A DNA stretch of 64,000 bases. Origin: Oscillibacter sp. ER4. Lineage in GTDB: Bacteria > Bacillota > Clostridia > Oscillospirales > Oscillospiraceae. The DNA lies in assembly GCF_000765235.1 (NCBI RefSeq), contig NZ_JPJG01000034.1, forward strand, positions 1 to 64,000. Reading direction: 5' to 3'. The notes below the pieces were generated by a model. The model did not search any database. It was not told the DNA's origin and worked only from the letters and a program-made list of their open reading frames with translations. Position numbers and translations under genes: made by a program. Shown here piece by piece: positions 1 through 64,000 of the stretch (the first letter of the stretch is position 1; every line of letters starts with the position of its first letter).

Positions 1-49
1 TTGGCGCTCTCCGCCGTGACAGCGGAGCTATTTTGCCGTGACACTGGGG

Positions 50-3000
50 CTAAATCTCCGTGCAAGTGGTGCTCATGATCCGAAATTTACAATCTGTGAA
101 CACCTCCACGATGCTGCCGTGGTCGGTAAACGGCGCTTCCTGCAAAACGGACAGGTCCTTCATCATGCCGTTATGAACGATGTACTCCACGATCTGGTTC
201 ACAAAATAGATCTGTCGGCTATCGAGGCTGGCATCGTTCAGGTACTGCGCAAAAGCCTCCTTTGCCGCATTCATATCAAGCCCGACAATTTCCCGTACGA
301 ACTCGCCCAGCGGCTTCTGGCCATACTCAGCCTCATAATCCTGCTTCGTCCCGACCTCGCTCCAGAGTGCTTTCTCCAGCGCCTGCACATCCTCCGCAGT
401 CAAAGGAACATTACTTTTTAGCTTGGCAATAACGGCGTCATCCATGTGCTGACGCACGTAGAACTCCGCCTTGGCCTTGTAGTTCTTCAGATCGTCGTTC
501 TCCAGCTCAGATTCTTTCCAGTCCACAGACAGAATTTCGTCATCAAAATTCGTATCATAGTGCGCTTTACTGACCGGAATATACTTGATGAGGTCACGCA
601 GATTCTCCCGGATGTGCTCAAATTCATTGATTCCGGCAGTCTCCACATAGTCTGTATGCAAAATCTTGTCGATCAGCTCAGCCTGTACCATAATTTCCGG
701 GATGTTCGCCACAGATGCAACAGCGGAAACTTTCTTAAACAGGTCGCTGCGGGCTTTAGCGTATTTCTTTCCGGCGAGATAGGCAAGCTCGATGCCATAC
801 ATCAGCGCGTCGAACCGCAGCGCCTTGGCATCGTCCTCTTCCGGTGTAATGAGCGGTGCAAGCTCCTGCCCCATGAGCAGCGTGTCCTCATAGGTCAAGG
901 CATTGTAACTGTCCGGTTCGGCATACCGCTCCACATATTTCAGGTGCTGTCGAACCGCAAAATTATCCTTGTTCAACTCCTGCACCTTGCGCACCATGTC
1001 CTCCACCAGCGTCTTGCGGAAGGCAATCAAGTCCGTCGTCTGATACGCCAAGTCCTGTAATTTGAAGGCAATTTGGGCCTTCAGATGGAAGATCGCACCT
1101 TGCAGGGCAATCATATTGGCGGTGGGCCGTCCCTTGTTCATGCGAAAGAACTCAAAGTTGCCGCAGAAGTCGAAGATGTAGAACTTGTCCTTGTCCTTAC
1201 CGTCCAGCAGCCCCGGACACAGACGGGTGCCTCGCCCGATCATCTGCCAGAACTTTGCCTTGCTCATGACCTTCTTGAAAAACACCAGATTCAGCACTTC
1301 CGGCACGTCAATGCCGGTGTCCAGCATGTCCACGGAAATGGCGATTTGAGGCAGTTTCTTCGGGTCGGAAAACTCGTCAATGGCGCTTTGGGCATAGGTC
1401 ATGTAGTTGTCGATGACCTTGGCAAAGCCGGGAAGATGCGGGTATTCCTGATTGAAAACCGAAAGGATCTTCTCTGCATGGGTGTGATTTTTTGCGAAGA
1501 TGATGGTCTTGCCCAGTTTGTTGCCGTAGTCGATGGTCAAGCCGTGGGTCATCAGTGTGTTCAGCACCTGCCGGATGGTGTCCTCGTTGAAAATCCACTC
1601 ATTCAGCGCCGACGATGCAATGCTGTCCGGCAGCTCGCCGTTTTCATCTTCAAAGGTATCTTCATAGGCCCGTTTATCCGCGTCGGAAAGGTCATCATAG
1701 ACGATGCCCTGTTCCATGAATTTCAGCTTCGTTTCCACGGACAGGAAGTCCACCAGATACCCGTCCTTCACCGCCTGCGCCAACTCATAGCCGTAGGTCG
1801 GTACGCCGTTTTCCAGCTCAAATATCTCATAGGTATTCTTGTCGATCTCATCCTTTGGCGTGGCCGTCAGTCCAACCAGCGGCGCGTCGAAATAATTGAA
1901 AATATCCCGGTATTTGTTATAAACCGAGCGGTGCGCTTCGTCGCAGATCACAAGGTCAAAGTGCCCGCAGGTGAAGAGTTTGCCCTCCTCGTCCTGTACA
2001 CTGTCGATGACGTTGTACATGGTCTGATAGGTGGAAAATACGCAGTGCGCTGTGTAGTTATCCTTCTCCTCGCAGAGATTGGTAACGGAGAGATCGGGCA
2101 GCAGATTCACAAAGCTGCGCTTGGCCTGCGTGACCAGACTGTTGCGGTCAGCAAGGAAGAGAATATTTTTCACCCAACCATGCTGGAGCAGCACATCGCA
2201 TAGGGCAATAACTGTTCTCGTTTTTCCGGAGCCGGTGGCCATGACCAGCAGCGCCTTGCGCCGGTTGCGTGCAAAGGCATCGCAGGCAGCTTTGATGGCG
2301 CCCTCCTGATAATAGCGTCCGGCTATCTTCTGATCCACCATGACATTTTTCAGGCTTGTCCGCATGGTCTGGAGATTGAACAGTTTTTCCAGATCCCGCT
2401 TGGAGTAGATAGCGGCACACTTGCGTTCGGGATAGATATTGTCCGTAATGCGGGTCTCAAAGCCGTTGGTCAGGAAAATGACCGGGCGGCGGTGATACTT
2501 CTTTTCCAGCAGGTCTGCATAGAGCTTTGCCTGCTGGCGTCCCTTGGCCACATCCACGCATGTGCGCTTAGCCTCCACCACTGCCAGCGGGCGGCCATCA
2601 TCGCCGTAGAGCACATAGTCTGCATAGCCGACCTCGGACTTGTTTGGCATACCGGGCAGCTCTACCTCATTCAGCCAGTCCTTGCCCTCTGTCCAGCCCG
2701 CATCTGTGAGCATGGTGTCGATATACAGCTTGCGGGTCTTGTACTCAGACAGGTCGAGGGGCTTGGGCACATAGGTCTGCTGCTGCTCGGTTCGGCGGGC
2801 GGTGAGTTCCTCCTTCAGCGCAGCGTTTTCCGCCATCAGCGCGGCGAGCTCCACCTCCGGCACTTCCTGCACCGGAGCGGCGGAAACTTCGCTTTTTTGC
2901 GTCAGCAGCGCAGGGTAAAAATGCCCTTCGGTGTAGTTCTCACCGTAGCAATAGGCCACAAAATCCAGAAAGGCATACAGGTTTTCCAGACACAGCGCCG

Positions 3001-3319
3001 CCTGCTCTTCGGTGATTTTCTTGCCGGTGTGGGCGGCATTGTTGCCCATGCGACGGATCAGGTCCATCCGCCGCCAGATGTCTGTGCCCACAATGTCCCG
3101 GAAGTCCTCGGTGTTCATCAGACTGACCAACGTGTCCTGATAAGGCATGACCAGCGCTTTGTCCACGGAATACATCCACTTCACGGCGAACTCCATCGCC
3201 CTGCGGCAGTTCAACACGCAGGCGGAGGGGTCGATATGTAGAATCCGTTCAGCGGAAACCGCAACGGAGGCAAAGGGCTCGAATTGCGGATCGGCAGCGA
3301 AAATGTCAAAGTTGGTCAT
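50..3319 (-). CDS. hsdR: Type I restriction enzyme R subunit, EcoEI-like (HsdR)
   Basis: The 1,089-residue protein is the motor and nuclease subunit of a type I restriction-modification complex, which translocates and cuts unmodified foreign DNA. The N-terminal ~135 residues look like a DUF4145 domain. An HSDR_N nuclease region with the VVEAKRT motif follows, then a superfamily 2 helicase with Walker A (ATGSGKT) and a DEAH box (CDEAHRS), and an EcoEI-type C-terminal region. No hsdM or hsdS is visible. Transcription runs towards the left edge, so they may lie beyond it or be absent. It starts 17 bp after the stop of the preceding hypothetical gene, suggesting co-transcription. Confidence 0.9.
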   Translation of the reverse strand: MTNFDIFAADPQFEPFASVAVSAERILHIDPSACVLNCRRAMEFAVKWMYSVDKALVMPYQDTLVSLMNTEDFRDIVGTDIWRRMDLIRRMGNNAAHTGKKITEEQAALCLENLYAFLDFVAYCYGENYTEGHFYPALLTQKSEVSAAPVQEVPEVELAALMAENAALKEELTARRTEQQQTYVPKPLDLSEYKTRKLYIDTMLTDAGWTEGKDWLNEVELPGMPNKSEVGYADYVLYGDDGRPLAVVEAKRTCVDVAKGRQQAKLYADLLEKKYHRRPVIFLTNGFETRITDNIYPERKCAAIYSKRDLEKLFNLQTMRTSLKNVMVDQKIAGRYYQEGAIKAACDAFARNRRKALLVMATGSGKTRTVIALCDVLLQHGWVKNILFLADRNSLVTQAKRSFVNLLPDLSVTNLCEEKDNYTAHCVFSTYQTMYNVIDSVQDEEGKLFTCGHFDLVICDEAHRSVYNKYRDIFNYFDAPLVGLTATPKDEIDKNTYEIFELENGVPTYGYELAQAVKDGYLVDFLSVETKLKFMEQGIVYDDLSDADKRAYEDTFEDENGELPDSIASSALNEWIFNEDTIRQVLNTLMTHGLTIDYGNKLGKTIIFAKNHTHAEKILSVFNQEYPHLPGFAKVIDNYMTYAQSAIDEFSDPKKLPQIAISVDMLDTGIDVPEVLNLVFFKKVMSKAKFWQMIGRGTRLCPGLLDGKDKDKFYIFDFCGNFEFFRMNKGRPTANMIALQGAIFHLKAQIAFKLQDLAYQTTDLIAFRKTLVEDMVRKVQELNKDNFAVRQHLKYVERYAEPDSYNALTYEDTLLMGQELAPLITPEEDDAKALRFDALMYGIELAYLAGKKYAKARSDLFKKVSAVASVANIPEIMVQAELIDKILHTDYVETAGINEFEHIRENLRDLIKYIPVSKAHYDTNFDDEILSVDWKESELENDDLKNYKAKAEFYVRQHMDDAVIAKLKSNVPLTAEDVQALEKALWSEVGTKQDYEAEYGQKPLGEFVREIVGLDMNAAKEAFAQYLNDASLDSRQIYFVNQIVEYIVHNGMMKDLSVLQEAPFTDHGSIVEVFTDCKFRIMSTTCTEI

Positions 3320-3336
3320 GGCGTATCGCCTCGCTT

Positions 3337-3909
3337 TTAGGTGGTAATATTTTCAAAATCAGGCAACTTTTTTGTTGCGCCATAGATTATTCTTGTTTTG
3401 CTATAGTCGCTCTCAATGTAATTACTGGTGTAATCAGCAAAATCAACATTTGCTGTCCTTGCCAAATAAAGAATTGAAATATAGAGTGCTGATAAGGCAT
3501 ATACAGCATTACTGTATGATGCACCCGAGAAATATTCTCCACGGTTGTGCTTTACTTCTTGGTATGCGTTCCACCACGAAAGTTTTCCGATGTCCCATCC
3601 TTGGAAAGGGGCGATAGTTCTTCCCCACCTTTTAACAGATACAACTGCATCCACGATACGGGGATATCTGGCCAAAATCGTTTCCTTATACTTCCCGATA
3701 GTTCCTTCCGGCTGTTTTCCTGTGATTTCAAGGCAGAGCAATTTGAAAACAGACTCTAATTCTGTACACGCAAGAATCAGGATTTTGGCAAACTCAAAGG
3801 AATGTACATTCTCCTGCCCAGAAGGTTCAATAAAGCGAGAGGTATTAGTAATATCACCCTCTAATGTGAGATAGTAATTCCAAATTTCGTTGATTGTCTG
3901 TGTTGTCAT
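3337..3909 (-). CDS. Hypothetical protein, HEPN-like, in a defence/mobility cassette
   Basis: The 190-residue protein has no family I can name with certainty. It looks all-helical. An N-terminal helix pattern (LACTELESVFKLL) and a later block with WWNAYQEVKHNR followed by a hydrophobic helix resemble the layout of HEPN-type proteins, where a polar/His motif lies between long helices. It sits between the relaxase and hsdR with short gaps (45 and 17 bp), so it is probably part of the same transcript. A role in defence is inferred only from this position; an RNase function is not demonstrated. The DNA is less GC-rich than its neighbours, which fits recent acquisition. Confidence 0.55.
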   Translation of the reverse strand: MTTQTINEIWNYYLTLEGDITNTSRFIEPSGQENVHSFEFAKILILACTELESVFKLLCLEITGKQPEGTIGKYKETILARYPRIVDAVVSVKRWGRTIAPFQGWDIGKLSWWNAYQEVKHNRGEYFSGASYSNAVYALSALYISILYLARTANVDFADYTSNYIESDYSKTRIIYGATKKLPDFENITT

Positions 3910-3954
3910 TACTCATCATCCCCTTCACATCAATCAGCCCGCCACTGAAATTCT

Positions 3955-4899
3955 TTACCTTTCCTTTCCATGCTGCCGCTGTTGCCGTTTCAGTTCCGCT
4001 AAAATCTCCGGCGGGATACGGTCAACCAGCCGCCGCATATCGTCCAGTTCGCTTTTTAACTTCGCCCGTTCCATCGTGTCATTCATCTTGCCTTTTTCGC
4101 TGGCCTTTGCCCTGACTTCCAGCTTTTCATTTTCCGCTAACAAGTCATTGATTGTGACCTTGTATTTTTTCAGTTGCCCGGAGAAGTTCTCCATCTGCGG
4201 AAACCACTTTTTCAGCATGGAGAGGGCTTCCTCTTTCTTCTTTCCGGCGTTCAGCGGGGTAATGCCGGAGAGAACCGCTTCAATGGCCCTCGCCTGTTTG
4301 GAGAGGTTGACCGCCTGTTTGAACAGCCGGGTGGGGATATGCTTCCGGCCCGTCTTGCTGGCGCTTTCCCCACGCTCCAGGTCGGGGTACTGCTCCACCA
4401 TACAGGCGTGAAAATCGTCCTGCCACTTCGTCAGATTGGCCCGGTTGCCGATAATTTCTTTGGCGCACAGGCGGTTGTCCTTTGTCAGCGGCACAAAGAC
4501 CAAGTGCAGATGGGGCGTTTTTTCATCCATGTGTACCATAGCCGAAACGATGTTCTCCCGGCCCACCCGGTCAATGAGGAAGTCCGCCGCCCTCTGGAAG
4601 TAGGCCGCTATCTCCTTTGGGGACTTGCCCTTGAAAAACTCCGGGCTGGCGGTAATCAGCGTGTCCACAAACCGAGTGCTGTCCTTGCGGGTGCGGCATC
4701 TGGCCTGCTCGATGCGGCTCTGAATGAAATGGTAGTAGCGGCCATCCGGCTTGACGATGTGGAAATTGTACTTGCTCCGGCTGGTGTCAATGTCCGGGTT
4801 GCTGGCGTACTGCTCCTTTTTCCGTTCATGGTGGGCTTCCAGCGGCCCCGCCGGGTGGCCCTTGTGCTTCTCAAATCGCAAAATTGCGTGTTGTGCCAT
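3955..4899 (-). CDS. mobV: MOBV-family relaxase (Mob/Pre plasmid recombination enzyme)
   Basis: The 314-residue protein nicks one strand at an origin of transfer so that the element can be mobilized by a conjugation machine. The diagnostic metal-binding motif HMDEKTPHLH is present (H123, D125, E126, H130, H132), as is the conserved N-terminal region around RSKYN. The C-terminal ~90 residues are charged and probably coiled-coil. No type IV secretion genes are in the window, so mobilization in trans is likely. A matching MOBV-type nic sequence lies about 4.7 kb away at 9,553-9,562. The usual position just upstream of this gene holds no such site. Confidence 0.92.
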   Translation of the reverse strand: MAQHAILRFEKHKGHPAGPLEAHHERKKEQYASNPDIDTSRSKYNFHIVKPDGRYYHFIQSRIEQARCRTRKDSTRFVDTLITASPEFFKGKSPKEIAAYFQRAADFLIDRVGRENIVSAMVHMDEKTPHLHLVFVPLTKDNRLCAKEIIGNRANLTKWQDDFHACMVEQYPDLERGESASKTGRKHIPTRLFKQAVNLSKQARAIEAVLSGITPLNAGKKKEEALSMLKKWFPQMENFSGQLKKYKVTINDLLAENEKLEVRAKASEKGKMNDTMERAKLKSELDDMRRLVDRIPPEILAELKRQQRQHGKER

Positions 4900-4928
4900 T
4901 GAACTCCTTTCCCCATTCCATTCCTTTC

Positions 4929-4946
4929 CGGCGGGTTTTCCCGCCG
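4929..4946. repeat. Short perfect hairpin upstream of the relaxase gene
   Basis: Seven-base arms (CGGCGGG / CCCGCCG) flank a TTTT loop, 30 bp before the relaxase start. It may act in RNA on the relaxase ribosome-binding region or be a remnant of a transfer origin, but the MOBV nic consensus is not present here. Confidence 0.4.
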
Positions 4947-5072
4947 AAAATATCTCTGATAGGATTGGAATGGAATGAATGTAAATAGATGGTTTTAATC
5001 TCTGTATTTCTATATACCGTCAGATTTCCGTACTTCAAGAGGATTGATTTTCGTACTCGCCAAGTACGGTTT

Positions 5073-5468
5073 TCAGCCCTCCGGCGTACCATAACCGGAT
5101 TTCTTGAAGTCGGTGTTTGGAACCGCTTCATAGGATTTCGGGTAAATGCGGTTGGGTTTTCCACAGCCCTGTTTCTGGATTTCCACCAGCCCCGCATACT
5201 GCAACTCCCGCAGGGTGTTGACCGCTTTCTGCCGCCCGCAGCGGAGCAAAGCGACCACCTCGCAGATGGGGTAGTACAGGTAGACCCGCCCGTACTCGTC
5301 CGCCCAGCCGTTCTTCCGGGACAACTCCGCCCGGCGCAGGACAAAGGCATACAGCACCTTCGCTTCGTTGCTCAAGGGCTGGAATGTGGGTGCTTCAAAA
5401 AGGAAATTGGGGAGCCGGGTGAAACTGAACGCCTTTTCCGGCTGGTGAATATAAATCGTGTTTGTCAT
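5073..5468 (-). CDS. RepA-like replication initiator, N-terminal domain, probably C-terminally degraded
   Basis: The 131 residues match the winged-helix N-terminal domain found in RepA_N-type initiators of Firmicute plasmids and integrative elements (pattern FLFEAPTF, LSNEAKVLYAFVL, KNGWADEYGRVYLYY, GKPNRIYP). Full RepA proteins are about twice as long. After the stop, the same frame continues with a segment reading EVRKSDGI, which resembles the charged tails of such proteins, so the TGA may be a premature stop. It lies between the VLP gene and the relaxase in the same orientation, a combination often seen together in gut Firmicute elements. It is related to the second copy at 12,531-12,881. 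Confidence 0.75.
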   Translation of the reverse strand: MTNTIYIHQPEKAFSFTRLPNFLFEAPTFQPLSNEAKVLYAFVLRRAELSRKNGWADEYGRVYLYYPICEVVALLRCGRQKAVNTLRELQYAGLVEIQKQGCGKPNRIYPKSYEAVPNTDFKKSGYGTPEG

Positions 5469-5579
5469 AGCGTGTTTTGTGGACGGTTAGAGGCCCGTTT
5501 TCCGGGGCGAATGATAAATGATACCAGCCGCCCCGGTTGAGGGCTTGCGGAGCCTTGCAAATCAAGGCTTTTCCCGCTC

Positions 5580-5993
5580 TTAACTGTCCACAGCAGACCT
5601 CCTTTTCCGTTCACTTTCTGTTTTCTGCCGCCTGTGAACTCTGGCGGCGCAGTCCGGGCAGTATTTGCCCCGGTTGGACTTCGGGACGAACACACCGCCG
5701 CACTCCGCACAGCGTTTCAAGTCCCTGTCCCGGTAAATCTCCGCTTCCAGCGTCCTGTCCAGCGGCAAGACCGCCCAGCGGAACCACTTGCAGCAGACGG
5801 AGAACGAAATCATCTGCGGACAGGCGCAGGTGTCGCCATCGTCCAGCGCAAGGCAGTTTCCGTCCTCGCAGTTGCAGCACTCCCGGCGTATCAGGCCGCT
5901 GGCTCGTCTCTTCTGGGGCGGGGTTATGCGGTAGGGGGAGCCGTCCGGCCTGTGTTCCAGCGGCGGCAGGTGTTGATAGGGTCTTTTGCTCAT
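5580..5993 (-). CDS. Cysteine-rich VLP-domain protein
   Basis: This 137-residue protein carries the VLPLDRTLE signature that gives the Cys-rich VLP family its name. Around it are many cysteines arranged as CCNCEDGNC, CACP, CC and a terminal CAECGG/CPDC pair that looks like a zinc ribbon. Its biochemical role is unknown. The family is found almost only on conjugative and mobilizable elements of Firmicutes, next to RepA-like and relaxase genes, which is the arrangement here. A basic C-terminal tail suggests possible nucleic-acid binding, an inference. Confidence 0.85.
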   Translation of the reverse strand: MSKRPYQHLPPLEHRPDGSPYRITPPQKRRASGLIRRECCNCEDGNCLALDDGDTCACPQMISFSVCCKWFRWAVLPLDRTLEAEIYRDRDLKRCAECGGVFVPKSNRGKYCPDCAARVHRRQKTESERKRRSAVDS

Positions 5994-6127
5994 GCGTCCC
6001 TCCGTTTTCTTTGGCGTGTTCTGTTTCCAAGGTGCTTGTCCATCGATGAACTATCCCAAGTCTACACCTTTTTGACCGCCTGTGCCGTATATCCAAGAGG
6101 TAGGAAATCAGCCTGAAAAACTCCCTA

Positions 6128-6156
6128 TTTCCACGCTCTCGGATTTGTGATATAAT
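6128..6156 (+). promoter_or_regulatory. Promoter with extended -10 box
   Basis: TATAAT at 6,151-6,156 is preceded by TGA (an extended -10). A weak -35 (TTTCCA) lies at 6,128-6,133. It faces the small gene at 6,222. Confidence 0.6.
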
Positions 6157-6221
6157 CAAAAAAAGATAAAAGACAAATTCAGGTTTCTGGTCTTCTTGCA
6201 CAAAATAAAGGAGGAGCTATT

Positions 6222-6485
6222 ATGCAAATTGTTTATATTCCAAGCGAATCAATGTCTGTTCAAGGTAAAAAAGATGAAATCTATAAAAGATATGGGAAAG
6301 ACTGGAATATTAGAGAACAGGGAGGAGGTAACGGAAATTGGTTGTTGACCAGAAAAAGTGATGTGCTTGTAGATGGAAAAAGTTATCGTACTTTTGTACT
6401 TGAACACTACGGTAAATCCAAGCTGACAGCGAAGCTTGTTGATAAATTTCGTGAAGATGTAGCAAATGGTAAAATAAAACTGTAA
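6222..6485 (+). CDS. Small hypothetical protein of the mobile element
   Basis: The 87-residue protein has a strong ribosome-binding site (AAGGAGGAG) 6 bp before its ATG and its own promoter, and it is followed by a 14-bp-stem terminator, so it is a complete single-gene transcription unit. The sequence is charged and lysine-rich, with a GGGNGNW segment in the middle. No family is recognised. Its AT-rich base composition differs from the chromosomal genes. Small proteins next to XRE regulators on mobile elements are sometimes toxins or anti-defence proteins, but nothing in the sequence shows that. Confidence 0.65.
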   Translation: MQIVYIPSESMSVQGKKDEIYKRYGKDWNIREQGGGNGNWLLTRKSDVLVDGKSYRTFVLEHYGKSKLTAKLVDKFREDVANGKIKL

Positions 6486-6493
6486 ATGCCTAT

Positions 6494-6530
6494 GCCGTTA
6501 TGCTATGAGCATAGTACATAGCATAACGGC
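6494..6530 (+). terminator. Strong stem-loop terminator
   Basis: Perfect 14-base arms (6,494-6,507 and 6,517-6,530) with a 9-base loop are followed by TTCTCTTT. It separates the small gene from the XRE regulator. Confidence 0.75.
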
Positions 6531-6563
6531 TTCTCTTTCGTTGAGCTAGCAAGGAGGGTGAAT

Positions 6564-7364
6564 ATGTCTTTATCCATACAAGAGCGATTAAAAGACCTAC
6601 GTGTGGAGCGTGGCTTGACGCTGGGGCAGCTTGCGGAGCAGACCGGGCTTTCCAAGTCTGCGCTGGGCAGTTACGAAACGGAAGACTTCAAGGACATCAG
6701 CCACTATGCCCTTATCCGGCTGGCGAAGTTTTACGGTGTGACCGCTGATTATCTGCTGGGGCTGTCTGAAATGAAAAATCACCCAAACGCCGATCTTGCA
6801 GACCTGCGTTTGAGTGATGAAATGATTGACCTGCTGAAAAGCGGGAGGATAGACAATACCCTGCTGTGTGAGCTGGCGGCGCACCCGGATTTCCCCCGGC
6901 TGATGGCTGACCTTGAAATCTATGTGAACGGAACGGCACTGAAACAGGCGCAGGGTGCAAACGCCATAGTGGACACGATGAGCGCAACTGTTATAAAAAA
7001 GCATAATCCTGGCATGAGTGATACGCAGTTAAGACAGCTTATCACCGCCCATATTGATGAGGACGAGTTTTGCCGCTATGTGATACAACGGGACATAAAC
7101 GGGATTGCCCTTGCTCTGCGGGAAACACACAAGGACGATTTTTTCAGCGTCCCAGAGGATAACCCGCTAAAAGAAATGCTGGAAACTGCTGGTGAAATCG
7201 TCAGCCAGGACAGCGACACGGAACAAGCGTACTTGGCGTTTATCTGCAAACGGCTCAAGCTGAATTTTAGGAAGCTGTCAGTAGAAGAACGGAAGTGGCT
7301 GAAAAAGATTGCGGAAAAATCCGACTTGCTGAAGAATCCAAAACCGCAGAGAGGACGAAGATAA
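6564..7364 (+). CDS. XRE-family transcriptional regulator
   Basis: The 266-residue protein has an N-terminal helix-turn-helix of the HTH_3/XRE type at about residues 5-60 (GLTLGQLAEQTGLSKSALGSYE, then YGVTADYLLGL). A longer helical region follows with no domain I recognise. The ATG at 6,564 is chosen because AAGGAGGG lies 5 bp before it; an upstream GTG is less well placed. Regulators like this control mobile-element gene expression. The target is not evident, though the small gene upstream and the efflux gene downstream are candidates. Confidence 0.8.
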   Translation: MSLSIQERLKDLRVERGLTLGQLAEQTGLSKSALGSYETEDFKDISHYALIRLAKFYGVTADYLLGLSEMKNHPNADLADLRLSDEMIDLLKSGRIDNTLLCELAAHPDFPRLMADLEIYVNGTALKQAQGANAIVDTMSATVIKKHNPGMSDTQLRQLITAHIDEDEFCRYVIQRDINGIALALRETHKDDFFSVPEDNPLKEMLETAGEIVSQDSDTEQAYLAFICKRLKLNFRKLSVEERKWLKKIAEKSDLLKNPKPQRGRR

Positions 7365-7367
7365 AAA

Positions 7368-7413
7368 ATGCCTGAACGGCGGTTCTGGTTTTTCAGAACC
7401 ACCATCCAGGCAT
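7368..7413. terminator. Bidirectional terminator between XRE and efflux genes
   Basis: Outer arms ATGCCTG/CAGGCAT and inner arms GGTTCTG/CAGAACC form a long hairpin flanked by A and T runs. It lies between two convergent genes. Confidence 0.75.
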
Positions 7414-7444
7414 TTTGTTTAGTAATAGAAAAAGGTGCAGTTGA

Positions 7445-8665
7445 TTATTGCGTATTGTCAATCTCTCTCAAACCGGGTAGTAAAAATACGGCAAGCGCAA
7501 CGATGATAATGCCAATTCCGCAAATGACAAACCATTTCTCAACTCCCAGCCGCTCCGCCAGAGGCCCGGAAATGACAAGGCCAAACGGCATGGCGAGGGA
7601 AGCGGCGCTTGTCAGTAGAGAAAAAACTCTCCCCAGATATTCTGGTTTGACCGTTTCTTGAAAAATCGCATTTTGCACACCGTAAAATGGAGCGGAAATT
7701 CCCATAACAGTACAGCACACAACAAAGACAAGAAATGCGTCTGGCGGCAAAAGCCCTGAGAGCATATTGCTAACGCCCATCAGGAGAACGGAAAGACCGA
7801 TGGTGTACCGCCGTTTCTTAAAACCGCCCCAAATGCTCAGAATGACTCCGCCAAGCAGCATACCAACCGCAAAAGCAATTTCAGCGGCAGAGGCATGGGC
7901 CGGTGTTCCTTTGAAGTATGACATACAGATGAGAGGAAAAAGCGTACTGATTGGCATATAAAAGAACATATAAATTACACCAATCCAGAGCAGAGCAAAG
8001 AGGCCCCTGTTTTGCTTTAATACCACATACCCCTCTTTCATATCCTGTAAAAACTGTTGTCTTTTCGTTTCTGGACATAGTTCAGGCGTTGGTATGGACG
8101 AAATCGCAACAGTCACACAGGCAAGGATTGCACCCACAATATCTAACAATATAATTGCATTAAGAGGCCAAACAGCATATAAAAACGCTGCGGCAGCTGG
8201 ACTGATAATCGCACTTACTGCTTGCATGGTCTGCGTGTAACCAGCGCATTTTGTAAGTTCCTCTTTTGGCACAATCATAGGTGTTGCTGCGCTGAATGCT
8301 GGAGAATGAAAAGCAGTTCCCGCACTTCGGATTAACAGGACAACCATAATAGACCATACGGGCAATTCCATGTAAAACGCCACCAGCGCCAGAATACCGC
8401 CAGCGGCGGCAATTATCAAATCCGCACCAATCATTACGCTTTTACGGCTGTGCCGGTCAACAAAAGCACCTGCAAACGGGCCTAAACAGGCTTGCGGCAA
8501 AAATCCAATCAGTGTTGCCGCCGTCAATATGATTGCAGAATTAGTTTTCGCAACCAAATAAAAGATAATGGCCATTTGCAAAATACCGCTGCTAATAAAG
8601 GATATTGCTTGTCCGGCAAGAAGTGTAAAATAAGTTTTTCTCCATGAATTGTTGTTTTGGGTCAT
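7445..8665 (-). CDS. Mef-family MFS efflux pump (macrolide efflux-like)
   Basis: This 406-residue, 12-helix major facilitator protein resembles Mef(A)/Mef(E) macrolide efflux pumps along its whole length. Examples are GFLPQACLGPFAGAFVDRH, IMIGADLIIAAAG-like and MELPVWSIMVVLLIRSAGTAF segments. The start at 8,665 is preceded by AAGGAGG at the right distance; a longer frame upstream belongs to the leader. It is likely to export 14- and 15-membered macrolides, but the substrate is inferred. No msr(D)-type ABC-F partner is seen next to it. The gene has a strong promoter and a leader with a terminator hairpin, so expression is probably inducible. Confidence 0.82.
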   Translation of the reverse strand: MTQNNNSWRKTYFTLLAGQAISFISSGILQMAIIFYLVAKTNSAIILTAATLIGFLPQACLGPFAGAFVDRHSRKSVMIGADLIIAAAGGILALVAFYMELPVWSIMVVLLIRSAGTAFHSPAFSAATPMIVPKEELTKCAGYTQTMQAVSAIISPAAAAFLYAVWPLNAIILLDIVGAILACVTVAISSIPTPELCPETKRQQFLQDMKEGYVVLKQNRGLFALLWIGVIYMFFYMPISTLFPLICMSYFKGTPAHASAAEIAFAVGMLLGGVILSIWGGFKKRRYTIGLSVLLMGVSNMLSGLLPPDAFLVFVVCCTVMGISAPFYGVQNAIFQETVKPEYLGRVFSLLTSAASLAMPFGLVISGPLAERLGVEKWFVICGIGIIIVALAVFLLPGLREIDNTQ

Positions 8666-8711
8666 AATGCGAACCTCCTTTTTTATTGCATTGTTCCTTT
8701 GTTTCTGCAAT

Positions 8712-8751
8712 AAAAAGCAGGCGTTGTCCCACAGAGAGGGCAGACGCCTGC
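8712..8751 (-). promoter_or_regulatory. Transcription attenuator hairpin in the efflux-gene leader
   Basis: Read on the minus strand, GCAGGCGT and ACGCCTGC (8,751-8,744 and 8,724-8,717) form a perfect 8-bp stem followed by TTTTT (8,716-8,712). This intrinsic terminator lies about 50 bp before the efflux start codon, inside a ~280-base leader. Short reading frames occur upstream, including GTG-TGT-TAA right after a GGAAGGAGG ribosome-binding site. The layout is that of drug-inducible attenuation known for other macrolide and tetracycline resistance genes. Confidence 0.65.
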
Positions 8752-8940
8752 ATAACAACAAAGCACGAAAAAACACCACGATACAGTTCAAAGACTGCTC
8801 GTGTCAAACCTACGTGTTCCTTTGCATACGCACGCAAAAAAAGCCCACCATCATGTGGAAAGGTACTTCTACTTTTTATTGCTTATTAGCGTACACAAAT
8901 TAACACACGTAAGCCTCCTTCCAATCTCAAACTGTCGCAC

Positions 8941-8970
8941 AGTATAACACACATCCGATAGACTTGTCAA
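8941..8970 (-). promoter_or_regulatory. Strong sigma-A promoter of the efflux gene
   Basis: TTGACA (8,970-8,965) and TATACT (8,946-8,941) are 18 bp apart on the minus strand. Confidence 0.8.
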
Positions 8971-9020
8971 CCATTTTTAACCTTGTTTTCCATCTTGTTT
9001 TTCCATCTCTTACGGGCAGT

Positions 9021-9145
9021 AGCAAAGCCAGGCGAGCCAGTCAACGGTCAAGATGAACGGCGCTTTCAGCGCCGCCGTTGACAGTCTCGCCCGTCTTTGC
9101 TAATGGGTAATCAAGGCGGGAAAGCCATTTTAGGGCTTTCCCGCC
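9021..9145. repeat. Nested long inverted repeats (cruciform-forming block)
   Basis: Arms of 27 bases at 9,021-9,047 and 9,075-9,101 pair with about five mismatches and enclose an inner hairpin GGCGC/GCGCC (9,059-9,073). A second perfect 12-bp hairpin follows at 9,115-9,126/9,134-9,145. No credible gene covers the region. It may be a transfer or replication structure or a structured RNA; no T-run marks it as a simple terminator. Confidence 0.6.
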
Positions 9146-9794
9146 CATTTCAATTTTGGGAGAAGAAAGGCCCCAAAATGAACGAGTGCGGCCAAACACT
9201 TTTAGGGATTGGCCACCTTGTCCACCCATCCAGCGGGGCGGCGGGGAACGGTCAAGGCCGGGCGTCAGCCCATTCATTTCAGCCTTGACGGTTTCCTGCC
9301 GTCCTGCTACTTTTCCCGGAGTGTGGCCACACATCTGGTCACGGTGTCCAGAGCTTTGGGACTTTTTGTCCCATAGGCCGGGGGCGGAGGACGAGGGACG
9401 GGGGCTTTCATAATACGCCCTGTCTGCTGCTGAAATCAGCCCTTTGTTTCCGGCTTACCAGCCCCAAACAAAGCCCTGCTTTCCTGCCGCGTCAAATGCC
9501 CTTGCCCTCCCCGGCGGCAACGGTATTTTCAGGGCAACGCCGACAGAGCGTATAACACACTACACTTTGCTCCGCAAAGTCGTGTGCCAAATGGGGCGCT
9601 GCCCCCTTTGGAAACCCCCGCAACAAACAGGTGCTATGCACCCAGCCGGGAGCATAGCGCCGTTTGTTGTCAGCAGCCCGTTTCACGGTCTGCGTGTAGT
9701 TCCTTGTAAACTGACCTAATGGAAAGTTTAAAGCTCATTATGACAGTGTTTTTAGGAATGATCTTTATCCCGCTTCCATCAACTGCTGTTGCAG
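9146..9794. other. Non-coding block of the mobile element
   Basis: I see no convincing gene here: open frames are GC-skew artefacts without ribosome-binding sites. The block contains the MOBV-type nic site (9,553-9,580), GC-rich GGGGC/GCCCC repeats near 9,593-9,605 and an imperfect stem at 9,621-9,639/9,652-9,669. The whole stretch looks like a transfer-origin region that has been moved as a unit. Confidence 0.5.
9553..9580 (-). other. oriT: Candidate MOBV-type origin of transfer (nic site plus hairpin)
   Basis: On the minus strand a hairpin ACTTTGC-GGA-GCAAAGT (9,580-9,564) is followed after two bases by TAGTGTGTTA (9,562-9,553). The TAGTGTG/TTA sequence is the nick consensus described for pMV158-type MOBV relaxases, and the hairpin sits where their recognition hairpin does. 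The predicted nick is between 9,556 and 9,555. A MOBV relaxase is encoded at 3,955-4,899 in this same element. Confidence 0.65.
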
Positions 9795-10124
9795 TTATCT
9801 TCTCAGCAGTATTCTCGATGTATTTATTGCATTTTGTAAGATCGGCAATACTCCCTCCTTGCTGATGGCTTCCCGCAATTCTGGGGACAAATCAGAACAT
9901 AAATCTATCACATCAAAGGTCAGCAATGTATGCGTTTCTTCCTCAACATCCAGTCTGAAACGGCATACATTGCCTCCCTGCACAGCTAAATCAATATCGC
10001 TTGTGCGGCGGAAGTCCCCTCGCGCGCGGGAGCCGAAGAGAATCACCGTTTGGATGTGATGCCTATTTGCCAGATTAATGATTTGGTGAATAACCGTTGA
10101 ATCAATTCCGTACTTTGTCATCAC
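9795..10124 (-). CDS. MntA-like minimal nucleotidyltransferase
   Basis: The 109-residue protein has the polymerase-beta nucleotidyltransferase core: GSRARGDFRRTSDIDLAV at about residues 32-49, giving the GS motif and the paired metal-binding aspartates (DID), with a further Asp later (FDVID). In MntA/HepT toxin-antitoxin systems such a protein AMPylates and silences a HEPN RNase toxin. No HEPN gene lies directly beside it. The HEPN-like protein at 3,337 is 6 kb away and is not a clear partner. It has its own promoter. It could be an orphan antitoxin or have another substrate. Confidence 0.75.
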   Translation of the reverse strand: MMTKYGIDSTVIHQIINLANRHHIQTVILFGSRARGDFRRTSDIDLAVQGGNVCRFRLDVEEETHTLLTFDVIDLCSDLSPELREAISKEGVLPILQNAINTSRILLRR

Positions 10125-10185
10125 ACCAACTCCTTCGATAAGCCTTCAAGCTCGCTGACCGCTCCACCTACAATTCTACAAAGTA

Positions 10186-10213
10186 ATTATACCATAAAAC
10201 GCTGTATCCACAA
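10186..10213 (-). promoter_or_regulatory. Promoter of the nucleotidyltransferase gene
   Basis: TATAAT (10,191-10,186) with TTGTGG 16 bp upstream on the minus strand; the start codon is about 60 bp downstream after AAGGAG. Confidence 0.55.
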
Positions 10214-10270
10214 GCAATATTTCGATGCTTGCGTCCCAGAAGCGGGAATTGATCGATATAACAAAAACGG

Positions 10271-10301
10271 GCGCGCAGCCTTGAGAAAGGAGGCTGCGCG
10301 C
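10271..10301. terminator. Bidirectional terminator after mobC
   Basis: Perfect 10-bp arms GCGCGCAGCC/GGCTGCGCGC with an 11-base loop; T-rich tracts follow on both strands. Confidence 0.7.
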
Positions 10302-10356
10302 TCTGCTTTTTGTCGTTGGCCTTGTTCAGACGGCATATATCTTGGAATAAGCTATC

Positions 10357-10662
10357 TCAAAGCCGCTTTGCGATCTGCCAGATCACCCGCTGTGCTGTCG
10401 TGACTGCGGCAATGTCTTCCTTCGTGGCAAAGCCGCGGGTGTTGACAACATGAGCGATTTGATTGATGTTATTTCCAATGCCGGCGAGTTGACGCCGGAT
10501 TTCGGCGTATTCAGCGAGTGGTCGGGATCGGAGGTTCATGCCAGAGATCAGCGCACGGAGGAATACTTCCATTGGGAAGCCAGAGAGCATAGCCTGCTGT
10601 TTCAAATGTTCATGTTCCTGCTCATTCAAACGGAGCGATATTTTGATTGGTCGTTTTCTCAT
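10357..10662 (-). CDS. mobC: MobC-like relaxosome accessory protein
   Basis: The 101-residue protein matches the MobC family, which binds the transfer origin and helps the relaxase nick. It has an N-terminal ribbon-helix-helix (ISLRLNEQEHEHLKQQA) and the conserved C-terminal block IRRQLAGIGNNINQIAHVVN. The ATG at 10,662 is preferred over an upstream TTG because it starts the conserved RHH segment. MobC normally works with a relaxase encoded directly downstream, which is missing here: a terminator and the nucleotidyltransferase gene follow instead. The module is therefore incomplete. Confidence 0.85.
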   Translation of the reverse strand: MRKRPIKISLRLNEQEHEHLKQQAMLSGFPMEVFLRALISGMNLRSRPLAEYAEIRRQLAGIGNNINQIAHVVNTRGFATKEDIAAVTTAQRVIWQIAKRL

Positions 10663-10694
10663 GATCGTTTTTCCTTTCAATTCATAAGGGGTTA

Positions 10695-10740
10695 TAGGGG
10701 AATTGCTTCCCCTAACAAGCGCATTTGGACGGCCAAATGC
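10695..10740. repeat. Two perfect inverted repeats upstream of mobC
   Basis: TAGGGGAA/TTCCCCTA (10,695-10,714) and GCATTTGG/CCAAATGC (10,721-10,740), each with a 4-base spacer, lie 30-80 bp before mobC. Transfer origins of MobC-type systems often lie here, so this may be a second, older oriT or a MobC operator. Confidence 0.45.
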
Positions 10741-10809
10741 TATGCTTGCGAATTCAGCTTCTGTATAGCGGTTTCATTTTTGTGACAACGCTGTTGTAAA
10801 ATTAACTTC

Positions 10810-10838
10810 TTGATTTATTGGTGTCCAATGTGTATAAT
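10810..10838 (+). promoter_or_regulatory. Promoter with embedded palindromic operator
   Basis: TTGATT (10,810-10,815) and TATAAT (10,833-10,838) are 17 bp apart. The spacer contains the palindrome ATTGG-TGT-CCAAT (10,817-10,829), well placed for autorepression by the AbrB-like product of the next gene. Confidence 0.65.
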
Positions 10839-10862
10839 AATTGTGAGAAACTTTTGAGGTGA

Positions 10863-11417
10863 ATGACCGTGCTACACGAGGAACGAACTGCAAATATTCT
10901 TATCAACAAGGCGGGTGGAAACACCGGTCCGGATGCCAAAGGTTACCGCGTGGCGCTGCCATCTGTTTGGATGAAGGCCCTGGGTATCTCTGAGGGCAGC
11001 CGGACCGTAACGCTGCAATTTGATGGGGAAAGCATCACCATCCGCCGCCCTGCCGTGTCTGATTACGATGTCTTTCTGGCCAATGCCCGAAGCAGCGCTC
11101 ACGCCCTCCTGATCCTGTACTACTACGATGGGAATAAGCTCTGTACGAAGATCTGCGCTGACCAAACCACTCATCAACTTGCCATCGAAAACGAGGCCAG
11201 TTCTCCCCTTTCCACCGCTTTCGGCGTGAACCGCAAGCCCACATGGGACGATCTGCAAATCTTCTTGAAAGACCGCTGTGTGCCGCAGGAGCGGGACGGT
11301 TTGAAATATTACCTGTCTGACTTGGGACTGGACTGCTATGACCCGCTGGCGATCATCCGCAAGACCGAAGGGCGCATGGCAGAGGATTCGTGCTGGATCA
11401 AAATTGTGGAGGGCTGA
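10863..11417 (+). CDS. AbrB-like antitoxin-type protein paired with a HipA-like kinase
   Basis: The 184-residue protein has an N-terminal swapped-hairpin AbrB-like DNA-binding region (KGYRVALPSVWMKALGI, then VTLQFDGESITIRRP). Its C-terminal segment (LKYYLSDLGLDCYDPLAIIRKTEGRMAEDSCWIKI) resembles the short conserved region that precedes HipA-like kinases. The gene lies 2 bp before the HipA-like gene, so the pair is translated from one message. An operator palindrome sits in its promoter. A toxin-antitoxin or stress-response role is inferred from this layout. Confidence 0.7.
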   Translation: MTVLHEERTANILINKAGGNTGPDAKGYRVALPSVWMKALGISEGSRTVTLQFDGESITIRRPAVSDYDVFLANARSSAHALLILYYYDGNKLCTKICADQTTHQLAIENEASSPLSTAFGVNRKPTWDDLQIFLKDRCVPQERDGLKYYLSDLGLDCYDPLAIIRKTEGRMAEDSCWIKIVEG

Positions 11418-11419
11418 AT

Positions 11420-12229
11420 ATGTCGATCAGACTGACAACGGGAAGCCGCATCGCAGAAACCTCGTCTAAGGGCAATCAGGAAAAATGGCTGGCAGATGGC
11501 CGCTGGTACAAGCTGGATCTGTTCGGCTACGAGGGACTGGCTGAAGCCGTGACCTCTGCGCTGCTGGCACAGACCAATACAGATGCGCTGGGCTTTCACT
11601 ATGTGACCTACCGCATGGAGCGGATGGAAGTCCACGGACACATCCGAAACGGCTGTTCCAGTGCCAATTTTCTACGTCAGGGCGAGGCCATCCTGACCGT
11701 TGCGGAACTGCTGCGAAAAGGCGTTGGCCCGGACTGGCAGACCGCGGTAAACCGCCTGCCCAATCTTCAGAGCCGCCTTGCGTGGTTGGTGGAGCAGGTT
11801 GAGCGGCTGACGGGACTTGACCGCTTCGGCACCTATCTGACGCTGCTGTTCGAGGTGGATATGCTGTTCGGCAACGAGGACCGGCATCTGAACAACATCG
11901 CTGTGCTGCGCTGCGGTGATGGCTTTGACTACTGCCCCATCTTTGACTTCGGCGCGGGTTTGCTGTCCAACACACGGGATTATCCCATGGAAATCGAACC
12001 GGCCGCATTGGTGCGGCAGCTCAAGGCTCAGCCCATGAAAACGGGCTTTGTCCGACAGGTCCACGCGGCGCAAAATCTATACGGGCCGCAGCTTCGCTGC
12101 GACTTTGCCGAAAAAGAGATCATGGCCTCCCTTTCAGAGCCGCTGGAGTTTTACGCCAAGCGGGATGCTCCCTATATCCGTGACCGTGTGACGGCCTGCA
12201 TCAAATTCCAGCGGAAAAAGTTATTCTGA
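11420..12229 (+). CDS. HipA/CtkA-like protein kinase
   Basis: The 269-residue protein carries the kinase C-lobe motifs of the HipA family: GNEDRHLNNIAVL (catalytic Asp and Asn) and IFDFGAGLL (the DFG-like metal-binding Asp). It lacks the long N-terminal domain of E. coli HipA and resembles shorter CtkA-type kinases. The ATG at 11,420 follows GGAGGG; an upstream in-frame GTG lies inside the previous gene. HipA-type toxins phosphorylate protein targets such as aminoacyl-tRNA synthetases, but the target here is unknown. Its 3' end overlaps the convergent small gene by 9 bp. Confidence 0.8.
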   Translation: MSIRLTTGSRIAETSSKGNQEKWLADGRWYKLDLFGYEGLAEAVTSALLAQTNTDALGFHYVTYRMERMEVHGHIRNGCSSANFLRQGEAILTVAELLRKGVGPDWQTAVNRLPNLQSRLAWLVEQVERLTGLDRFGTYLTLLFEVDMLFGNEDRHLNNIAVLRCGDGFDYCPIFDFGAGLLSNTRDYPMEIEPAALVRQLKAQPMKTGFVRQVHAAQNLYGPQLRCDFAEKEIMASLSEPLEFYAKRDAPYIRDRVTACIKFQRKKLF

Positions 12230-12391
12230 TTTTCTGCCGTCCTCCCGCAGCCACGCGCCCCGCAGCACCATGCGGAGATACGCCGCCCGCCCGATGCCGT
12301 GGTCCTGCGCGGTGCGGGTGAGCCGCTCATATTCTGCCTGCGTCAAGCGGAGATTTACCTGCTTTTCCCGTAAGTTCTCTTTGTTCTTCAT
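12221..12391 (-). CDS. Small ribbon-helix-helix protein (MobC N-terminus-like)
   Basis: This 56-residue frame begins MKNKENLREKQVNLRLTQAE and continues with YERLTRTAQDHGIGRAAYLR, which has the beta-strand/helix-turn-helix pattern of RHH DNA-binding proteins and of MobC N-termini. An AGGGAGGATC ribosome-binding site precedes the ATG. It overlaps the 3' end of the HipA-like gene on the other strand. It may be a relaxosome fragment or a regulator of the neighbouring rep-like gene. Confidence 0.65.
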   Translation of the reverse strand: MKNKENLREKQVNLRLTQAEYERLTRTAQDHGIGRAAYLRMVLRGAWLREDGRKSE

Positions 12392-12467
12392 CTGATGATC
12401 CTCCCTATTATTCTTTTTTCGGCTTGGTATATATTTATCTCAGTATCGCTCTACTCAGTCTTATTAG

Positions 12468-12556
12468 ACGCTGAAAATCAGCGCACCTGAACGCTGATTT
12501 TCAGCGTTCTTGAAATTCGAAAATCGAAAGTCAAGAAATTCGGTTTTCGAATTTCA
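12468..12556. repeat. Two tandem long hairpins beside the second rep-like gene
   Basis: A perfect 16-bp stem (12,468-12,483/12,492-12,507, 8-base loop) is followed by an 18-bp stem with one mismatch (12,511-12,528/12,539-12,556). The second stem overlaps the 3' end of the RepA-like frame. They may terminate transcription or be remnants of the repeated RepA tail. Confidence 0.6.
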
Positions 12557-12881
12557 GGGGGTACAGTGCAGACGGCTTCCCCAACCCTTGCCGTTTCCGG
12601 CGCAGCAGGCCAGCTTGCTCCAGTTCGGATAGCAGCTTCTCCGCCTTGTTGTGGGCGCAGCCCAAGTCCTCCATAATGTGGCTGATGCCATAGTAAACAA
12701 AGGCGCGCCCTTGCTTATCGAACCACCCGCTTTTGCGGGAAAGTCCCATTTTGTCCAGCAATAATCCGTAAAGTAATTTTGCTTCACAATTCATGTTTTT
12801 GAATGGCTCCTCCGTAAACAGCACCTTTGGAACACGGTAAAATGTAAATAACTCTGATTCATGCTCATAGAAATAATCCAT
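12531..12881 (-). CDS. RepA-like replication initiator fragment
   Basis: The 116 residues match the same RepA N-terminal domain as the gene at 5,073 (LFTEEPFKNMNCEAKLLYGLLLDK, RKSGWFDKQGRAFVYY, GLGKPSALYP; quoted in parts). The ATG at 12,881 is supported by AGGAGG upstream. The expected C-terminal half is missing, but downstream of the stop another frame reads SNKTE, stop, SDTEINIYQ, typical of RepA tails. That suggests decay by frameshift or stop. Replication initiators on integrative elements support rolling or theta replication after excision; this copy is probably not fully functional. Confidence 0.7.
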   Translation of the reverse strand: MDYFYEHESELFTFYRVPKVLFTEEPFKNMNCEAKLLYGLLLDKMGLSRKSGWFDKQGRAFVYYGISHIMEDLGCAHNKAEKLLSELEQAGLLRRKRQGLGKPSALYPLKFENRIS

Positions 12882-12972
12882 ATGGTTCCTCCTTGCCCGT
12901 TGGGGCATAAAAATAGCGGAGGCAGGCATTTGACCTGTCTCCGCTTTTTGCTTTTGTTTCCTTCTTGGGGCG

Positions 12973-13236
12973 TTATTTGGACTCTCGCAGGATCTCAAGT
13001 GCGGCGTTTTTGATGTTGTTCATCGCACCTACCCACGCCATTTGATCCTGCGCCTTCAAGTCCTCGTCGATGCCCTGTGCTTCCGCCATCTGGCGGATGA
13101 TGGTTTCCAGCAGCTTGTCCTCTGTGGTGTCCGACTCCGGCGGCAAAAGGCAGGGATAATACTGCTCGCCCCGCAGCTCGTAGTAAAGACCGTTCTCAAA
13201 AATGACCGGCGGCAATGGCGGTAAATTCTGCTCCAT
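12973..13236 (-). CDS. TnpV-like element protein, short form
   Basis: The 87-residue protein shares with TnpV proteins of Clostridial transposons an N-terminal block (YYELRGEQYYPCLLPPE) and especially the C-terminal block LKAQDQMAWVGAMNNIKNAA. The central part common in ~120-residue TnpV proteins seems shortened. The function of TnpV is unknown. It lies 63 bp after parB in the same direction and is followed by the RepA-like gene, so the three probably form one maintenance module. Confidence 0.65.
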   Translation of the reverse strand: MEQNLPPLPPVIFENGLYYELRGEQYYPCLLPPESDTTEDKLLETIIRQMAEAQGIDEDLKAQDQMAWVGAMNNIKNAALEILRESK

Positions 13237-13299
13237 AATCCTCGCTCCTTTCTGCCGCTATTGTACGGAAGAAATTTGTATAGTGCCAGTATACGAAAA

Positions 13300-14148
13300 T
13301 CATCGCTCTCCCCTGTTCTTTGCGCGGTAACGGGCCTCCAGCAGCTTGATGATCTCCCGCTCCATCTGCTGCGCAGAGTAATTGCGCGGGAAATACTTCC
13401 GCAGCGACTCGGTTTTGATGCGGATTTGCTCTTTCTGATTGGGCTTTTCCTCGGTGAGAATGGCGTACAGTACCTCCGGCGTCAGTTTTGCCTCGCGGGA
13501 GAGCTGCTTCATACGGAGTGCCTGTGACAGCGATGGTGTGGCGTCCTCCCGCCCGATCAAGTCCCACAGCTCCGCCTGCTCGTCGCGGGTGAGATAGGAC
13601 AGCTCCACGGCGGGAGAAAAGGCGATGCGTCCATCGTCCACCATCTGAAGCAACGGCGGAACAAGGTTGGTCAGGCGGATGTAGCGTTGAATGGTGCGGC
13701 CACTTTCGCCGGTTGTTTCACCAATAACATCTGCTGTTTCATAATTCCCGACAAGTTGTCGGGGATTATCTTTACGTGGCCTCCCCGCTTGCCGTTTCAT
13801 GGCCTCCAACTTCATCTTGTAGGCAAACGCCTTTTCACTGGGCAGCAGGTTTTCCCGCTGGAGGTTGCTGTCCACCATCAGGATCACCGCTTCATCGTCG
13901 GTCATTTCCCGCACCAGCACCGGCACGGTGGGCAGGCCCAATTTCTGCGCCGCCAATCGCCGCCGATGCCCGCTGACCAGCTCGTAGCCCTCCCCTTTTG
14001 GCCGCGCCAGTAAGGGTGACAGAATACCATAGGTGCGGACGCTCTCCACCAGCTCGTCCATGGCAGCGTCCTCCCGCACCTGATAGGGGTGCTTTTTAAA
14101 GGGTGTCAGCTTGTCCGGTGGAAGCTGCGAGATAAATTCCTTCACCAT
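13300..14148 (-). CDS. parB: ParB/Spo0J-family partition protein
   Basis: The 282-residue protein has a ParB CTPase/nuclease-like N-terminus with the signature VSGHRRRLAAQKLG and VDSNLQRENLLPSEKA. A KorB/ParB helix-turn-helix region follows (DVIGETTGESGRTIQRYIRL). Element-borne ParB proteins bind parS-like sites and stabilise or regulate the element. No parA is present. The start codon overlaps the end of an open frame that runs up to the cotJC junction, so the operon's upstream part may have been cut off at the element end. Confidence 0.88.
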   Translation of the reverse strand: MVKEFISQLPPDKLTPFKKHPYQVREDAAMDELVESVRTYGILSPLLARPKGEGYELVSGHRRRLAAQKLGLPTVPVLVREMTDDEAVILMVDSNLQRENLLPSEKAFAYKMKLEAMKRQAGRPRKDNPRQLVGNYETADVIGETTGESGRTIQRYIRLTNLVPPLLQMVDDGRIAFSPAVELSYLTRDEQAELWDLIGREDATPSLSQALRMKQLSREAKLTPEVLYAILTEEKPNQKEQIRIKTESLRKYFPRNYSAQQMEREIIKLLEARYRAKNRGER

Positions 14149-14340
14149 ACCGCCCCTCCCTCCGAAAGCGCGGCGGACACGTTCACATGGTAGTGAAGGT
14201 CGGAGCCGCGATAGTGGTAGTCCGCGTCAAAGGAATGAAGCCAGCCGGCATTTCGCACATTCGCGTTTTCGTTCTCTTTTTCGGCCTGTACCCCTTGCAG
14301 CGCAAGGGTTTTTCGCGCTTGTGGCCCTTGGACTTCCACA
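14142..14340 (-). pseudogene. Possible C-terminal remnant of the gene upstream of parB
   Basis: An open frame ending GAVW-stop overlaps the parB start by the usual TATGGTGA-type junction. It can be read back for about 66 residues until the element boundary, where it runs into antisense of cotJC. The peptide (for example WLHSFDADYHYRGSDLHYHV) is not a family I recognise. It may be a real gene truncated at the junction, or chance. Confidence 0.35.
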
Positions 14341-14757
14341 GTCGGCACAGAGGAGCTGGGGCATTTGGAGATGGTCGGTACGATCGTCCACCAGCTCACG
14401 CGAAATCTCACGGAGGAACAGATCAAGGAGGCTGGATTCGAGGCCTATTTTGTCGACCACACGACAGGCGTTTTCCCGCAGTTCGCCTCGGGCTACCCGT
14501 GGTCGGCGAGCACCATGCAGGTCACGGGCGACACCATCGCGGACCTGACGGAGGACCTGGCGGCAGAGCAGAAAGCGCGCGTGACGTACGACAATATCCT
14601 GCGCCTTTCCGACGATCCGGACGTGAGTGATGTCATCAAATTCCTGCGTGCGCGCGAGATCGTACACTTCCAGCGCTTCGGCGAAGGCCTGCGCCTCGCC
14701 AAAGACCGCCTGGACGAGAAAAATGTCTACTATGTAAACCCGAGCTTTGACAAGTAA
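14341..14757 (+). pseudogene. cotJC: cotJC (manganese-catalase-like spore coat protein), N-terminally truncated
   Basis: From GTC-GGC at 14,341 the frame reads VGTEELGHLEMVGTIVHQL and continues to the normal C-terminus (DLTEDLAAEQKARVTYDNIL, FLRAREIVHFQRFGE). This matches CotJC/Mn-catalase proteins, with the Glu and His metal ligands E-E-x-x-H and E-I-V-H. About 80 N-terminal residues are missing: upstream codons are unrelated element sequence. CotJC is a minor inner-coat protein. A terminator follows. The N-terminal half should lie on the far side of the element if this is a simple insertion. Confidence 0.8.
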
Positions 14758-14766
14758 AGATGACAG

Positions 14767-14794
14767 AAAAAGCACGCCGAAAAGCGTGCTTTTT
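14767..14794 (+). terminator. cotJC terminator
   Basis: AAAAAGCACGC/GCGTGCTTTTT arms with a 6-base loop, followed by CCTTTT, 10 bp after the stop. Confidence 0.8.
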
Positions 14795-14812
14795 CCTTTT
14801 GCATTCCACATC

Positions 14813-14841
14813 TTGACGCCACAGAAAAACTGTGGTATCAT
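14813..14841 (+). promoter_or_regulatory. Promoter with a CCACAG/CTGTGG palindrome in the spacer
   Basis: TTGACG (14,813-14,818) and TATCAT (14,836-14,841) are exactly 17 bp apart, and the whole spacer is the palindrome CCACAG-AAAAA-CTGTGG, a likely repressor operator. Confidence 0.7.
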
Positions 14842-14846
14842 CGCTT

Positions 14847-15020
14847 TGCCTTTCGGGAAGACTACTCTGACCGGCGGCGAACCAGATTCATTCTACCGTT
14901 CTGACAGCGAGGATGCGTTCCGAGCCACAAGAAGAGGGAAAACAAAGGCACAGCCCTGCTGCGTCGTCATTTGCTGTTTCCATCCCTTCTGCTGAACGGC
15001 GGAAGGGATGATTTTTATTT
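14847..15020 (+). ncRNA. Riboswitch-like leader of the TM1266/ABC importer operon
   Basis: The transcript begins with a ~170-base untranslated region. TGCCTTT (14,847-14,853) can pair with AAAGGCA (14,944-14,950) to close a ~100-base domain. An intrinsic terminator then follows: CATCCCTTC/GAAGGGATG (14,981-14,989/15,002-15,010) and ATTTTTATTTT. The first gene starts only 20 bases later. This aptamer-terminator-gene order is typical of riboswitches. I could not assign a known class: it has GAACC and AGCGAGG fragments faintly like TPP elements but lacks the rest of that consensus. Confidence 0.55.
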
Positions 15021-15040
15021 TGACAAAGGAGAATGCGTTA

Positions 15041-15313
15041 ATGGAAACGAGAGTCGCCGTGCTGGCCATCATCGTCCGCGAGGGAAGCTTCGTCCAACCG
15101 CTCAACGAGCTGCTGCACGAGTACGGGCAGTATATCATCGGGCGTATGGGCGTGCCGTACCGCGAAAAGGGCGTGAATATCATCAGCGTGGCGCTCGACG
15201 CGCCGGGCAACGTCATCTCCGCCCTGTCGGGCAAGATCGGCCGTCTGGACGGCATCACCGCCAAAACGGTCTACGCGCCCGAGGGCAGCATCGGAAAGGA
15301 AGAAAACCAATGA
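15041..15313 (+). CDS. TM1266-type (hydrogenase system) small regulator
   Basis: The 90-residue protein matches the TM1266 family, named as a putative iron-only hydrogenase system regulator. It is an ACT/NikR-C-like ferredoxin-fold domain (begins METRVAVLAIIVREG; contains YIIGRMGVPYREKGVNIISV). The start at 15,041 follows AAAGGAG; an upstream ATG lies in the terminator hairpin. Its stop overlaps the start of the binding-protein gene (ATGA). It lacks an obvious DNA-binding domain, so it may sense a ligand or metal rather than repress directly. No hydrogenase gene is nearby. Confidence 0.8.
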   Translation: METRVAVLAIIVREGSFVQPLNELLHEYGQYIIGRMGVPYREKGVNIISVALDAPGNVISALSGKIGRLDGITAKTVYAPEGSIGKEENQ

Positions 15314-16341
15314 AAAAGAACCTCAAACATCTCTTGGCCCTGTGCCTGACGATTGCGCTCGTCTTCTCGCTCGCCGCCTGCGGGCAGAAGGCGGATGAGA
15401 CGCCGAACGACGCGCAGAACGACCAGCAGACCGAGCAGGAGGAGTTCACCCCTGCGAGCTACTCCATCGCCGCGCTCAAGGGCCCTACGGCCATGGGCCT
15501 TGTGAAGCTGATGAAGGACAGCGAGAGCGGCGAAACTACTGGCAACGAATATACCTTTACCCTTGCCGGTTCTGCGGACGAAGTGACGCCCGCACTCCTC
15601 AAGGGCGAGCTCGACATGGCCTGCGTGCCCGCGAACCTCGCCGCCGTGCTCTACAATAAGACGGAGGGCGAGATCGAGGTGCTGGCGGTCAACACGCTCG
15701 GCGTTCTCTACATCGTGGAAAACGGCGAGAGCGTGCACTCCATGGCCGACTTGAAGGGCAAGACCATCGTGGCGGCGGGCAAGGGCTCTACGCCGGAATA
15801 CGCCCTGCGCTATCTTCTCACGGAAAACGGCATCGATCCCGATAACGATGTGATGATCGACTGGAAGAGCGAGCACAGCGAGTGTGTCGCGGCGCTGGCT
15901 TCCGGTCAGGCGAGCGTTGCGCTCCTGCCCCAGCCCTTCGTCACCGTGGCGCAGAGCAAGATCGAGGGCCTGCGCATGGCGCTCGATCTGAATGCTGAAT
16001 GGGACGCACTCGATAACGGCTCGGCGCTCATCACGGGCGTCATTGTTGCCCGCCGCGCGGTCGTGGAGGAAAATCCCGCCGCCGTGGAGGCCTTCCTCAA
16101 GGACTACGCCGCGAGCGTCGACTGGGTGAACGCCAACACCGCGGACGCCGCCGCGCTCATCGGCGAATACAGCATCGTGGACGCCGCCGTCGCGGAAAAG
16201 GCACTGCCCTACTGCAACATCGTCTGCCTGACGGGGGCAGATCTTCTTGAGGCGCTGCCCGGTTATTTAGAGGTGCTCTACAATGCGTCTCCCGCCGCTG
16301 TCGGCGGCGAGATGCCGGATAACAGCTTCTATTTCGCATAA
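15310..16341 (+). CDS. ABC importer substrate-binding lipoprotein, NMT1/SsuA-like
   Basis: The 343-residue protein has a lipoprotein signal peptide ending LAAC-G at about residue 22, then an acidic linker and a type 2 periplasmic-binding fold of the NMT1/THI5/SsuA group (YSIAALKGPTAMGLVKLM; DLKGKTIVAAGKGSTPEYALRY; ASGQASVALLPQPFVTVA). It would deliver a small molecule to the permease and ATPase encoded just downstream. Relatives carry thiamine precursors, sulfonates, nitrate or similar. The ligand cannot be read from the sequence. The riboswitch-like leader and the TM1266 gene may reveal it. Confidence 0.85.
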   Translation: MKKNLKHLLALCLTIALVFSLAACGQKADETPNDAQNDQQTEQEEFTPASYSIAALKGPTAMGLVKLMKDSESGETTGNEYTFTLAGSADEVTPALLKGELDMACVPANLAAVLYNKTEGEIEVLAVNTLGVLYIVENGESVHSMADLKGKTIVAAGKGSTPEYALRYLLTENGIDPDNDVMIDWKSEHSECVAALASGQASVALLPQPFVTVAQSKIEGLRMALDLNAEWDALDNGSALITGVIVARRAVVEENPAAVEAFLKDYAASVDWVNANTADAAALIGEYSIVDAAVAEKALPYCNIVCLTGADLLEALPGYLEVLYNASPAAVGGEMPDNSFYFA

Positions 16342-16400
16342 ATTCTTTGCGGCGGCGGGCGCTGTCCCGCCGCCGTATTTCAAGGAAAGGAGAGATGATC

Positions 16401-17165
16401 ATGCGCGGAAAAAAGCAGAACGTGCGTCTCTGGGCAGTCGCTTTCTGGCTGATCGTCTGGCAGCTTGCCGCGGTGGCACTGCACGCGGCATACCCGCACG
16501 GCGCGCTGCTGCTCCCCTCTCCCGTATCCTCGCTCGCGCGGCTCTGGACGCTTGCGAGCACGGCAGTATTCTGGCGCGCCATCGGCACGTCGAGCATGCA
16601 CATCTTGGGCGGCTTTTTGCTTTCCTGCGCGCTGGCAGTTGTACTGGCGGCGCTTTCCGCGCGGTTTTCGCGCGTCGAAGAGCTGCTTGCACCGCTCGTG
16701 GCGGCAGTCAAGACCGTGCCGGTGGCGTCGTTCATCATTCTGGCGCTTATCTGGCTCTCCAGCCGAACGCTGCCGCTGTTCATCGCGGCGCTGATGGTCT
16801 TCCCGCCCGTGTACTTAAATGTGCTTGAGGGCATCCGGCGCACGGACGCCTCTCTTCTGGAGATGGCGCGCGTGTTCCGCGTGCCGTTTTCGCGCACGCT
16901 GCGGGGCGTGTATCTGCCGCAGGTGCTTCCCTACTTCCGCTCTGCCGTCAGTGCGGCGCTGGGCCTTTGCTGGAAGGCCGGCACTGCGGCGGAGGTCATC
17001 GCCCTCTCCAGCGGCTCGATCGGTGAGAAGCTCTACAACGCGAAGATATACTTCCAGACCGCCGACCTCTTCGCCTGGACGGCGGCGATCGTGCTGATCT
17101 CGGCGGCGTTTGAAAAGCTGTTTCTTCTCCTCGTGGACAAGATCGCAGAAAGGATGGGCGCATGA
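16401..17165 (+). CDS. ABC importer permease, SsuC/TauC-like
   Basis: The 254-residue membrane protein has about six helices and the binding-protein-dependent permease motif region (LLEMARVFRVPFSRTLRGVY, then the EAA-like loop to LPQVLPYFRS). The ATG at 16,401 is spaced correctly from AAGGAAAGGAG; another ATG six bases earlier is too close. Its last codons overlap the ATPase gene start (ATGA), indicating translational coupling. It forms the transmembrane channel of the importer. Confidence 0.85.
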   Translation: MRGKKQNVRLWAVAFWLIVWQLAAVALHAAYPHGALLLPSPVSSLARLWTLASTAVFWRAIGTSSMHILGGFLLSCALAVVLAALSARFSRVEELLAPLVAAVKTVPVASFIILALIWLSSRTLPLFIAALMVFPPVYLNVLEGIRRTDASLLEMARVFRVPFSRTLRGVYLPQVLPYFRSAVSAALGLCWKAGTAAEVIALSSGSIGEKLYNAKIYFQTADLFAWTAAIVLISAAFEKLFLLLVDKIAERMGA

Positions 17166-17728
17166 TGGAGCTTCGAGTCGAACACCTTTGCAAGCGCTAC
17201 GGCGAGAATGCCGTGCTTGACGACATTTCCTTTACCGCGCGCATCGGCGTGACGCGCCTGCTCGGTCCCTCCGGCATCGGCAAGACGACGCTGCTGCGCG
17301 TGCTGCTCGGGCTGGAAACGCCGGACAGCGGTACGGTCAACGGCGATAAATTTCGCTGGACGGCGGTCTTTCAGGAAAACCGCCTGCTCGAAGGGCTGGA
17401 CGCAGAGGGAAATCTTCGCTTCGTCCTCGGCGCGAATTACAACGCCGCGGCGGCGCAGGCGCTCCTGGAAGAACTGGGACTTGGCGACGTGGGGAAAAAG
17501 AAGGTACGCGATTATTCCGGCGGCATGCAGCGCCGGCTGGCACTCGCTCGAGCGCTGCTCGCGCCGTCCGACGCGCTCGCGCTCGACGAGCCGTTCACCG
17601 GCCTCGACGCGGAAAACCGCGAGGCCGCGATGCGCGCCATCCTGCGCGCGGCAGAGACGAAAATCGTGATCCTCTCCACACATGAGGAATTACCCATCCC
17701 CGTCCTCTGCCAGATCATCGAATTGTAA
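17162..17728 (+). CDS. ABC importer ATPase, SsuB-like, short
   Basis: The 188-residue protein has Walker A (GPSGIGKTT), a Q-loop (VFQENRL), the signature YSGGMQRR, Walker B (ALALDEPF) and the switch His (LSTHE). It is shorter than typical 240-260-residue SsuB/TauB proteins because it ends soon after the switch region. All catalytic motifs are present, so it should be active. It is the last gene of the operon and is followed by a strong terminator. Confidence 0.87.
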   Translation: MMELRVEHLCKRYGENAVLDDISFTARIGVTRLLGPSGIGKTTLLRVLLGLETPDSGTVNGDKFRWTAVFQENRLLEGLDAEGNLRFVLGANYNAAAAQALLEELGLGDVGKKKVRDYSGGMQRRLALARALLAPSDALALDEPFTGLDAENREAAMRAILRAAETKIVILSTHEELPIPVLCQIIEL

Positions 17729-17731
17729 AAA

Positions 17732-17760
17732 GGAAGCGCAAGCAAAATGCTTGCGCTTCC
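17732..17760. terminator. Bidirectional terminator between convergent genes
   Basis: Perfect 12-bp stem GGAAGCGCAAGC/GCTTGCGCTTCC flanked by AAAA and TTTTTT serves both the ABC operon and the lipoprotein gene. Confidence 0.85.
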
Positions 17761-17773
17761 TTTTTTGATGAAG

Positions 17774-18607
17774 TTACGCGCAGATGGCCTCGTCATAGAC
17801 GGTGCTCGCGCCGCTGTGGGCGGCGACGAACTTATCGCGGAACGTATTGACCAAGCTCTCGTTGCCGTAGACGGACACGACGTACTGCCCCGACGTGAGG
17901 ATCACGAGCCTTTCGGGGAAGCCGCACATCCACTGCTTGCCCTGCACGGCGCTGCGGATGTCGGCGGCGACGGTCGAAACGTTGCCCGCGTCACTGACGT
18001 GGAACGCGCCGCAGGTAAAGGTGTTGAGGTTCATCATGTGCACGAGCGATGCCGCGCCGTCGATGAGCGACACGTCGGCGGACGGGAACGTCAGCTGATA
18101 GGTCAGGTTGTCAGCGTTCGACACATCGAAGCTGCCGGGCGCGCTGTCGACGCTGTGCTCTGCGTCTCCGCCCGCGGCGGGAAATTTGTCATCCTCGCTG
18201 TACGTGCTCCAGACAGACGTGAGCAGTGAGAGCGCGCCGGTGTCCTGCGCCGCAGGTGTTTCCGACGGTGTTTCCGCGGGCTTGGAGGGCTCGGCAGGTT
18301 TAGCAGGTTCGGACGGCTTGCTTGCGGGCGTCTCGTCCTTCTTGCTGTTGGACTTGGTCGGTTCCGCGGGCTTTTGTGCCTCGTCAGTTTTTTCGCCCTT
18401 GTTTGCGTCGGGTTCGATCTCTGTAGCGTCGGACGCATTGTCTTTGTCCGCGTCATCCGCGGAAGGCTCGTCCTGCTTGTCGTCGACGGGCGTCTCCGCC
18501 TGTGTGGGATCGTCCTCTTCCGGCGTCTTGTCGTCCGCCTTGCTGCCGCAGGCAGCGAGCGAAAGCGTCATAGCGAGCGTCAGAAGAAGGCAAAGCAGCT
18601 TTTTCAT
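17774..18607 (-). CDS. Putative lipoprotein with a Pro/Glu/Lys/Ser-rich linker
   Basis: The 277-residue protein has a lipoprotein signal (LSLAAC-G at ~residue 20), a low-complexity linker of about 100 residues dominated by D, E, K, P, S and A, and a C-terminal globular domain of ~145 residues (FPSADVSLIDGAASLVHMM, WMCGFPERLVILTSGQYVVS). The C-terminal domain is not one I recognise. The ATG at 18,607 follows AAGGAG. It is monocistronic between a terminator and the inverted-repeat element. A surface-exposed sensory or binding role is possible but not shown. Confidence 0.7.
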   Translation of the reverse strand: MKKLLCLLLTLAMTLSLAACGSKADDKTPEEDDPTQAETPVDDKQDEPSADDADKDNASDATEIEPDANKGEKTDEAQKPAEPTKSNSKKDETPASKPSEPAKPAEPSKPAETPSETPAAQDTGALSLLTSVWSTYSEDDKFPAAGGDAEHSVDSAPGSFDVSNADNLTYQLTFPSADVSLIDGAASLVHMMNLNTFTCGAFHVSDAGNVSTVAADIRSAVQGKQWMCGFPERLVILTSGQYVVSVYGNESLVNTFRDKFVAAHSGASTVYDEAICA

Positions 18608-18707
18608 CAAAGTTCTCCTTGCGATTTAGTATTTGTATACTGTATTGTAACAGAGATTTTTTAGAAAAGGAAGTCTTTTATTTTCTTCTTGCAAGAAGTG
18701 CAAAGGG

Positions 18708-19267
18708 TTTCCCTGCGCCGCGCAGGGGAGCGAGTCAAAGGGGGCGTTCTCTTTCGCGAAAGAGAACGCCCCCTTTGGACCCCCCAGAGAAAGGCATTTT
18801 TTCATTGCAAGCAAGCAGCTCGAAGAGGCGCGATGCTTGCCGATGATACTTCCTGCGCGCGGCGTTGCCGCGTTAGCATTGCTATACGATTTGGTTTGCT
18901 CCTACTATCCGCTGCCGCTCTGCCCATCTTGTAGAAGTACACCTAATCATCGTCTATCGAGGTACTCATCAATGCGGCGAGCGCAGCAATGCCGTATTCG
19001 GCAGGAAGTCTGCCGCCGGACAAACGTCACTCGCGCCTCACGATAGTAAGGTGCGGTTGAGAGCGGTAACGACTCGCAGGGATTCATGGCGAAGCCATGT
19101 ACACCGCACCCGATTGCGCAGCGCGAGCAGCTCTTCGAGCTGCTCTCTTGCAATGGCGGGGTCAAGGGGCAGAGCCCCTTGCGTTCTCTTTGGGGGTCCA
19201 AGGGGGCCATTCTCTCACGTGAGAGAATGGCCCCCTTATCTGCGTCCCCCTGCACGGTGCAGGGAAA
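18708..19267. repeat. 560-bp intergenic element with inverted terminal units and long perfect palindromes
   Basis: Two related ~140-bp units lie in opposite orientation at the ends. Each has a CCCTGC/GCAGGG hairpin at its outer edge, a long perfect palindrome (42 bp at 18,736-18,777; 38 bp at 19,200-19,237), a GGACCCCC stretch, and an inner ATTGCAAG...AGCAGCTCGAAGAG segment. The middle 250 bp contains a further stem GGTGCGGT/ACCGCACC (19,050-19,110) with an inner CATGGC/GCCATG hairpin. No gene is present. It looks like a MITE or a structured RNA element. Confidence 0.7.
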
Positions 19268-19273
19268 TTGTAA

Positions 19274-19702
19274 TTATATTACATAATCATAATCCCCATC
19301 TTCGCGCAGCAGATCCGCGAGAGTGTACTGATCAAGATATTTATTGATGACATCGTTCAGTCCCGCCCAGAGCGAGAGTGTGCGGCACTCCCCTGCGCGG
19401 TCGCAGGGCGAGCTGCCGGCTTCGAGGCACGCGACGGGGGCGAGCGAGCCCTCCATCAGCCGCAGGATCTGGCCGGTCGTGAACTGATCCGGGCTCTTGC
19501 ACAGGCGGTAGCCGCCGCCCTTGCCGCGCATGCCCTCGACCACGCCGCCCTTGACGAGCGATTTGACGATGCTCTCTAAATATTTTTCTGAAATGTCCTG
19601 CCGCTTGGCGATCTCCTTAAGCGGGATGTACCCGTCGGTTTGGTGCTCGGCCATGTCGATGAGCACGCGCAGCGCGTAGCGGCCCTTGGTTGAAATCATC
19701 AT
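19274..19702 (-). CDS. Rrf2-family regulator (IscR/CymR-like)
   Basis: The 142-residue protein has the Rrf2 winged helix (MISTKGRYALRVLIDMAEH, then ISEKYLESIVKSLVKGGVVEG and the GGYRL wing). Three cysteines, spaced as in the iron-sulfur binding members (ACLEAGSSPCDRAGEC), make it more IscR-like than CymR-like. It is transcribed away from cysK, which is typical of regulators of cysteine synthesis or Fe-S assembly. The exact start (19,702 or 19,699) is uncertain because two ATG codons are adjacent. Confidence 0.87.
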   Translation of the reverse strand: MMISTKGRYALRVLIDMAEHQTDGYIPLKEIAKRQDISEKYLESIVKSLVKGGVVEGMRGKGGGYRLCKSPDQFTTGQILRLMEGSLAPVACLEAGSSPCDRAGECRTLSLWAGLNDVINKYLDQYTLADLLREDGDYDYVI

Positions 19703-19778
19703 AGTATGTTCACGCCTTTCTAAGCACATCCGTTGAAAGGCATTCGGGAGTCGGCCTTCTTCAACTTTTGATATTCCT

Positions 19779-19807
19779 ATTATATTACATGGTTTATGGG
19801 AATTCAA
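19779..19807 (-). promoter_or_regulatory. Promoter of the Rrf2 regulator
   Basis: TTGAAT (19,807-19,802) and TATAAT (19,784-19,779) with a 17-bp spacer on the minus strand. Confidence 0.7.
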
Positions 19808-19829
19808 TAGATTTTTTTGAAATTTCCTC

Positions 19830-19877
19830 TTGACAAATCCAAACGCACATCGTATAATCCCTACATACCTACTCGAA
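19830..19877 (+). promoter_or_regulatory. cysK promoter and possible Rrf2 site
   Basis: TTGACA (19,830-19,835) and TATAAT (19,853-19,858) are 17 bp apart. Just downstream, at the transcription start, ACCTACTCGAAAGGTTGGT is partly dyad-symmetric and could be the operator of the divergent Rrf2 regulator. Confidence 0.65.
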
Positions 19878-20019
19878 AGGTTGGTAATAAACGTGAATTC
19901 ATTCCTTCACCCGTTCCGATGTCGCCGCGGCAGAACATAAGATGCAAGCGATCACCGAAACCTATAAAACAAACAATAAAATTTTGATATAGAACGTACA
20001 TCGTTCAGGAGGAAACATT

Positions 20020-20952
20020 ATGAACAAGATTTACACTTCTGCGGACCAGCTGATCGGCAAGACCCCGCTTCTCGAACTGTCCCACATCGAAAAGGCTGAA
20101 AAGCTCGAGGCTAAGCTCCTCGCCAAGCTCGAATACTTCAACCCCGCAGGCTCCGTCAAGGATCGTATCGCCAAGGCCATTCTTGATGACGCTGAGGCAA
20201 GCGGCAAGCTGAAGCCCGACTCCGTCATCATCGAGCCGACCTCCGGCAACACCGGTATCGGTCTTGCATCCGTGGCCGCCGCACGCGGCTATCGCATCAT
20301 CATCGTCATGCCCGAGACCATGAGCGTCGAGCGCCGCCAGCTGATGAAGGCCTACGGCGCAGAGCTCGTTCTCTCCGACGGCGCAAAGGGCATGAAGGGT
20401 GCCATCGCCAAGGCTGAAGAGATCGCCGCGCAGACTCCGGGAAGCTTCATCCCCGGCCAGTTCGTCAACCCCGCGAACCCCAAGGCGCACTATGAGACCA
20501 CCGGTCCCGAGATCTGGGAGGACACCGACGGGCAGGTCGACATCTTTGTCGCCGGCGTCGGCACCGGCGGCACGCTGACCGGCACGGGCAAGTTCCTCAA
20601 GGAGCAGAACCCCAACGTCAAGGTCGTCGCCGTCGAGCCCGCCTCATCCCCCGTTCTGAGCAAGGGTGTTGCGGGCGCGCACAAGATCCAGGGCATCGGC
20701 GCAGGCTTTGTCCCCGAGGTTCTGGATACCAAGATCTATGACGAGATCATCACCGTCGAAAATGACGACGCCTTTGCCACCGGCAAGCTTGTCGGCCACA
20801 GCGAGGGCGTGCTGGTCGGTATCTCCTCCGGCGCTGCCGTTTGGGCCGGTATCCAGCTCGCCAAGCGTCCCGAGAACAAGGGCAAGACCATCGTGGTCCT
20901 GCTGCCCGACACCGGTGACCGTTACCTCTCCACCCCCCTGTTTCAGGATTGA
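20020..20952 (+). CDS. cysK: Cysteine synthase A
   Basis: The 310-residue PLP enzyme makes cysteine from O-acetylserine and sulfide. The PLP lysine is K47 in NPAGSVKDR; the phosphate-binding loop is [10 protein letters not shown] and the substrate loop is [11 protein letters not shown]. The C-terminus has the [15 protein letters not shown] signature. Length is normal for the family. AGGAGG precedes the ATG. It is a single gene with its own promoter and terminator, divergent from the Rrf2 regulator, which probably represses it according to cysteine or Fe-S status. Confidence 0.96.
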
Positions 20953-20985
20953 TATTTGATCCCTCTCTCATCTCTCTAAATGGCG

Positions 20986-21015
20986 AAGGCCCGCTTCCGA
21001 AAGGAAGCGGGCCTT
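20986..21015. terminator. Terminator between cysK and rsgA
   Basis: Perfect 13-bp stem AAGGCCCGCTTCC/GGAAGCGGGCCTT with a 4-base loop, followed by TTTGTCCATTTTATTTT on the plus strand. Confidence 0.8.
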
Positions 21016-21033
21016 TGTCCATTTTATTTTCGG

Positions 21034-21930
21034 TTAGCGTCGTTTTTGACTGCCCGCGTTCCATTCGCGCAGGTCCTTGAGCTCGTCGTAGAGTCGGCAG
21101 TAGCTTTCATGCCGCCCTCTGACGATCCTGCCATCTTTTACGGCCTGACGCACCGAGCAGCCCTTTTCCTTTGTGTGGCTGCACCCGACGAATTGGCAGT
21201 TGCCAAGGTAGGGCGAAAAGTCCAAAAAGCACTCGGGTAGCTTTTCTTTGAGCTCCAAATTGAGCCCCGTCGTCTCGAACGAGGAAAAGCCCGGCGTGTC
21301 GATGATCTCCGCGCCGCAGGGTAGCTCGTAGAGCTCAACATGGCGCGTCGTGTGCCGTCCGCGGCCGAGCGCCTGACTCACCTCGCCCGTCTTGAGCGAC
21401 ATGCTGGGGTCGAGCGCATTCAGAATGCTCGACTTGCCAACGCCGGAGTTGCCTGTGACGGCGGAGAGCCGCCCGACGAGCTGGGCGCGTAGCGCCTCGA
21501 TGCCCTCGCCCGTCTCCGCGCTGACGCTGACGGTGCGAAAGCCCGCGTTTTCATAGTATTCCCGAAGCGCGTCCGCGGGGTCTAAGTCGCACTTGTTGAT
21601 GCAGATGAGCACGTCGCAGCACTTGAGCGCGGCGATGGCCGTCATGCGGTCGACCAAATATGGATCGGTCTTCGGGATCGCCTGTGAGCAGACGATGACC
21701 ATCTGGTCGATGTTGGCGACGCTCGGGCGGTCAAAGCTGTTTCGGCGCGGCAGAATTTCGTCGATGCGGCCTTCGCCGCCCGGTACCTCGCAGAATTCGA
21801 CGTCGTCGCCCACGAGCGGCGAAATGCCCTCCCTGCGGAATTTGCCGCGCGCCTTGCAGGTGTAGAGCTGTCCGTCCGCGCATTTGACATAGTAGAAGCC
21901 GCTCAGTGCGCGCTGTATTCTTCCTCTCAC
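21034..21930 (-). CDS. rsgA: Ribosome small-subunit-dependent GTPase RsgA
   Basis: The 298-residue protein is a late 30S ribosome assembly GTPase. It shows the N-terminal OB fold, the circularly permuted GTPase order (NKCD before GNSGVGKSS and DTPGF) and the C-terminal zinc site (CQFVGCSHTKEKGC). It is the last gene of the yicC-to-rsgA operon and overlaps prkC by 4 bp. In Bacillus it is followed by rpe and thiN; here the operon ends at a terminator facing cysK. Confidence 0.95.
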   Translation of the reverse strand: MRGRIQRALSGFYYVKCADGQLYTCKARGKFRREGISPLVGDDVEFCEVPGGEGRIDEILPRRNSFDRPSVANIDQMVIVCSQAIPKTDPYLVDRMTAIAALKCCDVLICINKCDLDPADALREYYENAGFRTVSVSAETGEGIEALRAQLVGRLSAVTGNSGVGKSSILNALDPSMSLKTGEVSQALGRGRHTTRHVELYELPCGAEIIDTPGFSSFETTGLNLELKEKLPECFLDFSPYLGNCQFVGCSHTKEKGCSVRQAVKDGRIVRGRHESYCRLYDELKDLREWNAGSQKRR

Positions 21931-23690
21931 GGCTGCGGTTCCCCTCCGGAGGTCGTGGCGTCATCGCCGTAGTCCGGCATGGCAGGGCCTTCGCTGATAA
22001 CGAAGTTGATGGTCGTGCCCGCGTCCACCTGCGTTTCGGCGCTGATGCTCTGCTCGATGACCGTGCCGTAGGGCTCGTCGGATGCGCGCTGCGTCACCTC
22101 GCCGACGACAAGGCCGGTCTGTGTGACCTGCTGGCGGACGATCTCAATGTCGATGCCGATGAAAGAGAGCACTGTCACAGGCTTGGGCTGCTCGCCCTTG
22201 CTGACGACGAGCGTGACGCTGTCGCCCTCCTGTAGCGTTTCACCAAACTCGGGGATCGTGCGGATGACATAGCCCTTCGTGATGCTGCTGTATTCCTCGA
22301 CCGGGTCGTTGACGACAAGGTTCAGGTCAAGGTTGGTGAGCTGGAGCGTTGCGTCGCGGTACTCCTTGTTGACGAGATTCGGCATTTTCTCCGTCTTGGC
22401 GCCGGAGCTGACGAAAACCGAGATGACGCGGTTGCCCTTTACGGTCTTGCCGCGCTCGGGCGACTGCTCGATAATCTGACCCGCCGCGTATTCGCTGCTC
22501 GCGCGCTGGCCGATCTGTTCGATCGTGAAGATGCCCTTCACGTTTTCGTCCTCGTTCGCCTCGTCGATGGTCATGCCGATGAGATACGGCACCACATACT
22601 CCGTCGGCGTCTGCTCGCCGCCGAGAAGATCGCTGAAGATCGCGTGCCAGAGCAGCACGATGAGTGCCACCGCGGCCACCGCCGCGCCGATGATCGTGAG
22701 CAGCTTGCGCGTGCCCAGCTTGTGCGGGGATGCCTCTTCTTCCTCCTCGTCGTCCGCCTCCTGCACCTTCTGTGCCTTAGAGACGGTGTGCACGGCGGGG
22801 ATATACTGCGTGGGCTCATCCACGGTCTCTCGGTGCAGGTCTTCGATCGTGAAGTCGAGGTCGACCTCGGGATTCTTGCGGAACTCCTCAAGGTCTGCGA
22901 GCATTTCATCCGCCGAGGCGTAGCGCTTCTCCAAATCGGAGGCCATCGCCTTCATGCAGATGAGCTCAAGCGCTTCGGGCACGTCGGGATTGATCTCGCG
23001 CGGCGAGAGCGGCACGGAGGAAAGGTGCTGGATGGCGACGGAAACGGCGTTGTCGCCCTCGAACGGGAGTCTCCCCGTCAGCATTTCGTAGAGCACGACG
23101 CCCGCGGAGTAGATGTCCGAGCGCGCGTCCGTGCGGTCGCCCCTCGCCTGCTCGGGCGACATGTAGTGCACCGAGCCGAGCGCCTCCTGCGTGAGCGTGT
23201 TGGCGGAGTTGGCGAGGCAGGCGATGCCGAAGTCAGCGACCTTGACGCTGCCGTCGCGAAGCACCATGATGTTCTGCGGCTTGATGTCGCGGTGGATGAT
23301 GCCGCGCGAATGCGCGTGCGAGAGCGCCTTCATGATCTGCGTGATGAAGTGCAGCGCCTCACGCCAGTTGAGCTGGCCGCGCTTTTCCATATACTGCTTG
23401 AGCGTGATGCCGTCGATGAGCTCCATGACGATATACTCCGTCTCGCCGCGGCTGACGTCGTAGACTGAGACGATATTCGGGTGCGAGAGCATTGCGACAG
23501 CCTGCGACTCGTCGCGGAAGCGGCGGCGGAAGTCGGCGTCCTCGGCAAGGTCGCTCTTGAGCACCTTGACCGCCACGAGGCGGTTCAAGCGGTGGCACTT
23601 GGCCTTGTAGACAACGGCCATGCCGCCGCTGCCGATGACTTCGAGCAGCTCATAGCGGTTGTCGAGCATTTTTCCGATCATATTGTTCAT
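21927..23690 (-). CDS. prkC: PASTA-domain Ser/Thr protein kinase PrkC
   Basis: The 587-residue membrane kinase has an N-terminal Hanks-type catalytic domain (GSGGMAVVY glycine loop, VAVKVLK lysine, HRDIKPQN catalytic loop, DFG) to about residue 275. An acidic juxtamembrane region, one transmembrane helix near residue 345 and three extracellular PASTA repeats follow. PASTA domains bind peptidoglycan fragments, linking growth or germination signals to phosphorylation of cytoplasmic targets. It sits directly after its cognate phosphatase gene. Confidence 0.95.
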
Positions 23691-23705
23691 ACGGTGCCAC
23701 CTCCT

Positions 23706-24437
23706 TTACTCGTGTTCAATGAGCACAGCCGTCACGTTATCCGGCGCGCCCTGCGCCTTGGCGAGCGCAATGAGATCGTCAAGGCTTTCTTCCGCGCTCT
23801 TACCCGCGCACACGGCGCGGCAAATTTCGTCGTCCGTCGCGGTGACGACAAGGCCGTCCGTGCAGAGGAGAATTTTGTCCCCCTTGGTGAACGAGACCTC
23901 GAACGCGTCGCAGAGCGTGTTTTCGTCTGGGCCGAGCGCGCGGGTGATGAGGTTGCGGTTCGGGTGCGTGCGCGCCTCCTCGGCGGTGATGTTGCCGTTT
24001 TCCACGAGCGTCTGCACGACGCTGTGGTCGTGCGTGATGCGTGTAATCTCGCCGCCGCGGATCAAATACGCGCGGCTGTCGCCGATGTTGCAGACGATGG
24101 CGTACTTCTCCTCTGCCACTGCGCTGACGAGCGTGGTGCCCATGCCCTGATAGGCGGGGTCTTGCAGCGCGCGCTGATAGACCGCCGTGTTGGCCTTCGC
24201 CACACAGAACGACGCGAGCGCGCGCAGCTGCTCGGCGGTCATGTCCGCGCGGATGAGCGCGCGCATTTCCTTCATAAAGGTCTCCACCGCAACAGAGCTT
24301 GCGATCTGTCCGCCCTCGGCGCCACCCATGCCGTCGCACACGACGGCGATGAGCAGCTTTTCGCCCTGCTCGACGGCAAAGGTATCCTGATTTTCATGCC
24401 GCCGCAGACCGACGTCGGTTTTTCCGCAGGCTCTCAT
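23706..24437 (-). CDS. stp: PP2C-type Ser/Thr phosphatase (Stp/PrpC)
   Basis: The 243-residue protein has the PP2C metal-binding motifs RRHENQD, CDGMGG, GDSRAY and the late GAPDNVTAV. It removes phosphates placed by PrkC, encoded 15 bp downstream. Its first codons overlap the end of rlmN by 4 bp, so the two are probably translationally coupled. Confidence 0.95.
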   Translation of the reverse strand: MRACGKTDVGLRRHENQDTFAVEQGEKLLIAVVCDGMGGAEGGQIASSVAVETFMKEMRALIRADMTAEQLRALASFCVAKANTAVYQRALQDPAYQGMGTTLVSAVAEEKYAIVCNIGDSRAYLIRGGEITRITHDHSVVQTLVENGNITAEEARTHPNRNLITRALGPDENTLCDAFEVSFTKGDKILLCTDGLVVTATDDEICRAVCAGKSAEESLDDLIALAKAQGAPDNVTAVLIEHE

Positions 24438-25471
24438 TGTGCGGCCCCCTCTCTTGCTTTCATTTCTTTGCGCCGCAGCTGTCCGCAGCTGGCGTCAATG
24501 TCGCCGCCCAGGCTGCGGCGGACCGTCGCCGTCAGGCCGTGGGACTCAAGGCGCTTCTGGAATGCCGCGACGCGCTTGCTCGGCTTGAACTCGCTCTCGA
24601 CCACGTCGTTGAGCGGGATGAGGTTCACGTGCCCCGGCATGCCGTGGATCTTTTCGGCCAGCAGGTCGGCCTGCCAGTCGTGGTCGTTCACGCCGTCGAT
24701 CATCGCGTATTCAAACGAGATGCGGCGGCCGGTCTTCTTAAAATAGCGGTGGCAAGCGGCGAACAGCTCCTCCACGTCGTAGGCGTTGTTCACGGGCATG
24801 ATGCGGCTGCGCGTCGTGCTGTCGGGCGCGTGGAGCGAAACAGACAGCGTGAGCTGCAAATTGTCCTCCGCGAGCGCGTCGATGCCCGGCACCACGCCGC
24901 AGGTGGAAAGCGAGATGTGCCGCATGCCGATGTTCATCCCGTCGGGATGGTTGATGAGCTCCAAAAAGCGCAGCACATTTTTCCGGTTGTCCATCGGCTC
25001 GCCGATGCCCATCAGGACGATGTTGGAAATTTCGCGTCCGGAGTCAAGCTGCGTGAAAAGCACCTGATCGAGCATTTCCGACGGTGTTAAGTCCCTCACC
25101 TTGCCGGCCAGCGTGGACGCGCAGAATTTGCAGCCCATGCGGCAGCCGACCTGCGAGGAAATGCAGACCGTGTTGCCGTGGTGATAGGACATCAGCACCG
25201 TTTCGATGCAGTTGCCATCTTGCAGCTCCCAGAGGTATTTGATCGTCCCGTCGAGCTTTGACACCTGCTTGCGCGCGACCGTCGGCACGGTGATGTAGTA
25301 CTCCGCCCTGAGCTTTTCGTGCAGGGATTTGGGAATATTCATCATCTCGTCAAAATCGGTGATGCCACGGTGCAGCCAGGTGAAGACCTGCTTGCCGCGA
25401 AACGACGGCTCGCCCATTGCGCGCAGCGCCGCGGTAATTTCCTCCAATGTCATTGACTTTAAATCAGTCAT
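24434..25471 (-). CDS. rlmN: Dual-specificity 23S rRNA/tRNA methyltransferase RlmN
   Basis: The 345-residue radical SAM enzyme methylates C2 of A2503 in 23S rRNA and A37 in some tRNAs. The radical cluster motif is CRMGCKFC (CxxxCxxC). The C-terminal ATVRRSLGGDIDASCGQL contains the conserved catalytic cysteine region, and the mid-protein GIGEPMDN motif binds SAM. It overlaps rsmB by 8 bp and stp by 4 bp. Confidence 0.96.
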   Translation of the reverse strand: MTDLKSMTLEEITAALRAMGEPSFRGKQVFTWLHRGITDFDEMMNIPKSLHEKLRAEYYITVPTVARKQVSKLDGTIKYLWELQDGNCIETVLMSYHHGNTVCISSQVGCRMGCKFCASTLAGKVRDLTPSEMLDQVLFTQLDSGREISNIVLMGIGEPMDNRKNVLRFLELINHPDGMNIGMRHISLSTCGVVPGIDALAEDNLQLTLSVSLHAPDSTTRSRIMPVNNAYDVEELFAACHRYFKKTGRRISFEYAMIDGVNDHDWQADLLAEKIHGMPGHVNLIPLNDVVESEFKPSKRVAAFQKRLESHGLTATVRRSLGGDIDASCGQLRRKEMKAREGAAQ

Positions 25472-26804
25472 GCGTCTTTCTCCTCATGCGGCTGAGATAG
25501 AACCCGTCCGTATTGTCGCGCTGCGGCCAGAGCGTCAAATGCCCCGGCGCGCTCACGCCGTTCGGCAGCGAAAAGGCTTCGTAAGTAAACTCGTCGTGTG
25601 CCTTCAAAAAGCCGTCCGTCACCTGCTCGTTCTCCTCGGGCAGGATCGTGCAAGTCGAGTAGACGAGAAGGCCGCCGTCTTTCACATAGCGCGCGCTGTT
25701 CTCTAAGATCGCGCGCTGGATCTCCGGCAGCGCGGAAAACTCCTGCGCATCCTTGTAGCGGATGTCCGGCTTTTTGCGGATGATGCCAAGGCCCGAGCAC
25801 GGCACATCGCAGATGACGACGTCAAAATGCCCCGCCCATTCCTCGCGGAACGCGCGGCCGTCGACGGCGGCGGTCTCGATGCACGTGATGCCGAGGCGCT
25901 GCGCGCCCTCGCGGATGCGCTTCAATTTGTTTTCATGTAGATCGCACGAGAGGATGCTCCCCTCGTTTTCCATCGCGAATGCCGCGGCGAAAGACTTGCC
26001 GCCCGGAGCGGCGCAGACGTCCAGCACCCTCTGCCCGCGCGCAAAGTCCGCGGCGCAGACGATCAGGTGTGCCGCCGCGTCCTGTACGGTGAAGCGGCCA
26101 TTGTAGAAGGCGCTGAGTGTCGTCAAATCACCCGTGCCGGAAAGCTCCAGGCATCCGGGCACCCACGGGTGCGGCGTGACGCAGACGCCCTCGCCGCGAA
26201 GCTCGTCGACGAGCGCTTTTTCATTCGTTTTGAGCGGGTTGACCTGTACGCTGATGGGCGAAGCCTCGTTGTCGATGCGAAGAAACGCTTCCGCTTCCTC
26301 GGTTCCCAAGAGCGACACGAGCTTTTTCACGAGCCACTGCGGGTGGCTGTAGGCGACACTCAATCGTGCGATATTCCCCTCCGGCAGCGGCGGGAGATTC
26401 GACTTATTCTGCGCGACCTTGCGCAGCACGGCGTTGACGAGCCCGCTCGCGGCGCTCCGTCCGTTCGTGCGGCAGAGCTCCACGGACTCGCTGACGGCGG
26501 CGTGGTCGGGCACCTTGTCCAAAAACAAGATCTGGTACGCACCGATGCGCAGAATGTCGGCAAGCGGCGGCTGCAAATGGTCGAGCTTCTGCGTACAGTA
26601 GGCGCTCAAATACCAGTTCAGCAGCAACTCGTTCTGCATCACGCCGTAGACGATGCGGCTGCAAAGCGCCGCGTCCTGAGCACTCAGTGCGCACTTGCCG
26701 AGCTGCGCCTTCAGCGCGGCGTCCGCCCACGCACCGTTGCGGCGGCAGGCGACCAGAACGGAGAGCGCGCATTCGCGCGCGTTCGCGGTATTTCCCTTAC
26801 GCAT
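25464..26804 (-). CDS. rsmB: 16S rRNA m5C967 methyltransferase RsmB
   Basis: The 446-residue protein has an N-terminal NusB-like RNA-binding domain (~1-140) and a C-terminal NOL1/Nop2/Sun methyltransferase domain. The SAM motif DVCAAPGGKS, the catalytic DVPCSGLG (PC motif) and YSTCTI (TC motif) are all present. It overlaps the fmt stop by 8 bp and rlmN by 8 bp, in the order usual for Firmicutes. Confidence 0.95.
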   Translation of the reverse strand: MRKGNTANARECALSVLVACRRNGAWADAALKAQLGKCALSAQDAALCSRIVYGVMQNELLLNWYLSAYCTQKLDHLQPPLADILRIGAYQILFLDKVPDHAAVSESVELCRTNGRSAASGLVNAVLRKVAQNKSNLPPLPEGNIARLSVAYSHPQWLVKKLVSLLGTEEAEAFLRIDNEASPISVQVNPLKTNEKALVDELRGEGVCVTPHPWVPGCLELSGTGDLTTLSAFYNGRFTVQDAAAHLIVCAADFARGQRVLDVCAAPGGKSFAAAFAMENEGSILSCDLHENKLKRIREGAQRLGITCIETAAVDGRAFREEWAGHFDVVICDVPCSGLGIIRKKPDIRYKDAQEFSALPEIQRAILENSARYVKDGGLLVYSTCTILPEENEQVTDGFLKAHDEFTYEAFSLPNGVSAPGHLTLWPQRDNTDGFYLSRMRRKTHD

Positions 26805-27723
26805 CGAGGACCGTCCCCGCGGCGATGCGCTTGCCGTTCAGAAAAGCGTTCGCTGCCATGCGCTTGCCGCCGTCGGGCTGCAGCTCCGTGATGAGAATGC
26901 TTTTGCCGTTGCCGCAGGCGGCTTCGATGCCCTTTTTGCGCGCGCACAGCGTGCCGGGCGCGTCCTTCGTTTCGCCGAGCGGCACGGCACGGAAAATTTT
27001 CGTGTTCGCGCCGAGAATGCTCGCCGCGGCGCAGGGCCACGGGATCAGCGCGCGGATCTGGTCGATGATCTGCGTGCTGCTTCTCGTCCAATCGATGGGC
27101 GAAAGCTCGCGCGAGAGCATGGGCGCATACGTCGCCTGCGACTCGTCCTGCGGCACGCGCTGGGCCGTGCCGTTTTGAATCTCAACGATGGCCTCAGCAA
27201 TCGCATCCGCGCCGAGCACAGCGAGCTCTTTGAACAGGTCCTCCGCCGTCTCGTCGGGACGGATGGCCTGCTTTTTGACTAAGATCATATCGCCCGCGTC
27301 GCACTCTTTCGCCATGTGCATCACGGTCACGCCGGTCTCCTTTTCGCCGTCTAAGATGGCGCGGTTAATCGGCGCTGCGCCGCGGTACTTCGGCAGAATG
27401 GACGCGTGTGCGTTGATGCAGCCATGCACCGGCACGGCAAGCATTTCCTCCGGTAGGATGCGACCATAGGCCGCGACGACCGCGAGCTCGGGCGCGAGGG
27501 TCTTGAAATCCTCAAGCGCCGTGCCGTCGCGCATCGTCACCGGCTGAAAAACAGGGATATTCTGCGACAAAGCATATTCCTTTACAGGGCTTGGAGTGAC
27601 TTTGTTTCGGTTGCGCGGCTTGTCCGGCTGCGTGAAAACGCCGCACACGTCGTGCCCGTCCGCGACCAGACGCTCTAAGATCGTGCGCGCAAAGTCGGGC
27701 GTGCCCATGAAGACGATCCTCAT
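26797..27723 (-). CDS. fmt: Methionyl-tRNA formyltransferase
   Basis: The 308-residue enzyme formylates the initiator Met-tRNA. It has the formyl-transferase core with the catalytic Asn-His-Asp arrangement (INAHASILPKYRGAAPINRAI, HMAKECDAGD) and a C-terminal OB-like domain. It overlaps def by 4 bp; formylation and deformylation genes are commonly paired like this. Confidence 0.96.
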   Translation of the reverse strand: MRIVFMGTPDFARTILERLVADGHDVCGVFTQPDKPRNRNKVTPSPVKEYALSQNIPVFQPVTMRDGTALEDFKTLAPELAVVAAYGRILPEEMLAVPVHGCINAHASILPKYRGAAPINRAILDGEKETGVTVMHMAKECDAGDMILVKKQAIRPDETAEDLFKELAVLGADAIAEAIVEIQNGTAQRVPQDESQATYAPMLSRELSPIDWTRSSTQIIDQIRALIPWPCAAASILGANTKIFRAVPLGETKDAPGTLCARKKGIEAACGNGKSILITELQPDGGKRMAANAFLNGKRIAAGTVLDA

Positions 27724-28223
27724 TCCTCGTCCAGCTCCTTTTCCTGCTCGCGGATATACTGCTCCAGCTCCTCGTCGGTGAGGACTTTGCAGTGCTCGGT
27801 GTAGAGGTGGCCGTCGAGATGCTCGATCTCGTGGCAGAAGCAGCGCGCGGTCAGCTCTTCGTCCTCAACTTCAAACTCCGTGCCGTAACGGTCCTGCGCG
27901 CGCACGCGCACGACCATCGGGCGCGTGACGATGCCGTACTTGCCCGGCACGCTCAGGCAGCCCTCGAGGCCCGTCTGCTCGCCCTCGGTCTTGATGATCT
28001 CGGGGTTGATGAGCTCGATGATCTCGCCCTGCTCATCCTCCACGATGCAGACGCGGCGCAGGATGCCGACCTGCGGGGCGGCGAGGCCGACGCCACCGGC
28101 CTCCTCCAGTGTGTCCGCCATGTCGTCGAGCAGCTCATGCAGCCGGTCGTTGAATTCCGTCACGGGGCGGCAGACCTTTGCAAGGCAGGGGTCGCCCACT
28201 TCGTGGATCTTGCGAATAGCCAT
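27720..28223 (-). CDS. def: Peptide deformylase
   Basis: The 167-residue metalloenzyme removes the N-formyl group from new proteins. The three hallmark motifs are present: GVGLAAPQ, EGCLSVPG (metal-binding Cys) and CHEIEHLDG (two His and the catalytic Glu). Length is typical. It lies between priA and fmt in the operon. Confidence 0.97.
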   Translation of the reverse strand: MAIRKIHEVGDPCLAKVCRPVTEFNDRLHELLDDMADTLEEAGGVGLAAPQVGILRRVCIVEDEQGEIIELINPEIIKTEGEQTGLEGCLSVPGKYGIVTRPMVVRVRAQDRYGTEFEVEDEELTARCFCHEIEHLDGHLYTEHCKVLTDEELEQYIREQEKELDEE

Positions 28224-28241
28224 AATTTCATCCTCTTTTCT

Positions 28242-30710
28242 CTATTGTAAAGCATTGCAGTCGGCAAAAATGTCGAGACCGCGGTTTTCTTTTCTTGCGT
28301 AAAATGCCAGCAGATATTCGCTGACGGTGCGCCGCAGCACGCTGCCGCCCTTGCCGCACAGGTACACACAGTAGCGGTAACGGTTGTTGACCTTCACGAC
28401 CGGCGCGCCCGCGGGGCCGAGCACTTCGACCTCCAAGTCTTTCAGCGGCGGCTGAGAGCAGGCGTAGCGCAGCGCGTCGCACAGCGTGCGGGCGGCGGCA
28501 ATGACGCGCAGCTCTTCAAGGCCGGAGACCGTCAGCGTGAACAGGTCGGCAAACGGCGGATAGCGCCGCAGCGAGCGCATGCGCAGCTCGTTTTGGTAAA
28601 ACGTCTCATAATCCTGCTTCGCCGCGGCCTGAATGACCTCGTTTTCGGGGTGGTAGGTCTGGATGACCGCGCGGCCCGGACGCTCGCCGCGTCCGGCCCT
28701 GCCGACGACCTGCGCCAGCAGGCTGTACGTCCGCTCGGCGGCGTGGTAGTTCTGCGCGTAGAGCGAAAGGTCCGCGTCCAGCACGCCCACGAGCGTCACG
28801 TTTTCAAAATCCAGCCCCTTGGCGACCATCTGCGTGCCAAGAAGGATGGGGATATTCTTTTCTTCAAATTCGCGCAGCAGCGCTTCATGTCCGCGTGACG
28901 CGCCGACGGTGTCGGCGTCCATGCGCAGCACTTTAGCCTTTGGGAACAGGTCAAAAAGCTCCTGCTCGACCTTCTGCGTGCCGGAGCCGACGCGCTTCAT
29001 CAGTCCCCCGCACTCGCTGCACCTGTCCACCACGGCTTCAGAGTGCCCGCAGTAATGGCACATCAGCCGTTCGTTGGCGGAATGGTACGTCATCGGCACG
29101 CTGCACCGCGGGCACTGCGGCACGTAGCCGCACTCGCCGCACAGCAGCATCCGCGCGCTGCCGCGCCGGTTGAGAAACAGAATGCTCTGCTCGCCGCGTT
29201 CGATATTTTTTTCAAGCTCTGCGCGCAGCGCATGACCGATCGAGGTCTCGTTCCCCTGCCGCAGCTCGTCCTTCATGTCAGCAATCAGCACCTTGGGCAG
29301 CGGCAGATCGTTGAACCGCTTATGAAGGGAAAAGACTTGATAGCGTCCGTTTTTGGCGGCGTATGCCGTTTCAATTGTCGGCGTCGCCGAGCCGAGCAGC
29401 AGCAGCGCGTCATTCTGCGCGCAGCGGAACTGCGCGACGTCGCGCGCGTGGTAGCGCGGCGGATTTTCGGACTGATAACTCGTCTCCTGCTCTTCATCCA
29501 AAATGATGAGCCCGAGGTTTTGCAGCGGTGCGAACACTGCGCTGCGCGTGCCCAGCACGACGCGCACCTCACCGCGGCGGATGCGCTTCCATTGGTCGTA
29601 GCGCTCGGTGAGCGGCAGCGCGCTGTGCAGCATCGCGACGTCGCTGCCGAACTGCGCCGTAAAGCGGCGCAGCATTTGCGGCGTCAGCGCGATCTCCGGC
29701 ACGAGCAGCATGGCGGTCTTGCCGCGCGTGAGAGCTTCTTCGATGAGCCTGATATAGACCTGCGTTTTGCCGCTGGCGGTCACGCCATGCAGCAGCGCGG
29801 CACTGCCGCCCTCGAGGCCCAGGAGCGCACAGAGACCGTCGAAAGCGGCCTGCTGTTCGCCGTTGAGCACAATGTCCTCGCGCGCGGGCGCATTATCATA
29901 GCGGCTGACGCGCAGCACCTCGCGCTCGGAAAATTCGACAAGTCCGGCCTTCTTGAGGCCGCGCAGCGTTTGCATCGTCGCGCCGGTGTAGTAGCTGATC
30001 TCGCTGCTGGATAGGCACCCCTCGCGGCTGAGAAGCTCTACGACCGCATAGCGCACGGGCGCGCTGCGGCGCTTGGGCTCGACCGCGGCGAGCGCGTCCT
30101 CCGCGCTGACGCAGAGCGACACCATGCGCACGGACTTATCCTGCAAGCGCTGACGCAGCTTCGTCTCGCGCACGGCGAGGCCGCAGGCCTCGAGCGAGTG
30201 GAGCGCCTTTGCCGTCTTTTCGCCGCCGAGCTCATCGAGCGCGGTGCGCTCGATCTCCTTCGCGCTGAGCATCGCGCGCAGCAGCGTTTCCTCGAGCGAA
30301 TCCGGCGCGACGGACGAGAGCGCGTCCTCCGCGCCGATCTCCGCGTTTATGTGCCACAGCTCGCGGTATTGGAGCCACACGCCGCCGGGGAGGATCGTCT
30401 TGATCGCGTCGTAATACGTGCAGAAATAACGCGCCTTCATCCACCGCACAAGGCGGATGTCCTTTGCATCCAGCAGCGGCGCATCGTCGAGCACCGCGTC
30501 GATGGGCTTGAGCGGCGACGTCGCCACCTCGCGCCCGACTTCGAGCAAAAAGCCCTCCACGCGCCGATTTCCGCGCCCAAAGGGGATCGTCACGCGCTTG
30601 CCGGCCTCGGCGCTGCCGATGAGCTCGTCCGGCACAAGGTAGGTGTAGAGCCGGTCGGCGGCATAAGGAACAGAAGAGACTGCGACGCGAGCAAGCATTT
30701 TCTCTGTCAT
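28242..30710 (-). CDS. priA: Primosomal helicase PriA
   Basis: The 822-residue replication-restart helicase recognises stalled forks and reloads the replisome. It has the N-terminal fork-binding domain, Walker A (GVTASGKTQVY), a DEEQ box (ILDEEQETSYQ), and two zinc-binding clusters (CGECGYVPQCPRC and CHYCGH...CSECGG). The helicase motif VVGRAGRGERPG follows. It is preceded by rpoZ; the coaBC gene often found between them in Firmicutes is absent. Confidence 0.95.
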   Translation of the reverse strand: MTEKMLARVAVSSVPYAADRLYTYLVPDELIGSAEAGKRVTIPFGRGNRRVEGFLLEVGREVATSPLKPIDAVLDDAPLLDAKDIRLVRWMKARYFCTYYDAIKTILPGGVWLQYRELWHINAEIGAEDALSSVAPDSLEETLLRAMLSAKEIERTALDELGGEKTAKALHSLEACGLAVRETKLRQRLQDKSVRMVSLCVSAEDALAAVEPKRRSAPVRYAVVELLSREGCLSSSEISYYTGATMQTLRGLKKAGLVEFSEREVLRVSRYDNAPAREDIVLNGEQQAAFDGLCALLGLEGGSAALLHGVTASGKTQVYIRLIEEALTRGKTAMLLVPEIALTPQMLRRFTAQFGSDVAMLHSALPLTERYDQWKRIRRGEVRVVLGTRSAVFAPLQNLGLIILDEEQETSYQSENPPRYHARDVAQFRCAQNDALLLLGSATPTIETAYAAKNGRYQVFSLHKRFNDLPLPKVLIADMKDELRQGNETSIGHALRAELEKNIERGEQSILFLNRRGSARMLLCGECGYVPQCPRCSVPMTYHSANERLMCHYCGHSEAVVDRCSECGGLMKRVGSGTQKVEQELFDLFPKAKVLRMDADTVGASRGHEALLREFEEKNIPILLGTQMVAKGLDFENVTLVGVLDADLSLYAQNYHAAERTYSLLAQVVGRAGRGERPGRAVIQTYHPENEVIQAAAKQDYETFYQNELRMRSLRRYPPFADLFTLTVSGLEELRVIAAARTLCDALRYACSQPPLKDLEVEVLGPAGAPVVKVNNRYRYCVYLCGKGGSVLRRTVSEYLLAFYARKENRGLDIFADCNALQ

Positions 30711-30739
30711 ACAGTCTCCCCCTTTGCGTTATTCAAGAC

Positions 30740-30952
30740 TTATTTTGCGATGTGCGTGTCGATATTCTCTGCGGTGAGCTTACCGGCAGCGACCTCGTTG
30801 ATGGCCGTGGTGACCGGCTTTTCGCAGAGGGGATAACCCTCTTCGTCGGCCTGCTCGGCGATCTGGCGGGCGCGGCGCGCGACCACGTTGACGAGCAGAT
30901 AACGGTTCTCAACGTACTTGTTGAGCAGACTCATAGCGGGATAAAGCATCAT
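30740..30952 (-). CDS. rpoZ: RNA polymerase omega subunit
   Basis: The 70-residue protein matches RpoZ (NKYVENRYLLVNVVARRARQ; C-terminal KPVTTAINEVAAGKL). Omega helps assemble and stabilise RNA polymerase. Its position between gmk and priA is conserved. Two adjacent ATG codons at 30,952 and 30,949 follow a GAAGGAAG ribosome-binding site. Confidence 0.93.
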   Translation of the reverse strand: MMLYPAMSLLNKYVENRYLLVNVVARRARQIAEQADEEGYPLCEKPVTTAINEVAAGKLTAENIDTHIAK

Positions 30953-30994
30953 AATAGTTTACTTCCTTCTGCCTTTTTCGGCTGATTTTTGAAC

Positions 30995-31588
30995 TTATTC
31001 AGACAAAATGGCCATGCGCTCGGCGGGCTTGCAGTGCTCGGCGAGCATGATGGCGTTGATCTCGCGCACAGCGCGTTCCACCGTGTCGTTGATGACGAAA
31101 TAATCATAGGTATTAGCGGTCTGAAGCTCGACCTTTGCGCGCACGAGGCGTTTTTGCACCTTTTCGGGACTGTCGGTGCCGCGGCTCGTCAGGCGCTCCT
31201 CGAGAGCCTGCCACGAGGGCGGCGCGATGAAGATGCGAACGACATCGGGCCGCTTATGCACGACCTGCAAGGCACCCTGTACCTCGATATCGAGGACGAC
31301 GTCCTTCCCCTGCTCCATGGCCTCGTCGACAAACTTTTTCGGCGTGCCGTAGAAGTTGCCGACATACTCGGCATACTCCAAAAAGGCGTCCTCCGAGATC
31401 ATTTTGCGGAACTCGTCGACGTCGGTAAAGTGATAGTGGACGCCGTTTATCTCGCCGGGACGCGGCGGGCGCGTCGTGGCGGAAACGGAGAAACAAAGAT
31501 CGTCGCGATCCTGAAATAACTCCTTGAGCACCGTGCTCTTGCCCACTCCGGATGGGCCGGAGATGATGAATGTTTTCCCCTTGTACAT
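30995..31588 (-). CDS. gmk: Guanylate kinase
   Basis: The 197-residue enzyme phosphorylates GMP to GDP. It has the P-loop SGPSGVGKST and the GMP-binding TRPPRPGEINGVHYHF region. It is 6 bp downstream of remA and followed by rpoZ. Confidence 0.96.
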   Translation of the reverse strand: MYKGKTFIISGPSGVGKSTVLKELFQDRDDLCFSVSATTRPPRPGEINGVHYHFTDVDEFRKMISEDAFLEYAEYVGNFYGTPKKFVDEAMEQGKDVVLDIEVQGALQVVHKRPDVVRIFIAPPSWQALEERLTSRGTDSPEKVQKRLVRAKVELQTANTYDYFVINDTVERAVREINAIMLAEHCKPAERMAILSE

Positions 31589-31594
31589 GATTTT

Positions 31595-31855
31595 CTATGC
31601 TTCCTCCTCCATGGCGAGCGTTTCCACGCCCAGCCTTGCGATCAGCTTGTCAGCGGCGATGGCCGAGAGCACCACATGGTCGCTGTCCATGATGAACACC
31701 GACGCGGTCTTGCGGCCGTAGGTCGCGTCGATCAGCATGCCGCGCTCGCGCGACTCCTGAATGAGGCGCTTGATCGGCGCGCTGTCAGGGCTGACGACGG
31801 CGATCAGACGCTCGGCGGACACCATGTTGCCAAATCCGATATTCAGCAGCTTCAT
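31595..31855 (-). CDS. remA: RemA/DUF370 regulator
   Basis: The 86-residue protein matches the RemA (DUF370) family: begins [20 protein letters not shown] and has the [16 protein letters not shown] block. In Bacillus RemA is a DNA-binding activator of biofilm matrix and osmoprotection genes. Its position between yicC and gmk is typical. The targets in this organism are unknown. Confidence 0.92.
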
Positions 31856-31867
31856 TTGCTTCGCCCC

Positions 31868-32755
31868 TTACTCGATGTTCTGCACCTGCTCGCGGATCTT
31901 TTCGACCTCCGCCTTGAGCGCGACCACATCGCGCGCGATGGCGACGTCGTTGCACTTCGAGCCGATGGTGTTGCTCTCGCGGTTGACCTCCTGAATAAGA
32001 AAGTCCATCTTGCGGCCCATGGGTTCGTCGGAGAGCAGCATGTCGCGCAGCTGCGACACATGCGAGCGCAGACGCACGGTCTCCTCGTCCACGGCGATCT
32101 TGTCGGCGTAGATGGCGGCCTCGGTCAGAATGCGAGACTCGTCGATCGTCGTGCTCTGCAGGACCTCCTGCATGCGCGCGGTCAGCTTTTCGCGGTACTC
32201 GCGCACCGTTTCGGGCGAGCGCTCCTCGACCTTGCCGGTGAGCGTCTCGATGGTCATGAGGCGGCCGCCGATGTCCTCGGCCAGCTTTTTCCCCTCCGTC
32301 GCACGCATCTGGTTATAGGACGCGAGCGCTTCGTCGAGCACCTCGCAGATGTCCGCGCCGACGGACTCCAGGTCCTCCTCCGCCTTCGTGACGGTCAGCA
32401 CGTCCGGAATGCGGGCGAGATCCGCCGCGTAGGACTGCTTTTGAAGGTAATTCCCGTCGTCGATCTCATAGAGCTTGCGCAGCGCCTCTAAATAGCTGCG
32501 GGCCAGACTCTCGTTGACCACGACGACCTCTTCATCCGCGCCGGTCGAGTCGATGGTGACGAACACATCGACCTTGCCGCGCGAGATGGCCTTCTGCACG
32601 CGCCCCTTGATGGCGTCCTCTGCGAAGATGTAGGCGCGCGGCAGCTTCACCGTGCAGTCAAGATAGCGGTTGTTGACAGAGCGCACCTCGACGGTGATAT
32701 CGCGATTGGAGAGCGTTTTTTTGGCTCTTCCATAGCCAGTCATACTTTTGACCAC
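31868..32755 (-). CDS. yicC: YicC/YloC-family endoribonuclease
   Basis: The 295-residue protein starts with the signature MVKSMTGYGRA (from a GTG codon) and has the conserved C-terminal DFLIQEVNRESNTIGSKC. YicC proteins are endoribonucleases linked to small-RNA decay in E. coli and to stationary-phase survival. It is the first gene of the long operon ending with rsgA. GGAGGAG precedes the start. Confidence 0.93.
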   Translation of the reverse strand: MVKSMTGYGRAKKTLSNRDITVEVRSVNNRYLDCTVKLPRAYIFAEDAIKGRVQKAISRGKVDVFVTIDSTGADEEVVVVNESLARSYLEALRKLYEIDDGNYLQKQSYAADLARIPDVLTVTKAEEDLESVGADICEVLDEALASYNQMRATEGKKLAEDIGGRLMTIETLTGKVEERSPETVREYREKLTARMQEVLQSTTIDESRILTEAAIYADKIAVDEETVRLRSHVSQLRDMLLSDEPMGRKMDFLIQEVNRESNTIGSKCNDVAIARDVVALKAEVEKIREQVQNIE

Positions 32756-32817
32756 GATTCTTCTCCTCCATGATATAGTAAAAACACAAAACTGAAAAGT
32801 ACAGGATTAAACAAAAA

Positions 32818-33465
32818 TCAGTAGTAAATGCAGGGCAGAAAATAGCATCCGCCGCCGCTAAAGAGCGTGCAGCACGACCATGCCGCGCAGCAGCGCAGAC
32901 ACGCGCTGTCATCAAAATTGGCCGTGTGGACCGAGCGGAAGCCGTTGGGCCGGTAGCCCGCCCCCGTCAGCGCAGAGAGCGCGTTCTGATACTCTGGATT
33001 GTTCGGGTCCATCTGCACGGCGGTCTCCATATAGCGCTTGGCCTCGTCCATCCAGCCGCGCCGCGAGCAGACCACGCCCATCAGGAAGTTCCACTCCGCG
33101 TTATGGTCGCTCACGCCGCTTAAGAGACGCTCAGCGAGCGAGATATCGCCGCGGTTGATCGCCATGCGCACCTGATCGAGCGAGCCCGCTCCATAGGCGC
33201 CGCCGTAAGCGGAGTTGCCATAGCTATTCCCGCTGCCGTAGCCGTAGGAGTGGCTCTGCGAGGCGGCAGAAGACGCCTTGCGCTGCTTCTGAATCTGGTC
33301 ATAGGCCTCGTTGATCTCTTTCATTTTTTCCTGCGCGAGATCGGCCAGCGGGTTATCGTGGTAATTGTCCGGGTGGTATTTGCGGGCAAGGTCGCGGTAA
33401 GCGCGCTTGACCTCCTCGTCAGTCGCCGTCGGCGGGATATTTAGGATCTGATAGGGGTCATTCAT
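32818..33465 (-). CDS. DnaJ-domain protein with a cysteine-rich tail
   Basis: The 215-residue protein has an N-terminal J domain (YQILNIPPTATDEEVKRAYR, catalytic HPD in KYHPDNYHDN). A Gly/Ser/Tyr-rich linker, a TPR-like segment (LSGVSDHNAEWNFLMGVV; YMETAVQMDPNNPEYQNAL) and a tail packed with cysteines (ACLRCCAAWSCC and following) complete it. It is not the general chaperone DnaJ because the zinc-finger and client domains are missing. It overlaps the DUF5685 gene by 4 bp, and the two probably act together, perhaps recruiting DnaK to a specific client. Confidence 0.85.
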   Translation of the reverse strand: MNDPYQILNIPPTATDEEVKRAYRDLARKYHPDNYHDNPLADLAQEKMKEINEAYDQIQKQRKASSAASQSHSYGYGSGNSYGNSAYGGAYGAGSLDQVRMAINRGDISLAERLLSGVSDHNAEWNFLMGVVCSRRGWMDEAKRYMETAVQMDPNNPEYQNALSALTGAGYRPNGFRSVHTANFDDSACLRCCAAWSCCTLFSGGGCYFLPCIYY

Positions 33466-34370
33466 ACGGTTTCCTCGTTTTTCTCCGCCTTGATGCGGAA
33501 GTGTATTCTACGCGGGGGCTTATGATACGTGCCCTTGAGAACGGCATTGCCGATCCCATAAAGGCTTTCGTAAAAAATGCTGTCTAAAATGCTTGTCCAC
33601 ACGCCGCAGGAGAGCAGCGCGTAAGCGCTCGCCATGCGGTGCACGGAGAGGTCGAGCGAGGCGGCGACGGCTTCCCTGCTCTGCTCGTCCAGCTTGTCGC
33701 CATCAAGCTCATAGCGATAGCGCAGCGGATTGTAGCAATTCGAGTGCGCGTCCTTTTCAAAGTCATCTGCCGCGTCGACCAAGTAGATCCAGCGGCCGAG
33801 GTGGTAGAAAATTTCCTTCATCACGCGCCGCCGCATTTCGTCATCGACACAGTCGGCGATGTCCGCCATCAGCGCGGCGAAAGGCTCGGCGGCCTGATCG
33901 AGCGAGGCGCAGTGCTCCCGCTCGCGCTGGTGCAGATCATTTAGGTGACGCTGCACGGAAGCATCAAATTCCGGCACGAACGTCCTCGCCTTGCGGTAAG
34001 CGCCGCGCAGCAAAAGCGCCGCGAGCCGGTATGGGATGGCTTTGAAAAAGCCGTGGTCTTCAATATGGTCGCGAAGCTGCCACCAGGCGAGCACCAGACT
34101 GTGGTCTGCCGCCGTTTTGAGCGCGACGGTGTGCGCCATGACGCACTGTGCCTTGCACGGATGCGCCGCGCAGCGGCAGCTCTCGCATTCCGGCTCCTGC
34201 GCGTCGGAGAGCAGGATAGCAAGGAACGTGAAGTCGAAATTCAGCACAAAGCGGGCGGCAAAGCCGTACTTTCGCCCGAGCTCGTGGCACAGCCCGCAGT
34301 AAACGGACTGGAAGCGCGCTTCGTCCTGCTCGCTGAGGTGCGGCTTGGACGGCCTGATGTAACCAAACAT
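33462..34370 (-). CDS. DUF5685 family protein
   Basis: The 302-residue protein begins MFGYIRPSKPHLSEQDEARF, followed by YCGLCHELGRKYG and a Cys cluster (ECESCRCAAHPCKAQC), the pattern of the DUF5685 family. The rest is helical. The function is unknown; the N-terminal cysteines suggest metal or Fe-S binding. It is coupled by a 4-bp overlap to the J-domain gene and is 3 bp from the RseC-like gene, so these form a small envelope- or redox-related unit. Confidence 0.8.
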   Translation of the reverse strand: MFGYIRPSKPHLSEQDEARFQSVYCGLCHELGRKYGFAARFVLNFDFTFLAILLSDAQEPECESCRCAAHPCKAQCVMAHTVALKTAADHSLVLAWWQLRDHIEDHGFFKAIPYRLAALLLRGAYRKARTFVPEFDASVQRHLNDLHQREREHCASLDQAAEPFAALMADIADCVDDEMRRRVMKEIFYHLGRWIYLVDAADDFEKDAHSNCYNPLRYRYELDGDKLDEQSREAVAASLDLSVHRMASAYALLSCGVWTSILDSIFYESLYGIGNAVLKGTYHKPPRRIHFRIKAEKNEETV

Positions 34371-34373
34371 GCC

Positions 34374-34781
34374 TTAGAAAAGACGCACGATGGTGAACGT
34401 CAGCTTGCCGTTTTTCTTCGTGCGGCGGTCGCAGATGATCGCGGGGATGATGCCGACTAAAAACGCCGCGATGGCGACGGCGTAGCGCAGTCCCTCGCTT
34501 TCGAGCGCGCCGGTCGCAAAGTAGCCGACAAGAAACAGCACGATCGGCAGAAGATAGACGAGGAGCATCACGCCGAGCAGATTCTTCGTGCTGCTCTCGA
34601 CCACGACCTTTTGTCCCACTTCGGCGCGGGCGTCGTTGCGCGCGACAGCGCGCACGCTTGCACCCGATACGCCGCAGCCCGCACACTCTTCACAGTCGTG
34701 GCCGCAGGCGGACTTGCGCGGGACGGAGATCTCCGCCATGCCGCCGGGAAGGATTTTTTCTACTGTTGCGATCTGAGTCAT
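34374..34781 (-). CDS. SoxR-reducing system protein RseC family
   Basis: The 135-residue membrane protein has an N-terminal beta domain with four cysteines (ACGHDCEECAGC) and two adjacent transmembrane helices (LLGVMLLVYLLPIVLFLVGY; YAVAIAAFLVGIIPAI). This matches RseC/MucC. In proteobacteria RseC works with the Rsx/Rnf complex to keep SoxR reduced. No rnf genes are in the window. It lies between cdaR and DUF5685. Confidence 0.83.
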   Translation of the reverse strand: MTQIATVEKILPGGMAEISVPRKSACGHDCEECAGCGVSGASVRAVARNDARAEVGQKVVVESSTKNLLGVMLLVYLLPIVLFLVGYFATGALESEGLRYAVAIAAFLVGIIPAIICDRRTKKNGKLTFTIVRLF

Positions 34782-34804
34782 GCTGTCTCCTTTTGCGAAT
34801 TGGC

Positions 34805-36025
34805 TTAGCTGATGTGAACGGTGACCTCGTAAGTGCCGACCGCGCCCACGTCGTAGCCGCTCACCTCGATGCGGGCGGGAACGGTGTAGCTGCCGCTGTC
34901 GGCGGCGATGTCGGATAGGTCTGCAATGACGTGGACCTCGCTGCCGTAGATGGCCTCAAGGTCGCTTGTGGAGCCTCGCAGTGTGACGGGCAGTGACGAG
35001 GTCACGACGGTGACGGTGTGATCGCCTGAGAAATTCTCGTAGCTGAAGTGCGTCGCCTCGACCTCTTTCGTGCTGATGTCGCCGCTGCTGATCGTGAGCG
35101 TAGCGCTTGTGATCCCGCTTAAGTTGTTCACCCCGTCGGGAATGAGAATGTCATAGGTCAGCGTCTCCGAGCCCTGCACGTCCTCAAGCGCGAGCGTGCC
35201 GAGCGAGATCTCACTGATGCCTGCCATCTGCGTCGCATCACCGGAAAGGGTGATGCTGCTGTGGCTGAGCGTATAGGTGTAATTCTCGAGCCGCGAGCCC
35301 GCGGATTCGATAAAGTTGACGGTCAGCGGAACGTCTTTCACCTTGAGCACCGGCATCGTCACCTGCACGTTTTCACTCATGGGATGGATGTTCTTGCTCT
35401 CAATGAGCTGGTCGTTGAAGTCATAGAGCTCATAGTCGAGCAGCTCCACGACCGTGGAGGATGCATTTTCGATGTCGAGCGTGACCTGCGCGTAGCTGAT
35501 CTGCATGATGTCAGCCTGCTGGCCGCGCACCTCGAGCGTTTCGGGTAGCATCTCGACCGTGCCGGCGATATAGCCCTCGGCCACATTGCCGACGACCTTG
35601 CAGCGGATCTCGATGTCCTTCTTGTTGAGCTCGCCGATCTCGACCTGAACGGTGCGGATGGTCGGCGATTCGACCTTCACGCTGTTCGACGAGACCTTCG
35701 AAGGGTACAGGATCGTGTAGCTGACGGACTGCTTGCCCGCGTAGGTGATGGTCGAAAGGTCGCTCACGAGCCGCAGCTCGCTCGTGTCAAAGTCGTAGAC
35801 GACGTTGCGCGGCATCTGGAGCTTTAAATCGACGGTGATATCCTCGTCCCCACTGATGCGCATGAGGCCCTTGTCGGCAAGCGACGTGTCCTCGTTGAGA
35901 AATTCGATCGGCACGTCATGGACGTACACGGTCACGGATTCCTTGTTGTTCACGTAGAACCAGATCGTTGCCGCGATGAGGATGGACAATGCAACGTAGA
36001 AGATCTTGCGGCGCTTACTTTTCAT
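34805..36025 (-). CDS. cdaR: CdaA regulator CdaR (YbbR-domain protein)
   Basis: The 406-residue protein has a short cytoplasmic N-terminus, one transmembrane helix (IFYVALSILIAATIWFYV) and four or so extracellular YbbR repeats. It modulates the c-di-AMP cyclase CdaA. The ATG at 36,025 overlaps the cdaA stop by 11 bp. The common downstream glmM of the cdaA-cdaR-glmM operon is not present; rseC follows instead. Confidence 0.9.
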   Translation of the reverse strand: MKSKRRKIFYVALSILIAATIWFYVNNKESVTVYVHDVPIEFLNEDTSLADKGLMRISGDEDITVDLKLQMPRNVVYDFDTSELRLVSDLSTITYAGKQSVSYTILYPSKVSSNSVKVESPTIRTVQVEIGELNKKDIEIRCKVVGNVAEGYIAGTVEMLPETLEVRGQQADIMQISYAQVTLDIENASSTVVELLDYELYDFNDQLIESKNIHPMSENVQVTMPVLKVKDVPLTVNFIESAGSRLENYTYTLSHSSITLSGDATQMAGISEISLGTLALEDVQGSETLTYDILIPDGVNNLSGITSATLTISSGDISTKEVEATHFSYENFSGDHTVTVVTSSLPVTLRGSTSDLEAIYGSEVHVIADLSDIAADSGSYTVPARIEVSGYDVGAVGTYEVTVHIS

Positions 36026-36902
36026 CGTCCTTGTCCCCCTTTCCTGCACTGAGGAGCTTCAAGAGCTTCATGTGGAGCTTGTCGTCCTGTTCGGTGGGCT
36101 CCTGCGGGACAAGCTCATTGATGAGCAGCTTTTCGAGCGTCTCGGGCATCAGGTGGCGTTTTAAGAGGCCGCCGATGGCGACGGAGATTGTCCCCGTCTC
36201 CTCCGAGACGATGACGACGACCGCGTCGGAATTCTCGCTCATGCCGATGCCCGCACGGTGACGCATGCCAAGGTCGCGGCTCAGGTTCACGTTTTTCGAG
36301 AGCGGCAGCATGCAACCGCCCGCGAGCAGCCGCCCGTCACGCATGATGACCGCGCCGTCGTGCATGGCCGCCTTAACGAAGAAAATATTTTTGAGAAGCT
36401 CGCTGCTCACGCGCGCGTCGACGATCGTGCCCGTGCGGGCGATGTCGTCCAGCGCCATTTCACGCTCGAAGACGATGAGAACGCCCGTGCGCGTTTTGGA
36501 CATTTCCGTGCAGGCGAGCACCGTCTGCGCGATGGCGTTTTCAATGGCCGAGACCTGCTGCGTGCGCGCGAAGGGGTTGAACGAGCGCCAGCGGCTCGAG
36601 CCGAGCTGATCGATGAGGCGGCGGATCTCGGGCTGGAAGAGCACGATGAGCGCCAGCGCACCGAGCGAGAGAATATGGCTCAAAAGGAAGTAAATTCCGT
36701 TGAGCGAAAACGCGTCCGAGAGCATCAGTGCCAGCAGGAACAGCAAAATCACCTTGCCGACGCTCTCGACCTTCGACGTGCCGACGAGCTTTAAAAGCCA
36801 ATAGATCGCATACGCCATCAGCGCAATATCAAGATAGTCCGAGATCCTGAGCGTGAGCACATAGCGCCACGCGCCTTCCAGGATGGGCATGACAAATTCC
36901 AT
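36015..36902 (-). CDS. cdaA: Diadenylate cyclase CdaA (DisA-N domain)
   Basis: The 295-residue membrane enzyme makes c-di-AMP, which controls potassium, osmolyte and cell-wall homeostasis. Three N-terminal transmembrane helices (about 12-85) precede the DAC domain with catalytic MHDGAVIM (DGA) and GMRHRAGIG (RHR). The ATG at 36,902 is preferred to a GTG six bases upstream because of spacing from AGGGGAG. It has its own promoter with a palindrome at the transcription start. Confidence 0.95.
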   Translation of the reverse strand: MEFVMPILEGAWRYVLTLRISDYLDIALMAYAIYWLLKLVGTSKVESVGKVILLFLLALMLSDAFSLNGIYFLLSHILSLGALALIVLFQPEIRRLIDQLGSSRWRSFNPFARTQQVSAIENAIAQTVLACTEMSKTRTGVLIVFEREMALDDIARTGTIVDARVSSELLKNIFFVKAAMHDGAVIMRDGRLLAGGCMLPLSKNVNLSRDLGMRHRAGIGMSENSDAVVVIVSEETGTISVAIGGLLKRHLMPETLEKLLINELVPQEPTEQDDKLHMKLLKLLSAGKGDKDDEK

Positions 36903-36917
36903 AGGCACGCTCCCCTT

Positions 36918-36964
36918 AAGTAATAGTTATTACTTATTCTAATATGAAACACTCCAAATTGCAA
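36918..36964 (-). promoter_or_regulatory. cdaA promoter with palindromic operator at the start site
   Basis: TTGCAA (36,964-36,959) and TAGAAT (36,941-36,936) are 17 bp apart on the minus strand. Directly downstream lies the perfect palindrome AAGTAATA-AC-TATTACTT (36,935-36,918), overlapping the expected start of transcription. Confidence 0.65.
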
Positions 36965-36993
36965 CGGTAGAGCGATGAATTTTCTATGAAATC

Positions 36994-38127
36994 TCAGTTT
37001 TTTGCCTGACCTGCCGCGATCGCGCGCAGAGAGGAAAGAAACGTGTCGATCTCGCTTTCGCGATTAAAGGCGGAAACGCTCAGCCGCACCGTTCCGTCGG
37101 GCAAAGTCCCCACCGTTTTGTGCGCGAACGGCGCACAGTGCAGCCCCGCGCGCAGCGCGATACCGCGCTTTGCCATCTCCTCGGCGACACTTTCTGGCGA
37201 AAGGCCGTCCACCGTGAACGATAAGACCCCTGCCTGCAAGCTTGCCTCCAGCGAGAGAAATCCGTGTACATTTGGAATTTTGCCGAGGCCCACTCCTACT
37301 CGACGGATGAGCGCGCGGCTGTGGTGCAGGATGCGCTCCGGGCGCTGCGCGCGCACGAAGGCGATGCCCGCTTCGAGCCCCGCGATGCCAGGAACGTTGT
37401 GCGTCCCTGCCTCCAGACGGTCGGGAAGAAAGTCTGGCATGCTCTGGCGCAGCGATTCGCTGCCTGTGCCGCCCTCAATGAGCGGGAGCGCGTCGCTGCC
37501 ACAGAGCAGCAGCCCCGTCCCCTGCGGGCCGTAAAGTCCCTTATGCCCCGGCATGGCAAGGAATGCGGGCGCGAGCGCGGAAAAGTTGATCGGCAGCGAG
37601 CCCGCGGATTGAGACGCGTCGATGATGAGCGGCACGCTTGCGCCGCGGCAGAGCTGCGCGATGCGCTCAATTGGCAAAATAGCGCCGAAGACATTGGAGA
37701 CATGCGTGCAGATAACGGCATCGGGCTCATGCGCAAGCGCTCGCTCGAAGGCTTCGACCGTCTCCTGCGGCGAAAAAAGCGGCGCGGCGGCGACGATGAC
37801 CTCCGCGCCCAGCGCGTGCAGCGGCCGCGTGACGGCGTTGTGCTCATAGCCTGAGACGACGACCCGCCCGCACGGGCGGACAAGGCTCTTGATGGCGATG
37901 TTCAGTCCATGCGTCGCGTTCATCGTGAAAACGACCTGCTCGCTCGACGGCACGGAGAAGAGCTCCGCGGCTGCGCTGCGGCAGCGAAACAGCAGCTCGT
38001 CGGCCTGCTGCGCCGCGGCATACCCGCCGCGCCCGGGCGAGCTCATCGTGCGCATCGCCTGCACGACGGCCCGCTGCACCGCAGCGGGCTTTTGAAACGT
38101 CGTGGCGGCGCTGTCGAGATAGATCAT
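36994..38127 (-). CDS. Cysteine desulfurase-like aminotransferase (EF2568 type)
   Basis: The 377-residue PLP protein is of the class V NifS/SufS fold (MIYLDSAATTFQKP start; PLP Lys in LAMPGHKGLYGPQG). It resembles the EF2568-like branch (TIGR01977), often found with DUF3343 proteins and, in some genomes, with SelD and selenium-dependent molybdenum hydroxylases. It overlaps the DUF3343 gene by 4 bp. It likely mobilises sulfur or selenium for a special acceptor; no iscU-type scaffold is adjacent. Confidence 0.88.
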   Translation of the reverse strand: MIYLDSAATTFQKPAAVQRAVVQAMRTMSSPGRGGYAAAQQADELLFRCRSAAAELFSVPSSEQVVFTMNATHGLNIAIKSLVRPCGRVVVSGYEHNAVTRPLHALGAEVIVAAAPLFSPQETVEAFERALAHEPDAVICTHVSNVFGAILPIERIAQLCRGASVPLIIDASQSAGSLPINFSALAPAFLAMPGHKGLYGPQGTGLLLCGSDALPLIEGGTGSESLRQSMPDFLPDRLEAGTHNVPGIAGLEAGIAFVRAQRPERILHHSRALIRRVGVGLGKIPNVHGFLSLEASLQAGVLSFTVDGLSPESVAEEMAKRGIALRAGLHCAPFAHKTVGTLPDGTVRLSVSAFNRESEIDTFLSSLRAIAAGQAKN

Positions 38128-38375
38128 AGCGCCACCTCTTGCATGCCGTCATCCGAGACGAAAAGCACCTTGACCGGCAGCACGCCGCCCGCGCGGCAGG
38201 CCTGCATGGCGCGCGCCGCGTGGCGACGCTGGATTTCCAGCGTATAGCCGCAGCCGCGCTCGGTGATCGCAGCGCCCGCGCGGCGGATTTTGGCAGAGAT
38301 ACCCGCGTCGCTCAAAAGCCGTGCCATGCGCTGCGCATGGGTGACTGAGCGCGCGGCAAAGAGATAATAGTCCAT
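38124..38375 (-). CDS. DUF3343 putative Se/S carrier-like protein
   Basis: The 83-residue protein (MDYYLFAARSVTHAQRMARL; RAGAAITERGCGYTLEI) belongs to the DUF3343 family, described as putative sulfur/selenium carriers. A conserved Cys is in the GCGYTLE segment. It is translationally coupled to the desulfurase gene, consistent with receiving sulfur from it. Confidence 0.83.
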   Translation of the reverse strand: MDYYLFAARSVTHAQRMARLLSDAGISAKIRRAGAAITERGCGYTLEIQRRHAARAMQACRAGGVLPVKVLFVSDDGMQEVAL

Positions 38376-38432
38376 ACCGATTCCCCCTCACAGCATGATA
38401 TGCGTGCGCGGCAGCGGTGTGCGGACGAAAAG

Positions 38433-38461
38433 GGACGGGCGCTCAGAAAAAGCGTCCGTCC
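38433..38461 (-). terminator. Terminator after ispF
   Basis: 11-bp stem with one wobble pair (GGACGGACGCT/AGCGCCCGTCC, read on the minus strand) followed by CTTTTCG, about 15 bp after the ispF stop. Confidence 0.65.
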
Positions 38462-38475
38462 GAAGCGGTTTTGAT

Positions 38476-38964
38476 TCAGTTGTCCGCGCGCTCAAGGAGC
38501 GCGATAGCGTGGGCGGCCATCCCCTCGCCGCTGCCGGTGAAGCCGAGGTGCTCCTCGGTCGTGGCCTTCACACTCACACGCGAGACATCGATCTGGAGCT
38601 CGCGCGCGATGTTCGAGCGCATCTGCTCGCGGTACGGTGCGAGTTTAGGTGCCTGCGCCAAAATCGTCGCGTCAATGTTGACGACATCGTACCCCGCGGC
38701 GGCGAGGTGCAGCTTCACCCGCCGCAGCAGCTCTAAGCTCGAGATGCCGGCAAACTCGTCGGCGGAATCGGGAAAGAGCTTGCCGATATCGCCGAGCGCC
38801 GCCGCGCCGAGCAGCGCGTCCATCACGGCGTGGGTCAGTACGTCAGCGTCCGAATGGCCGAGCAGGCCCTTTTCGTAGGGGATCGTCACGCCGCCTAAAA
38901 TCAGTGCGCGGCCCTCGGTCAGGCGGTGCACGTCGTAGCCGTGCCCGATGCGTAAATTCGTCAT
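38476..38964 (-). CDS. ispF: 2-C-methyl-D-erythritol 2,4-cyclodiphosphate synthase
   Basis: The 162-residue MEP-pathway enzyme has the metal ligands in GYDVHRL and [15 protein letters not shown] and the typical C-terminal [16 protein letters not shown]. The ATG at 38,964 follows GAAAGGA and gives the usual length. A longer frame would start inside the ispD stop. It acts two steps after IspD, encoded just upstream. Confidence 0.96.
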
Positions 38965-39005
38965 GGTATGGGTCCTTTCTTCAAGAAAAGGCAGAGGGGA
39001 AAGGT

Positions 39006-39737
39006 TCATTCCCCTCTGCGCTGTAAAATTGCTTCTGCGATCGCAAGGTCGACCGGCGTGGTGATCTTGATGTTTTCCTCACTGCCCTCTGTCAAGTGGA
39101 CTTCCTTGCCAAGCCGCTCCACAGCGGAGCAATCGTCCGTAATAGTCGCGCCGTCCGCAATCGCGGACTGGAGCGCCGCCTTCAAAAGGTCGGCGGCGAA
39201 GACCTGCGGCGTCTGCACGGCGAAGAGCGCGCTGCGATCGGGCGTGCGTTCGACGATGCCGTCGTGCGCGACTTTGATGGTGTCGCGCACCGGAACGGCG
39301 GGCGCGGCGGCGAGATAAACTCTTGCCGCGTCGAGCACTTCGTCGATGAGCTCGAAGGTGACGAGCGGACGCGCACCGTCCTGCACGGCGAAAAATTCCG
39401 TCTCGAGCGAGGCCTCGAGCGCCGCGCGCAGCACGGACTCTGTCCGCGTTGCGCCGCCGACGATGACCTTTACAGGTTTTCTGAGGCCAAAGGTCTTGCA
39501 GAGCTCAGCATAAGGCAGCAGCTCGTCCTCCCGCGCGGCGATGACGATCTCGTCGATGCCCTCCACGCGGTCGATCGTGAGCAGTGTGCGCACAAGGACA
39601 GGGATGCCGTCAAGGGTTTGCAGCAGCTTGTTCTCCCCGCCGTAGCGCGTGGAGCTTCCGGCAGCCGCAATCAGCGCGGCGCAGTACGGGTGAGTGCGCT
39701 TTTGGCGCTTGCCGAACATCTTTTGCAGCAGGCTCAT
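39006..39737 (-). CDS. ispD: 2-C-methyl-D-erythritol 4-phosphate cytidylyltransferase
   Basis: The 243-residue enzyme makes CDP-methylerythritol. It has the nucleotide-binding [32 protein letters not shown] and [10 protein letters not shown] motifs. An N-terminal basic extension ([14 protein letters not shown]) is a few residues longer than usual. It lies 4 bp after carD, as in several Clostridia. Confidence 0.95.
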
Positions 39738-39741
39738 GGAC

Positions 39742-40233
39742 TCAATCGCTCTCCTTTAACAGCATCGCGGCGTTGACGCGCCCCTCAGCCTCGGGATACT
39801 CCACGTCTTCTACCAGGACGATCTCTGATACGAGGATCTGCTTGGCAATGTGCAGCATCTTGCGCTCGCCGTTGGATAGTCCGCGCGTGCTGTCGCGATG
39901 CATCAGCGCCTTGATGACGGCGCTGACCTCGTCGAGATCGCCGCTTTTCAGGCGATCCATATTCTCGCGGTAGCGGTGGTTCCAGTTCGCCGTCATGTCG
40001 ACGCCGAGCTTGGGAATGCGCGCGATGACCTCTTCGATCTCGCTTCTCGTCTTGATGGCGCGGATGCCGATGGCCGTGGAATTCTCGGTCGGGATCTTGA
40101 GCGTTAGCCCGGAAATGGGCATTTTGAAGACGTAAAAATCCATTGCTTTGCCGCTGATCTTTTCGCGGACAATGCTGTCGATCACACCGGCGCCGTGCAT
40201 CGGGTGCACGACCTTATCTCCCACTTGAAACAT
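39742..40233 (-). CDS. carD: CarD/CdnL-type transcription factor
   Basis: The 163-residue protein has the CarD_CdnL_TRCF Tudor-like domain (MFQVGDKVVHPMHGAGVIDS) and a helical DNA-contacting C-terminal domain ending NAAMLLKESD. CarD-type factors bind RNA polymerase beta and stabilise open promoters at rRNA and other genes. The ATG at 40,233 follows GGGAGGTGG. It heads the carD-ispD-ispF unit. Confidence 0.92.
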   Translation of the reverse strand: MFQVGDKVVHPMHGAGVIDSIVREKISGKAMDFYVFKMPISGLTLKIPTENSTAIGIRAIKTRSEIEEVIARIPKLGVDMTANWNHRYRENMDRLKSGDLDEVSAVIKALMHRDSTRGLSNGERKMLHIAKQILVSEIVLVEDVEYPEAEGRVNAAMLLKESD

Positions 40234-40423
40234 TCTATGCCCACCTCCCTTCAGGCAGAATGCCAATCCGGCATTCGCCCCGGTTTTCCGTGCGATGGAA
40301 AAGAAAAACAACACAAACACACAAGAGGAAACAATTCCCCATACATAGTATAACGTACTTTTCCATCATTTTCAAGCGATTTTTGATGAAATATCGCATA
40401 AAAATGGAAACACACCGTATTTT

Positions 40424-40460
40424 CGAAAAAAACAGGGGCTCCCCTTTTCAGGAGAGCCCC
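40424..40460 (-). terminator. Terminator after the CoA-transferase gene
   Basis: Stem GGGGCTCTCC/GGGGAGCCCC on the minus strand is followed by a run of eight T residues. The rest of the 40,234-40,483 gap is AT-rich and holds no gene. Confidence 0.8.
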
Positions 40461-40483
40461 CGCGACGGAAGAACGATTTTTGC

Positions 40484-41824
40484 TTACTTATTGCTGCGGC
40501 GCCAGATGTGCATCTTCTCCGCGTCGGCGATGAGCTGCTCGCGGAAGTCGGGATGCGCGATGCCGATGAGCGCCTCGGCACGCTGCCAGGTCGAAAGGCC
40601 CTTGAGGTTGACCATGCCATACTCGGTGACGATGTAGTGCGTGCAGGAGCGCGGGTCGGTGCAGATGGAGCCGGGCGTCAGCGTGGGAACGATGCGGCTC
40701 TTGACCGTGCCGTCCTTGCCCGTGACGGTCGAGGACATGCAGATGAAGCTCTTGCCGCCCTTGGAGAGGTACGCGCCCATTGCAAAGTCGAGCTGGCCGC
40801 CCGTGCCGGAGATGTGCTTGATGCCCGCGGACTCGGCATTCACCTGACCGAACAGATCGCAGTCGATGGCGTTGTTGATGGAGATGAAGTTGTCGATCTG
40901 GGAGATGACAAACACGTCGTTCGTATAGTCGACCGGCGCACCCATGACATCGGGATTGCGATCCATGTAGTCATAGAGCTTCTGCGTGCCGGCGGCGAAG
41001 GCAAAGACCTGACGGCCCTTGTCGAGCTGCTTGTGCTTGCCGGTGATCTTGCCGGCGAGGGCCATGTCGACAAAGCCGTCGACATACATTTCGGTGTGAA
41101 CGGACAGGTCCTTGAGGTCGGACTGGGCGATCATCGAGCCGATGGTGTTGGGCATGCCGCCGATGCCGAGCTGGAGGCACGCGCCATTCGGAATCTCAGG
41201 CACGACAAGGTTGGCGACCGCGGTGTCGACCTCGGTGGGGGCGCCGCCCGCGCCGAGCTGCGCAACAGGAGGATTCTCCCCTTCCACAACCATGTCGACG
41301 TCCTTGATGTTGATCTCGCAGCCGTTGAGGCCGTAGACCCAGGGAAGGTTCTCGTTGACCTCGACGATGACAGTCTTGGCGGCATCCAGCATGTCGGCTA
41401 GGTGAGAGCACGCGAGAGCGTAGCTGAAGTTGCCGTGCTTATCCATCGGCGTGACCTGGATCATCGCAACATCAACCGTGGCGTTGCCGTCGCGGTAGAA
41501 GCGCGGCAGCTCGCTGTAGCGCATGGGAATGAAATAGCCCATGCCCTTGGAGATAATCTTGCGGTCGATGCCGCTGCAATGCCAGGAGTTCCAGGTGAAG
41601 TGCTCACCGGCGTCCTCGGCCTTGCAGATCTCGGGCATCCACATCGTCACGCCGCCGCGGACCTTGACGTCCTTGAGCTCATTCTGGCGTGCGGCCAGAG
41701 CCTTGTCGAGCGTGTAGGGATGGTTGGTGCACCAGCCGTAGTCGACCCAGTCGCCGCTCTTGACGACCTTGACGGCTTCCGCGGCAGAGGTCAGCTTCTT
41801 CTGATAAAGCGCTGCGTAATCCAT
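40484..41824 (-). CDS. But/AbfT-family CoA-transferase (butyryl-CoA:acetate or 4-hydroxybutyrate type)
   Basis: The 446-residue protein matches family I CoA-transferases of the acetyl-CoA hydrolase/transferase group. It has the catalytic Glu in [11 protein letters not shown], the [10 protein letters not shown] oxyanion block and the C-terminal [21 protein letters not shown]. Close relatives are the butyryl-CoA:acetate CoA-transferase of gut butyrate producers and 4-hydroxybutyrate CoA-transferases. The substrate cannot be decided from the motifs. The ATG at 41,824 follows AGGAGG; it is monocistronic with its own promoter. Confidence 0.88.
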
Positions 41825-41889
41825 GGATAATTCCTCCTGTATGTATGTGAATTTGATTATCATTTCGGAACTATGTCGAAACTTTAACA

Positions 41890-41918
41890 ATTATAGCATA
41901 CCGATCGCCGTTTGCAAA
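41890..41918 (-). promoter_or_regulatory. Promoter of the CoA-transferase gene
   Basis: TTTGCA (41,918-41,913) and TATAAT (41,895-41,890) with a 17-bp spacer; start codon ~65 bp downstream. Confidence 0.7.
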
Positions 41919-41953
41919 GTCTTTCTTACGTGTCAGCGTAAAAAAGAACGTAA

Positions 41954-41983
41954 AAAAGAGACAGGCCGGAGCCTGTCTCTTTT
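41954..41983. terminator. Terminator after ispH-rpsA
   Basis: Perfect 13-bp stem AAAAGAGACAGGC/GCCTGTCTCTTTT with a 4-base loop and a T run on the minus strand. Confidence 0.85.
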
Positions 41984-41996
41984 CAGTTCGGGAAAA

Positions 41997-43946
41997 TTAC
42001 TCCTCGACAGGAGCCTCTTCCTCGCCGCTGAGCAGCGCGCGGATGCTGAGGGAGATCTTCTTCTTCTCCTCGTCGATGGCGGTGATCTTCGCGTCGACCA
42101 TCTGGCCTTCGGATAGGACGTCGGAGGGCTTGTCGATGCGGCGGTCAGCGATCTGGGAGATATGGATCAGGCCGTCCACGCCGGGAACGACCTCAGCGAA
42201 AGCGCCGAAGGTCATCAGCTTGACGATGCGGACGTTGGCAACGTCGCCGACCTTGTAGGTGTTCATGAACACATCCCAGGGGTTCTGGGTGCGATCCTTG
42301 ACGCCGAGGGAAATCTTGCGCTTCTCGGGGTCGAAGGAGATGACGTACACGTCGAGGTGATCGCCGATAGAGACGACCTCGGCGGGGTTCTTGATGCGGC
42401 TCCAGCTCAGCTCGGAGATGTGGACCATGCCGTCCACGCCGCCGATGTCGACGAACACGCCGTAAGAGGTCATGGACTTGACAACGCCGTCATAGTGCTT
42501 GCCGACCTCGATGCCTTCCCAGATGGCGGCCTGAGCAGCCTGACGCTCCTCGTTCAGCACGGACTTGATGGAGCCGACGACGCGGCGGCGGGCACGGTTG
42601 ACCTCGGTCACGCGGAGCTTGACCTTCTGCTTGACCATCTGGCCAAGGTCGGAGTCCTTGGGCATGCCGCTCTGAGAAGCGGGCACGAACACGCGCACGC
42701 CCTTGACAGAAACGACGATGCCGCCCTTGTTCACTTCGGTCACGGTGCCTTCGAGAACGGTCTTGTCCTCAACGGCGGTCTCAATGTCTTCCCAGAGCTT
42801 GACAGCGTCGAGACGCTTCTTGGAGAGGGTGGCGTAGCCTTCCACGTCATTGACGCGGACAACGTAAGCCTCGATCTCGTCGCCGACCTTGACGACGTCC
42901 TCGGGCTTGACGTCGGGGTCGCTGCTCAGCTCAGAAACAGGGATATAGCCTGCCTGCTTGCAGCCGACGTCGACCTGGATCTCGGTCGTGCCGATGGCGG
43001 TCACGATACCGGTCACCTTATCTCCTGTATTTAGAGTCTTGAAAGATTTTTCAAGCAGTTCTTCAAAGGATTCGCTGGTTTCAGGGGCAGTGGTGTTGAT
43101 GTTTTCTTCCGTCATTGTTGTTAATACCTCCATAATGATACTCGCAGGAGTAGATGCGCCGGCTGTCAGTCCCGCCACACGGCATCCGGAAAAGAATTCC
43201 GGTGAGAGCTCGTCTGCGGATTCGATCTGGAGGACTTTTCCGCAGTTCTCTCTGCAAATCTCGGTCAAATGCCTTGTGTTGGCGCTTCTTCGGTCGCCCA
43301 CAACCACCATCGCGTCTACCTTGGCGGAAAGTTCTGCTGCCTCAGTTTGACGTTTCTGCGTAGCATTGCATATTGTATCATTGATTTTCAGATTTGTACA
43401 CTGTTTTTTTAGAAATTTCACGCAACTTTCCCAAAGCGCACGAATGCAGGTCGTTTGCGCCAGCATGATACTGGGTAAATGGGCAAAATCGGGGTGTTCC
43501 TGCAAGTATTTTTGCGCTTCCTGCACATTTTCAAAAATCAGCGGGTCGCTGCACCATCCTGCGATGCCCTGCACCTCGGGATGATGGCGCTCACCGATCA
43601 GGATGACGCGGCGTCCCTCGTGCTCTGCCTCCTGTGCAAGCTTTCGGATGCGCTCGACATGCGGGCACACGGCGCTCACGACCTCTGCCCCGCCCTCTCG
43701 CAGCGCATCGAGCGTCGCTCTCGGCTCGCCGTGGGCGCGGATGAGCACGGTCTCCCCCGCCTTTGCCTGGTCGGGCGACGTGATGAGGCGCATGCCAAGG
43801 TCTTCGATCTCGCGCACGACGCCCGCGTTGTGCACGATGCTGCCGAGCATCGCGCCGCCGCGCGCTTTTGCCGTTTCGCGCGCAAGGTTGACTGCGCGCT
43901 CCACGCCATAGCAGAAGCCCGCGGTCTCAGCTAAGATGACCTTCAC
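41997..43946 (-). CDS. ispH: IspH-ribosomal protein S1 fusion
   Basis: The 649-residue protein joins two functions. Residues ~1-285 are 4-hydroxy-3-methylbut-2-enyl diphosphate reductase, the last MEP-pathway step, with Fe-S cysteines in AGFCYGVERA, VSAVCPHVER and the later VAGLTAGASTP region. Residues ~300-640 hold four S1 RNA-binding domains (DKVTGIVTAIG, VLEGTVTEVNKGG, YDGVVKSMTSYGVFVDIGG, ANVRIVKLMTFGAFAEVVPG). This fusion is known in Clostridia. It overlaps plsC by 4 bp. Confidence 0.95.
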   Translation of the reverse strand: MKVILAETAGFCYGVERAVNLARETAKARGGAMLGSIVHNAGVVREIEDLGMRLITSPDQAKAGETVLIRAHGEPRATLDALREGGAEVVSAVCPHVERIRKLAQEAEHEGRRVILIGERHHPEVQGIAGWCSDPLIFENVQEAQKYLQEHPDFAHLPSIMLAQTTCIRALWESCVKFLKKQCTNLKINDTICNATQKRQTEAAELSAKVDAMVVVGDRRSANTRHLTEICRENCGKVLQIESADELSPEFFSGCRVAGLTAGASTPASIIMEVLTTMTEENINTTAPETSESFEELLEKSFKTLNTGDKVTGIVTAIGTTEIQVDVGCKQAGYIPVSELSSDPDVKPEDVVKVGDEIEAYVVRVNDVEGYATLSKKRLDAVKLWEDIETAVEDKTVLEGTVTEVNKGGIVVSVKGVRVFVPASQSGMPKDSDLGQMVKQKVKLRVTEVNRARRRVVGSIKSVLNEERQAAQAAIWEGIEVGKHYDGVVKSMTSYGVFVDIGGVDGMVHISELSWSRIKNPAEVVSIGDHLDVYVISFDPEKRKISLGVKDRTQNPWDVFMNTYKVGDVANVRIVKLMTFGAFAEVVPGVDGLIHISQIADRRIDKPSDVLSEGQMVDAKITAIDEEKKKISLSIRALLSGEEEAPVEE

Positions 43947-44572
43947 AGCGGCGCGCCTCCCACCTGCTGGCCGCCGAGCGCGTAGGCCTGACGCAGCATT
44001 TCGTCGGCGATGGCCTGCAATTCTTCGGACGTGCCGCGGCGGCCCGTGACCTCAGGAACATACGACTCGCCGAAGATGATGCGCGTTTTACGGAAGGGCT
44101 TTTTCTGCCCGTCGCAGAACACCGGTACGAGCGTCGCACCCGTGCGCACGCCGATCATCGCGATGCCCGCGTGCGCGTGCGCGGGGAGTCCGTCGTGATA
44201 GCCGACGCCGCCCCGGATCGTCGTCCCCTCGGGGAAGATCAGAAGATTCTCACCCTTGTGGAGCACCTGCATCGCGGTCTTGATGGACTGGATATCCTTG
44301 CCGTCGCGCTGGACGGGAAATGCGCCGAGCGTGCGGATGAGCCACGCGAGCGCGCGGTTGTCGAAAAGCTCGGCCTTGGCCATAAAGTGCAGATGGTAGT
44401 CGAGCGGCAGGCACAGGCCGATGAGCACGGGGTCTAAGTCCGTTGAATGGTTCGGGCACAGCAGCACGCTGTGCTTCGGAAGATTTTCAAGCCCCTTGAC
44501 GTCCACGCGGTAGATCCACAGCAGCACCCGACCGATGATCCAGATAAACGCAAAAAAGATACGGTGCATCAT
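43943..44572 (-). CDS. plsC: 1-acyl-sn-glycerol-3-phosphate acyltransferase
   Basis: The 209-residue membrane-associated enzyme makes phosphatidic acid. The acyltransferase motifs are CPNHSTDLDP (HxxxxD) and FPEGTTIRGG (EGT). An N-terminal hydrophobic helix anchors it. It overlaps cmk and ispH-rpsA by 4 bp each, the common cmk-plsC-ispH-rpsA arrangement. Confidence 0.93.
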   Translation of the reverse strand: MMHRIFFAFIWIIGRVLLWIYRVDVKGLENLPKHSVLLCPNHSTDLDPVLIGLCLPLDYHLHFMAKAELFDNRALAWLIRTLGAFPVQRDGKDIQSIKTAMQVLHKGENLLIFPEGTTIRGGVGYHDGLPAHAHAGIAMIGVRTGATLVPVFCDGQKKPFRKTRIIFGESYVPEVTGRRGTSEELQAIADEMLRQAYALGGQQVGGAPL

Positions 44573-45246
44573 TTCAATTTCTCCTGAATGAGGCTCAGCA
44601 GCGCCTGCTCGCTCTCTTCAAAGCTGAGCTTCGACGTGTCGAGCCGCACGGCGTCCGCCGCCTCGCGCAGCGGGGCGATGTCGCGGTGCATGTCCTGATA
44701 GTCGCGCTCGTTGATCTCGCGCAGTACCTCTTCATACGCTTTGGGCGTGCCGCGCTCGGAGAGCTCGAGACAGCGGCGGCGCGCGCGCTCCTCGGCCGAA
44801 GCCGTCAGGTAAATTTTGAGGTCGGCATCCGGCAGAACGACAGTGCCGATGTCGCGCCCGTCCATGATGACGCTTCTCTTGCGCGCGATGTCGCGCTGCA
44901 TCTCGAGTAAGTACGCGCGTACGCACGGCAGCGCCGAGACGTTCGAGGCGTACATCGAAATTTCCGGCAGGCGAATTTCGGTGCTGACGTCCTTGCCGTC
45001 AAGCAGCATTTTCTGTCCGCTATTCTCGTCAAATGCCATGTCGATTTGGATCTCTTTCAGCAGCGGCGCGATCTGGGATTCGTCCTTTGCATCCAGTCCG
45101 CGGGAAAACGCCGCGTAGCCGATGGTGCGGTAGATCGCGCCCGTGTCGACATGCAGAATGTTCAATTTCTTGGCGACGGCCTTGGCGAGCGTACTCTTGC
45201 CCGCGCCGCCGGGGCCGTCAATGGCAATGGAAAAATGCTTTTTCAT
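44569..45246 (-). CDS. cmk: Cytidylate kinase
   Basis: The 225-residue enzyme phosphorylates CMP and dCMP. The P-loop is DGPGGAGKSTLAKAVA; DGRDIGTVVLPDAD and YLTASAEERARRR are family motifs. It lies 35 bp after the flavoprotein gene. Confidence 0.95.
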   Translation of the reverse strand: MKKHFSIAIDGPGGAGKSTLAKAVAKKLNILHVDTGAIYRTIGYAAFSRGLDAKDESQIAPLLKEIQIDMAFDENSGQKMLLDGKDVSTEIRLPEISMYASNVSALPCVRAYLLEMQRDIARKRSVIMDGRDIGTVVLPDADLKIYLTASAEERARRRCLELSERGTPKAYEEVLREINERDYQDMHRDIAPLREAADAVRLDTSKLSFEESEQALLSLIQEKLK

Positions 45247-45281
45247 CTGTTTGATTCTTCCCTCTTACAATAAATATGTGC

Positions 45282-46517
45282 TTACTGCGTCAGCAGTGCG
45301 TCCGCGGCAGCCTCGCCCGCGGCCTTGCCGGTCGCCCAGGCGATTTGCAGATTGTAGCCGCCCGTGTAGGCGTCTACGTCGATGATCTCGCCGGAAAAGT
45401 ACAGGCCGCCGATCTTTTTCGACGCCATGGTCTTCGGATCGATCTCCCCCACCTTGACGCCGCCGGAGGTGATGATCGCGTTTTCGACCGGCATCGGCGC
45501 GCTGACATTGACCGTCCAGCGCTTTAAGAGCGTGCGGATGGTCTCGCGCTGGGCGCGCGTGATATCGTGCACCTTTTCGTGCGGAGGGATGCCCGAGCGG
45601 TCGATGAATTCGTCGATCATCTTCTGCGGCAGAAGCGCGCCGAGCACGTTGCAGTAGTCGCTGTTTGCGTGCTTTTCAAAATCCGACAGCAGGCGCTTGT
45701 CGAGCATTTGCTCGTCGAGCGCGGGCTTGAGGTCGATCTCCAGTCGGTACTGCTTTTTGTCGAAATGCCGCATGTGCGCGCTGGCCGACAGGATGAGCGG
45801 CCCGCTCACGCCGAAGTGCGTGAACAGCATTTCGCCAAAATCCGAGTGGATCTTTTTGTTGTTTTCGTATACCGTCAGCGCAACGTTGCGCAGGCTCAGC
45901 CCTTGCAGCACCGCGCATTCGCGTGCCTCGAGCGGCACGAGTGAGCCGCGCAGCGGCGTGACTGTGTGGCCGAGCGCTTCCGCCATGCGGAAGCCGTCGC
46001 CCGTCGAGCCCGTCGCGGGATAGGACAGCCCGCCCGTCGCCAGAATGACGGCGGAGGCGGTGTAGTCCCCTTTTTCGCCCTTGACGGCGGCGACATGGCC
46101 GTCTTCGACCGAAATACCGAGCGCGCGGTCGCGCACGAGCTTGACGTGCAGACGCTTGAGCTCGCGCTCAAGCGCCGCTGTGATGTCGAATGACCGGTCG
46201 GACACGGGAAACACGCGCTTGCCGCGCTCGACCTTGAGCGGCACACCGAGCCCCTCGAAAAAATCGATGGCGTCGTGCCCGTCGAAGCGGGAAAACACGG
46301 AGTATAAAAACCGCGGGTTCTGCGGCACGTGGGCGAGCAGCTCTTCGCAGGTGCTGTCGTTCGTCACGTTGCAGCGGCCCTTGCCGGTGATGTTCACCTT
46401 TTTGCCGAGGCGCTCGTTTGGATCGAGTAGCGTCACGTGCGCACCCTTGCGCGCGGCGCAGATCGCGGCCATCATGCCGCCCGCGCCGCCGCCGATGACA
46501 ACGATCGCCTTATTCAT
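45282..46517 (-). CDS. HI0933/YhiN-type flavoprotein (NAD(P)/FAD-dependent oxidoreductase)
   Basis: The 411-residue protein has an N-terminal FAD-binding Rossmann motif (VIGGGAGGMMAAICAARKG) and the HI0933 family features (GKGRCNVTN, ATGGLSYPATGSTGDGF, and the C-terminal GGYNLQIAWATGKAAGEAAA). Its substrate is unknown. It overlaps the RpiR gene by 8 bp. Confidence 0.9.
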   Translation of the reverse strand: MNKAIVVIGGGAGGMMAAICAARKGAHVTLLDPNERLGKKVNITGKGRCNVTNDSTCEELLAHVPQNPRFLYSVFSRFDGHDAIDFFEGLGVPLKVERGKRVFPVSDRSFDITAALERELKRLHVKLVRDRALGISVEDGHVAAVKGEKGDYTASAVILATGGLSYPATGSTGDGFRMAEALGHTVTPLRGSLVPLEARECAVLQGLSLRNVALTVYENNKKIHSDFGEMLFTHFGVSGPLILSASAHMRHFDKKQYRLEIDLKPALDEQMLDKRLLSDFEKHANSDYCNVLGALLPQKMIDEFIDRSGIPPHEKVHDITRAQRETIRTLLKRWTVNVSAPMPVENAIITSGGVKVGEIDPKTMASKKIGGLYFSGEIIDVDAYTGGYNLQIAWATGKAAGEAAADALLTQ

Positions 46518-47373
46518 CTTCGATCTTGCCGAAAATGTCGAAGCGCTCCCAGATGTGCTCGAGTTCGGAGAACGTCGCGGAGATGTCTGCGCCCTTCTTG
46601 TTGGCCACGGCCAGAATGAGTGCGTTGAGCATGCTCATGGGTGCCGCCAGCGAGTCGACGAACGAGATCATCTCGCTGCGCACGAGCAGCGAATTGCTGG
46701 ACATCTGGTTGATGGGCGACATCTCGCTGTCCGTCACGCCGACGATCGTCGCGCCGCGGTCGCGCGCAAACTGGATGGTCTTGAGCGCAAGCTCGCTGTA
46801 GCGCGGGAAGCAGATACCGATGACCACATCGTCTTTGGAGACGCGGAAGAGCTGGTCGAACGAGCCGGCCGCGCCGCCGTTGACCAGAGTGACGTTGTCG
46901 AAGATCAGGCGGAAGTAGAAGTTTAAGTACCCTGCCAGAAACGAGGACGAACGGAAGCCCACGATGTAGATGCGGCGCGCGCCGATGATCGTGTCGACCA
47001 CGCGCTCAAATTCCGCGCCGTCGGTCTGGTCGATGGCCATGCGGATCTTCTCCATGTCGCGCTGCAGGACGTTCGTCATCAGATCGGACCCTGCGAGCTC
47101 GCCGTCCGACGCCTGAATGCGCTGGATGCTCGTGAGCTTGCCGCGAATCATCTCCTGCAATGCACGCTGCATGCTCGGATACCCCTCGTAGCCGAGCTGG
47201 GCGGCAAAGCGCACGACGGTCGACTCGCTGACCTGCACGGTCTTGCCGAGCTTGCTGGCCGTCATAAACGCGGCCTTATCGTAGTTTTCCAGAATGAAGC
47301 GGGCGATGAGCTTCTGCCCCTTGGAAAAGCTGCTCATGTTCTTTTCGATATTATGTAAGATATTCTTCGTCAT
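46510..47373 (-). CDS. MurR/RpiR-family transcriptional regulator
   Basis: The 287-residue protein has an N-terminal helix-turn-helix (FSKGQKLIARFILENY, then VQVSESTVVRFAAQLGYEGY) and a C-terminal SIS sugar-isomerase-like effector domain (IYIVGFRSSSFLAGYL; VVIGICFPRYSELAL). Such regulators usually sense phosphosugars, but no sugar genes are adjacent. The ATG at 47,373 begins the conserved region; an upstream extension of Arg-rich sequence is antisense-like noise. Confidence 0.88.
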   Translation of the reverse strand: MTKNILHNIEKNMSSFSKGQKLIARFILENYDKAAFMTASKLGKTVQVSESTVVRFAAQLGYEGYPSMQRALQEMIRGKLTSIQRIQASDGELAGSDLMTNVLQRDMEKIRMAIDQTDGAEFERVVDTIIGARRIYIVGFRSSSFLAGYLNFYFRLIFDNVTLVNGGAAGSFDQLFRVSKDDVVIGICFPRYSELALKTIQFARDRGATIVGVTDSEMSPINQMSSNSLLVRSEMISFVDSLAAPMSMLNALILAVANKKGADISATFSELEHIWERFDIFGKIEDE

Positions 47374-47387
47374 AAAATCGTCCTCTG

Positions 47388-48104
47388 TTACTTTGATTTT
47401 GTTGCATGGAGCTCTTGCTCCGTTAGATCGCGCCACACGCCGACGGGAAGAGCCCCGAGTTTGAGCGCGTGCTCCTGCACGCGCTTTAGGCGCTTGACGT
47501 GTAATCCGGCGGTGGCGCACATGCGCCGGATCTGCCGGTTTTTTCCTTCATGGATGGTGATGGAGAGAACGGCGGTGTCCCTCCCCTGCCGCAGCACGCG
47601 CACCTGCGCGGGCCGGATGGGCTCGCCGTCGAGCTGTGTCATGGAAGCGAGCACTTCTGCCGCTCCCCGGACCTCGCCCGCGACGCTGACCTCGTAGACC
47701 TTGTTGACCTCGTAGCGCGGGTGCAGAAGATGCTGCATCCATTCGCCGTCGTTCGTCAAAAGCAGCAGTCCCTCGGAGTCGAGGTCGAGCCGCCCGACGG
47801 GATAGACGCGCGCGCCGCAGTTTCTGACGAGCTCGGCGACGGTCTTTCGCCCTTTTTCGTCAGAGAGCGTGCAGACATAGCCGCGCGGCTTGTTGAGCAT
47901 CAGGTAGCGCTTCTGCCCCTCCTGTGTGAGCGGCCTGCCGTCGACGGTGATTTCGTCGACTTCAGGGTCGGCCTTCTGCCCGAGAAGCGCAGTCTTGCCG
48001 TTCACGTGCACGCGTCCCGCGGCGATACACTGCTCGGCGGTGCGACGGGAGCAGAGCCCCGATTCGGCGATGAGCTTTTGAATTCTTGCTTCGGCCAGGT
48101 CAAT
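47388..48104 (-). CDS. rluB: 23S rRNA/pseudouridine synthase RluB family
   Basis: The ~238-residue protein has an S4 RNA-binding domain (RIQKLIAESGLCSRRTAEQC) and the RsuA/RluB catalytic core with GRLDLDSEGLLLLTNDG (catalytic Asp). AAAGGAGGG ends directly before the reading frame, but no ATG, GTG or TTG is in frame there. The first usable codons are ATT (48,104) or CTG (48,098). An ATG at 48,227 would overlap the carboxypeptidase gene by 116 bp and add an unrelated extension. Confidence 0.85.
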   Translation of the reverse strand: MDLAEARIQKLIAESGLCSRRTAEQCIAAGRVHVNGKTALLGQKADPEVDEITVDGRPLTQEGQKRYLMLNKPRGYVCTLSDEKGRKTVAELVRNCGARVYPVGRLDLDSEGLLLLTNDGEWMQHLLHPRYEVNKVYEVSVAGEVRGAAEVLASMTQLDGEPIRPAQVRVLRQGRDTAVLSITIHEGKNRQIRRMCATAGLHVKRLKRVQEHALKLGALPVGVWRDLTEQELHATKSK

Positions 48105-48111
48105 CCCTCCT

Positions 48112-49233
48112 TTACTTTGCCGACAGAAATTGCCAGAGCTTTTCCGCCAGCGACTTATTTTTGCTTGTTTCGCTCTTTGTTTCCTGCGCCTGTACGCTGC
48201 GCGCGCTGACGAGGTCAACTCGTCCAACCTCGGTCTCGCCGCAGGAGATGACGAGCGTGCCGAACGTTTGTCCCTTCCGCACGGGGGCGGAGACGGTTTG
48301 CGGCAACTCGGCGCGCACGCTCAACGATTCACTCTCCGAGACAGGATAGCAGAAGCTCTCCGCCGCGACGGCGGACACGCTCTGCCCGTCGACACTCACG
48401 CTGCCGTAGGCCTCGCCTTTTTTCGCACCGCTTGAGAGCGCATACGCCGAAAAGCCGTAGTCGTAGAGTGCAGCATGATCGGCCCAATCGCTGCCGTCGT
48501 GCAGCGTGACGGCGATCATGCGCATCCCGCCGCGCTCGGCACAGGTGACGAGTGTGCGCCCTGCGTCGCCGGTGTAGCCGGTCTTGAGGCCGACGCAGCC
48601 GGAATACGACGCGAGCAGCTTATTGTGGTTCGTCATCGTGCGCGTGCCAACGCTCGCCGTGCGCGTTGAAACGATGCGTGCGAACGTCGGGTTCTGCATG
48701 GCGTAGGCCGCAAGGCGCGCCATATCGAGGGCACAGGAGCTGTGCCCCATTTCGTCGAGACCGCTCGGGTTGGCAAATGACGTGTGCTCCATGCCGAGGG
48801 CTTTCGCCTTTTCGTTCATCCATCGGACAAACTGCGCGCTGCCGCCGTTTCCGCCGCAGTGGGCGGCGATGCACTCTGCCGCGTCGTTGCCGGACGGCAG
48901 CATCAGCCCGTAGAGGAGTTCTTCCATCGTGAGCGTTTCGCCCTCGAGAAGGTACATCGACGAGCCCTCGCGCAAGTGCTCGCGTTTGACCGTGACCTTC
49001 TCCGTGAGTTCGCTGTGCTCCAGCGCGACCAAGCAGGTCATGATCTTCGTTGTGCTCGCGATGCTGCGCTCCTGCGTTTCATTGCGCGACGCCAGCACCC
49101 GCCCGCTGCCCGCCTCCATCAAAATGAACGCGGCGGCGGCAGTTTCAGGCGCGGCAGCCTGACAGGCCAAACTGCTTGACAGGCAGGAAACAGCAAGGAA
49201 AACGGCAAATACGCATCGGGCAAAACGCGGCAT
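48112..49233 (-). CDS. D-alanyl-D-alanine carboxypeptidase (S11 family, DacB/DacF-like)
   Basis: The 373-residue secreted enzyme trims peptidoglycan side chains. It has a signal peptide (residues ~1-26), the active-site SxxK (S60-T-T-K63), the SGN triad (PSGNDAAEC) and KTG (GLKTGYTGDAG). A C-terminal beta domain follows. In spore formers relatives act in cortex or vegetative wall maturation. It directly precedes rluB in the operon. Confidence 0.92.
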   Translation of the reverse strand: MPRFARCVFAVFLAVSCLSSSLACQAAAPETAAAAFILMEAGSGRVLASRNETQERSIASTTKIMTCLVALEHSELTEKVTVKREHLREGSSMYLLEGETLTMEELLYGLMLPSGNDAAECIAAHCGGNGGSAQFVRWMNEKAKALGMEHTSFANPSGLDEMGHSSCALDMARLAAYAMQNPTFARIVSTRTASVGTRTMTNHNKLLASYSGCVGLKTGYTGDAGRTLVTCAERGGMRMIAVTLHDGSDWADHAALYDYGFSAYALSSGAKKGEAYGSVSVDGQSVSAVAAESFCYPVSESESLSVRAELPQTVSAPVRKGQTFGTLVISCGETEVGRVDLVSARSVQAQETKSETSKNKSLAEKLWQFLSAK

Positions 49234-49275
49234 AGGATCACTCCTTCATTCGGAATGCCCCTATTATGCCCGAAA

Positions 49276-49683
49276 TCAGTAGATATCTTTCTCTTCTCTC
49301 TTCTTGTCCACGAAATTCTGCACGCGGTCGAGCACTTCCGGCACAAGATCAAGCACGCGGTCGACCGTTGCCGCCGCAGGGATGGCCACGGGCATCACGC
49401 GCGTCAGACCGTCCTTGACGACGAGGAACGCGACGGGGTCGACCTTGACGCCCGCACCTGCGCCGCCGCCGAAGTGTGCGGTGTCGGTCTTGCCGTAGTC
49501 GCCGCCGCCTGCGCCGAAGCCGAAGCTCACGCGCGAAACGGGAATGACCGTTACGCCGTCGGGCGTCGTGATCGGCTCGCCGATGATGGTGTTGGAATCG
49601 ACCATATCACGGATCTTATCCATCGTGGTGTCCATGAGATCGTTGAGCGGGGTCTTCTTTTCGATGTTTTCCATGAGGTTCAT
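49276..49683 (-). CDS. ytfJ: GerW/YtfJ-family spore protein
   Basis: The 135-residue protein has the family core (MVDSNTIIGEPITTPDGVTVIPVSRV with a glycine-rich GFGAGGGDYG) and the VDPVAFLVVKDGLTRVMPV block. YtfJ is a sigma-F-dependent inner spore protein of Bacillus needed for full germination. It is 9 bp downstream of the DUF2953 gene, as in many spore formers. Confidence 0.9.
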   Translation of the reverse strand: MNLMENIEKKTPLNDLMDTTMDKIRDMVDSNTIIGEPITTPDGVTVIPVSRVSFGFGAGGGDYGKTDTAHFGGGAGAGVKVDPVAFLVVKDGLTRVMPVAIPAAATVDRVLDLVPEVLDRVQNFVDKKREEKDIY

Positions 49684-49692
49684 CCTTTCTTT

Positions 49693-50385
49693 TTATGCGG
49701 TCAGTTTTTCACTGTGTTCACTGTTTTGCGGAGTGCTCTCTGTTGGTTTTTCCGCGGGAGCGTCGTTTTTATGCGCCTTTTTATAGCGCAGGTACCATTT
49801 GAGCATCGGAATGAGCAGCGCAAGCGAGATGTGCAGCCCGTCGCGGATGCGAAGCGACAGGCCAACGGCACCCTCTGCGTGCGTCTTTTCAGAGCTGTAG
49901 TCCATGCGCAGGTGCAGTGAGGGATCAGGGATATGGAAGAGGTCTTCAAGGTGCGGCATCACACCCCACATCGCGGCGCTCGCATAGCCGTAGGTCTGCG
50001 CGATATCCGCGGGGTCCGTGCCGCCAAAGACGACGAGAATTTCCAGCGGGTCGATGCGAAGGCGCTTGCAGGTGCGCTTCGCTGTCTCCTTGAGCGCCGA
50101 GAGCGCCGTCGTGATGAGGTCCCTGAGCTCCTCTTTTGTCGGCTTGGGGAGCGAGGGCTTTTTCTTTTGCTTCGCCTCTTCTCCCTCTGACTTTGGTTTC
50201 TTCTCCTTTGCCTTTTTCTTCGGCGTTTCTTTCTTTTCCTTTGCTGGCAGCAGCGTGAAGCGGAACGGGCCGACCGAAAGCTGCACGCGCAGCTCGTCGC
50301 CGAACTGCATCAGCGCGCCCACGCGCAGAAAGCCGATCAAAATAAAAATGAGCAGGATGATGCCAATTACCTTCAGCGCAGTCAA
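49693..50385 (-). CDS. DUF2953 domain protein
   Basis: The 230-residue protein has an N-terminal transmembrane helix (VIGIILLIFILIGFLRV), a Lys-rich linker and a DUF2953 C-terminal region (DPLEILVVFGGTDPADIAQTYG; LRMDYSSEKTHAEGAVGLSLRI). DUF2953 genes usually lie next to ytfJ and scpAB in sporulating Firmicutes. The function is unknown; a spore membrane role is inferred. Confidence 0.85.
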   Translation of the reverse strand: MTALKVIGIILLIFILIGFLRVGALMQFGDELRVQLSVGPFRFTLLPAKEKKETPKKKAKEKKPKSEGEEAKQKKKPSLPKPTKEELRDLITTALSALKETAKRTCKRLRIDPLEILVVFGGTDPADIAQTYGYASAAMWGVMPHLEDLFHIPDPSLHLRMDYSSEKTHAEGAVGLSLRIRDGLHISLALLIPMLKWYLRYKKAHKNDAPAEKPTESTPQNSEHSEKLTA

Positions 50386-50436
50386 TCGACCACCTCCCTC
50401 TTTTTACGCTTCACGCGGTTTTTATGCTTTACGCGG

Positions 50437-51063
50437 TCAGTGTTCCCCGTTTTCGGGAACGCTGCCTTCTTTTTCCGTCATGGCGCTGGGGTCGAGGATC
50501 GTGCCGTCCTCCGTCATGCGGAGCTGACCGTCGGCCTCAAGACCCGGCATCTCCGGCAGCTCCTCGAGCGAACCCAAGTGGAAGTCGCGCAGGAACTTTT
50601 TCGTTGTGCGGTACAGCCTCGGCCGTCCCGGCACCTGCAAACGTCCGCACTCCTCAATGAGCCCGCGCTCAAGCAGCAGGCCCACGGTGTACGAGCTGTC
50701 CACACCGCGCACCTGATCAATGTAGGCGCGGGTCGTGGGCTGGTAGTAGGCGATGATCGTCAGCACCTCCAGCGCGGGCTGAGAGAGCTTGGCGGTCTTG
50801 CGGATCTCAAACGCCCTGCGGATGACGTCGGCATAGTCCGGAGACGAGCAGAGCTGATAGCTGTCCTCCATGCGGACGAGCCGGATGCCGCGGCGCTCAA
50901 ATGCGTAGTAATCGCCGAGCTTTTGCAATACCTGTTCCGCGGTCGGACGGTCCAAATCGAGCGCAAGGCAGATGCGGTCGATGGGAAGCGGTTCGCCGCT
51001 GGCGAACAAAATGCCCTCGATGGCCGACTCGACCTCGCGCAGGTCCAAAGATTCCAAAGACAT
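50437..51063 (-). CDS. scpB: Segregation and condensation protein B
   Basis: The 208-residue protein has the tandem winged-helix ScpB fold (VESAIEGILFASGEPLPIDR; PALEVLTIIAYYQPTTRAYI, VDSSYTVGLLLERGLIEECGR). With ScpA and SMC it compacts and separates chromosomes. It is 15 bp after scpA. Confidence 0.94.
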   Translation of the reverse strand: MSLESLDLREVESAIEGILFASGEPLPIDRICLALDLDRPTAEQVLQKLGDYYAFERRGIRLVRMEDSYQLCSSPDYADVIRRAFEIRKTAKLSQPALEVLTIIAYYQPTTRAYIDQVRGVDSSYTVGLLLERGLIEECGRLQVPGRPRLYRTTKKFLRDFHLGSLEELPEMPGLEADGQLRMTEDGTILDPSAMTEKEGSVPENGEH

Positions 51064-51078
51064 AGCGTTCCTCGCTTT

Positions 51079-51864
51079 TTACAGATTGATACGGTCGGGG
51101 GCGTCGTCCCCGCACTCCACGGTGCAGTCCGTGTCGGAACCGGCCAGATGGATGACCTTTTCGCGGCAGAGCTCCAAAACGGCGATAAACGTCGCCACGA
51201 TCTCGCTGCGGCTGCGGCTGCCGCGGAACAGCAGCTTGAAGCGCGTCATGCCGAACTCCTTGAGCCGGTGCAGAATTTCCTCCGCCTTGCCCTTGACGGG
51301 ATACGGCTCGCGGCGCACGATCTCGCTCAGCGCCGCGCTCGGCGGCGCGGCCAGCTTTTCCCCGCGCTCCATGATCGTCTGCATGGCGAGCACGAGGTCG
51401 GCCTTTTCATGACTGTACTCGTAGATTTTGCCGCGCTGCATGGGCTCGGGCTGGCGCGTCATGATGCTGCGGCCAAACTCGCCCATCGGGCCGAGCGTTT
51501 CGGTCAGCGTCTTGATGCGAAGGTACGTGTCCTTTTGCTGGCGCTCTTTGAGCGAGGCAATGAGCTCGTCCATCTCGCTCTGCGCCTGCTCATCCTCAAG
51601 CGAAAGCAGCATGCGCGTTTTGATGTACATTAAATGTGCCGCCATCGTGATGAATTCGCTCGCGACCTCGAGATCGAGCTGCTTTCGCTGCTCGAGATAC
51701 GCAAGGTACTGATCCAGGATCAGCGCGATGGGAATGTCCTGGATCTCTATTTTATTTTTCGACAGCAGGAAGAGAATGAGGTCGAGCGGCCCTTCAAAGT
51801 CCTGCAGCGCCTCCGCGCTGCGCTCGTGCACCACGCCCTCCAGCTTGAAAACGGGATTGTCCAT
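51079..51864 (-). CDS. scpA: Segregation and condensation protein A
   Basis: The 261-residue kleisin subunit of the SMC complex has the N-terminal FEGPLDLILFLLSKNKIEI motif and the C-terminal winged helix (RSEIVATFIAVLELCREKVI). It is encoded between the site-2 protease and scpB, the usual order. Confidence 0.95.
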   Translation of the reverse strand: MDNPVFKLEGVVHERSAEALQDFEGPLDLILFLLSKNKIEIQDIPIALILDQYLAYLEQRKQLDLEVASEFITMAAHLMYIKTRMLLSLEDEQAQSEMDELIASLKERQQKDTYLRIKTLTETLGPMGEFGRSIMTRQPEPMQRGKIYEYSHEKADLVLAMQTIMERGEKLAAPPSAALSEIVRREPYPVKGKAEEILHRLKEFGMTRFKLLFRGSRSRSEIVATFIAVLELCREKVIHLAGSDTDCTVECGDDAPDRINL

Positions 51865-51882
51865 GACATTCCTCTCACTTTA

Positions 51883-52539
51883 TCAATATACGATCCAGTT
51901 GACCAGAAGCTCGTACACGCGGTAGATGCCCTCGCTGAGGATATTGTTTCCCACGCCGAGCCAGACGAGCACAAAAAGAACAAGCATGCCGTATTTTTCA
52001 TACCGCATCAGCGTCATGTACGCGCGGTCGGGCAGAAAGGCGAAGAGCACCTTCGACCCGTCGAGCGGCGAGATGGGGATGAGGTTGAAAAGCCCCAGAC
52101 CAACGCTCATGTACGCCGTCATCGCAAGGAAATTCAAAAGGCCGCTGCAAAACGCGGTATCGACATAGTGCGCGATCGTGATGCGCGCGCCGAGCAAGAG
52201 CAGCATCGCCAGCAGCAGATTCGACACCGGCCCCGCCAGCGCTGTGATGGCCATACCCTGCTTCGGCTTTTTGAAATACCGCATGTCGACCGGCACGGGC
52301 TTTGCCCAGCCGAAGCCGACGAGCAGCATGGCAGCCAAGCCGAACCAGTCGATATGGTGCAGCGGGTTTAAGCTCAAGCGGTGCTCGCGCTTGGCCGTCG
52401 GATCGCCGAGGGCATAGGCTGCAAGACCGTGACAGGTCTCGTGCACCGTCAAGCATAAAAAGACGCCGAGCACGCGCAAAAGCGCGTCGGTCAGCGAGCC
52501 CCAGTCGATGGACTGGACCAATTCCTGAAAACTGTTCAC
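51883..52539 (-). CDS. Site-2 protease family (M50) membrane metalloprotease
   Basis: The ~218-residue membrane protein has the zinc motif HETCH (HExxH) in the first helix and NLIPISPLDGSKVL (the LDG motif) later, typical of M50 proteases of the SpoIVFB-like short group. The GTG at 52,539 after ACGGAGAA gives the family length. It usually lies beside scpAB. Substrates are unknown. Confidence 0.9.
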   Translation of the reverse strand: MNSFQELVQSIDWGSLTDALLRVLGVFLCLTVHETCHGLAAYALGDPTAKREHRLSLNPLHHIDWFGLAAMLLVGFGWAKPVPVDMRYFKKPKQGMAITALAGPVSNLLLAMLLLLGARITIAHYVDTAFCSGLLNFLAMTAYMSVGLGLFNLIPISPLDGSKVLFAFLPDRAYMTLMRYEKYGMLVLFVLVWLGVGNNILSEGIYRVYELLVNWIVY

Positions 52540-52700
52540 GCAATTTCTCCGTAAAAAATATGCAAATCGCGAAGACTTGCATTGCATTCTATGTCTATTA
52601 TAACAGCCCTTTTCCCACATGACAAGGGATTTTGCAATTTTTACTGCATTTTGCTTTCAAAAATTGACGCATTTTTTTCTGTCAAATTGCGAAAAATGAC

Positions 52701-52735
52701 AAAAAAGCGCCTCAACCGTGCGGTTGAGGCGCTTT
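52701..52735 (-). terminator. Terminator of the metQNI operon
   Basis: Perfect 15-bp stem AAAGCGCCTCAACCG/CGGTTGAGGCGCTTT with a 2-base loop, followed by a T run on the minus strand, 19 bp after the permease stop. Confidence 0.85.
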
Positions 52736-52753
52736 GCAGGATAGGATATCCGG

Positions 52754-53458
52754 TTATTTCTTGAGGCGCTTATCGCTCTTGGCCGCAAGGTGCGTGCCCA
52801 AGGACTGGAAGATCTGCACCAGAATGATAAGCAGCACGACCGCTGCGAACATCACAAGGTACTTGTAGCGATAGTAGCCGTAGTCGATGGCGATCTTGCC
52901 GAGGCCGCCGCCGCCGATGATGCCGCTCATCGCCGAGTAGCCGAGGATGGTCGTCAGTGCGATGGTGAAGTTCTGGAGCAGCGAGGGAACGCTCTCGGGG
53001 ATCATCACCTTGCAGATGATCTGCATGGGCGTTGCGCCCATGCTCTGAGCGGCCTCAATGATGTTGGGGTCGACCTCGCGCAGGCTGCTTTCAACAAGGC
53101 GCGCGACGAACGGGAACGCCGCCACGACCAGCGGAACGATGGTCGCGGTGGTGCCGACGGTCGTGCCGATGATGAGGCGCGAGAGCGGGAAGACCATGAT
53201 CATTAAGATGAGGAACGGGATCGAGCGCAGCAGGTTGATGATGACGTTCAGAATGCTCATCAAGGCCTTGGGAAGCGGCAGAACGCCGCCCTTCTCCCCC
53301 GCTACGAGCAGCACGCCCAGCGGAAGGCCAATGACGACGGCCAGCGCCGTCGAAAGCAGCGTCACATAAAACGTCTCCCAGATCGCCTTGGGGAACTGCG
53401 TCTGCATGGCGACGGTGAGCTCTGCGATGGAGTCCGGGGAAAAGAGATTACTGTACAT
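52754..53458 (-). CDS. metI: Methionine ABC transporter permease
   Basis: The 234-residue membrane protein has five to six helices and the permease loop (VDPNIIEAAQSMGATPMQII; quoted in part), matching MetI. It overlaps metN by 11 bp. With MetN and MetQ it forms the high-affinity methionine importer. Confidence 0.93.
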   Translation of the reverse strand: MYSNLFSPDSIAELTVAMQTQFPKAIWETFYVTLLSTALAVVIGLPLGVLLVAGEKGGVLPLPKALMSILNVIINLLRSIPFLILMIMVFPLSRLIIGTTVGTTATIVPLVVAAFPFVARLVESSLREVDPNIIEAAQSMGATPMQIICKVMIPESVPSLLQNFTIALTTILGYSAMSGIIGGGGLGKIAIDYGYYRYKYLVMFAAVVLLIILVQIFQSLGTHLAAKSDKRLKK

Positions 53459-54461
53459 CGACGCTCGCCTCCTCTACCTGAAGATTTTCAATGCTTCTTA
53501 AAAAGTCCATGGCCTGCTCGAACTGCGCGTTCGGCACGCCGAGGAGCATGCTGCCGTACACCTCTTCGGAGAGCTTCTGCGTGTTGGCCGAAATGACCGT
53601 CGCGCTGATGCCCTCTTCGGTCGCAAGGCGCGCGACGAGCGGAATGGATGTCGTCTTCGCGCTGCGGAAGATGAGGCGGATGCGGCGCTGCTGCTGGGGG
53701 TCGGACACGTCGATGTCCGCGCCGCGCGGGAACACGAGGTGGCGCGCCGCCGCGGACTTGGGCGCGGAAAAGACGGTAGAAACAAGGCCCTCTTCCACGA
53801 CTTCGCCGTCGTCGAGGATCGCAACGTGATTGCAGACCTCCTTCACCACGCTCATCTGGTGTGTGATGATGACGACGGTGATGCCAAGCTTTTTGTTGAT
53901 GTCGCCGATCAGCTCGAGGATCTGGCGCGTCGTCTTGGGGTCGAGCGCGCTCGTGGCCTCGTCGCAGAGCAGGACCTTGGGGTTCGTGGCGAGCGCGCGG
54001 GCGATGGCCACGCGCTGCTGCTGTCCGCCGGAGAGCTGTGCGGGATAGGCCTTGGCCTTATCCTTGAGCCCCACGATGTCGAGGAGCTCCAGCGCCCGCT
54101 GTTCGCGCCACTTCTTCTCTCCCCGCAAGCCGGAAAGCTCCATCGGAAAGCAGACGTTAGCGAGACAGTTTCGCTGCATCAGCAGGTTGAAGCGCTGGAA
54201 GATCATCGTGATCTCGCGCCGCGCCGCGCGGAGCTGCGCGGGGGTCATCGTGTCCAGACGCTGTCCGTTCACGATGACCTCGCCCTCCGTCGGGCGCTCG
54301 AGCATATTGATGCAGCGCACGAGCGTGGATTTGCCGGCGCCGCTCATGCCGATGATGCCGTAGACGTCGCCGTCCGGAATGGTCAGGGAGACATCCTTGA
54401 GCGCGTCTACCCGTCCGCCGGCTGTTTCAAAGGTTTTGCTTAGATGCTTCAGTTCGATCAA
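53448..54461 (-). CDS. metN: Methionine ABC transporter ATPase
   Basis: The 337-residue protein has Walker A (GMSGAGKSTLVRC), signature (LSGGQQQRVAIARAL), Walker B (LLCDEATSALDP) and the C-terminal NIL (ACT-like) domain, where methionine binds and inhibits transport in known MetN proteins. It lies 21 bp after metQ. Confidence 0.95.
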   Translation of the reverse strand: MIELKHLSKTFETAGGRVDALKDVSLTIPDGDVYGIIGMSGAGKSTLVRCINMLERPTEGEVIVNGQRLDTMTPAQLRAARREITMIFQRFNLLMQRNCLANVCFPMELSGLRGEKKWREQRALELLDIVGLKDKAKAYPAQLSGGQQQRVAIARALATNPKVLLCDEATSALDPKTTRQILELIGDINKKLGITVVIITHQMSVVKEVCNHVAILDDGEVVEEGLVSTVFSAPKSAAARHLVFPRGADIDVSDPQQQRRIRLIFRSAKTTSIPLVARLATEEGISATVISANTQKLSEEVYGSMLLGVPNAQFEQAMDFLRSIENLQVEEASVDVQ

Positions 54462-54482
54462 GAACGCTCCCTCCTTTCTTTC

Positions 54483-55370
54483 TTACTTGGCGCTCAGCGC
54501 ATCGAGCGTGGTCTGCTTGCCGCCGTACAGGCCCATGGGCTCGACGTGGATGGCGGCAACGGAGACGATGTGGGTGCTGTTCTCGGCGTTGAAGTCGTCG
54601 AGATAGGGCTTGTGTTGGAAGTAGTTGGCGTCGACAGTGCCGTCTTCGACAACGGTGTTGGGCACGACATAGTCATTGTAGACCTGGATGTCGAGGGTGA
54701 TGTTCTTCTCGGCGAGGATGCTCTTCACGATCTCGAGGATCTCAGCGTGCGGGGTCGGAGAAGCGGCGATAGAGATGGTCTCGCCAGCGAGAGCGTCGTA
54801 GTCGACCGTGGCGTCAAAGCCGTCGGTCGGGTTCTCCACAGTGCTGACAACGGAGCCGTCATACTTCTCGTTGATGTAATCGACGACCTGCTGGCTCTCG
54901 AGAGCGGCGATCAGGGCGAGAATCTTGGGAGAGGTCTCGTTGCCTTCCTTCACGGCCAGGATGTTGGCGTAAGCGGAGGAGGAGCCTTCGATCACGAGGG
55001 AGTCGGCCACGGGGTTCAGGCCCGCGTTGATGGCGTAGTTGGAGTTGATGACGGCGTAGTCAACGTCCTGCAGGATGTTGGGGATCTGCGCAGCCTCGGT
55101 CTCGACGATCTCGACGTTGTACGGATTCTCGACAATGTCGTTCTTGGTGGCGGTGATGCCGGCACCGTCAGCGAGCTTGATGACGCCGTTGTCCTGGAGC
55201 AGGAGCAGCGCGCGGGCTTCGTTGGTCGTGTCGTTGGGGACGGCGATCTGGATGGTGGTGGCGCTGTCGCCGGAGTCATCGCTCTTGGAGCCGCAGCCGG
55301 TCAGGGCCAGAGCGGCAGTGAGGACCAGTGCAAGGACAAGGGCGGTCAGCTTAATAGAATGCTTTTTCAT
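54483..55370 (-). CDS. metQ: Methionine-binding lipoprotein MetQ
   Basis: The 295-residue protein has a lipoprotein signal (LALTGC-G at ~residue 22) and the NlpA/MetQ fold (IQIAVPNDTTNEARALLLLQ; DGVIKLADGAGITATKND-like region; HKPYLDDFNAEN). The ATG at 55,370 follows AAGGAG. The frame is open further upstream, but that part contains the leader peptide gene and terminator and is not MetQ. Confidence 0.94.
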   Translation of the reverse strand: MKKHSIKLTALVLALVLTAALALTGCGSKSDDSGDSATTIQIAVPNDTTNEARALLLLQDNGVIKLADGAGITATKNDIVENPYNVEIVETEAAQIPNILQDVDYAVINSNYAINAGLNPVADSLVIEGSSSAYANILAVKEGNETSPKILALIAALESQQVVDYINEKYDGSVVSTVENPTDGFDATVDYDALAGETISIAASPTPHAEILEIVKSILAEKNITLDIQVYNDYVVPNTVVEDGTVDANYFQHKPYLDDFNAENSTHIVSVAAIHVEPMGLYGGKQTTLDALSAK

Positions 55371-55451
55371 CGTTTTGTTCTCCTTACTTATTTTATAATA
55401 GCTTCTTTTTGGAACGGACAGACTGCGGGGAGTGTATGCTGTTCGAGCAGT

Positions 55452-55484
55452 AAAAAACAGCGGGAGGTCATTGACCTTCCGCTG
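55452..55484 (-). terminator. Attenuator terminator in the metQNI leader
   Basis: On the minus strand CAGCGG-A-AGGTC, loop AAT, GACCT-C-CCGCTG (55,484-55,458) is followed by TTTTTT (55,457-55,452). It lies between the Met-rich leader peptide and metQ. The segment AATGACC in its loop and 3' arm is complementary to GGTCATT inside the leader peptide gene, giving an alternative antiterminator pairing. Confidence 0.8.
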
Positions 55485-55501
55485 CCGCTTCGCTGTTTTT
55501 C

Positions 55502-55612
55502 TCAGACAGTTTCTGAAAGGAAATGACCATTTTCTCCATGACAAAGCATGCACATGCTGAACATGCGCATCATCGGCATCATCATGCAGTTGGCAGAGTA
55601 CGAAGTCTTCAT
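55502..55612 (-). CDS. Methionine-rich leader peptide of metQNI
   Basis: A 36-codon frame begins with ATG at 55,612 after GAAGGAAAGGA. It reads MKTSYSANCMMMPMMRMF, then SMCMLCHGENGHFLSETV and stop. Ten of 36 residues are Met, eight of them between positions 10 and 22. It lies between a strong promoter and the terminator that precedes metQ. By analogy with trp, his and leu leaders, ribosomes waiting for Met-tRNA at this run would leave GGTCATT (codons 29-31) free to break the terminator. Confidence 0.78.
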   Translation of the reverse strand: MKTSYSANCMMMPMMRMFSMCMLCHGENGHFLSETV

Positions 55613-55671
55613 GCCAATGAATCCTTTCCTTCGAGCATTCCCCACGGGGTGGGTTCCGTTTCAATGTGCGT

Positions 55672-55700
55672 ATCGTAGCACCGACGATTCCGCTTGTCAA
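55672..55700 (-). promoter_or_regulatory. Promoter of the met leader and metQNI
   Basis: TTGACA (55,700-55,695) and TACGAT (55,677-55,672) with a 17-bp spacer on the minus strand. No S-box (SAM-I) or T-box consensus is seen in the leader. Confidence 0.75.
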
Positions 55701-55762
55701 CACCAAATGCGCACTTTTGTATGATTTTCCACTTTTTTGGCGTTTTCTGCGGGATTTTTTAT

Positions 55763-56650
55763 TTATTGCTCCCGTTTTTCAAGCACACGGACGAGGTGAA
55801 TGAGAAAATCGGTGTCCTCCATGTCGCCCAGCGCTTCGACCGCGCTCTCGCTGTGCGCCTCGATGACGCGCTGGCAGCCGCTGAGGCCGAGAATGTCGAC
55901 GAACGTCATCTTTCCCTCTTCCCTGTCCGAGCCGATGGGCTTGCCGAACGTTTTTTCATCGCCGATGACATCGAGCATGTCGTCGCGCAGCTGGAACGCG
56001 AAGCCGAAGTTGTCGGCGTAGCCGGCCGCGGCCTCCTCCTGCTCCTTCGTGCCGCCCGCCGCGGCCACGCCCATCAGGCACGCCGCGCGGATAAGCGCGC
56101 TCGTCTTGCGCAGATAAATTTCCTCGAGCTCCGGCGCGCTCAGAATCTTACCCTCCCACTCAAGGTCGAGCTGCTGGCCGCCGCAGATGCCCTCGTGTCC
56201 CGCGGCATTTGCCAGGACCTGCGCGCATTTGAGCACGCGCAGCGCGGGGAGGTCGGTCTTCAGGACCGTTTCAAATGCCAGCGCCTGCAGCGCGTCGCCC
56301 GCGAGCGTCGCCGTGCATTCGCCGAAGACCTTGTGGTTCGACGGCTTACCGCGGCGCAGATCATCGTTGTCCATCACGGGCAGATCGTCGTGGATAAGCG
56401 AATACGTGTGCAGCATCTCAACGCCGCAGGCCATGGGCAGCGCCTTTTCGACGTCTCCCCCGCAGATGCGGCAGAATTCGAGCACTAAGATCGCGCGCAG
56501 ACGCTTGCCGCCCGCGGTCAGACTGTAGTGCATCGAATCGGTCAGCTTGTGATAGCTTGCGCACTGCGTTTCCTCAAGGCAGGCGTCAAGATACTTGTCC
56601 ACCGCCGACTTATACTCCGCCATGCGGGCGGAAAACAGCTTTTCGTCCAT
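55763..56650 (-). CDS. ispA: Polyprenyl (farnesyl/geranylgeranyl) diphosphate synthase
   Basis: The 295-residue enzyme condenses isoprenoid units. It has both Asp-rich motifs: HDDLPVMDNDDLRRG and FQLRDDMLDVIGD. It is 3 bp after xseB, the usual place for ispA. The dxs gene that often follows is replaced by the met operon. Confidence 0.93.
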   Translation of the reverse strand: MDEKLFSARMAEYKSAVDKYLDACLEETQCASYHKLTDSMHYSLTAGGKRLRAILVLEFCRICGGDVEKALPMACGVEMLHTYSLIHDDLPVMDNDDLRRGKPSNHKVFGECTATLAGDALQALAFETVLKTDLPALRVLKCAQVLANAAGHEGICGGQQLDLEWEGKILSAPELEEIYLRKTSALIRAACLMGVAAAGGTKEQEEAAAGYADNFGFAFQLRDDMLDVIGDEKTFGKPIGSDREEGKMTFVDILGLSGCQRVIEAHSESAVEALGDMEDTDFLIHLVRVLEKREQ

Positions 56651-56653
56651 GGA

Positions 56654-56884
56654 TTACTCCTCCGAAATGAATGGGCTCTCGACCGGCGCGCCGTCCGCGC
56701 CCTTAGAGAGCTTCGCGACCTTCTGCTCGGCCTTGTCGAGCATCGCACCGCAGTCGTGCACGAGCTTCGTCCCCTCTTCAAAGAGTTTGAGGGAATCGGC
56801 GAGCTTTGCGTCGCCTTTTTCAAGTGCCGTCACGATCTCCTCGAGACGCGCGATATTGTCTTCAAACGTTTTTGCCATCGTCAT
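56654..56884 (-). CDS. xseB: Exodeoxyribonuclease VII small subunit
   Basis: The 76-residue protein has the XseB pattern (TFEDNIARLEEIVTALEKGD; LADSLKLFEEGTKLV). It overlaps xseA by 23 bp. Confidence 0.93.
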   Translation of the reverse strand: MTMAKTFEDNIARLEEIVTALEKGDAKLADSLKLFEEGTKLVHDCGAMLDKAEQKVAKLSKGADGAPVESPFISEE

Positions 56885-58097
56885 TTCCTCCCATATTGCA
56901 TGCGTTCACCGTGCAGTTGAGACTTCCCTGCCCGAGCAGTACCTCGATTTTTTCGCCGGCTGCGGCCTCCTGCGCCGCACGCAGAATTTGTCCCTGTTCA
57001 TTTCGCGCAACGGCGTAGCCGCGGCCGAGAACTTTAAGAGGGCTCAGCGCGTCGAGCTTGGCCGCAAGCGCTGTAAACTGCTGTGTGCGCTGCGCCATCT
57101 GATGCTGCGCGAGTGCGGCAAGGTTTTTCTGCGTGTAGTCGAGCAGCATCCGCTTGTCGTCGATAAATGCCATGGGGTCTTGCAGCGCACGGCTGCGGGA
57201 CGTCTTTTCAAACTGCTCGCGCAGGGCTTTCACGCGCTTTTGCTCGCTCTGCACCATGCGCGTTTGCAGCGCGTCGAGCCGGCGGTAAATTTCGCGCTGG
57301 TCCGGCACGGCGATCTCCGCCGCGTTCGACGGCGTCGACGCCCGCGCGTCGGCGACAAAATCGACGATCGTCACGTCTGGCTCGTGACCGACGGCGGAGA
57401 TGACCGGAATGTCGGAGGCATAAATCGCGCGCGCCACGCGCTCATCGTTGAACGCCCATAGATCTTCGATCGAACCGCCGCCGCGCCCGGTGATGATGAG
57501 GTCGGCAATCCTCCATTTGTTCGCATAGCGCAGCGCGCCCGCGATTTCCGGCGGCGCTTCTGCTCCCTGCACGCGCACAGGCAGGAGCACGACTTCGCTC
57601 ATCGGCCAGCGCGCGTTCAGGATGCGCAGCATATCATGCACCGCCGCGCCCGCGGATGAGGTGATGATGGCAATGCGCTTGGGATATTTTGGCAAGGGCT
57701 TTTTATGTTCTGGGGCAAAAAGCCCCTCCTTGAAGAGCTTTTCCTTGAGCTGCTCGAAAGCGACGTGCAGGTCACCCACGCCCTCGACGCTGAGCTCTGA
57801 ACAGTAGAGCTGGTACGCGCCGTCGCGCGGGAACACGCCGATGCGGCCAAAGGCGATGACCTTCATGCCGTTTTCCGGGCGGAAGCGGAGCTTCCCCGCC
57901 ATGCCGCGGAACATCACGCATTTGAGCGCGCTCCCATCGTCCTTGAGCGTGAAGTAATGGTGCCCGGAGGGATAGAGCTTGTAGTTCGAGATCTCGCCGC
58001 GCACGAAAATGGTCTGGAGCTGCGGCACGGCGTCGAGCAGCGCCTTGATGAAATTGTTGGCTTCCGATACGCTGAAGATCATCTGCTCCTGCGCCAC
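56862..58097 (-). CDS. xseA: Exodeoxyribonuclease VII large subunit
   Basis: The 411-residue protein has an N-terminal OB fold (ISNYKLYPSGHHYFTLKD) and the nuclease core (ITSSAGAAVHDMLRIL; ITGRGGGSIEDLWAFNDE; SAVGHEPDVTIVDFVAD). It degrades single-stranded DNA with XseB. Confidence 0.95.
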   Translation of the reverse strand: MAQEQMIFSVSEANNFIKALLDAVPQLQTIFVRGEISNYKLYPSGHHYFTLKDDGSALKCVMFRGMAGKLRFRPENGMKVIAFGRIGVFPRDGAYQLYCSELSVEGVGDLHVAFEQLKEKLFKEGLFAPEHKKPLPKYPKRIAIITSSAGAAVHDMLRILNARWPMSEVVLLPVRVQGAEAPPEIAGALRYANKWRIADLIITGRGGGSIEDLWAFNDERVARAIYASDIPVISAVGHEPDVTIVDFVADARASTPSNAAEIAVPDQREIYRRLDALQTRMVQSEQKRVKALREQFEKTSRSRALQDPMAFIDDKRMLLDYTQKNLAALAQHQMAQRTQQFTALAAKLDALSPLKVLGRGYAVARNEQGQILRAAQEAAAGEKIEVLLGQGSLNCTVNACNMGGNDDGKNV

Positions 58098-58138
58098 GCC
58101 GCGTCACCCCTCTCTCAAAACAAAATGAAAAACGGAAG

Positions 58139-58170
58139 AAAAGCAGAGCGCCTGTCGGTACTCTGCTTTT
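58139..58170 (-). terminator. Hairpin between nusB and xseA
   Basis: 10-bp stem AAAAGCAGAG/CTCTGCTTTT with a 12-base loop on the minus strand, 12 bp after the nusB stop. It may partly separate spoIIIA-asp23-nusB from xseAB-ispA expression. Confidence 0.55.
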
Positions 58171-58181
58171 AAGAGCATTTT

Positions 58182-58634
58182 TTATTCCGCGCTGATCTCG
58201 CCGCGCACGAAGCTGCCGAGGATGCCGTTGATGAACTTCACCGTCTCGGGTGTTTCGTATTTCTTGGCGATCTCCACGGCCTCGTTGACGGCCACGCGCG
58301 TCGGAATGTCACTGCGGTAGAGCGATTCGTACATCGCAACGCGCATGATCGCCGAGGCAACGAGCGGGATGCGGTCGAAGCTCCAGCCCTTGGCGTACTT
58401 GGCGATGTAGCCGTCCAGCTCCGGCGCGTGCTCGGCAACACCGGAAACGATGGAGCGGATGTATTCCGCCTGCGCGGCGCCGGGGGCCTTTTCGTAGATG
58501 TTGTCCTCATCCTTGAGCGTGTCGAAGTATTCCTTCGTCAGCCGCTCGTCGAGAAGCTCCTCCACCGTCTTATCCGTAAAGCTCAGTTCGTATGCAAGAT
58601 GCACTGCGATCTCTCGCGCTGTATTGCGAATCAT
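58182..58634 (-). CDS. nusB: Transcription antitermination factor NusB
   Basis: The 150-residue protein has the NusB fold pattern (NTAREIAVHLAYELSFT; LVASAIMRVAMYESLY; VAVNEAVEIAKKYETPETVKFINGIL, quoted in part). It joins NusE in rRNA antitermination. Confidence 0.94.
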   Translation of the reverse strand: MIRNTAREIAVHLAYELSFTDKTVEELLDERLTKEYFDTLKDEDNIYEKAPGAAQAEYIRSIVSGVAEHAPELDGYIAKYAKGWSFDRIPLVASAIMRVAMYESLYRSDIPTRVAVNEAVEIAKKYETPETVKFINGILGSFVRGEISAE

Positions 58635-58658
58635 CTCGTCTGTTCCTTCATCTTTCTC

Positions 58659-59024
58659 TTAGTTGAAGCTGATCCCGCCGACGTGGACGTTGACCGCGTG
58701 GACGTTGTAGCCCGTCATGCCGCTCACGGCGGCGGACACACTGTCCTGCACCTTGCGCGCGGTCTCGGGGATGGCGTAGCCATAGCGCACCATCAGGTAG
58801 ACGTCGACGATGATCTCGCCGTCCTTGACCTCGGCGCGCACGCCGCGCAGGCCCTTTTTGCCCGTGAACTGCTCGGTGATCTGTTCGGTCATATTCTGGC
58901 ACATGGAGCCAACGCCTTCGATCTCGCCGATAGCGTCGGCGGCGATCGCGGCGACCACGTCTTCTGCGATGTTGATGCTGCCGTTTTCCTCGGCGCGGGT
59001 CAGATACTCTCGATTCTCAGCCAT
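58659..59024 (-). CDS. Asp23/Gls24 (YqhY-like) envelope stress protein
   Basis: The 121-residue protein has the Asp23 fold (NIAEDVVAAIAADAIGEIEG; VDVYLMVRYGYAIPETARK; VNVHVGGISF). YqhY-type members lie between spoIIIAH and nusB in many Firmicutes and are linked to fatty acid and acetyl-CoA carboxylase control in Bacillus. Confidence 0.92.
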   Translation of the reverse strand: MAENREYLTRAEENGSINIAEDVVAAIAADAIGEIEGVGSMCQNMTEQITEQFTGKKGLRGVRAEVKDGEIIVDVYLMVRYGYAIPETARKVQDSVSAAVSGMTGYNVHAVNVHVGGISFN

Positions 59025-59098
59025 TCAGATATCCTCTCCTTGTTTGTGAATGCTCATATCGAAAGTATTTTATCATCTTTTTCCCAAAATTACAACAG

Positions 59099-59632
59099 CT
59101 AATTTACTTCCATGATCTTAATGCTCTCCGCGCTCAGTCCCGTTTCCTGCTTGACAATGTCCGTGATGCGGGCGATGTCCTCGGTCTGGAGCCCCTCTTC
59201 TCCCGTCGAAACGACCACGCTCACGCCGTCTTCGGACATGAAGACGACGCAGTCCTCATAGCCCTTGGCCGTGACCATGTTTTCGATCTGCGCCTCGCTG
59301 AGCGTATAGGAAGCGAGCGTTTCGATGCTTTTTGCTGCCTCGCTCGCGGTCTCGGCGTCCACGTCCTGGTTTTCGCTCGCCTCTTTCAAAAGCGACAGCG
59401 CGCTGTCGCGCGCCTGCTGGCGCGTCAGGCGGGCCGAGGCAAAGTAGTCCTTCCCCTCCGCGTTTGCTGAGACCTCGGCGGCGTCGCCGTCTGTGCTCAC
59501 AAGCTCGGACTGACCTAAGACCTTTGTGGGCTTGTCGACCTTTTCGGCGTACTTTCCGTTCAGAAAGATCGCCGCACAGACAAAGACCAGAATTGTGCCG
59601 ACCACTGCGTTCCGCTTCCATAATTGCTTCAT
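59099..59632 (-). CDS. spoIIIAH: Stage III sporulation protein AH
   Basis: The 177-residue protein has one N-terminal transmembrane helix (AVVGTILVFVCAAIFLNG) and a YscJ/FliF-like domain (IENMVTAKGYEDCVVFMSED). It is the mother-cell partner of forespore SpoIIQ, forming the channel across the engulfed spore. The ATG at 59,632 begins at MKQLWKRNAV. Confidence 0.93.
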   Translation of the reverse strand: MKQLWKRNAVVGTILVFVCAAIFLNGKYAEKVDKPTKVLGQSELVSTDGDAAEVSANAEGKDYFASARLTRQQARDSALSLLKEASENQDVDAETASEAAKSIETLASYTLSEAQIENMVTAKGYEDCVVFMSEDGVSVVVSTGEEGLQTEDIARITDIVKQETGLSAESIKIMEVN

Positions 59633-59676
59633 AGCTGTTTCCTCCCTGCGTTTTGCATAATAAAAATATTGTAGTC

Positions 59677-60216
59677 TCATGGCGTTCCCTTAACAACGGA
59701 GATGCGCTCAGACGAAAGCCCCGTCAGCGCGCTGACGGCCTGCGTCACTTTGAGCTGGACGTCCGCTTTGCCGCCGCCCTCGCACACGACGAGCGCGCCG
59801 ACAAAGCGCGGATAGCGGCTGTGGGTCACGACGACCTCGGCGCTTGTGCCGCCGCCGAGCACAACGGTCTCCGTCTTTCGCGTCTGCTCGTCGACCTCAT
59901 CCCCTCGGGCTTTGAGCGACGCGGTCTCATCCTGCGCCAGCTCGTAAGCGCCGCCGCCCTCGACCGTCAGCATAAGCGAGAGCTTCCCGACGCCGTCGAG
60001 CGAGGAAAGAATATCCTCCATCTCGTTTTGCAGCGCCTCGCGGTCGAAATTTTCCGCGGCGGACGGTGTCGCGGAGCCTGAGTCTGCCGCTTTCTCGTTC
60101 TGCGGCAGCAGCAACAGCAGCACGCCGAGCAGCGCCGTCAGGAGAACGTATTTGTACTTCTTGATGCCTTGCAGCGCCTTCTGCACGGGCGATGCGTTCA
60201 TTTCGGTTCGATCCAT
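59677..60216 (-). CDS. spoIIIAG: Stage III sporulation protein AG
   Basis: The 179-residue protein has an N-terminal membrane helix (YVLLTALLGVLLLLLP) and a ring-building-motif domain (MEDILSSLDGVGKLSLMLTV; AVSALTGLSSERISVVKG) that assembles the SpoIIIAG ring in the mother-cell membrane. It overlaps spoIIIAF by 19 bp. Confidence 0.93.
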   Translation of the reverse strand: MDRTEMNASPVQKALQGIKKYKYVLLTALLGVLLLLLPQNEKAADSGSATPSAAENFDREALQNEMEDILSSLDGVGKLSLMLTVEGGGAYELAQDETASLKARGDEVDEQTRKTETVVLGGGTSAEVVVTHSRYPRFVGALVVCEGGGKADVQLKVTQAVSALTGLSSERISVVKGTP

Positions 60217-60668
60217 AGCTGTTTCTCCTCTGCAATGCCAAGCTCCTGTACGATGTACGCGCCGAGCGCCGCGCTGTTTTCTCCGTACAGTGTGACGCTG
60301 TCCGGAAACGGTACGCCGTCGCGTAAAGCGGTCTGCACTTCGGCGCGCAAGCTCAGACCTAAGGAGCTGGCTTTGTCCTCAATATATGCCTGCGTCTGCG
60401 CGGCTATGCTATCGCTGAGCGCGCTGTCCTGCTCGGCGTTCAGCGTTTCCTTCAGCGCTTCGACCGCCTCGCGGTAATGACCGCCGTCGAGCTCCGGCAG
60501 GTCGAACGTGAGTGAGAGCAGCGGGCGCAGCATCGCAAGCATCAGCACCATCCCGCCGACAAAACGCACGATCTTTTTCATCGCGCCGCCGTCCGTGAGC
60601 TGCTGGGCAATGCTCACGAGTACCGCGCAGGCTGTCACGCTTAAAAGCCACGAGCGAAGAAACGTCAT
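60198..60668 (-). CDS. spoIIIAF: Stage III sporulation protein AF
   Basis: The 156-residue protein has two N-terminal membrane helices (LRSWLLSVTACAVLVSIAQQ; IVRFVGGMVLMLAMLRPLL) and a cytoplasmic or intermembrane C-terminal domain. The ATG at 60,668 overlaps the spoIIIAE stop by 4 bp. Confidence 0.9.
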   Translation of the reverse strand: MTFLRSWLLSVTACAVLVSIAQQLTDGGAMKKIVRFVGGMVLMLAMLRPLLSLTFDLPELDGGHYREAVEALKETLNAEQDSALSDSIAAQTQAYIEDKASSLGLSLRAEVQTALRDGVPFPDSVTLYGENSAALGAYIVQELGIAEEKQLWIEPK

Positions 60669-61732
60669 ACCGTCACCACCATCATCATTGCGATCAAAAG
60701 CGACACGAGCAGCAAGAACGCCCCGCCTGCCGTCATCGCCAGCATCAGTGAAAACGCGGAGGAGAGCTGCTCTAAAAACTTGCTGAGTGATTGTGACCCC
60801 ACCATGCCGCTGAAAAACGCCGCGAGCTGATAAAAAAGATACTGCACCGCCATGCGCAGCAGCGGCACAAGGCACAGCGCCAGCACCGAAAATACGCCCA
60901 GCACACCGAGCGTCCCGCGCAGCGTGAGCGCCGCGGCGGCGATGGCCTCCGTCGCGTCGGACAAGATTCCACCGACGACGGGTACCGCGCCGGAGATGAC
61001 GGTTTTTCCCACCTTGACCGCGAGCCGGTCAGCAGAACCGGCCAGCAGGTTCGAGATCGACAAAAACGCGGTAAATACGATCAGAATCGCGCTCAAGCCC
61101 CACGAGAGCAGCTTGCCGATGCCCTTGGAGAGCGGCGACAAACGGCTCTGCTCCAAAAGCGCGCCCGCGGCCGCCGTGCCGATCATGCAGTAAAGTACCG
61201 GCACGAGCACATCGCGCATCAGTGAAAGAAAGATGTCGCTCAGCATCAGCGCGCCGACCTGCCAGACGCTTGCCGAGCCCACACAACCCCCGCCCGCCAT
61301 CGCTGCGGCAATCGTCGGCAGCAGGAGCTTTGCCATCACCGAAAGCTCGTCCATCGTCTCGACGCCAAGGCCGATGAGCGCGCTTAAGTCCCCTGCCGAA
61401 AGCGCCGCCGCACCCAGCACGCCGAGATAGCCCGCGTACCGCGCGGGCGTCTCCCCCGCGCTCTCCGCCGTGCCCTCGATGAGGCCGCACAGGAGCGAGA
61501 GCAGCATCAGCGCCATCGCGCCGCGCAGCGAATTTGCCACCGCATCCTGCAATGCCGCGCGAAAGTGCGAAAAAAGGTACTGTCCGCCGCGCAAGAGCAG
61601 ATCATCCCCCGCCTCGGCGCTGTCGATGAGCTCGCGCGGCACGGTGCCGTCGAGTTCTGACGGCAGTTCGAGCGCCGAGGCGCTCACGCAGAGCAGCAGC
61701 GCAGCAAAAAGAAAGCAGGGCAGCCTTTTCAT
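60665..61732 (-). CDS. spoIIIAE: Stage III sporulation protein AE
   Basis: The 355-residue protein has a signal peptide and about eight membrane helices (VVGGILSDATEAIAAAALTL; GMVGSQSLSKFLEQLSSAFS). It is the large polytopic subunit of the SpoIIIA-SpoIIQ complex. The ATG at 61,732 overlaps the spoIIIAD stop. Confidence 0.93.
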   Translation of the reverse strand: MKRLPCFLFAALLLCVSASALELPSELDGTVPRELIDSAEAGDDLLLRGGQYLFSHFRAALQDAVANSLRGAMALMLLSLLCGLIEGTAESAGETPARYAGYLGVLGAAALSAGDLSALIGLGVETMDELSVMAKLLLPTIAAAMAGGGCVGSASVWQVGALMLSDIFLSLMRDVLVPVLYCMIGTAAAGALLEQSRLSPLSKGIGKLLSWGLSAILIVFTAFLSISNLLAGSADRLAVKVGKTVISGAVPVVGGILSDATEAIAAAALTLRGTLGVLGVFSVLALCLVPLLRMAVQYLFYQLAAFFSGMVGSQSLSKFLEQLSSAFSLMLAMTAGGAFLLLVSLLIAMMMVVTV

Positions 61733-62115
61733 AGAAATCCCTCCACCATCTCGAGCAGGGCTTCCATCAGCGGCAGCGCGCAGACAAGCGCGCACAGCGT
61801 CCCCGCCGCGGCGAGCAGGCTCGACAGCGCGCTCTGCCCCGCATCCGCGCACAGCGCACAGGAAAAGCGCGCTACCAGCGCGATGGCCGTGACCTTGACG
61901 ACCGGTACGAACAGCGTGAGCGGCAGATCCGTGAGCGATAGCGCCCGCTCGCAGAAGTCGAATAGCTCGGAGAGCGCGGGCAGCAGCAGCGCGCAGCCGA
62001 CAAGTACCGCCGCGAGCAGCAAGAGAAGTGAGAGCGCTTCGTCGCTTTTTTTGAGCAGCGCCGTGACGGCGCTCACGCACAGGCTCAGCGCCGCAAGCTT
62101 GATGAGCAGCTCCAT
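61729..62115 (-). CDS. spoIIIAD: Stage III sporulation protein AD
   Basis: The 128-residue membrane protein has three to four helices (LLIKLAALSLCVSAVTALLK; GQSALSSLLAAAGTLCALVC). It is a small integral subunit like SpoIIIAC. The ATG at 62,115 overlaps the spoIIIAC stop region. Confidence 0.92.
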   Translation of the reverse strand: MELLIKLAALSLCVSAVTALLKKSDEALSLLLLLAAVLVGCALLLPALSELFDFCERALSLTDLPLTLFVPVVKVTAIALVARFSCALCADAGQSALSSLLAAAGTLCALVCALPLMEALLEMVEGFL

Positions 62116-62116
62116 C

Positions 62117-62311
62117 CTAAAACCCAAACAGGCTCTTGATGAGATCAAAGAGCGAGCTGATCTCCCGCACGAGCAGCATCATCGTCGTGATGAGACCGGC
62201 CAGGCTTACGAGCATTGCCTGATCCGGACGGTCCGAGCGCACGAGCAGCTGATTGAGCACGGCGACGACGATGCCCACCGCTGCAATCTTGAACACGAGG
62301 TCAATATCCAT
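62117..62311 (-). CDS. spoIIIAC: Stage III sporulation protein AC
   Basis: The 64-residue protein has two membrane helices (MDIDLVFKIAAVGIVVAVLN; AGLITTMMLLVREISSLFDL). The length and sequence match SpoIIIAC. Confidence 0.93.
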   Translation of the reverse strand: MDIDLVFKIAAVGIVVAVLNQLLVRSDRPDQAMLVSLAGLITTMMLLVREISSLFDLIKSLFGF

Positions 62312-62353
62312 AGACGTCTTCCTTATGTAAAGCGTATATCCTTTTCAATAACG

Positions 62354-62845
62354 TTATAGCAGCAGAATACAGAGCATTGCCCCGCCTCCGAGGCACAGTG
62401 CCGCCGTGATGCGGCCCGTTTCGCGCTCCCTTTGCCGCAGCTCCTCTTCAAGGCGCGAGAGCTCGCTTGCCGCGAGCGTCAGCGCGGAGCAGACGCTTTC
62501 CTCATCCCCGCCGAGCGCGTGTCCCAGCGCCGATACAGTCTCCCGCTCCCGCGCGGCGATGGGCAGAGTCTTTGCGGCGTGCTCCCATGCAGAGGCAAGC
62601 GGTTCGCCGCGCGCAAGATTGGCGGTCACACCTTCAAAGAAGCCCGCGGCTTCCGGTTCGCAGCTCAAGTGCCGCAGCAGCGCGGGCAGCGGCGTCAGCG
62701 TCAATCGGACGGCGCTCTCGAGAGCGAGGAACGCGCCCGAAAGCGCGCGGAGCGTCCTTTGCCGCAGTAAAGTACGTAAATGGAAACTCCTTTGCAGCCA
62801 CAGCGCCGCACCGAGGATCAGCGCGCTGCCCGTCAGTTGGAGCAT
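62354..62845 (-). CDS. spoIIIAB: Stage III sporulation protein AB
   Basis: The 163-residue protein has a type II secretion F-like fold with N- and C-terminal membrane helices (LTGSALILGAALWLQRSF; GRITAALCLGGGAMLCILLL). It overlaps spoIIIAA by 13 bp. Confidence 0.9.
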   Translation of the reverse strand: MLQLTGSALILGAALWLQRSFHLRTLLRQRTLRALSGAFLALESAVRLTLTPLPALLRHLSCEPEAAGFFEGVTANLARGEPLASAWEHAAKTLPIAARERETVSALGHALGGDEESVCSALTLAASELSRLEEELRQRERETGRITAALCLGGGAMLCILLL

Positions 62846-63780
62846 GGCAGGTCACCCACTTCGTAAGAACGTGCACCGCCGTTCGAGCGGATGACGATGC
62901 AGCGGCGAAACACCCTCGCGCGCAGAAGCGCCCGCCAGAGCGGCTTCTGGTGCAGCTCGTCAACGCTCGCGGCGTGGATGCTCGCGAGCAGCCCGACGCC
63001 GCAGTTCGCGGCCAGGCACATTGCGCGGATATCCTCCTCCGCCGTGATCTCATCGACCGCGATGACCTGCGGGTTCATGCCGCGCAGCACCATCGGGATG
63101 CCGACGGCCTTTGGGCAGAGCGAGAGCACGTCCGTGTGGTTGCCGAGCTCCATCTGCGCTCGCCCCTTGCAGCACACGGCGAGCTCGCAGCGCTCGTCGA
63201 TGACCGCCACGCGCAGCGCGCGGTGTTCGGCATCCCCGAGCGACAGCACGCGGATGAGGTCACGCAGCAGCGTCGTTTTCCCGCCGCCGGGCGGCGAGAG
63301 AATGAGCGTGCTCAAAAACCGCCCGTCAGCGCTGAAGAGCTGCGGCGCAATGTCGCTCCCGAGCCCGATGTGCTCGCACACGATGCGCAGCGCGAGCGAC
63401 GAAATGTCCTTCAGATTGCTCACCTCGCCGTCGCGCACGACGGCGCTGCCGCACACGCCGAGGCGGAACCCGCCCCGCAGCGGCAAAAAGCCCTGCCGCA
63501 GTGTTTCGATGCAGGCATAGCGCGAATACTCCGTCACCGCGCCGAGCATCTGTTCGAGGTCTTCCGCCGTCACGAGCGACGCACGCCCGTCCGGCGCGGC
63601 GTTCAGCTCGCCCTCCAGTGTCAGCACCGTCAGCGGATGCATCACGCGAAGGCGCAGCTCCTCGACGCGCTCTTTCTGCTTGTCCGGCAGCGACAGGGCG
63701 AGACTTTTGAGCCGGTGCGGTAAAAACTCGCACGATTGTTCGTAGCGATAGATCCGTTCCAGACGTTCCACCGTTCCCAC
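62833..63780 (-). CDS. spoIIIAA: Stage III sporulation protein AA (ATPase)
   Basis: The 315-residue ATPase resembles type II/IV secretion ATPases. Walker A is SPPGGGKTTLLRDL and Walker B is QVIAVDEITAEED. It powers the SpoIIIA complex that supports the engulfed forespore. It is the first gene of the operon, with a candidate sigma-E promoter upstream. Confidence 0.94.
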   Translation of the reverse strand: MGTVERLERIYRYEQSCEFLPHRLKSLALSLPDKQKERVEELRLRVMHPLTVLTLEGELNAAPDGRASLVTAEDLEQMLGAVTEYSRYACIETLRQGFLPLRGGFRLGVCGSAVVRDGEVSNLKDISSLALRIVCEHIGLGSDIAPQLFSADGRFLSTLILSPPGGGKTTLLRDLIRVLSLGDAEHRALRVAVIDERCELAVCCKGRAQMELGNHTDVLSLCPKAVGIPMVLRGMNPQVIAVDEITAEEDIRAMCLAANCGVGLLASIHAASVDELHQKPLWRALLRARVFRRCIVIRSNGGARSYEVGDLPCSN

Positions 63781-63802
63781 TTCCCTTCTTTGGTGTTAGT
63801 CC

Positions 63803-63831
63803 AATCTATGAGGCGGTGGACACGCTTATGC
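63803..63831 (-). promoter_or_regulatory. Candidate sigma-E promoter of the spoIIIA operon
   Basis: On the minus strand GCATAA (63,831-63,826) and CATAGATT (63,810-63,803) are 15 bp apart and resemble the sigma-E consensus (ATA in the -35, CATACAAT-like -10). The start codon is ~23 bp downstream. The spoIIIA operon is sigma-E-dependent in Bacillus and Clostridium. Confidence 0.5.
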
Positions 63832-63856
63832 CGGTTTGTCCCGTTTCGGGCAAAAG

Positions 63857-63883
63857 AAAAAACGGGGAATTTCCCCGTTTTTT
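63857..63883. terminator. Terminator between the edge gene and spoIIIAA
   Basis: AAAAAACGGGGAA/TTCCCCGTTTTTT-type palindrome followed by T residues, 12 bp after the stop of the edge gene. Confidence 0.85.
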
Positions 63884-63895
63884 CGCATTTGATTT

Positions 63896-64000
63896 TTACT
63901 GGTTGCCACAGGGGCACGCGCAGCCGCAGCCGCCGGGCACCGCCGCGGGCGGGAAGAAATCGTCCATCGGGAACTCCACCGCATCGAAGACCTTGCACGG
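63896..64000 (-). CDS. C-terminus of an unidentified gene at the window edge
   Basis: The last 34 residues of a minus-strand gene are visible, ending CKVFDAVEFPMDDFFPPAAV followed by a cysteine-rich tail PGGCGCACPCGNQ. The start lies outside the window. The tail could bind metal. In Bacillus efp lies here, but this tail does not match EF-P. A terminator follows directly. Confidence 0.6.
   Translation of the reverse strand, partial: PCKVFDAVEFPMDDFFPPAAVPGGCGCACPCGNQ

Follow-up and report, generated by a model that had tools for sequence, protein, structure and literature searches.

The spore coat gene cotJC of Oscillibacter sp. ER4 is interrupted by two mobile elements, at sites where the gene is also split in related Clostridia

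The window analysed here is a stretch of 64,000 nucleotides from the Oscillibacter sp. ER4 genome (2.73 Mb in 130 contigs, all of which were searched). It forms the start of contig C70, and this contig begins inside a mobile element, designated element A, whose right-hand part occupies positions 1 to 14341 and whose left end, with the recombinase, lies on contig C56. The genes identified in the right-hand part are encoded on the reverse strand and comprise a type I restriction R subunit-like cargo gene (50-3319; ResIII, EcoEI_R_C and HSDR_N domains), a Mob_Pre relaxase (3955-4899), a replication initiator of the RepA_N type (5073-5468), an MFS transporter (7445-8791), a NikA/MobC mobilization protein (10357-10680), a second RepA_N initiator (12531-12998), a TnpV-like transposon protein (12973-13236) and a ParB partition protein (13300-14148), which is the last gene before the junction with cotJC.

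The 3' piece of cotJC lies on the forward strand at 14342-14757 and carries codons ~62 to 198 plus the stop codon, as judged from its translation, from a Pfam Mn_catalase match (62-197, 4.5e-30) and from the rejoined 198 amino acid protein described below. A preliminary description, made from the window alone, had placed a mobile element boundary inside cotJC, on the grounds that the CotJC frame starts abruptly at 14,341 and has a normal C-terminus and that the DNA to its left is an element ending in parB. These points were borne out: the frame is open between 14341 and its stop codon at 14757, the mobile element genes listed above precede it, and element DNA stops at a 13 bp attachment core, TCGGCACAGAGGA (attR; 14342-14354, forward strand), at which the cotJC frame begins. 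The opposite end of element A, on contig C56, has an identical core, and the shorter repeat singled out earlier, GTCGGCAC, is part of this core and exact at both ends. A computed alignment of CotJC to the Lactobacillus Mn catalase 1jku places the Mn ligands at E35, E65, H68, E136 and H169, and all except the first are encoded by the window piece. The E65 codon is at 14353-14355. Within the window sequence no ATG, GTG or TTG occurs in the CotJC frame ahead of the TTG at 14365, which is downstream of the codons for both E65 and H68, so that the window piece alone cannot form a complete active site.

A search of all contigs with the Pfam Mn-catalase model found three partial cotJC matches and no intact copy, so the second complete gene that would have refuted the preliminary description is absent. 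The matches cover codons 1-32 on contig C76 (10773-10868), codons 28-66 on C56 (5207-5326) and codons 61-198 in the window, the middle piece amounting to only about 38 codons. The missing 5' sequence, which had been predicted at the far end of the element, was thus found outside the window, but in two parts, making this a three-piece rather than a two-piece gene. Just upstream of codons 1-32 on C76, two further cotJ-like genes were recognized by eye, and the sporulation gene spoIVA is also present in the genome. While the window and C56 share the core of site A, C76 and C56 have the sequence GG.GGCC in common (site B). Joining the three pieces at these cores produced a 198 amino acid CotJC that is 93% identical to that of a relative with an intact gene and has all five Mn ligands.

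The integrase anticipated at the far end of element A proved to be a serine recombinase with Resolvase, Recombinase and Zn-ribbon domains (C56:3549-5255), outside the window, whose gene ends beside the core. The same core at both ends, a recombinase beside one of them, empty sites in relatives and an exact in-frame rejoining show that the insertion was site-specific, as had been suggested. In the relative G012 the same site is occupied by a complete element of 19 kb, which matches C56 with 96% identity at its left end and window positions 10709-14760 with 93% identity at its right end. The combination of an integrase on C56 with the Mob_Pre relaxase and NikA/MobC protein in the window meets the criterion for an integrative mobilizable element, and on gene content this is what element A is predicted to be. 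The assembly, which consists of contigs without reads, gave no sign of excision of element A.

Element B, at site B, corresponds to contig C99 (41,947 bp; 41.9 kb), which encodes a terminase, a portal protein and, beside one end, its own large serine recombinase with the same three domains. These genes satisfy the criterion for a temperate prophage, and element B is so classified from its sequence. An IMG/VR virus record, also of 41,947 bp, contains an identical recombinase. Both ends of C99 coincide exactly with the core GGCC, and the contig shares an overlap of exactly 92 bp with each of C76 and C56. In de Bruijn assembly, a break at such a core arises if the element ends are also joined together in the sample, whether in an excised circle or in a tandem copy. 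The possibility that the break was caused by a second copy of element B was rejected, since the end sequences of C99 occur nowhere else in the assembly. The exact break at the core in the absence of a second copy implies that an excised circle of element B (or a tandem copy) was present in the sequenced DNA, an inference from contig ends and not from reads. The assembly did not reveal the attB junction of a restored chromosome, because C76 and C56 both continue through the core. Contigs beginning exactly at a core were also found in the draft genomes G195 and G287; an interpretation of the G287 contigs as mixed forms was discarded, as their sequences do not overlap.

A survey of 40 relatives and of 300 family genomes found the same gene split at the same places. 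At least two complementary cotJC pieces were present in ~60 of the 237 family genomes with a match, or about one in four; this was a hand count, which splits at site D would raise. Further split genes were found in other families in a draw of 243 Clostridia genomes. The named carriers are Papillibacter cinnamivorans DSM 12816 and Pseudoflavonifractor sp. An44, in each of which the split gene is contained in a single contig. Four sites were distinguished: site B at codons ~30-32 (core GG.GGCC in ER4), site A at codons ~62-66 (core TCGGCACAGAGGA in ER4), with a variant A' extending to codon 68, site C at codons ~134-136 (core GCAGCAGA) and site D at codons ~172-176 (core CGCTTCGGCGA). Sites A and C overlap ligand codons, and sites B and D are no more than about five codons away from one. 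Some genes hold two or three elements simultaneously: G444 has a 4.7 kb element at site B together with a 10.6 kb element at site A, and in G464 cotJC is in four pieces, although its site A junction has no clear core and was left out of the counts. Genomes assembled as one contig are split as well (G129, G444, G491, G562 and G356). An artefact of contig ends was rejected, since relatives, including the first four of these, have the pieces on single contigs with recombinases between them. In G356 (L254/L255) the site A halves are ~157 kb apart, an unusually large gap. An IMG/VR provirus record (L234:6451-6561) contains a cotJC cut both at site B and after codon 65, likely a double interruption.

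A large serine recombinase adjoins one end in nearly every element whose ends were read, and these recombinases group by site. In a recombinase tree the site C and site B enzymes each form one clade (support 100 for both), with that of C99 falling in the site B clade; 19 site A elements form one clade (97), and the A' enzymes of G064 and G181 stand apart (100). Site labels change nine times on this tree, compared with 27.1 times in shuffles. Six IMG/VR proviruses with a site B recombinase lie in cotJC at site B, and others have an intact dyad attP. The elements range from 2.4 to ~157 kb and include phage (element B), mobilizable elements (element A) and mini-elements. The 2.4-kb element of G056 contains only a recombinase and a 64 amino acid ORF, and a similar small ORF is found upstream of many other site A recombinases; by inference, and without comparison to known factors, it is the best candidate for a directionality factor. 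A strict search for sigma-E-like promoters upstream of the recombinases gave 3 hits in 41 (shuffled mean 1.1; controls 2/16), and a loose search gave 9 in 41 (shuffled mean 4.0; controls 2/16), barely above the shuffled sequences.

Our explanation is that the two elements inserted into cotJC by means of their own recombinases and that excision resembling that of the skin element restores the gene, most likely in the sporulating mother cell; we assign this a probability of roughly 0.82. What the sequences show is the gene in three pieces, the cores shared between element ends, the recombinase genes, an exact in-frame rejoining, recurrence at the same sites with recombinase clades specific to them, and the purifying selection described below. 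Codons ~30-32 would have been entered by a prophage and codons ~62-65 by an integrative mobilizable element, each through its own large serine recombinase; when the two cores of an element recombine precisely, a circle would be released and cotJC left uninterrupted and in frame. In B. subtilis, cotJ is a mother-cell operon. The mother cell would be the most likely place for excision, being the cell in which cotJC is needed and in which the change is not inherited; this triggering is inferred by likeness to the sigK element skin and to SP-beta, which interrupts spsM. When the spore is made, the elements are very probably removed from the DNA, again an inference, made without read or expression data.

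The main challenge to this explanation comes from ordinary insertion into a dispensable gene, in which cotJC would merely be a convenient attB, carriers would lose CotJC and the halves would be intact only because the insertions are recent. Some insertions may indeed be tolerated, if CotJC is dispensable, and the elements, of such varied size, include phages that look active and mobilizable elements whose integrases are of the ordinary kind, which is compatible with this possibility. Nevertheless, all 35 rejoined genes (39 junctions), joined by a fixed rule at the core (for G279 at the shared core ACCGAGG), were full-length, in frame and had kept the five ligands, and no decayed half was seen among them. 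Species pairs with a common split site differ at 30-77% of synonymous positions (pS 0.3-0.77), yet dN/dS was no more than 0.13 in both halves wherever it could be computed, including the half without a start codon, and the group medians for split genes were close to those of intact genes. Two-gene elements common to three species have recombinases that are only 55-80% identical and still have open frames. Constraint of this kind would not be expected of a dead or dispensable gene, and we consider ordinary insertion unlikely. With both halves constrained and every rejoined gene intact, restoration of the gene by excision at the time of CotJC production is the simplest account. The long-term purifying selection on both halves also lends strong support to the earlier comparison with intervening elements such as skin and SP-beta; excision during sporulation was not observed.

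Switching of the phage type without sporulation control, by stochastic or induced excision in vegetative cells, would restore cotJC only in cured cells. Element B, a phage genome whose circle junction is implied without a restored chromosomal junction, suits this idea, as do the core-starting contigs of G195 and G287. However, species-level persistence under strong selection requires reliable restoration whenever CotJC is used, and minimal elements without phage genes persist, which leaves this alternative quite improbable. That the pieces, all of which have open frames, are expressed as separate polypeptides assembling into a working split CotJC without DNA rejoining is very unlikely, given that the window piece has no start codon before E65/H68 and that genes in three and four pieces exist, with a middle piece here of so few codons.

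A further counterpoint to restoration by excision is that in two genomes, G441 (L261:6390-6488 and L262:6993-7496) and G174 (L110-L112), a single contig holds the complementary pieces in opposite orientations. The G441 pieces have the site B core in common. Either these arrangements need inversion instead of excision, or the assemblies are wrong.

Known intervening elements interrupt sigK, spsM, spoVFB, spoVR, gerE and yabG (PMC10747680, PMC4191935, PMC5595907, PMC5025042). In sigK, skin is excised by SpoIVCA in B. subtilis and by CD1231 with the RDF CD1234 in C. difficile (PMC5025042). The cotJC elements resemble skin in having a large serine recombinase, a location within the coding region of a sporulation gene of the mother cell, a short shared core and an expected precise in-frame rejoining. 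They differ in that cotJC encodes a structural spore coat enzyme whereas sigK encodes a regulator, in that cotJC has at least four separate sites and up to three elements at once, and in that sporulation-timed excision has not been demonstrated for cotJC. SP-beta, like element B, is a phage interrupting a spore-envelope gene, and its excision rebuilds spsM (PMC4191935), but no SprB-type directionality factor was identified for cotJC, which also holds a second, non-phage element. Other sporulation genes are interrupted by gin (gerE of B. cereus, PMC5595907), vfbin (spoVFB), vrin (spoVR) and yin (yabG) (PMC10747680, PMC4191935); cotJC is not among their targets, and a single site per gene is described in those reports. 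Gin also lacks phage genes, and at 28.6 kb it is far larger than some cotJC elements (2.4-3.3 kb). The elements interrupting nif and other heterocyst genes of cyanobacteria (PMC4874684) are similar in occupying many genes, in sizes down to little more than a recombinase, in recombinases that track element history and in their terminal-cell logic; they differ in cell type and target genes, cotJC being an endospore gene.

The cotJC elements lie inside a sporulation gene with both halves present, have identical cores with exact rejoining of the frame and carry their own large serine recombinase. Judged by these skin-type criteria, their anatomy is that which defines intervening elements, the regulation of excision being inferred. 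We found nothing relevant on excision, interruption or prophage in cotJC among open-licence papers, which does not exclude a report elsewhere. The novel features are cotJC as the target, multiple sites in a single gene, genes with two or three interruptions, how commonly split genes occur, and the mini-elements. Intervening elements of sporulation genes were previously known from a handful of strains with one site per gene, and cotJC is a hot spot, offering dozens of natural replicates with different recombinases, sizes and ages. The choice of insertion points in unchangeable codons, the acquisition of developmental regulation and the time of persistence thereby become testable. The elements are also a source of site-specific integrase/attB pairs for gut Clostridia, and they warn that cotJC is overlooked when the genomes of many spore formers are annotated.

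A broader version of our proposal, which we regard as somewhat better than even, is that cotJC in Clostridia may be a gene of up to four DNA pieces undergoing a programmed, multi-step mother-cell rearrangement, with several unrelated families of elements, namely phages, mobilizable elements and two-gene mini-elements, each using a different cluster of metal-ligand codons as attB and some elements having become near-permanent. The ~3-kb site A elements of G129 (L067:1469-4298), G196 (L061:1031-3853) and G288 (L060:1687-4600) contain little besides a recombinase and a pyrimidine nucleoside phosphorylase gene. No other gene of this kind was detected in any of the three genomes; in two relatives from the same genus it is located elsewhere. 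It is possible that a host gene was captured by these elements, penalising their loss, and near-permanence in the three species is perhaps due to this sole detected copy.

Small cotJC elements at five other loci (L055, L059, L063, L069 and L075) carry single genes of chromosomal type, encoding RecQ, a PhzF-like protein, an alcohol dehydrogenase, a polysaccharide deacetylase and a methyladenine glycosylase. At one cotJC site B (L139:9816-9910), two tandem units of ~46 bp lie between GGCC cores, resembling a shrunken attP remnant.

Follow-up and report, generated by a model that had tools for sequence, protein, structure and literature searches.

The methionine importer operon metQNI of Oscillibacter sp. 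ER4 is preceded by a short open reading frame (ORF) with a run of Met codons, located between a promoter and an intrinsic terminator. We propose, at a probability of about 0.88, that this leader controls the operon by ribosome-mediated transcription attenuation and senses the supply of methionyl-tRNA (elongator tRNA-Met). Comparison of related loci establishes the ORF, the coding constraint on it, the Met run, the terminator, two partner-specific RNA pairings and the position of the element before five kinds of methionine or cysteine gene. The locus lies on the minus strand of the window, by which we mean the whole stretch of 64,000 nucleotides of contig NZ_JPJG01000034.1 that was analysed (Table 1).

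Layout and coding constraint of the leader

The original prediction placed a 36-codon Met-rich ORF with a Shine-Dalgarno (SD) sequence between a promoter and an intrinsic terminator, ahead of a methionine importer, and all of these elements were located. Eight Met codons occupy positions 10-22 as stated, but the ORF holds nine Met codons in total, start included (positions 1, 10, 11, 12, 14, 15, 17, 20 and 22), and not the ten that had been counted. The gene neighbouring the leader terminates ahead of the promoter. The terminator hairpin (55485-55457) has a free energy of -18.7 kcal/mol, and the predicted gap of about 80 bp separates the terminator from the ATG of metQ at 55370.

Table 1. Features of the metQNI leader and operon, with positions in the window.
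Feature	Position	Strand	Details
Promoter, sigma-70-type, TTGACA-17-TACGAT	55700-55672	-	10/12 consensus positions; extended -10 (TG)
SD-like GAAGGAAAGGATT of leader ORF	55632-55620	-	
Strand 1, leader SD/start region GAAGGAAAGGATTCATTGGC	55613-55632	-	can pair with strand 2; duplex -17.2 kcal/mol
Leader ORF, 36 codons, peptide MKTSYSANCMMMPMMRMFSMCMLCHGENGHFLSETV then stop	55612-55502	-	profile match in own genome, E 2.4e-10, with the window leader itself a row of that profile
Control region, eight Met codons (positions 10-22)	55547-55585	-	Met columns are the conserved columns in leader alignments
Hairpin within Met codons, AUGCGCAUG UUCAG CAUGUGCAU	55548-55570	-	found by eye; in most relatives
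Strand 2, GGTCATT-T-CCTTTC, final codons of leader ORF	55515-55528	-	proximal antiterminator arm
Intrinsic terminator	55452-55485	-	strand 3, 55473-55485; loop, 55470-55472; strand 4, 55457-55469; U-run ends at 55452
Antiterminator distal arm	55466-55480	-	GGAAGG (55475-55480) and AATGACC (55466-55472)
metQ, NlpA/MetQ lipoprotein, lobes circularly permuted	54483-55370	-	PF03180, E 9.6e-75
metN, methionine ABC transporter ATPase	53448-54461	-	TIGR02314, E 2.8e-103, under its curated cut-off
metI, methionine ABC transporter permease	52754-53458	-	PRK10782.1, E 7.2e-62, slightly under its curated cut-off

The permutation shows in the matches of the window MetQ to ordinary MetQ/NlpA: residues 41-175 correspond to the C-terminal part and residues 196-293 to the N-terminal part. 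This arrangement is common to about 90 related loci, which align over nearly the full length.

Beyond the start codon, 59 distinct leaders from several families contain 460 ATG triplets in the frame of the ORF, versus 33 and 4 in the two remaining frames. This bias indicates a coding constraint on the Met codons, and from the conservation of the frame we infer that the ORF is translated. The median leader has 35 codons and eight internal Met. In leader alignments, the Met columns, M1 and one Cys are the sole near-invariant columns, and the neighbouring residues vary freely (C/Y/R/H). The spacing within the Met run varies, with length changing by whole codons, and the C-terminal residues track the RNA pairing.

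Partner-specific RNA pairings

It had been predicted that GGTCATT, among the final codons of the leader ORF, and AATGACC in the terminator form a switch. The two motifs (55528-55522 and 55472-55466) are exact complements, yet their pairing makes up just the outer half of the antiterminator, of which CCTTTC/GGAAGG is the inner half. Together they form one nested antiterminator between strand 2 and 55466-55480 (-17.5 kcal/mol). Relatives hold the same design with other letters, such as CAACA/UGUUG, GAUG/CAUC, GACG/CGUC, CAAAUG/CAUUUG and CGAUG/CGUCG.

We paired each strand 2 with its own terminator 5' arm and loop and, by permutation, with those of other species. The own-partner 2:3 pairing gave z -8.3 (0/5000 permutations, n=30 leaders), and the own-partner 1:2 pairing, between strand 2 and its own SD/start region, gave z -6.7 (0/5000, n=30). 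For an independent set of leaders that do not precede metQ, the values were -5.1 for 2:3 and -4.8 for 1:2 (0/20000, n=13). Such tests count related sequences, a concern that is limited by a set of 21 leaders less than 55% identical (2:3 z -7.1, 1:2 z -6.6, 0/20000) and by the negative controls, in which control region pairs ranged between z -1.4 and +1.7. Strand 2 had no pairing signal with the Met run itself (z -1.1). With single leaders, a dinucleotide-shuffle test had too little power (mean z -1.0, p<0.05 in 8/36) owing to the length and high GC content of the region searched, and the cross-partner permutation test was used instead. Relatives keep both the Met run and the alternative pairing, with complementarity specific to each partner, as expected of the predicted switch. 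With partner-specific 1:2 and 2:3 pairings, the leader follows the 1:2, 2:3, 3:4 scheme of classical attenuators.

The start of strand 2 is usually 13-46 nt past the last Met codon and, for the majority of leaders, no more than about 45 nt ahead of the stop codon. A few leaders break this coverage rule, for example L083, with strand 2 too far ahead of the stop codon for a ribosome located there. When the model places a ribosome at the last Met codon and the RNA reaches just beyond the loop, the terminator 5' arm is predicted to pair upstream with a mean probability of 0.72. With the ribosome modelled at the stop codon, the terminator is predicted to form (0.94). At equilibrium in the full-length RNA, the terminator prevails for both ribosome positions and outweighs the antiterminator even when strand 2 is free (0.83 vs 0.10), and thus the decision of the switch must be kinetic, taken during transcription. 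A kinetic decision of this kind is accepted for classical attenuators.

Recurrence before sulfur amino acid genes

A search of 150 genomes of the family returned 11 full-length MetQ matches including the window, and a Met-rich short ORF with an SD and a terminator lies upstream in nine of these loci, the window included. A wider scan covered 80 related metQ loci from Oscillospiraceae, Ruminococcaceae, Lachnospiraceae and other Clostridia. The Met-rich ORF is present in 27 of them, where almost without exception a strong hairpin and a U-run come after it, and 44 have neither a Met leader nor a T-box. Among these 44 loci, five retain a weakened Met run, some metQ genes stand behind another gene, and some loci begin with a second short ORF. 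In L052 and L066, the permuted metQ directly follows another coding region without a leader of its own, and it is probably a later gene of an operon; L053 and L089 are nearly identical in MetQ.

A profile HMM built from the leader peptides alone gave hits in 35 of the 400 genomes searched from the family (best E 2e-12), against four weak matches (best E 0.015) for a decoy profile of reversed leader peptides with equal Met density. We fetched 30 of the matched loci. One is a false match within a gene, and the other 29 directly precede sulfur amino acid genes, namely permuted metQ (16), ordinary metN-metI (6), metA (3), metY (3) and cysK (1); PF04204, PF01053 and PF00291 matched in the metA, metY and cysK set. 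Beyond the family, further leaders are located before metY and metQ elsewhere in the order and class, and two genomes (G492 and G916) have two Met leaders each. The leader before cysK (L141) contains seven Cys and seven Met codons, which suggests the same element moved towards cysteine. A DNA search of the genus with the leader returned the window itself and two chance matches; the match in L004 falls within coding sequence that has no relation to Met genes.

The original prediction saw neither an S-box nor a T-box in the leader, and Rfam agrees. At curated thresholds no family matched in the whole window, with chance scores only in the leader, and the T-box (RF00230), SAM-I/S-box and other SAM riboswitch aptamers are absent from the window leader and from the scanned Met-leader loci. 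Elsewhere in the window's own genome there are seven T-boxes above the gathering score, five weaker ones, and one SAM-I riboswitch before metK, a gene named from its sequence.

In nine Lachnospiraceae metQ orthologues a T-box takes the position of the leader, and none of the nine has a Met leader. The MetQ tree groups them in a single well-supported clade. By eye, the specifier position GAAC-AUG-G shows an apparent AUG specifier for Met. Judging from these sequences, T-box and Met leader appear to be two different sensors for one set of genes and one predicted signal. In L094, L099, L103 and L106, we notice the orphan RNA TwoAYGGAY (RF01731) between the T-box and metQ, near 2710-2890, on a strand that varies by locus.

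We also notice a second conserved short ORF, with the consensus xxxFExLVRxNFRFGRM(C), which precedes metY, metQ or metN by about 100-130 nt (L150, L154, L157, L161, L162, L165, L081, L083, L105, L107 and L175-L199). Its DNA CGAATGTG is nearly constant. In loci having both elements it lies directly past the Met-leader terminator, and it is absent from the window. Of 245 genomes of the order, 57 gave a match to a profile of this ORF. Rfam had no match in the scanned loci, and we found no paper on it. The ORF may encode another, independent leader or arrest peptide of sulfur genes.

Proposed mechanism, alternatives and known systems

The leaders have a short ORF with an SD and a cluster of codons for one amino acid, the one that the downstream genes serve. 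In nearly all of them an intrinsic terminator separates the ORF from the first gene, and in most the proximal antiterminator strand follows the control codons at a distance where a ribosome at the stop codon would cover it. This architecture supports the interpretation of the original prediction, and from it we infer the stalling of the ribosome, its signal and the direction of the response.

In the proposed mechanism, RNA polymerase sets out from the promoter, followed by a ribosome that reads the Met-rich leader. When Met-tRNA is ample, the ribosome would reach the stop codon and mask strand 2, so that the 3:4 terminator forms and metQNI is off. When Met-tRNA is scarce, the ribosome would stall in the Met run, holding strands 1 and 2 apart; strand 2, now free, would pair with the emerging strand 3 as the 2:3 antiterminator, and the polymerase would continue into metQNI. 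With no ribosome on the RNA, strand 2 would close the ribosome-binding site of the leader (1:2) and the terminator would form. A point against this mechanism is that severe Met starvation should cut initiation on the leader too, which the 1:2 helix would convert into termination.

We tentatively consider a double Met sensor, in which elongator Met-tRNA is read at the Met codons and initiator fMet-tRNA through the frequency of leader initiation, since pairing of strand 2 with the ribosome-binding site of the leader can bring termination back. We regard this extension as rather doubtful. If true, the response would peak at moderate Met shortage and drop again at extreme starvation, unlike that of attenuators for other amino acids.

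The signal may also be Met plus Cys, as suggested by the enrichment of Cys in the leaders (10% of residues, median three per leader). The same attenuator would then stall at Met or Cys codons and read Cys-tRNA together with Met-tRNA, for which the leader before cysK also speaks; however, Met exceeds Cys by over two to one and most target genes are Met-specific, and we consider a combined sensor possible but unlikely. The Cys residues between Met (MCMxxMCM), kept more than Met starvation alone needs, and an often similar Arg/Cys-rich segment past the Met run could instead point to a nascent-chain arrest peptide, which itself stalls the ribosome on free Met, SAM or another sulfur metabolite and thereby sets the RNA switch. 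TnaC is an arrest peptide of this type that responds to Trp, and stalling by peptides of the TnaC/SecM type depends on particular residues close to the peptidyl-transferase centre. Yet a starvation sensor needs the codons alone, and the leaders conform to that: residues other than M1, the Met columns and the one Cys vary, as does the run spacing, and the C-terminal residues follow the RNA pairing. We consider arrest by the peptide very unlikely.

The ORF might, on the other hand, be held by accident in the aptamer of a new riboswitch for Met, SAM or a similar metabolite, since the leader folds strongly (z -3.7) and the hairpin AUGYGCAUG-N5-CAUGUGCAU recurs in the Met run. It is possible that this hairpin is a pause hairpin or a by-product of Met-NNC-Met repeats. 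Conservation of ATG in one frame only, together with SD, start and stop, argues against a riboswitch, as do the whole-codon changes in run length and the failure to match Rfam, and no conserved unpaired core was noticed; we give this reading very little weight, less than the arrest peptide. That a Met-rich ORF and an unrelated terminator meet by chance, with no regulatory link, might be suspected from the many genomes of the window's own genus, the majority, without a DNA match to the leader. The comparative data refute it, and its probability is negligible: the element recurs before Met genes in many genera, the pairing is partner-specific, the decoy control stayed weak and the neighbouring gene ends before the promoter. 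Attenuation by codon reading of Met-tRNA remains the preferred explanation.

Leader-peptide attenuation is textbook knowledge for Trp, His, Leu, Thr, Phe and Ile/Val, and Met control in Firmicutes is ascribed to the S-box, the T-box or proteins. The original prediction called a Met leader peptide rarely or never described. We found no report of one in the open-access literature, an absence that is provisional since older subscription papers may be missing. One leader type spans genes for import and synthesis (metQNI, metNI, metA, metY and cysK) in several families of Clostridia, mostly in gut bacteria that have not been cultured and in which small ORFs escape annotation. The cultured strain 1XD21-13 (locus L062) also carries the leader. 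This leader type offers a clean case of one signal for which leader peptide and T-box are interchangeable as sensors before orthologous genes, and it raises the question of how an attenuator operates when its amino acid is also required for the start of translation.

The Met leader shares with the trp, his, leu, thr and phe attenuators of E. coli an ORF rich in codons for the end product, the 3:4, 2:3 and 1:2 helices, and cognate operons. It differs from them in its host, a member of the Clostridia, in its amino acid, which is also the initiating residue, and in strand 1, which is the ribosome-binding site here and the control codons in E. coli. Within Firmicutes, His leader-peptide attenuators exist, in which the leader replaces a T-box before orthologous genes such as hisS (Naville and Gautheret 2010, PMC2965389; PMC9413887). 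They occupy the place of the T-box before orthologues as the Met leader does, but respond to histidine, have consecutive His codons and control other genes.

For sulfur amino acids, candidate Cys leader peptides are described in Actinobacteria, with no conserved terminator hairpin for Cys, and no conserved RNA element is reported before Met operons there (PMC1262725); for uORFC-8-2, which precedes cysS in Rhodobacterales, ribosome-mediated attenuation has been described (PMC8632094). Both resemble the Met leader in having runs of sulfur amino acid codons in the leader ORF, and both concern cysteine only. The S-box (SAM-I) likewise acts on terminators of Met genes in Firmicutes but senses SAM. 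Closest in signal is the Met T-box, which controls terminators of Met genes by tRNA-Met charging. It binds uncharged tRNA directly, without an ORF, and that of the S. aureus met leader prefers the initiator tRNA (PMC3771891), whereas a leader that reads codons must use the elongator tRNA. The Met leader is therefore best regarded as a new specificity of a known class of attenuator, one whose amino acid also starts translation.
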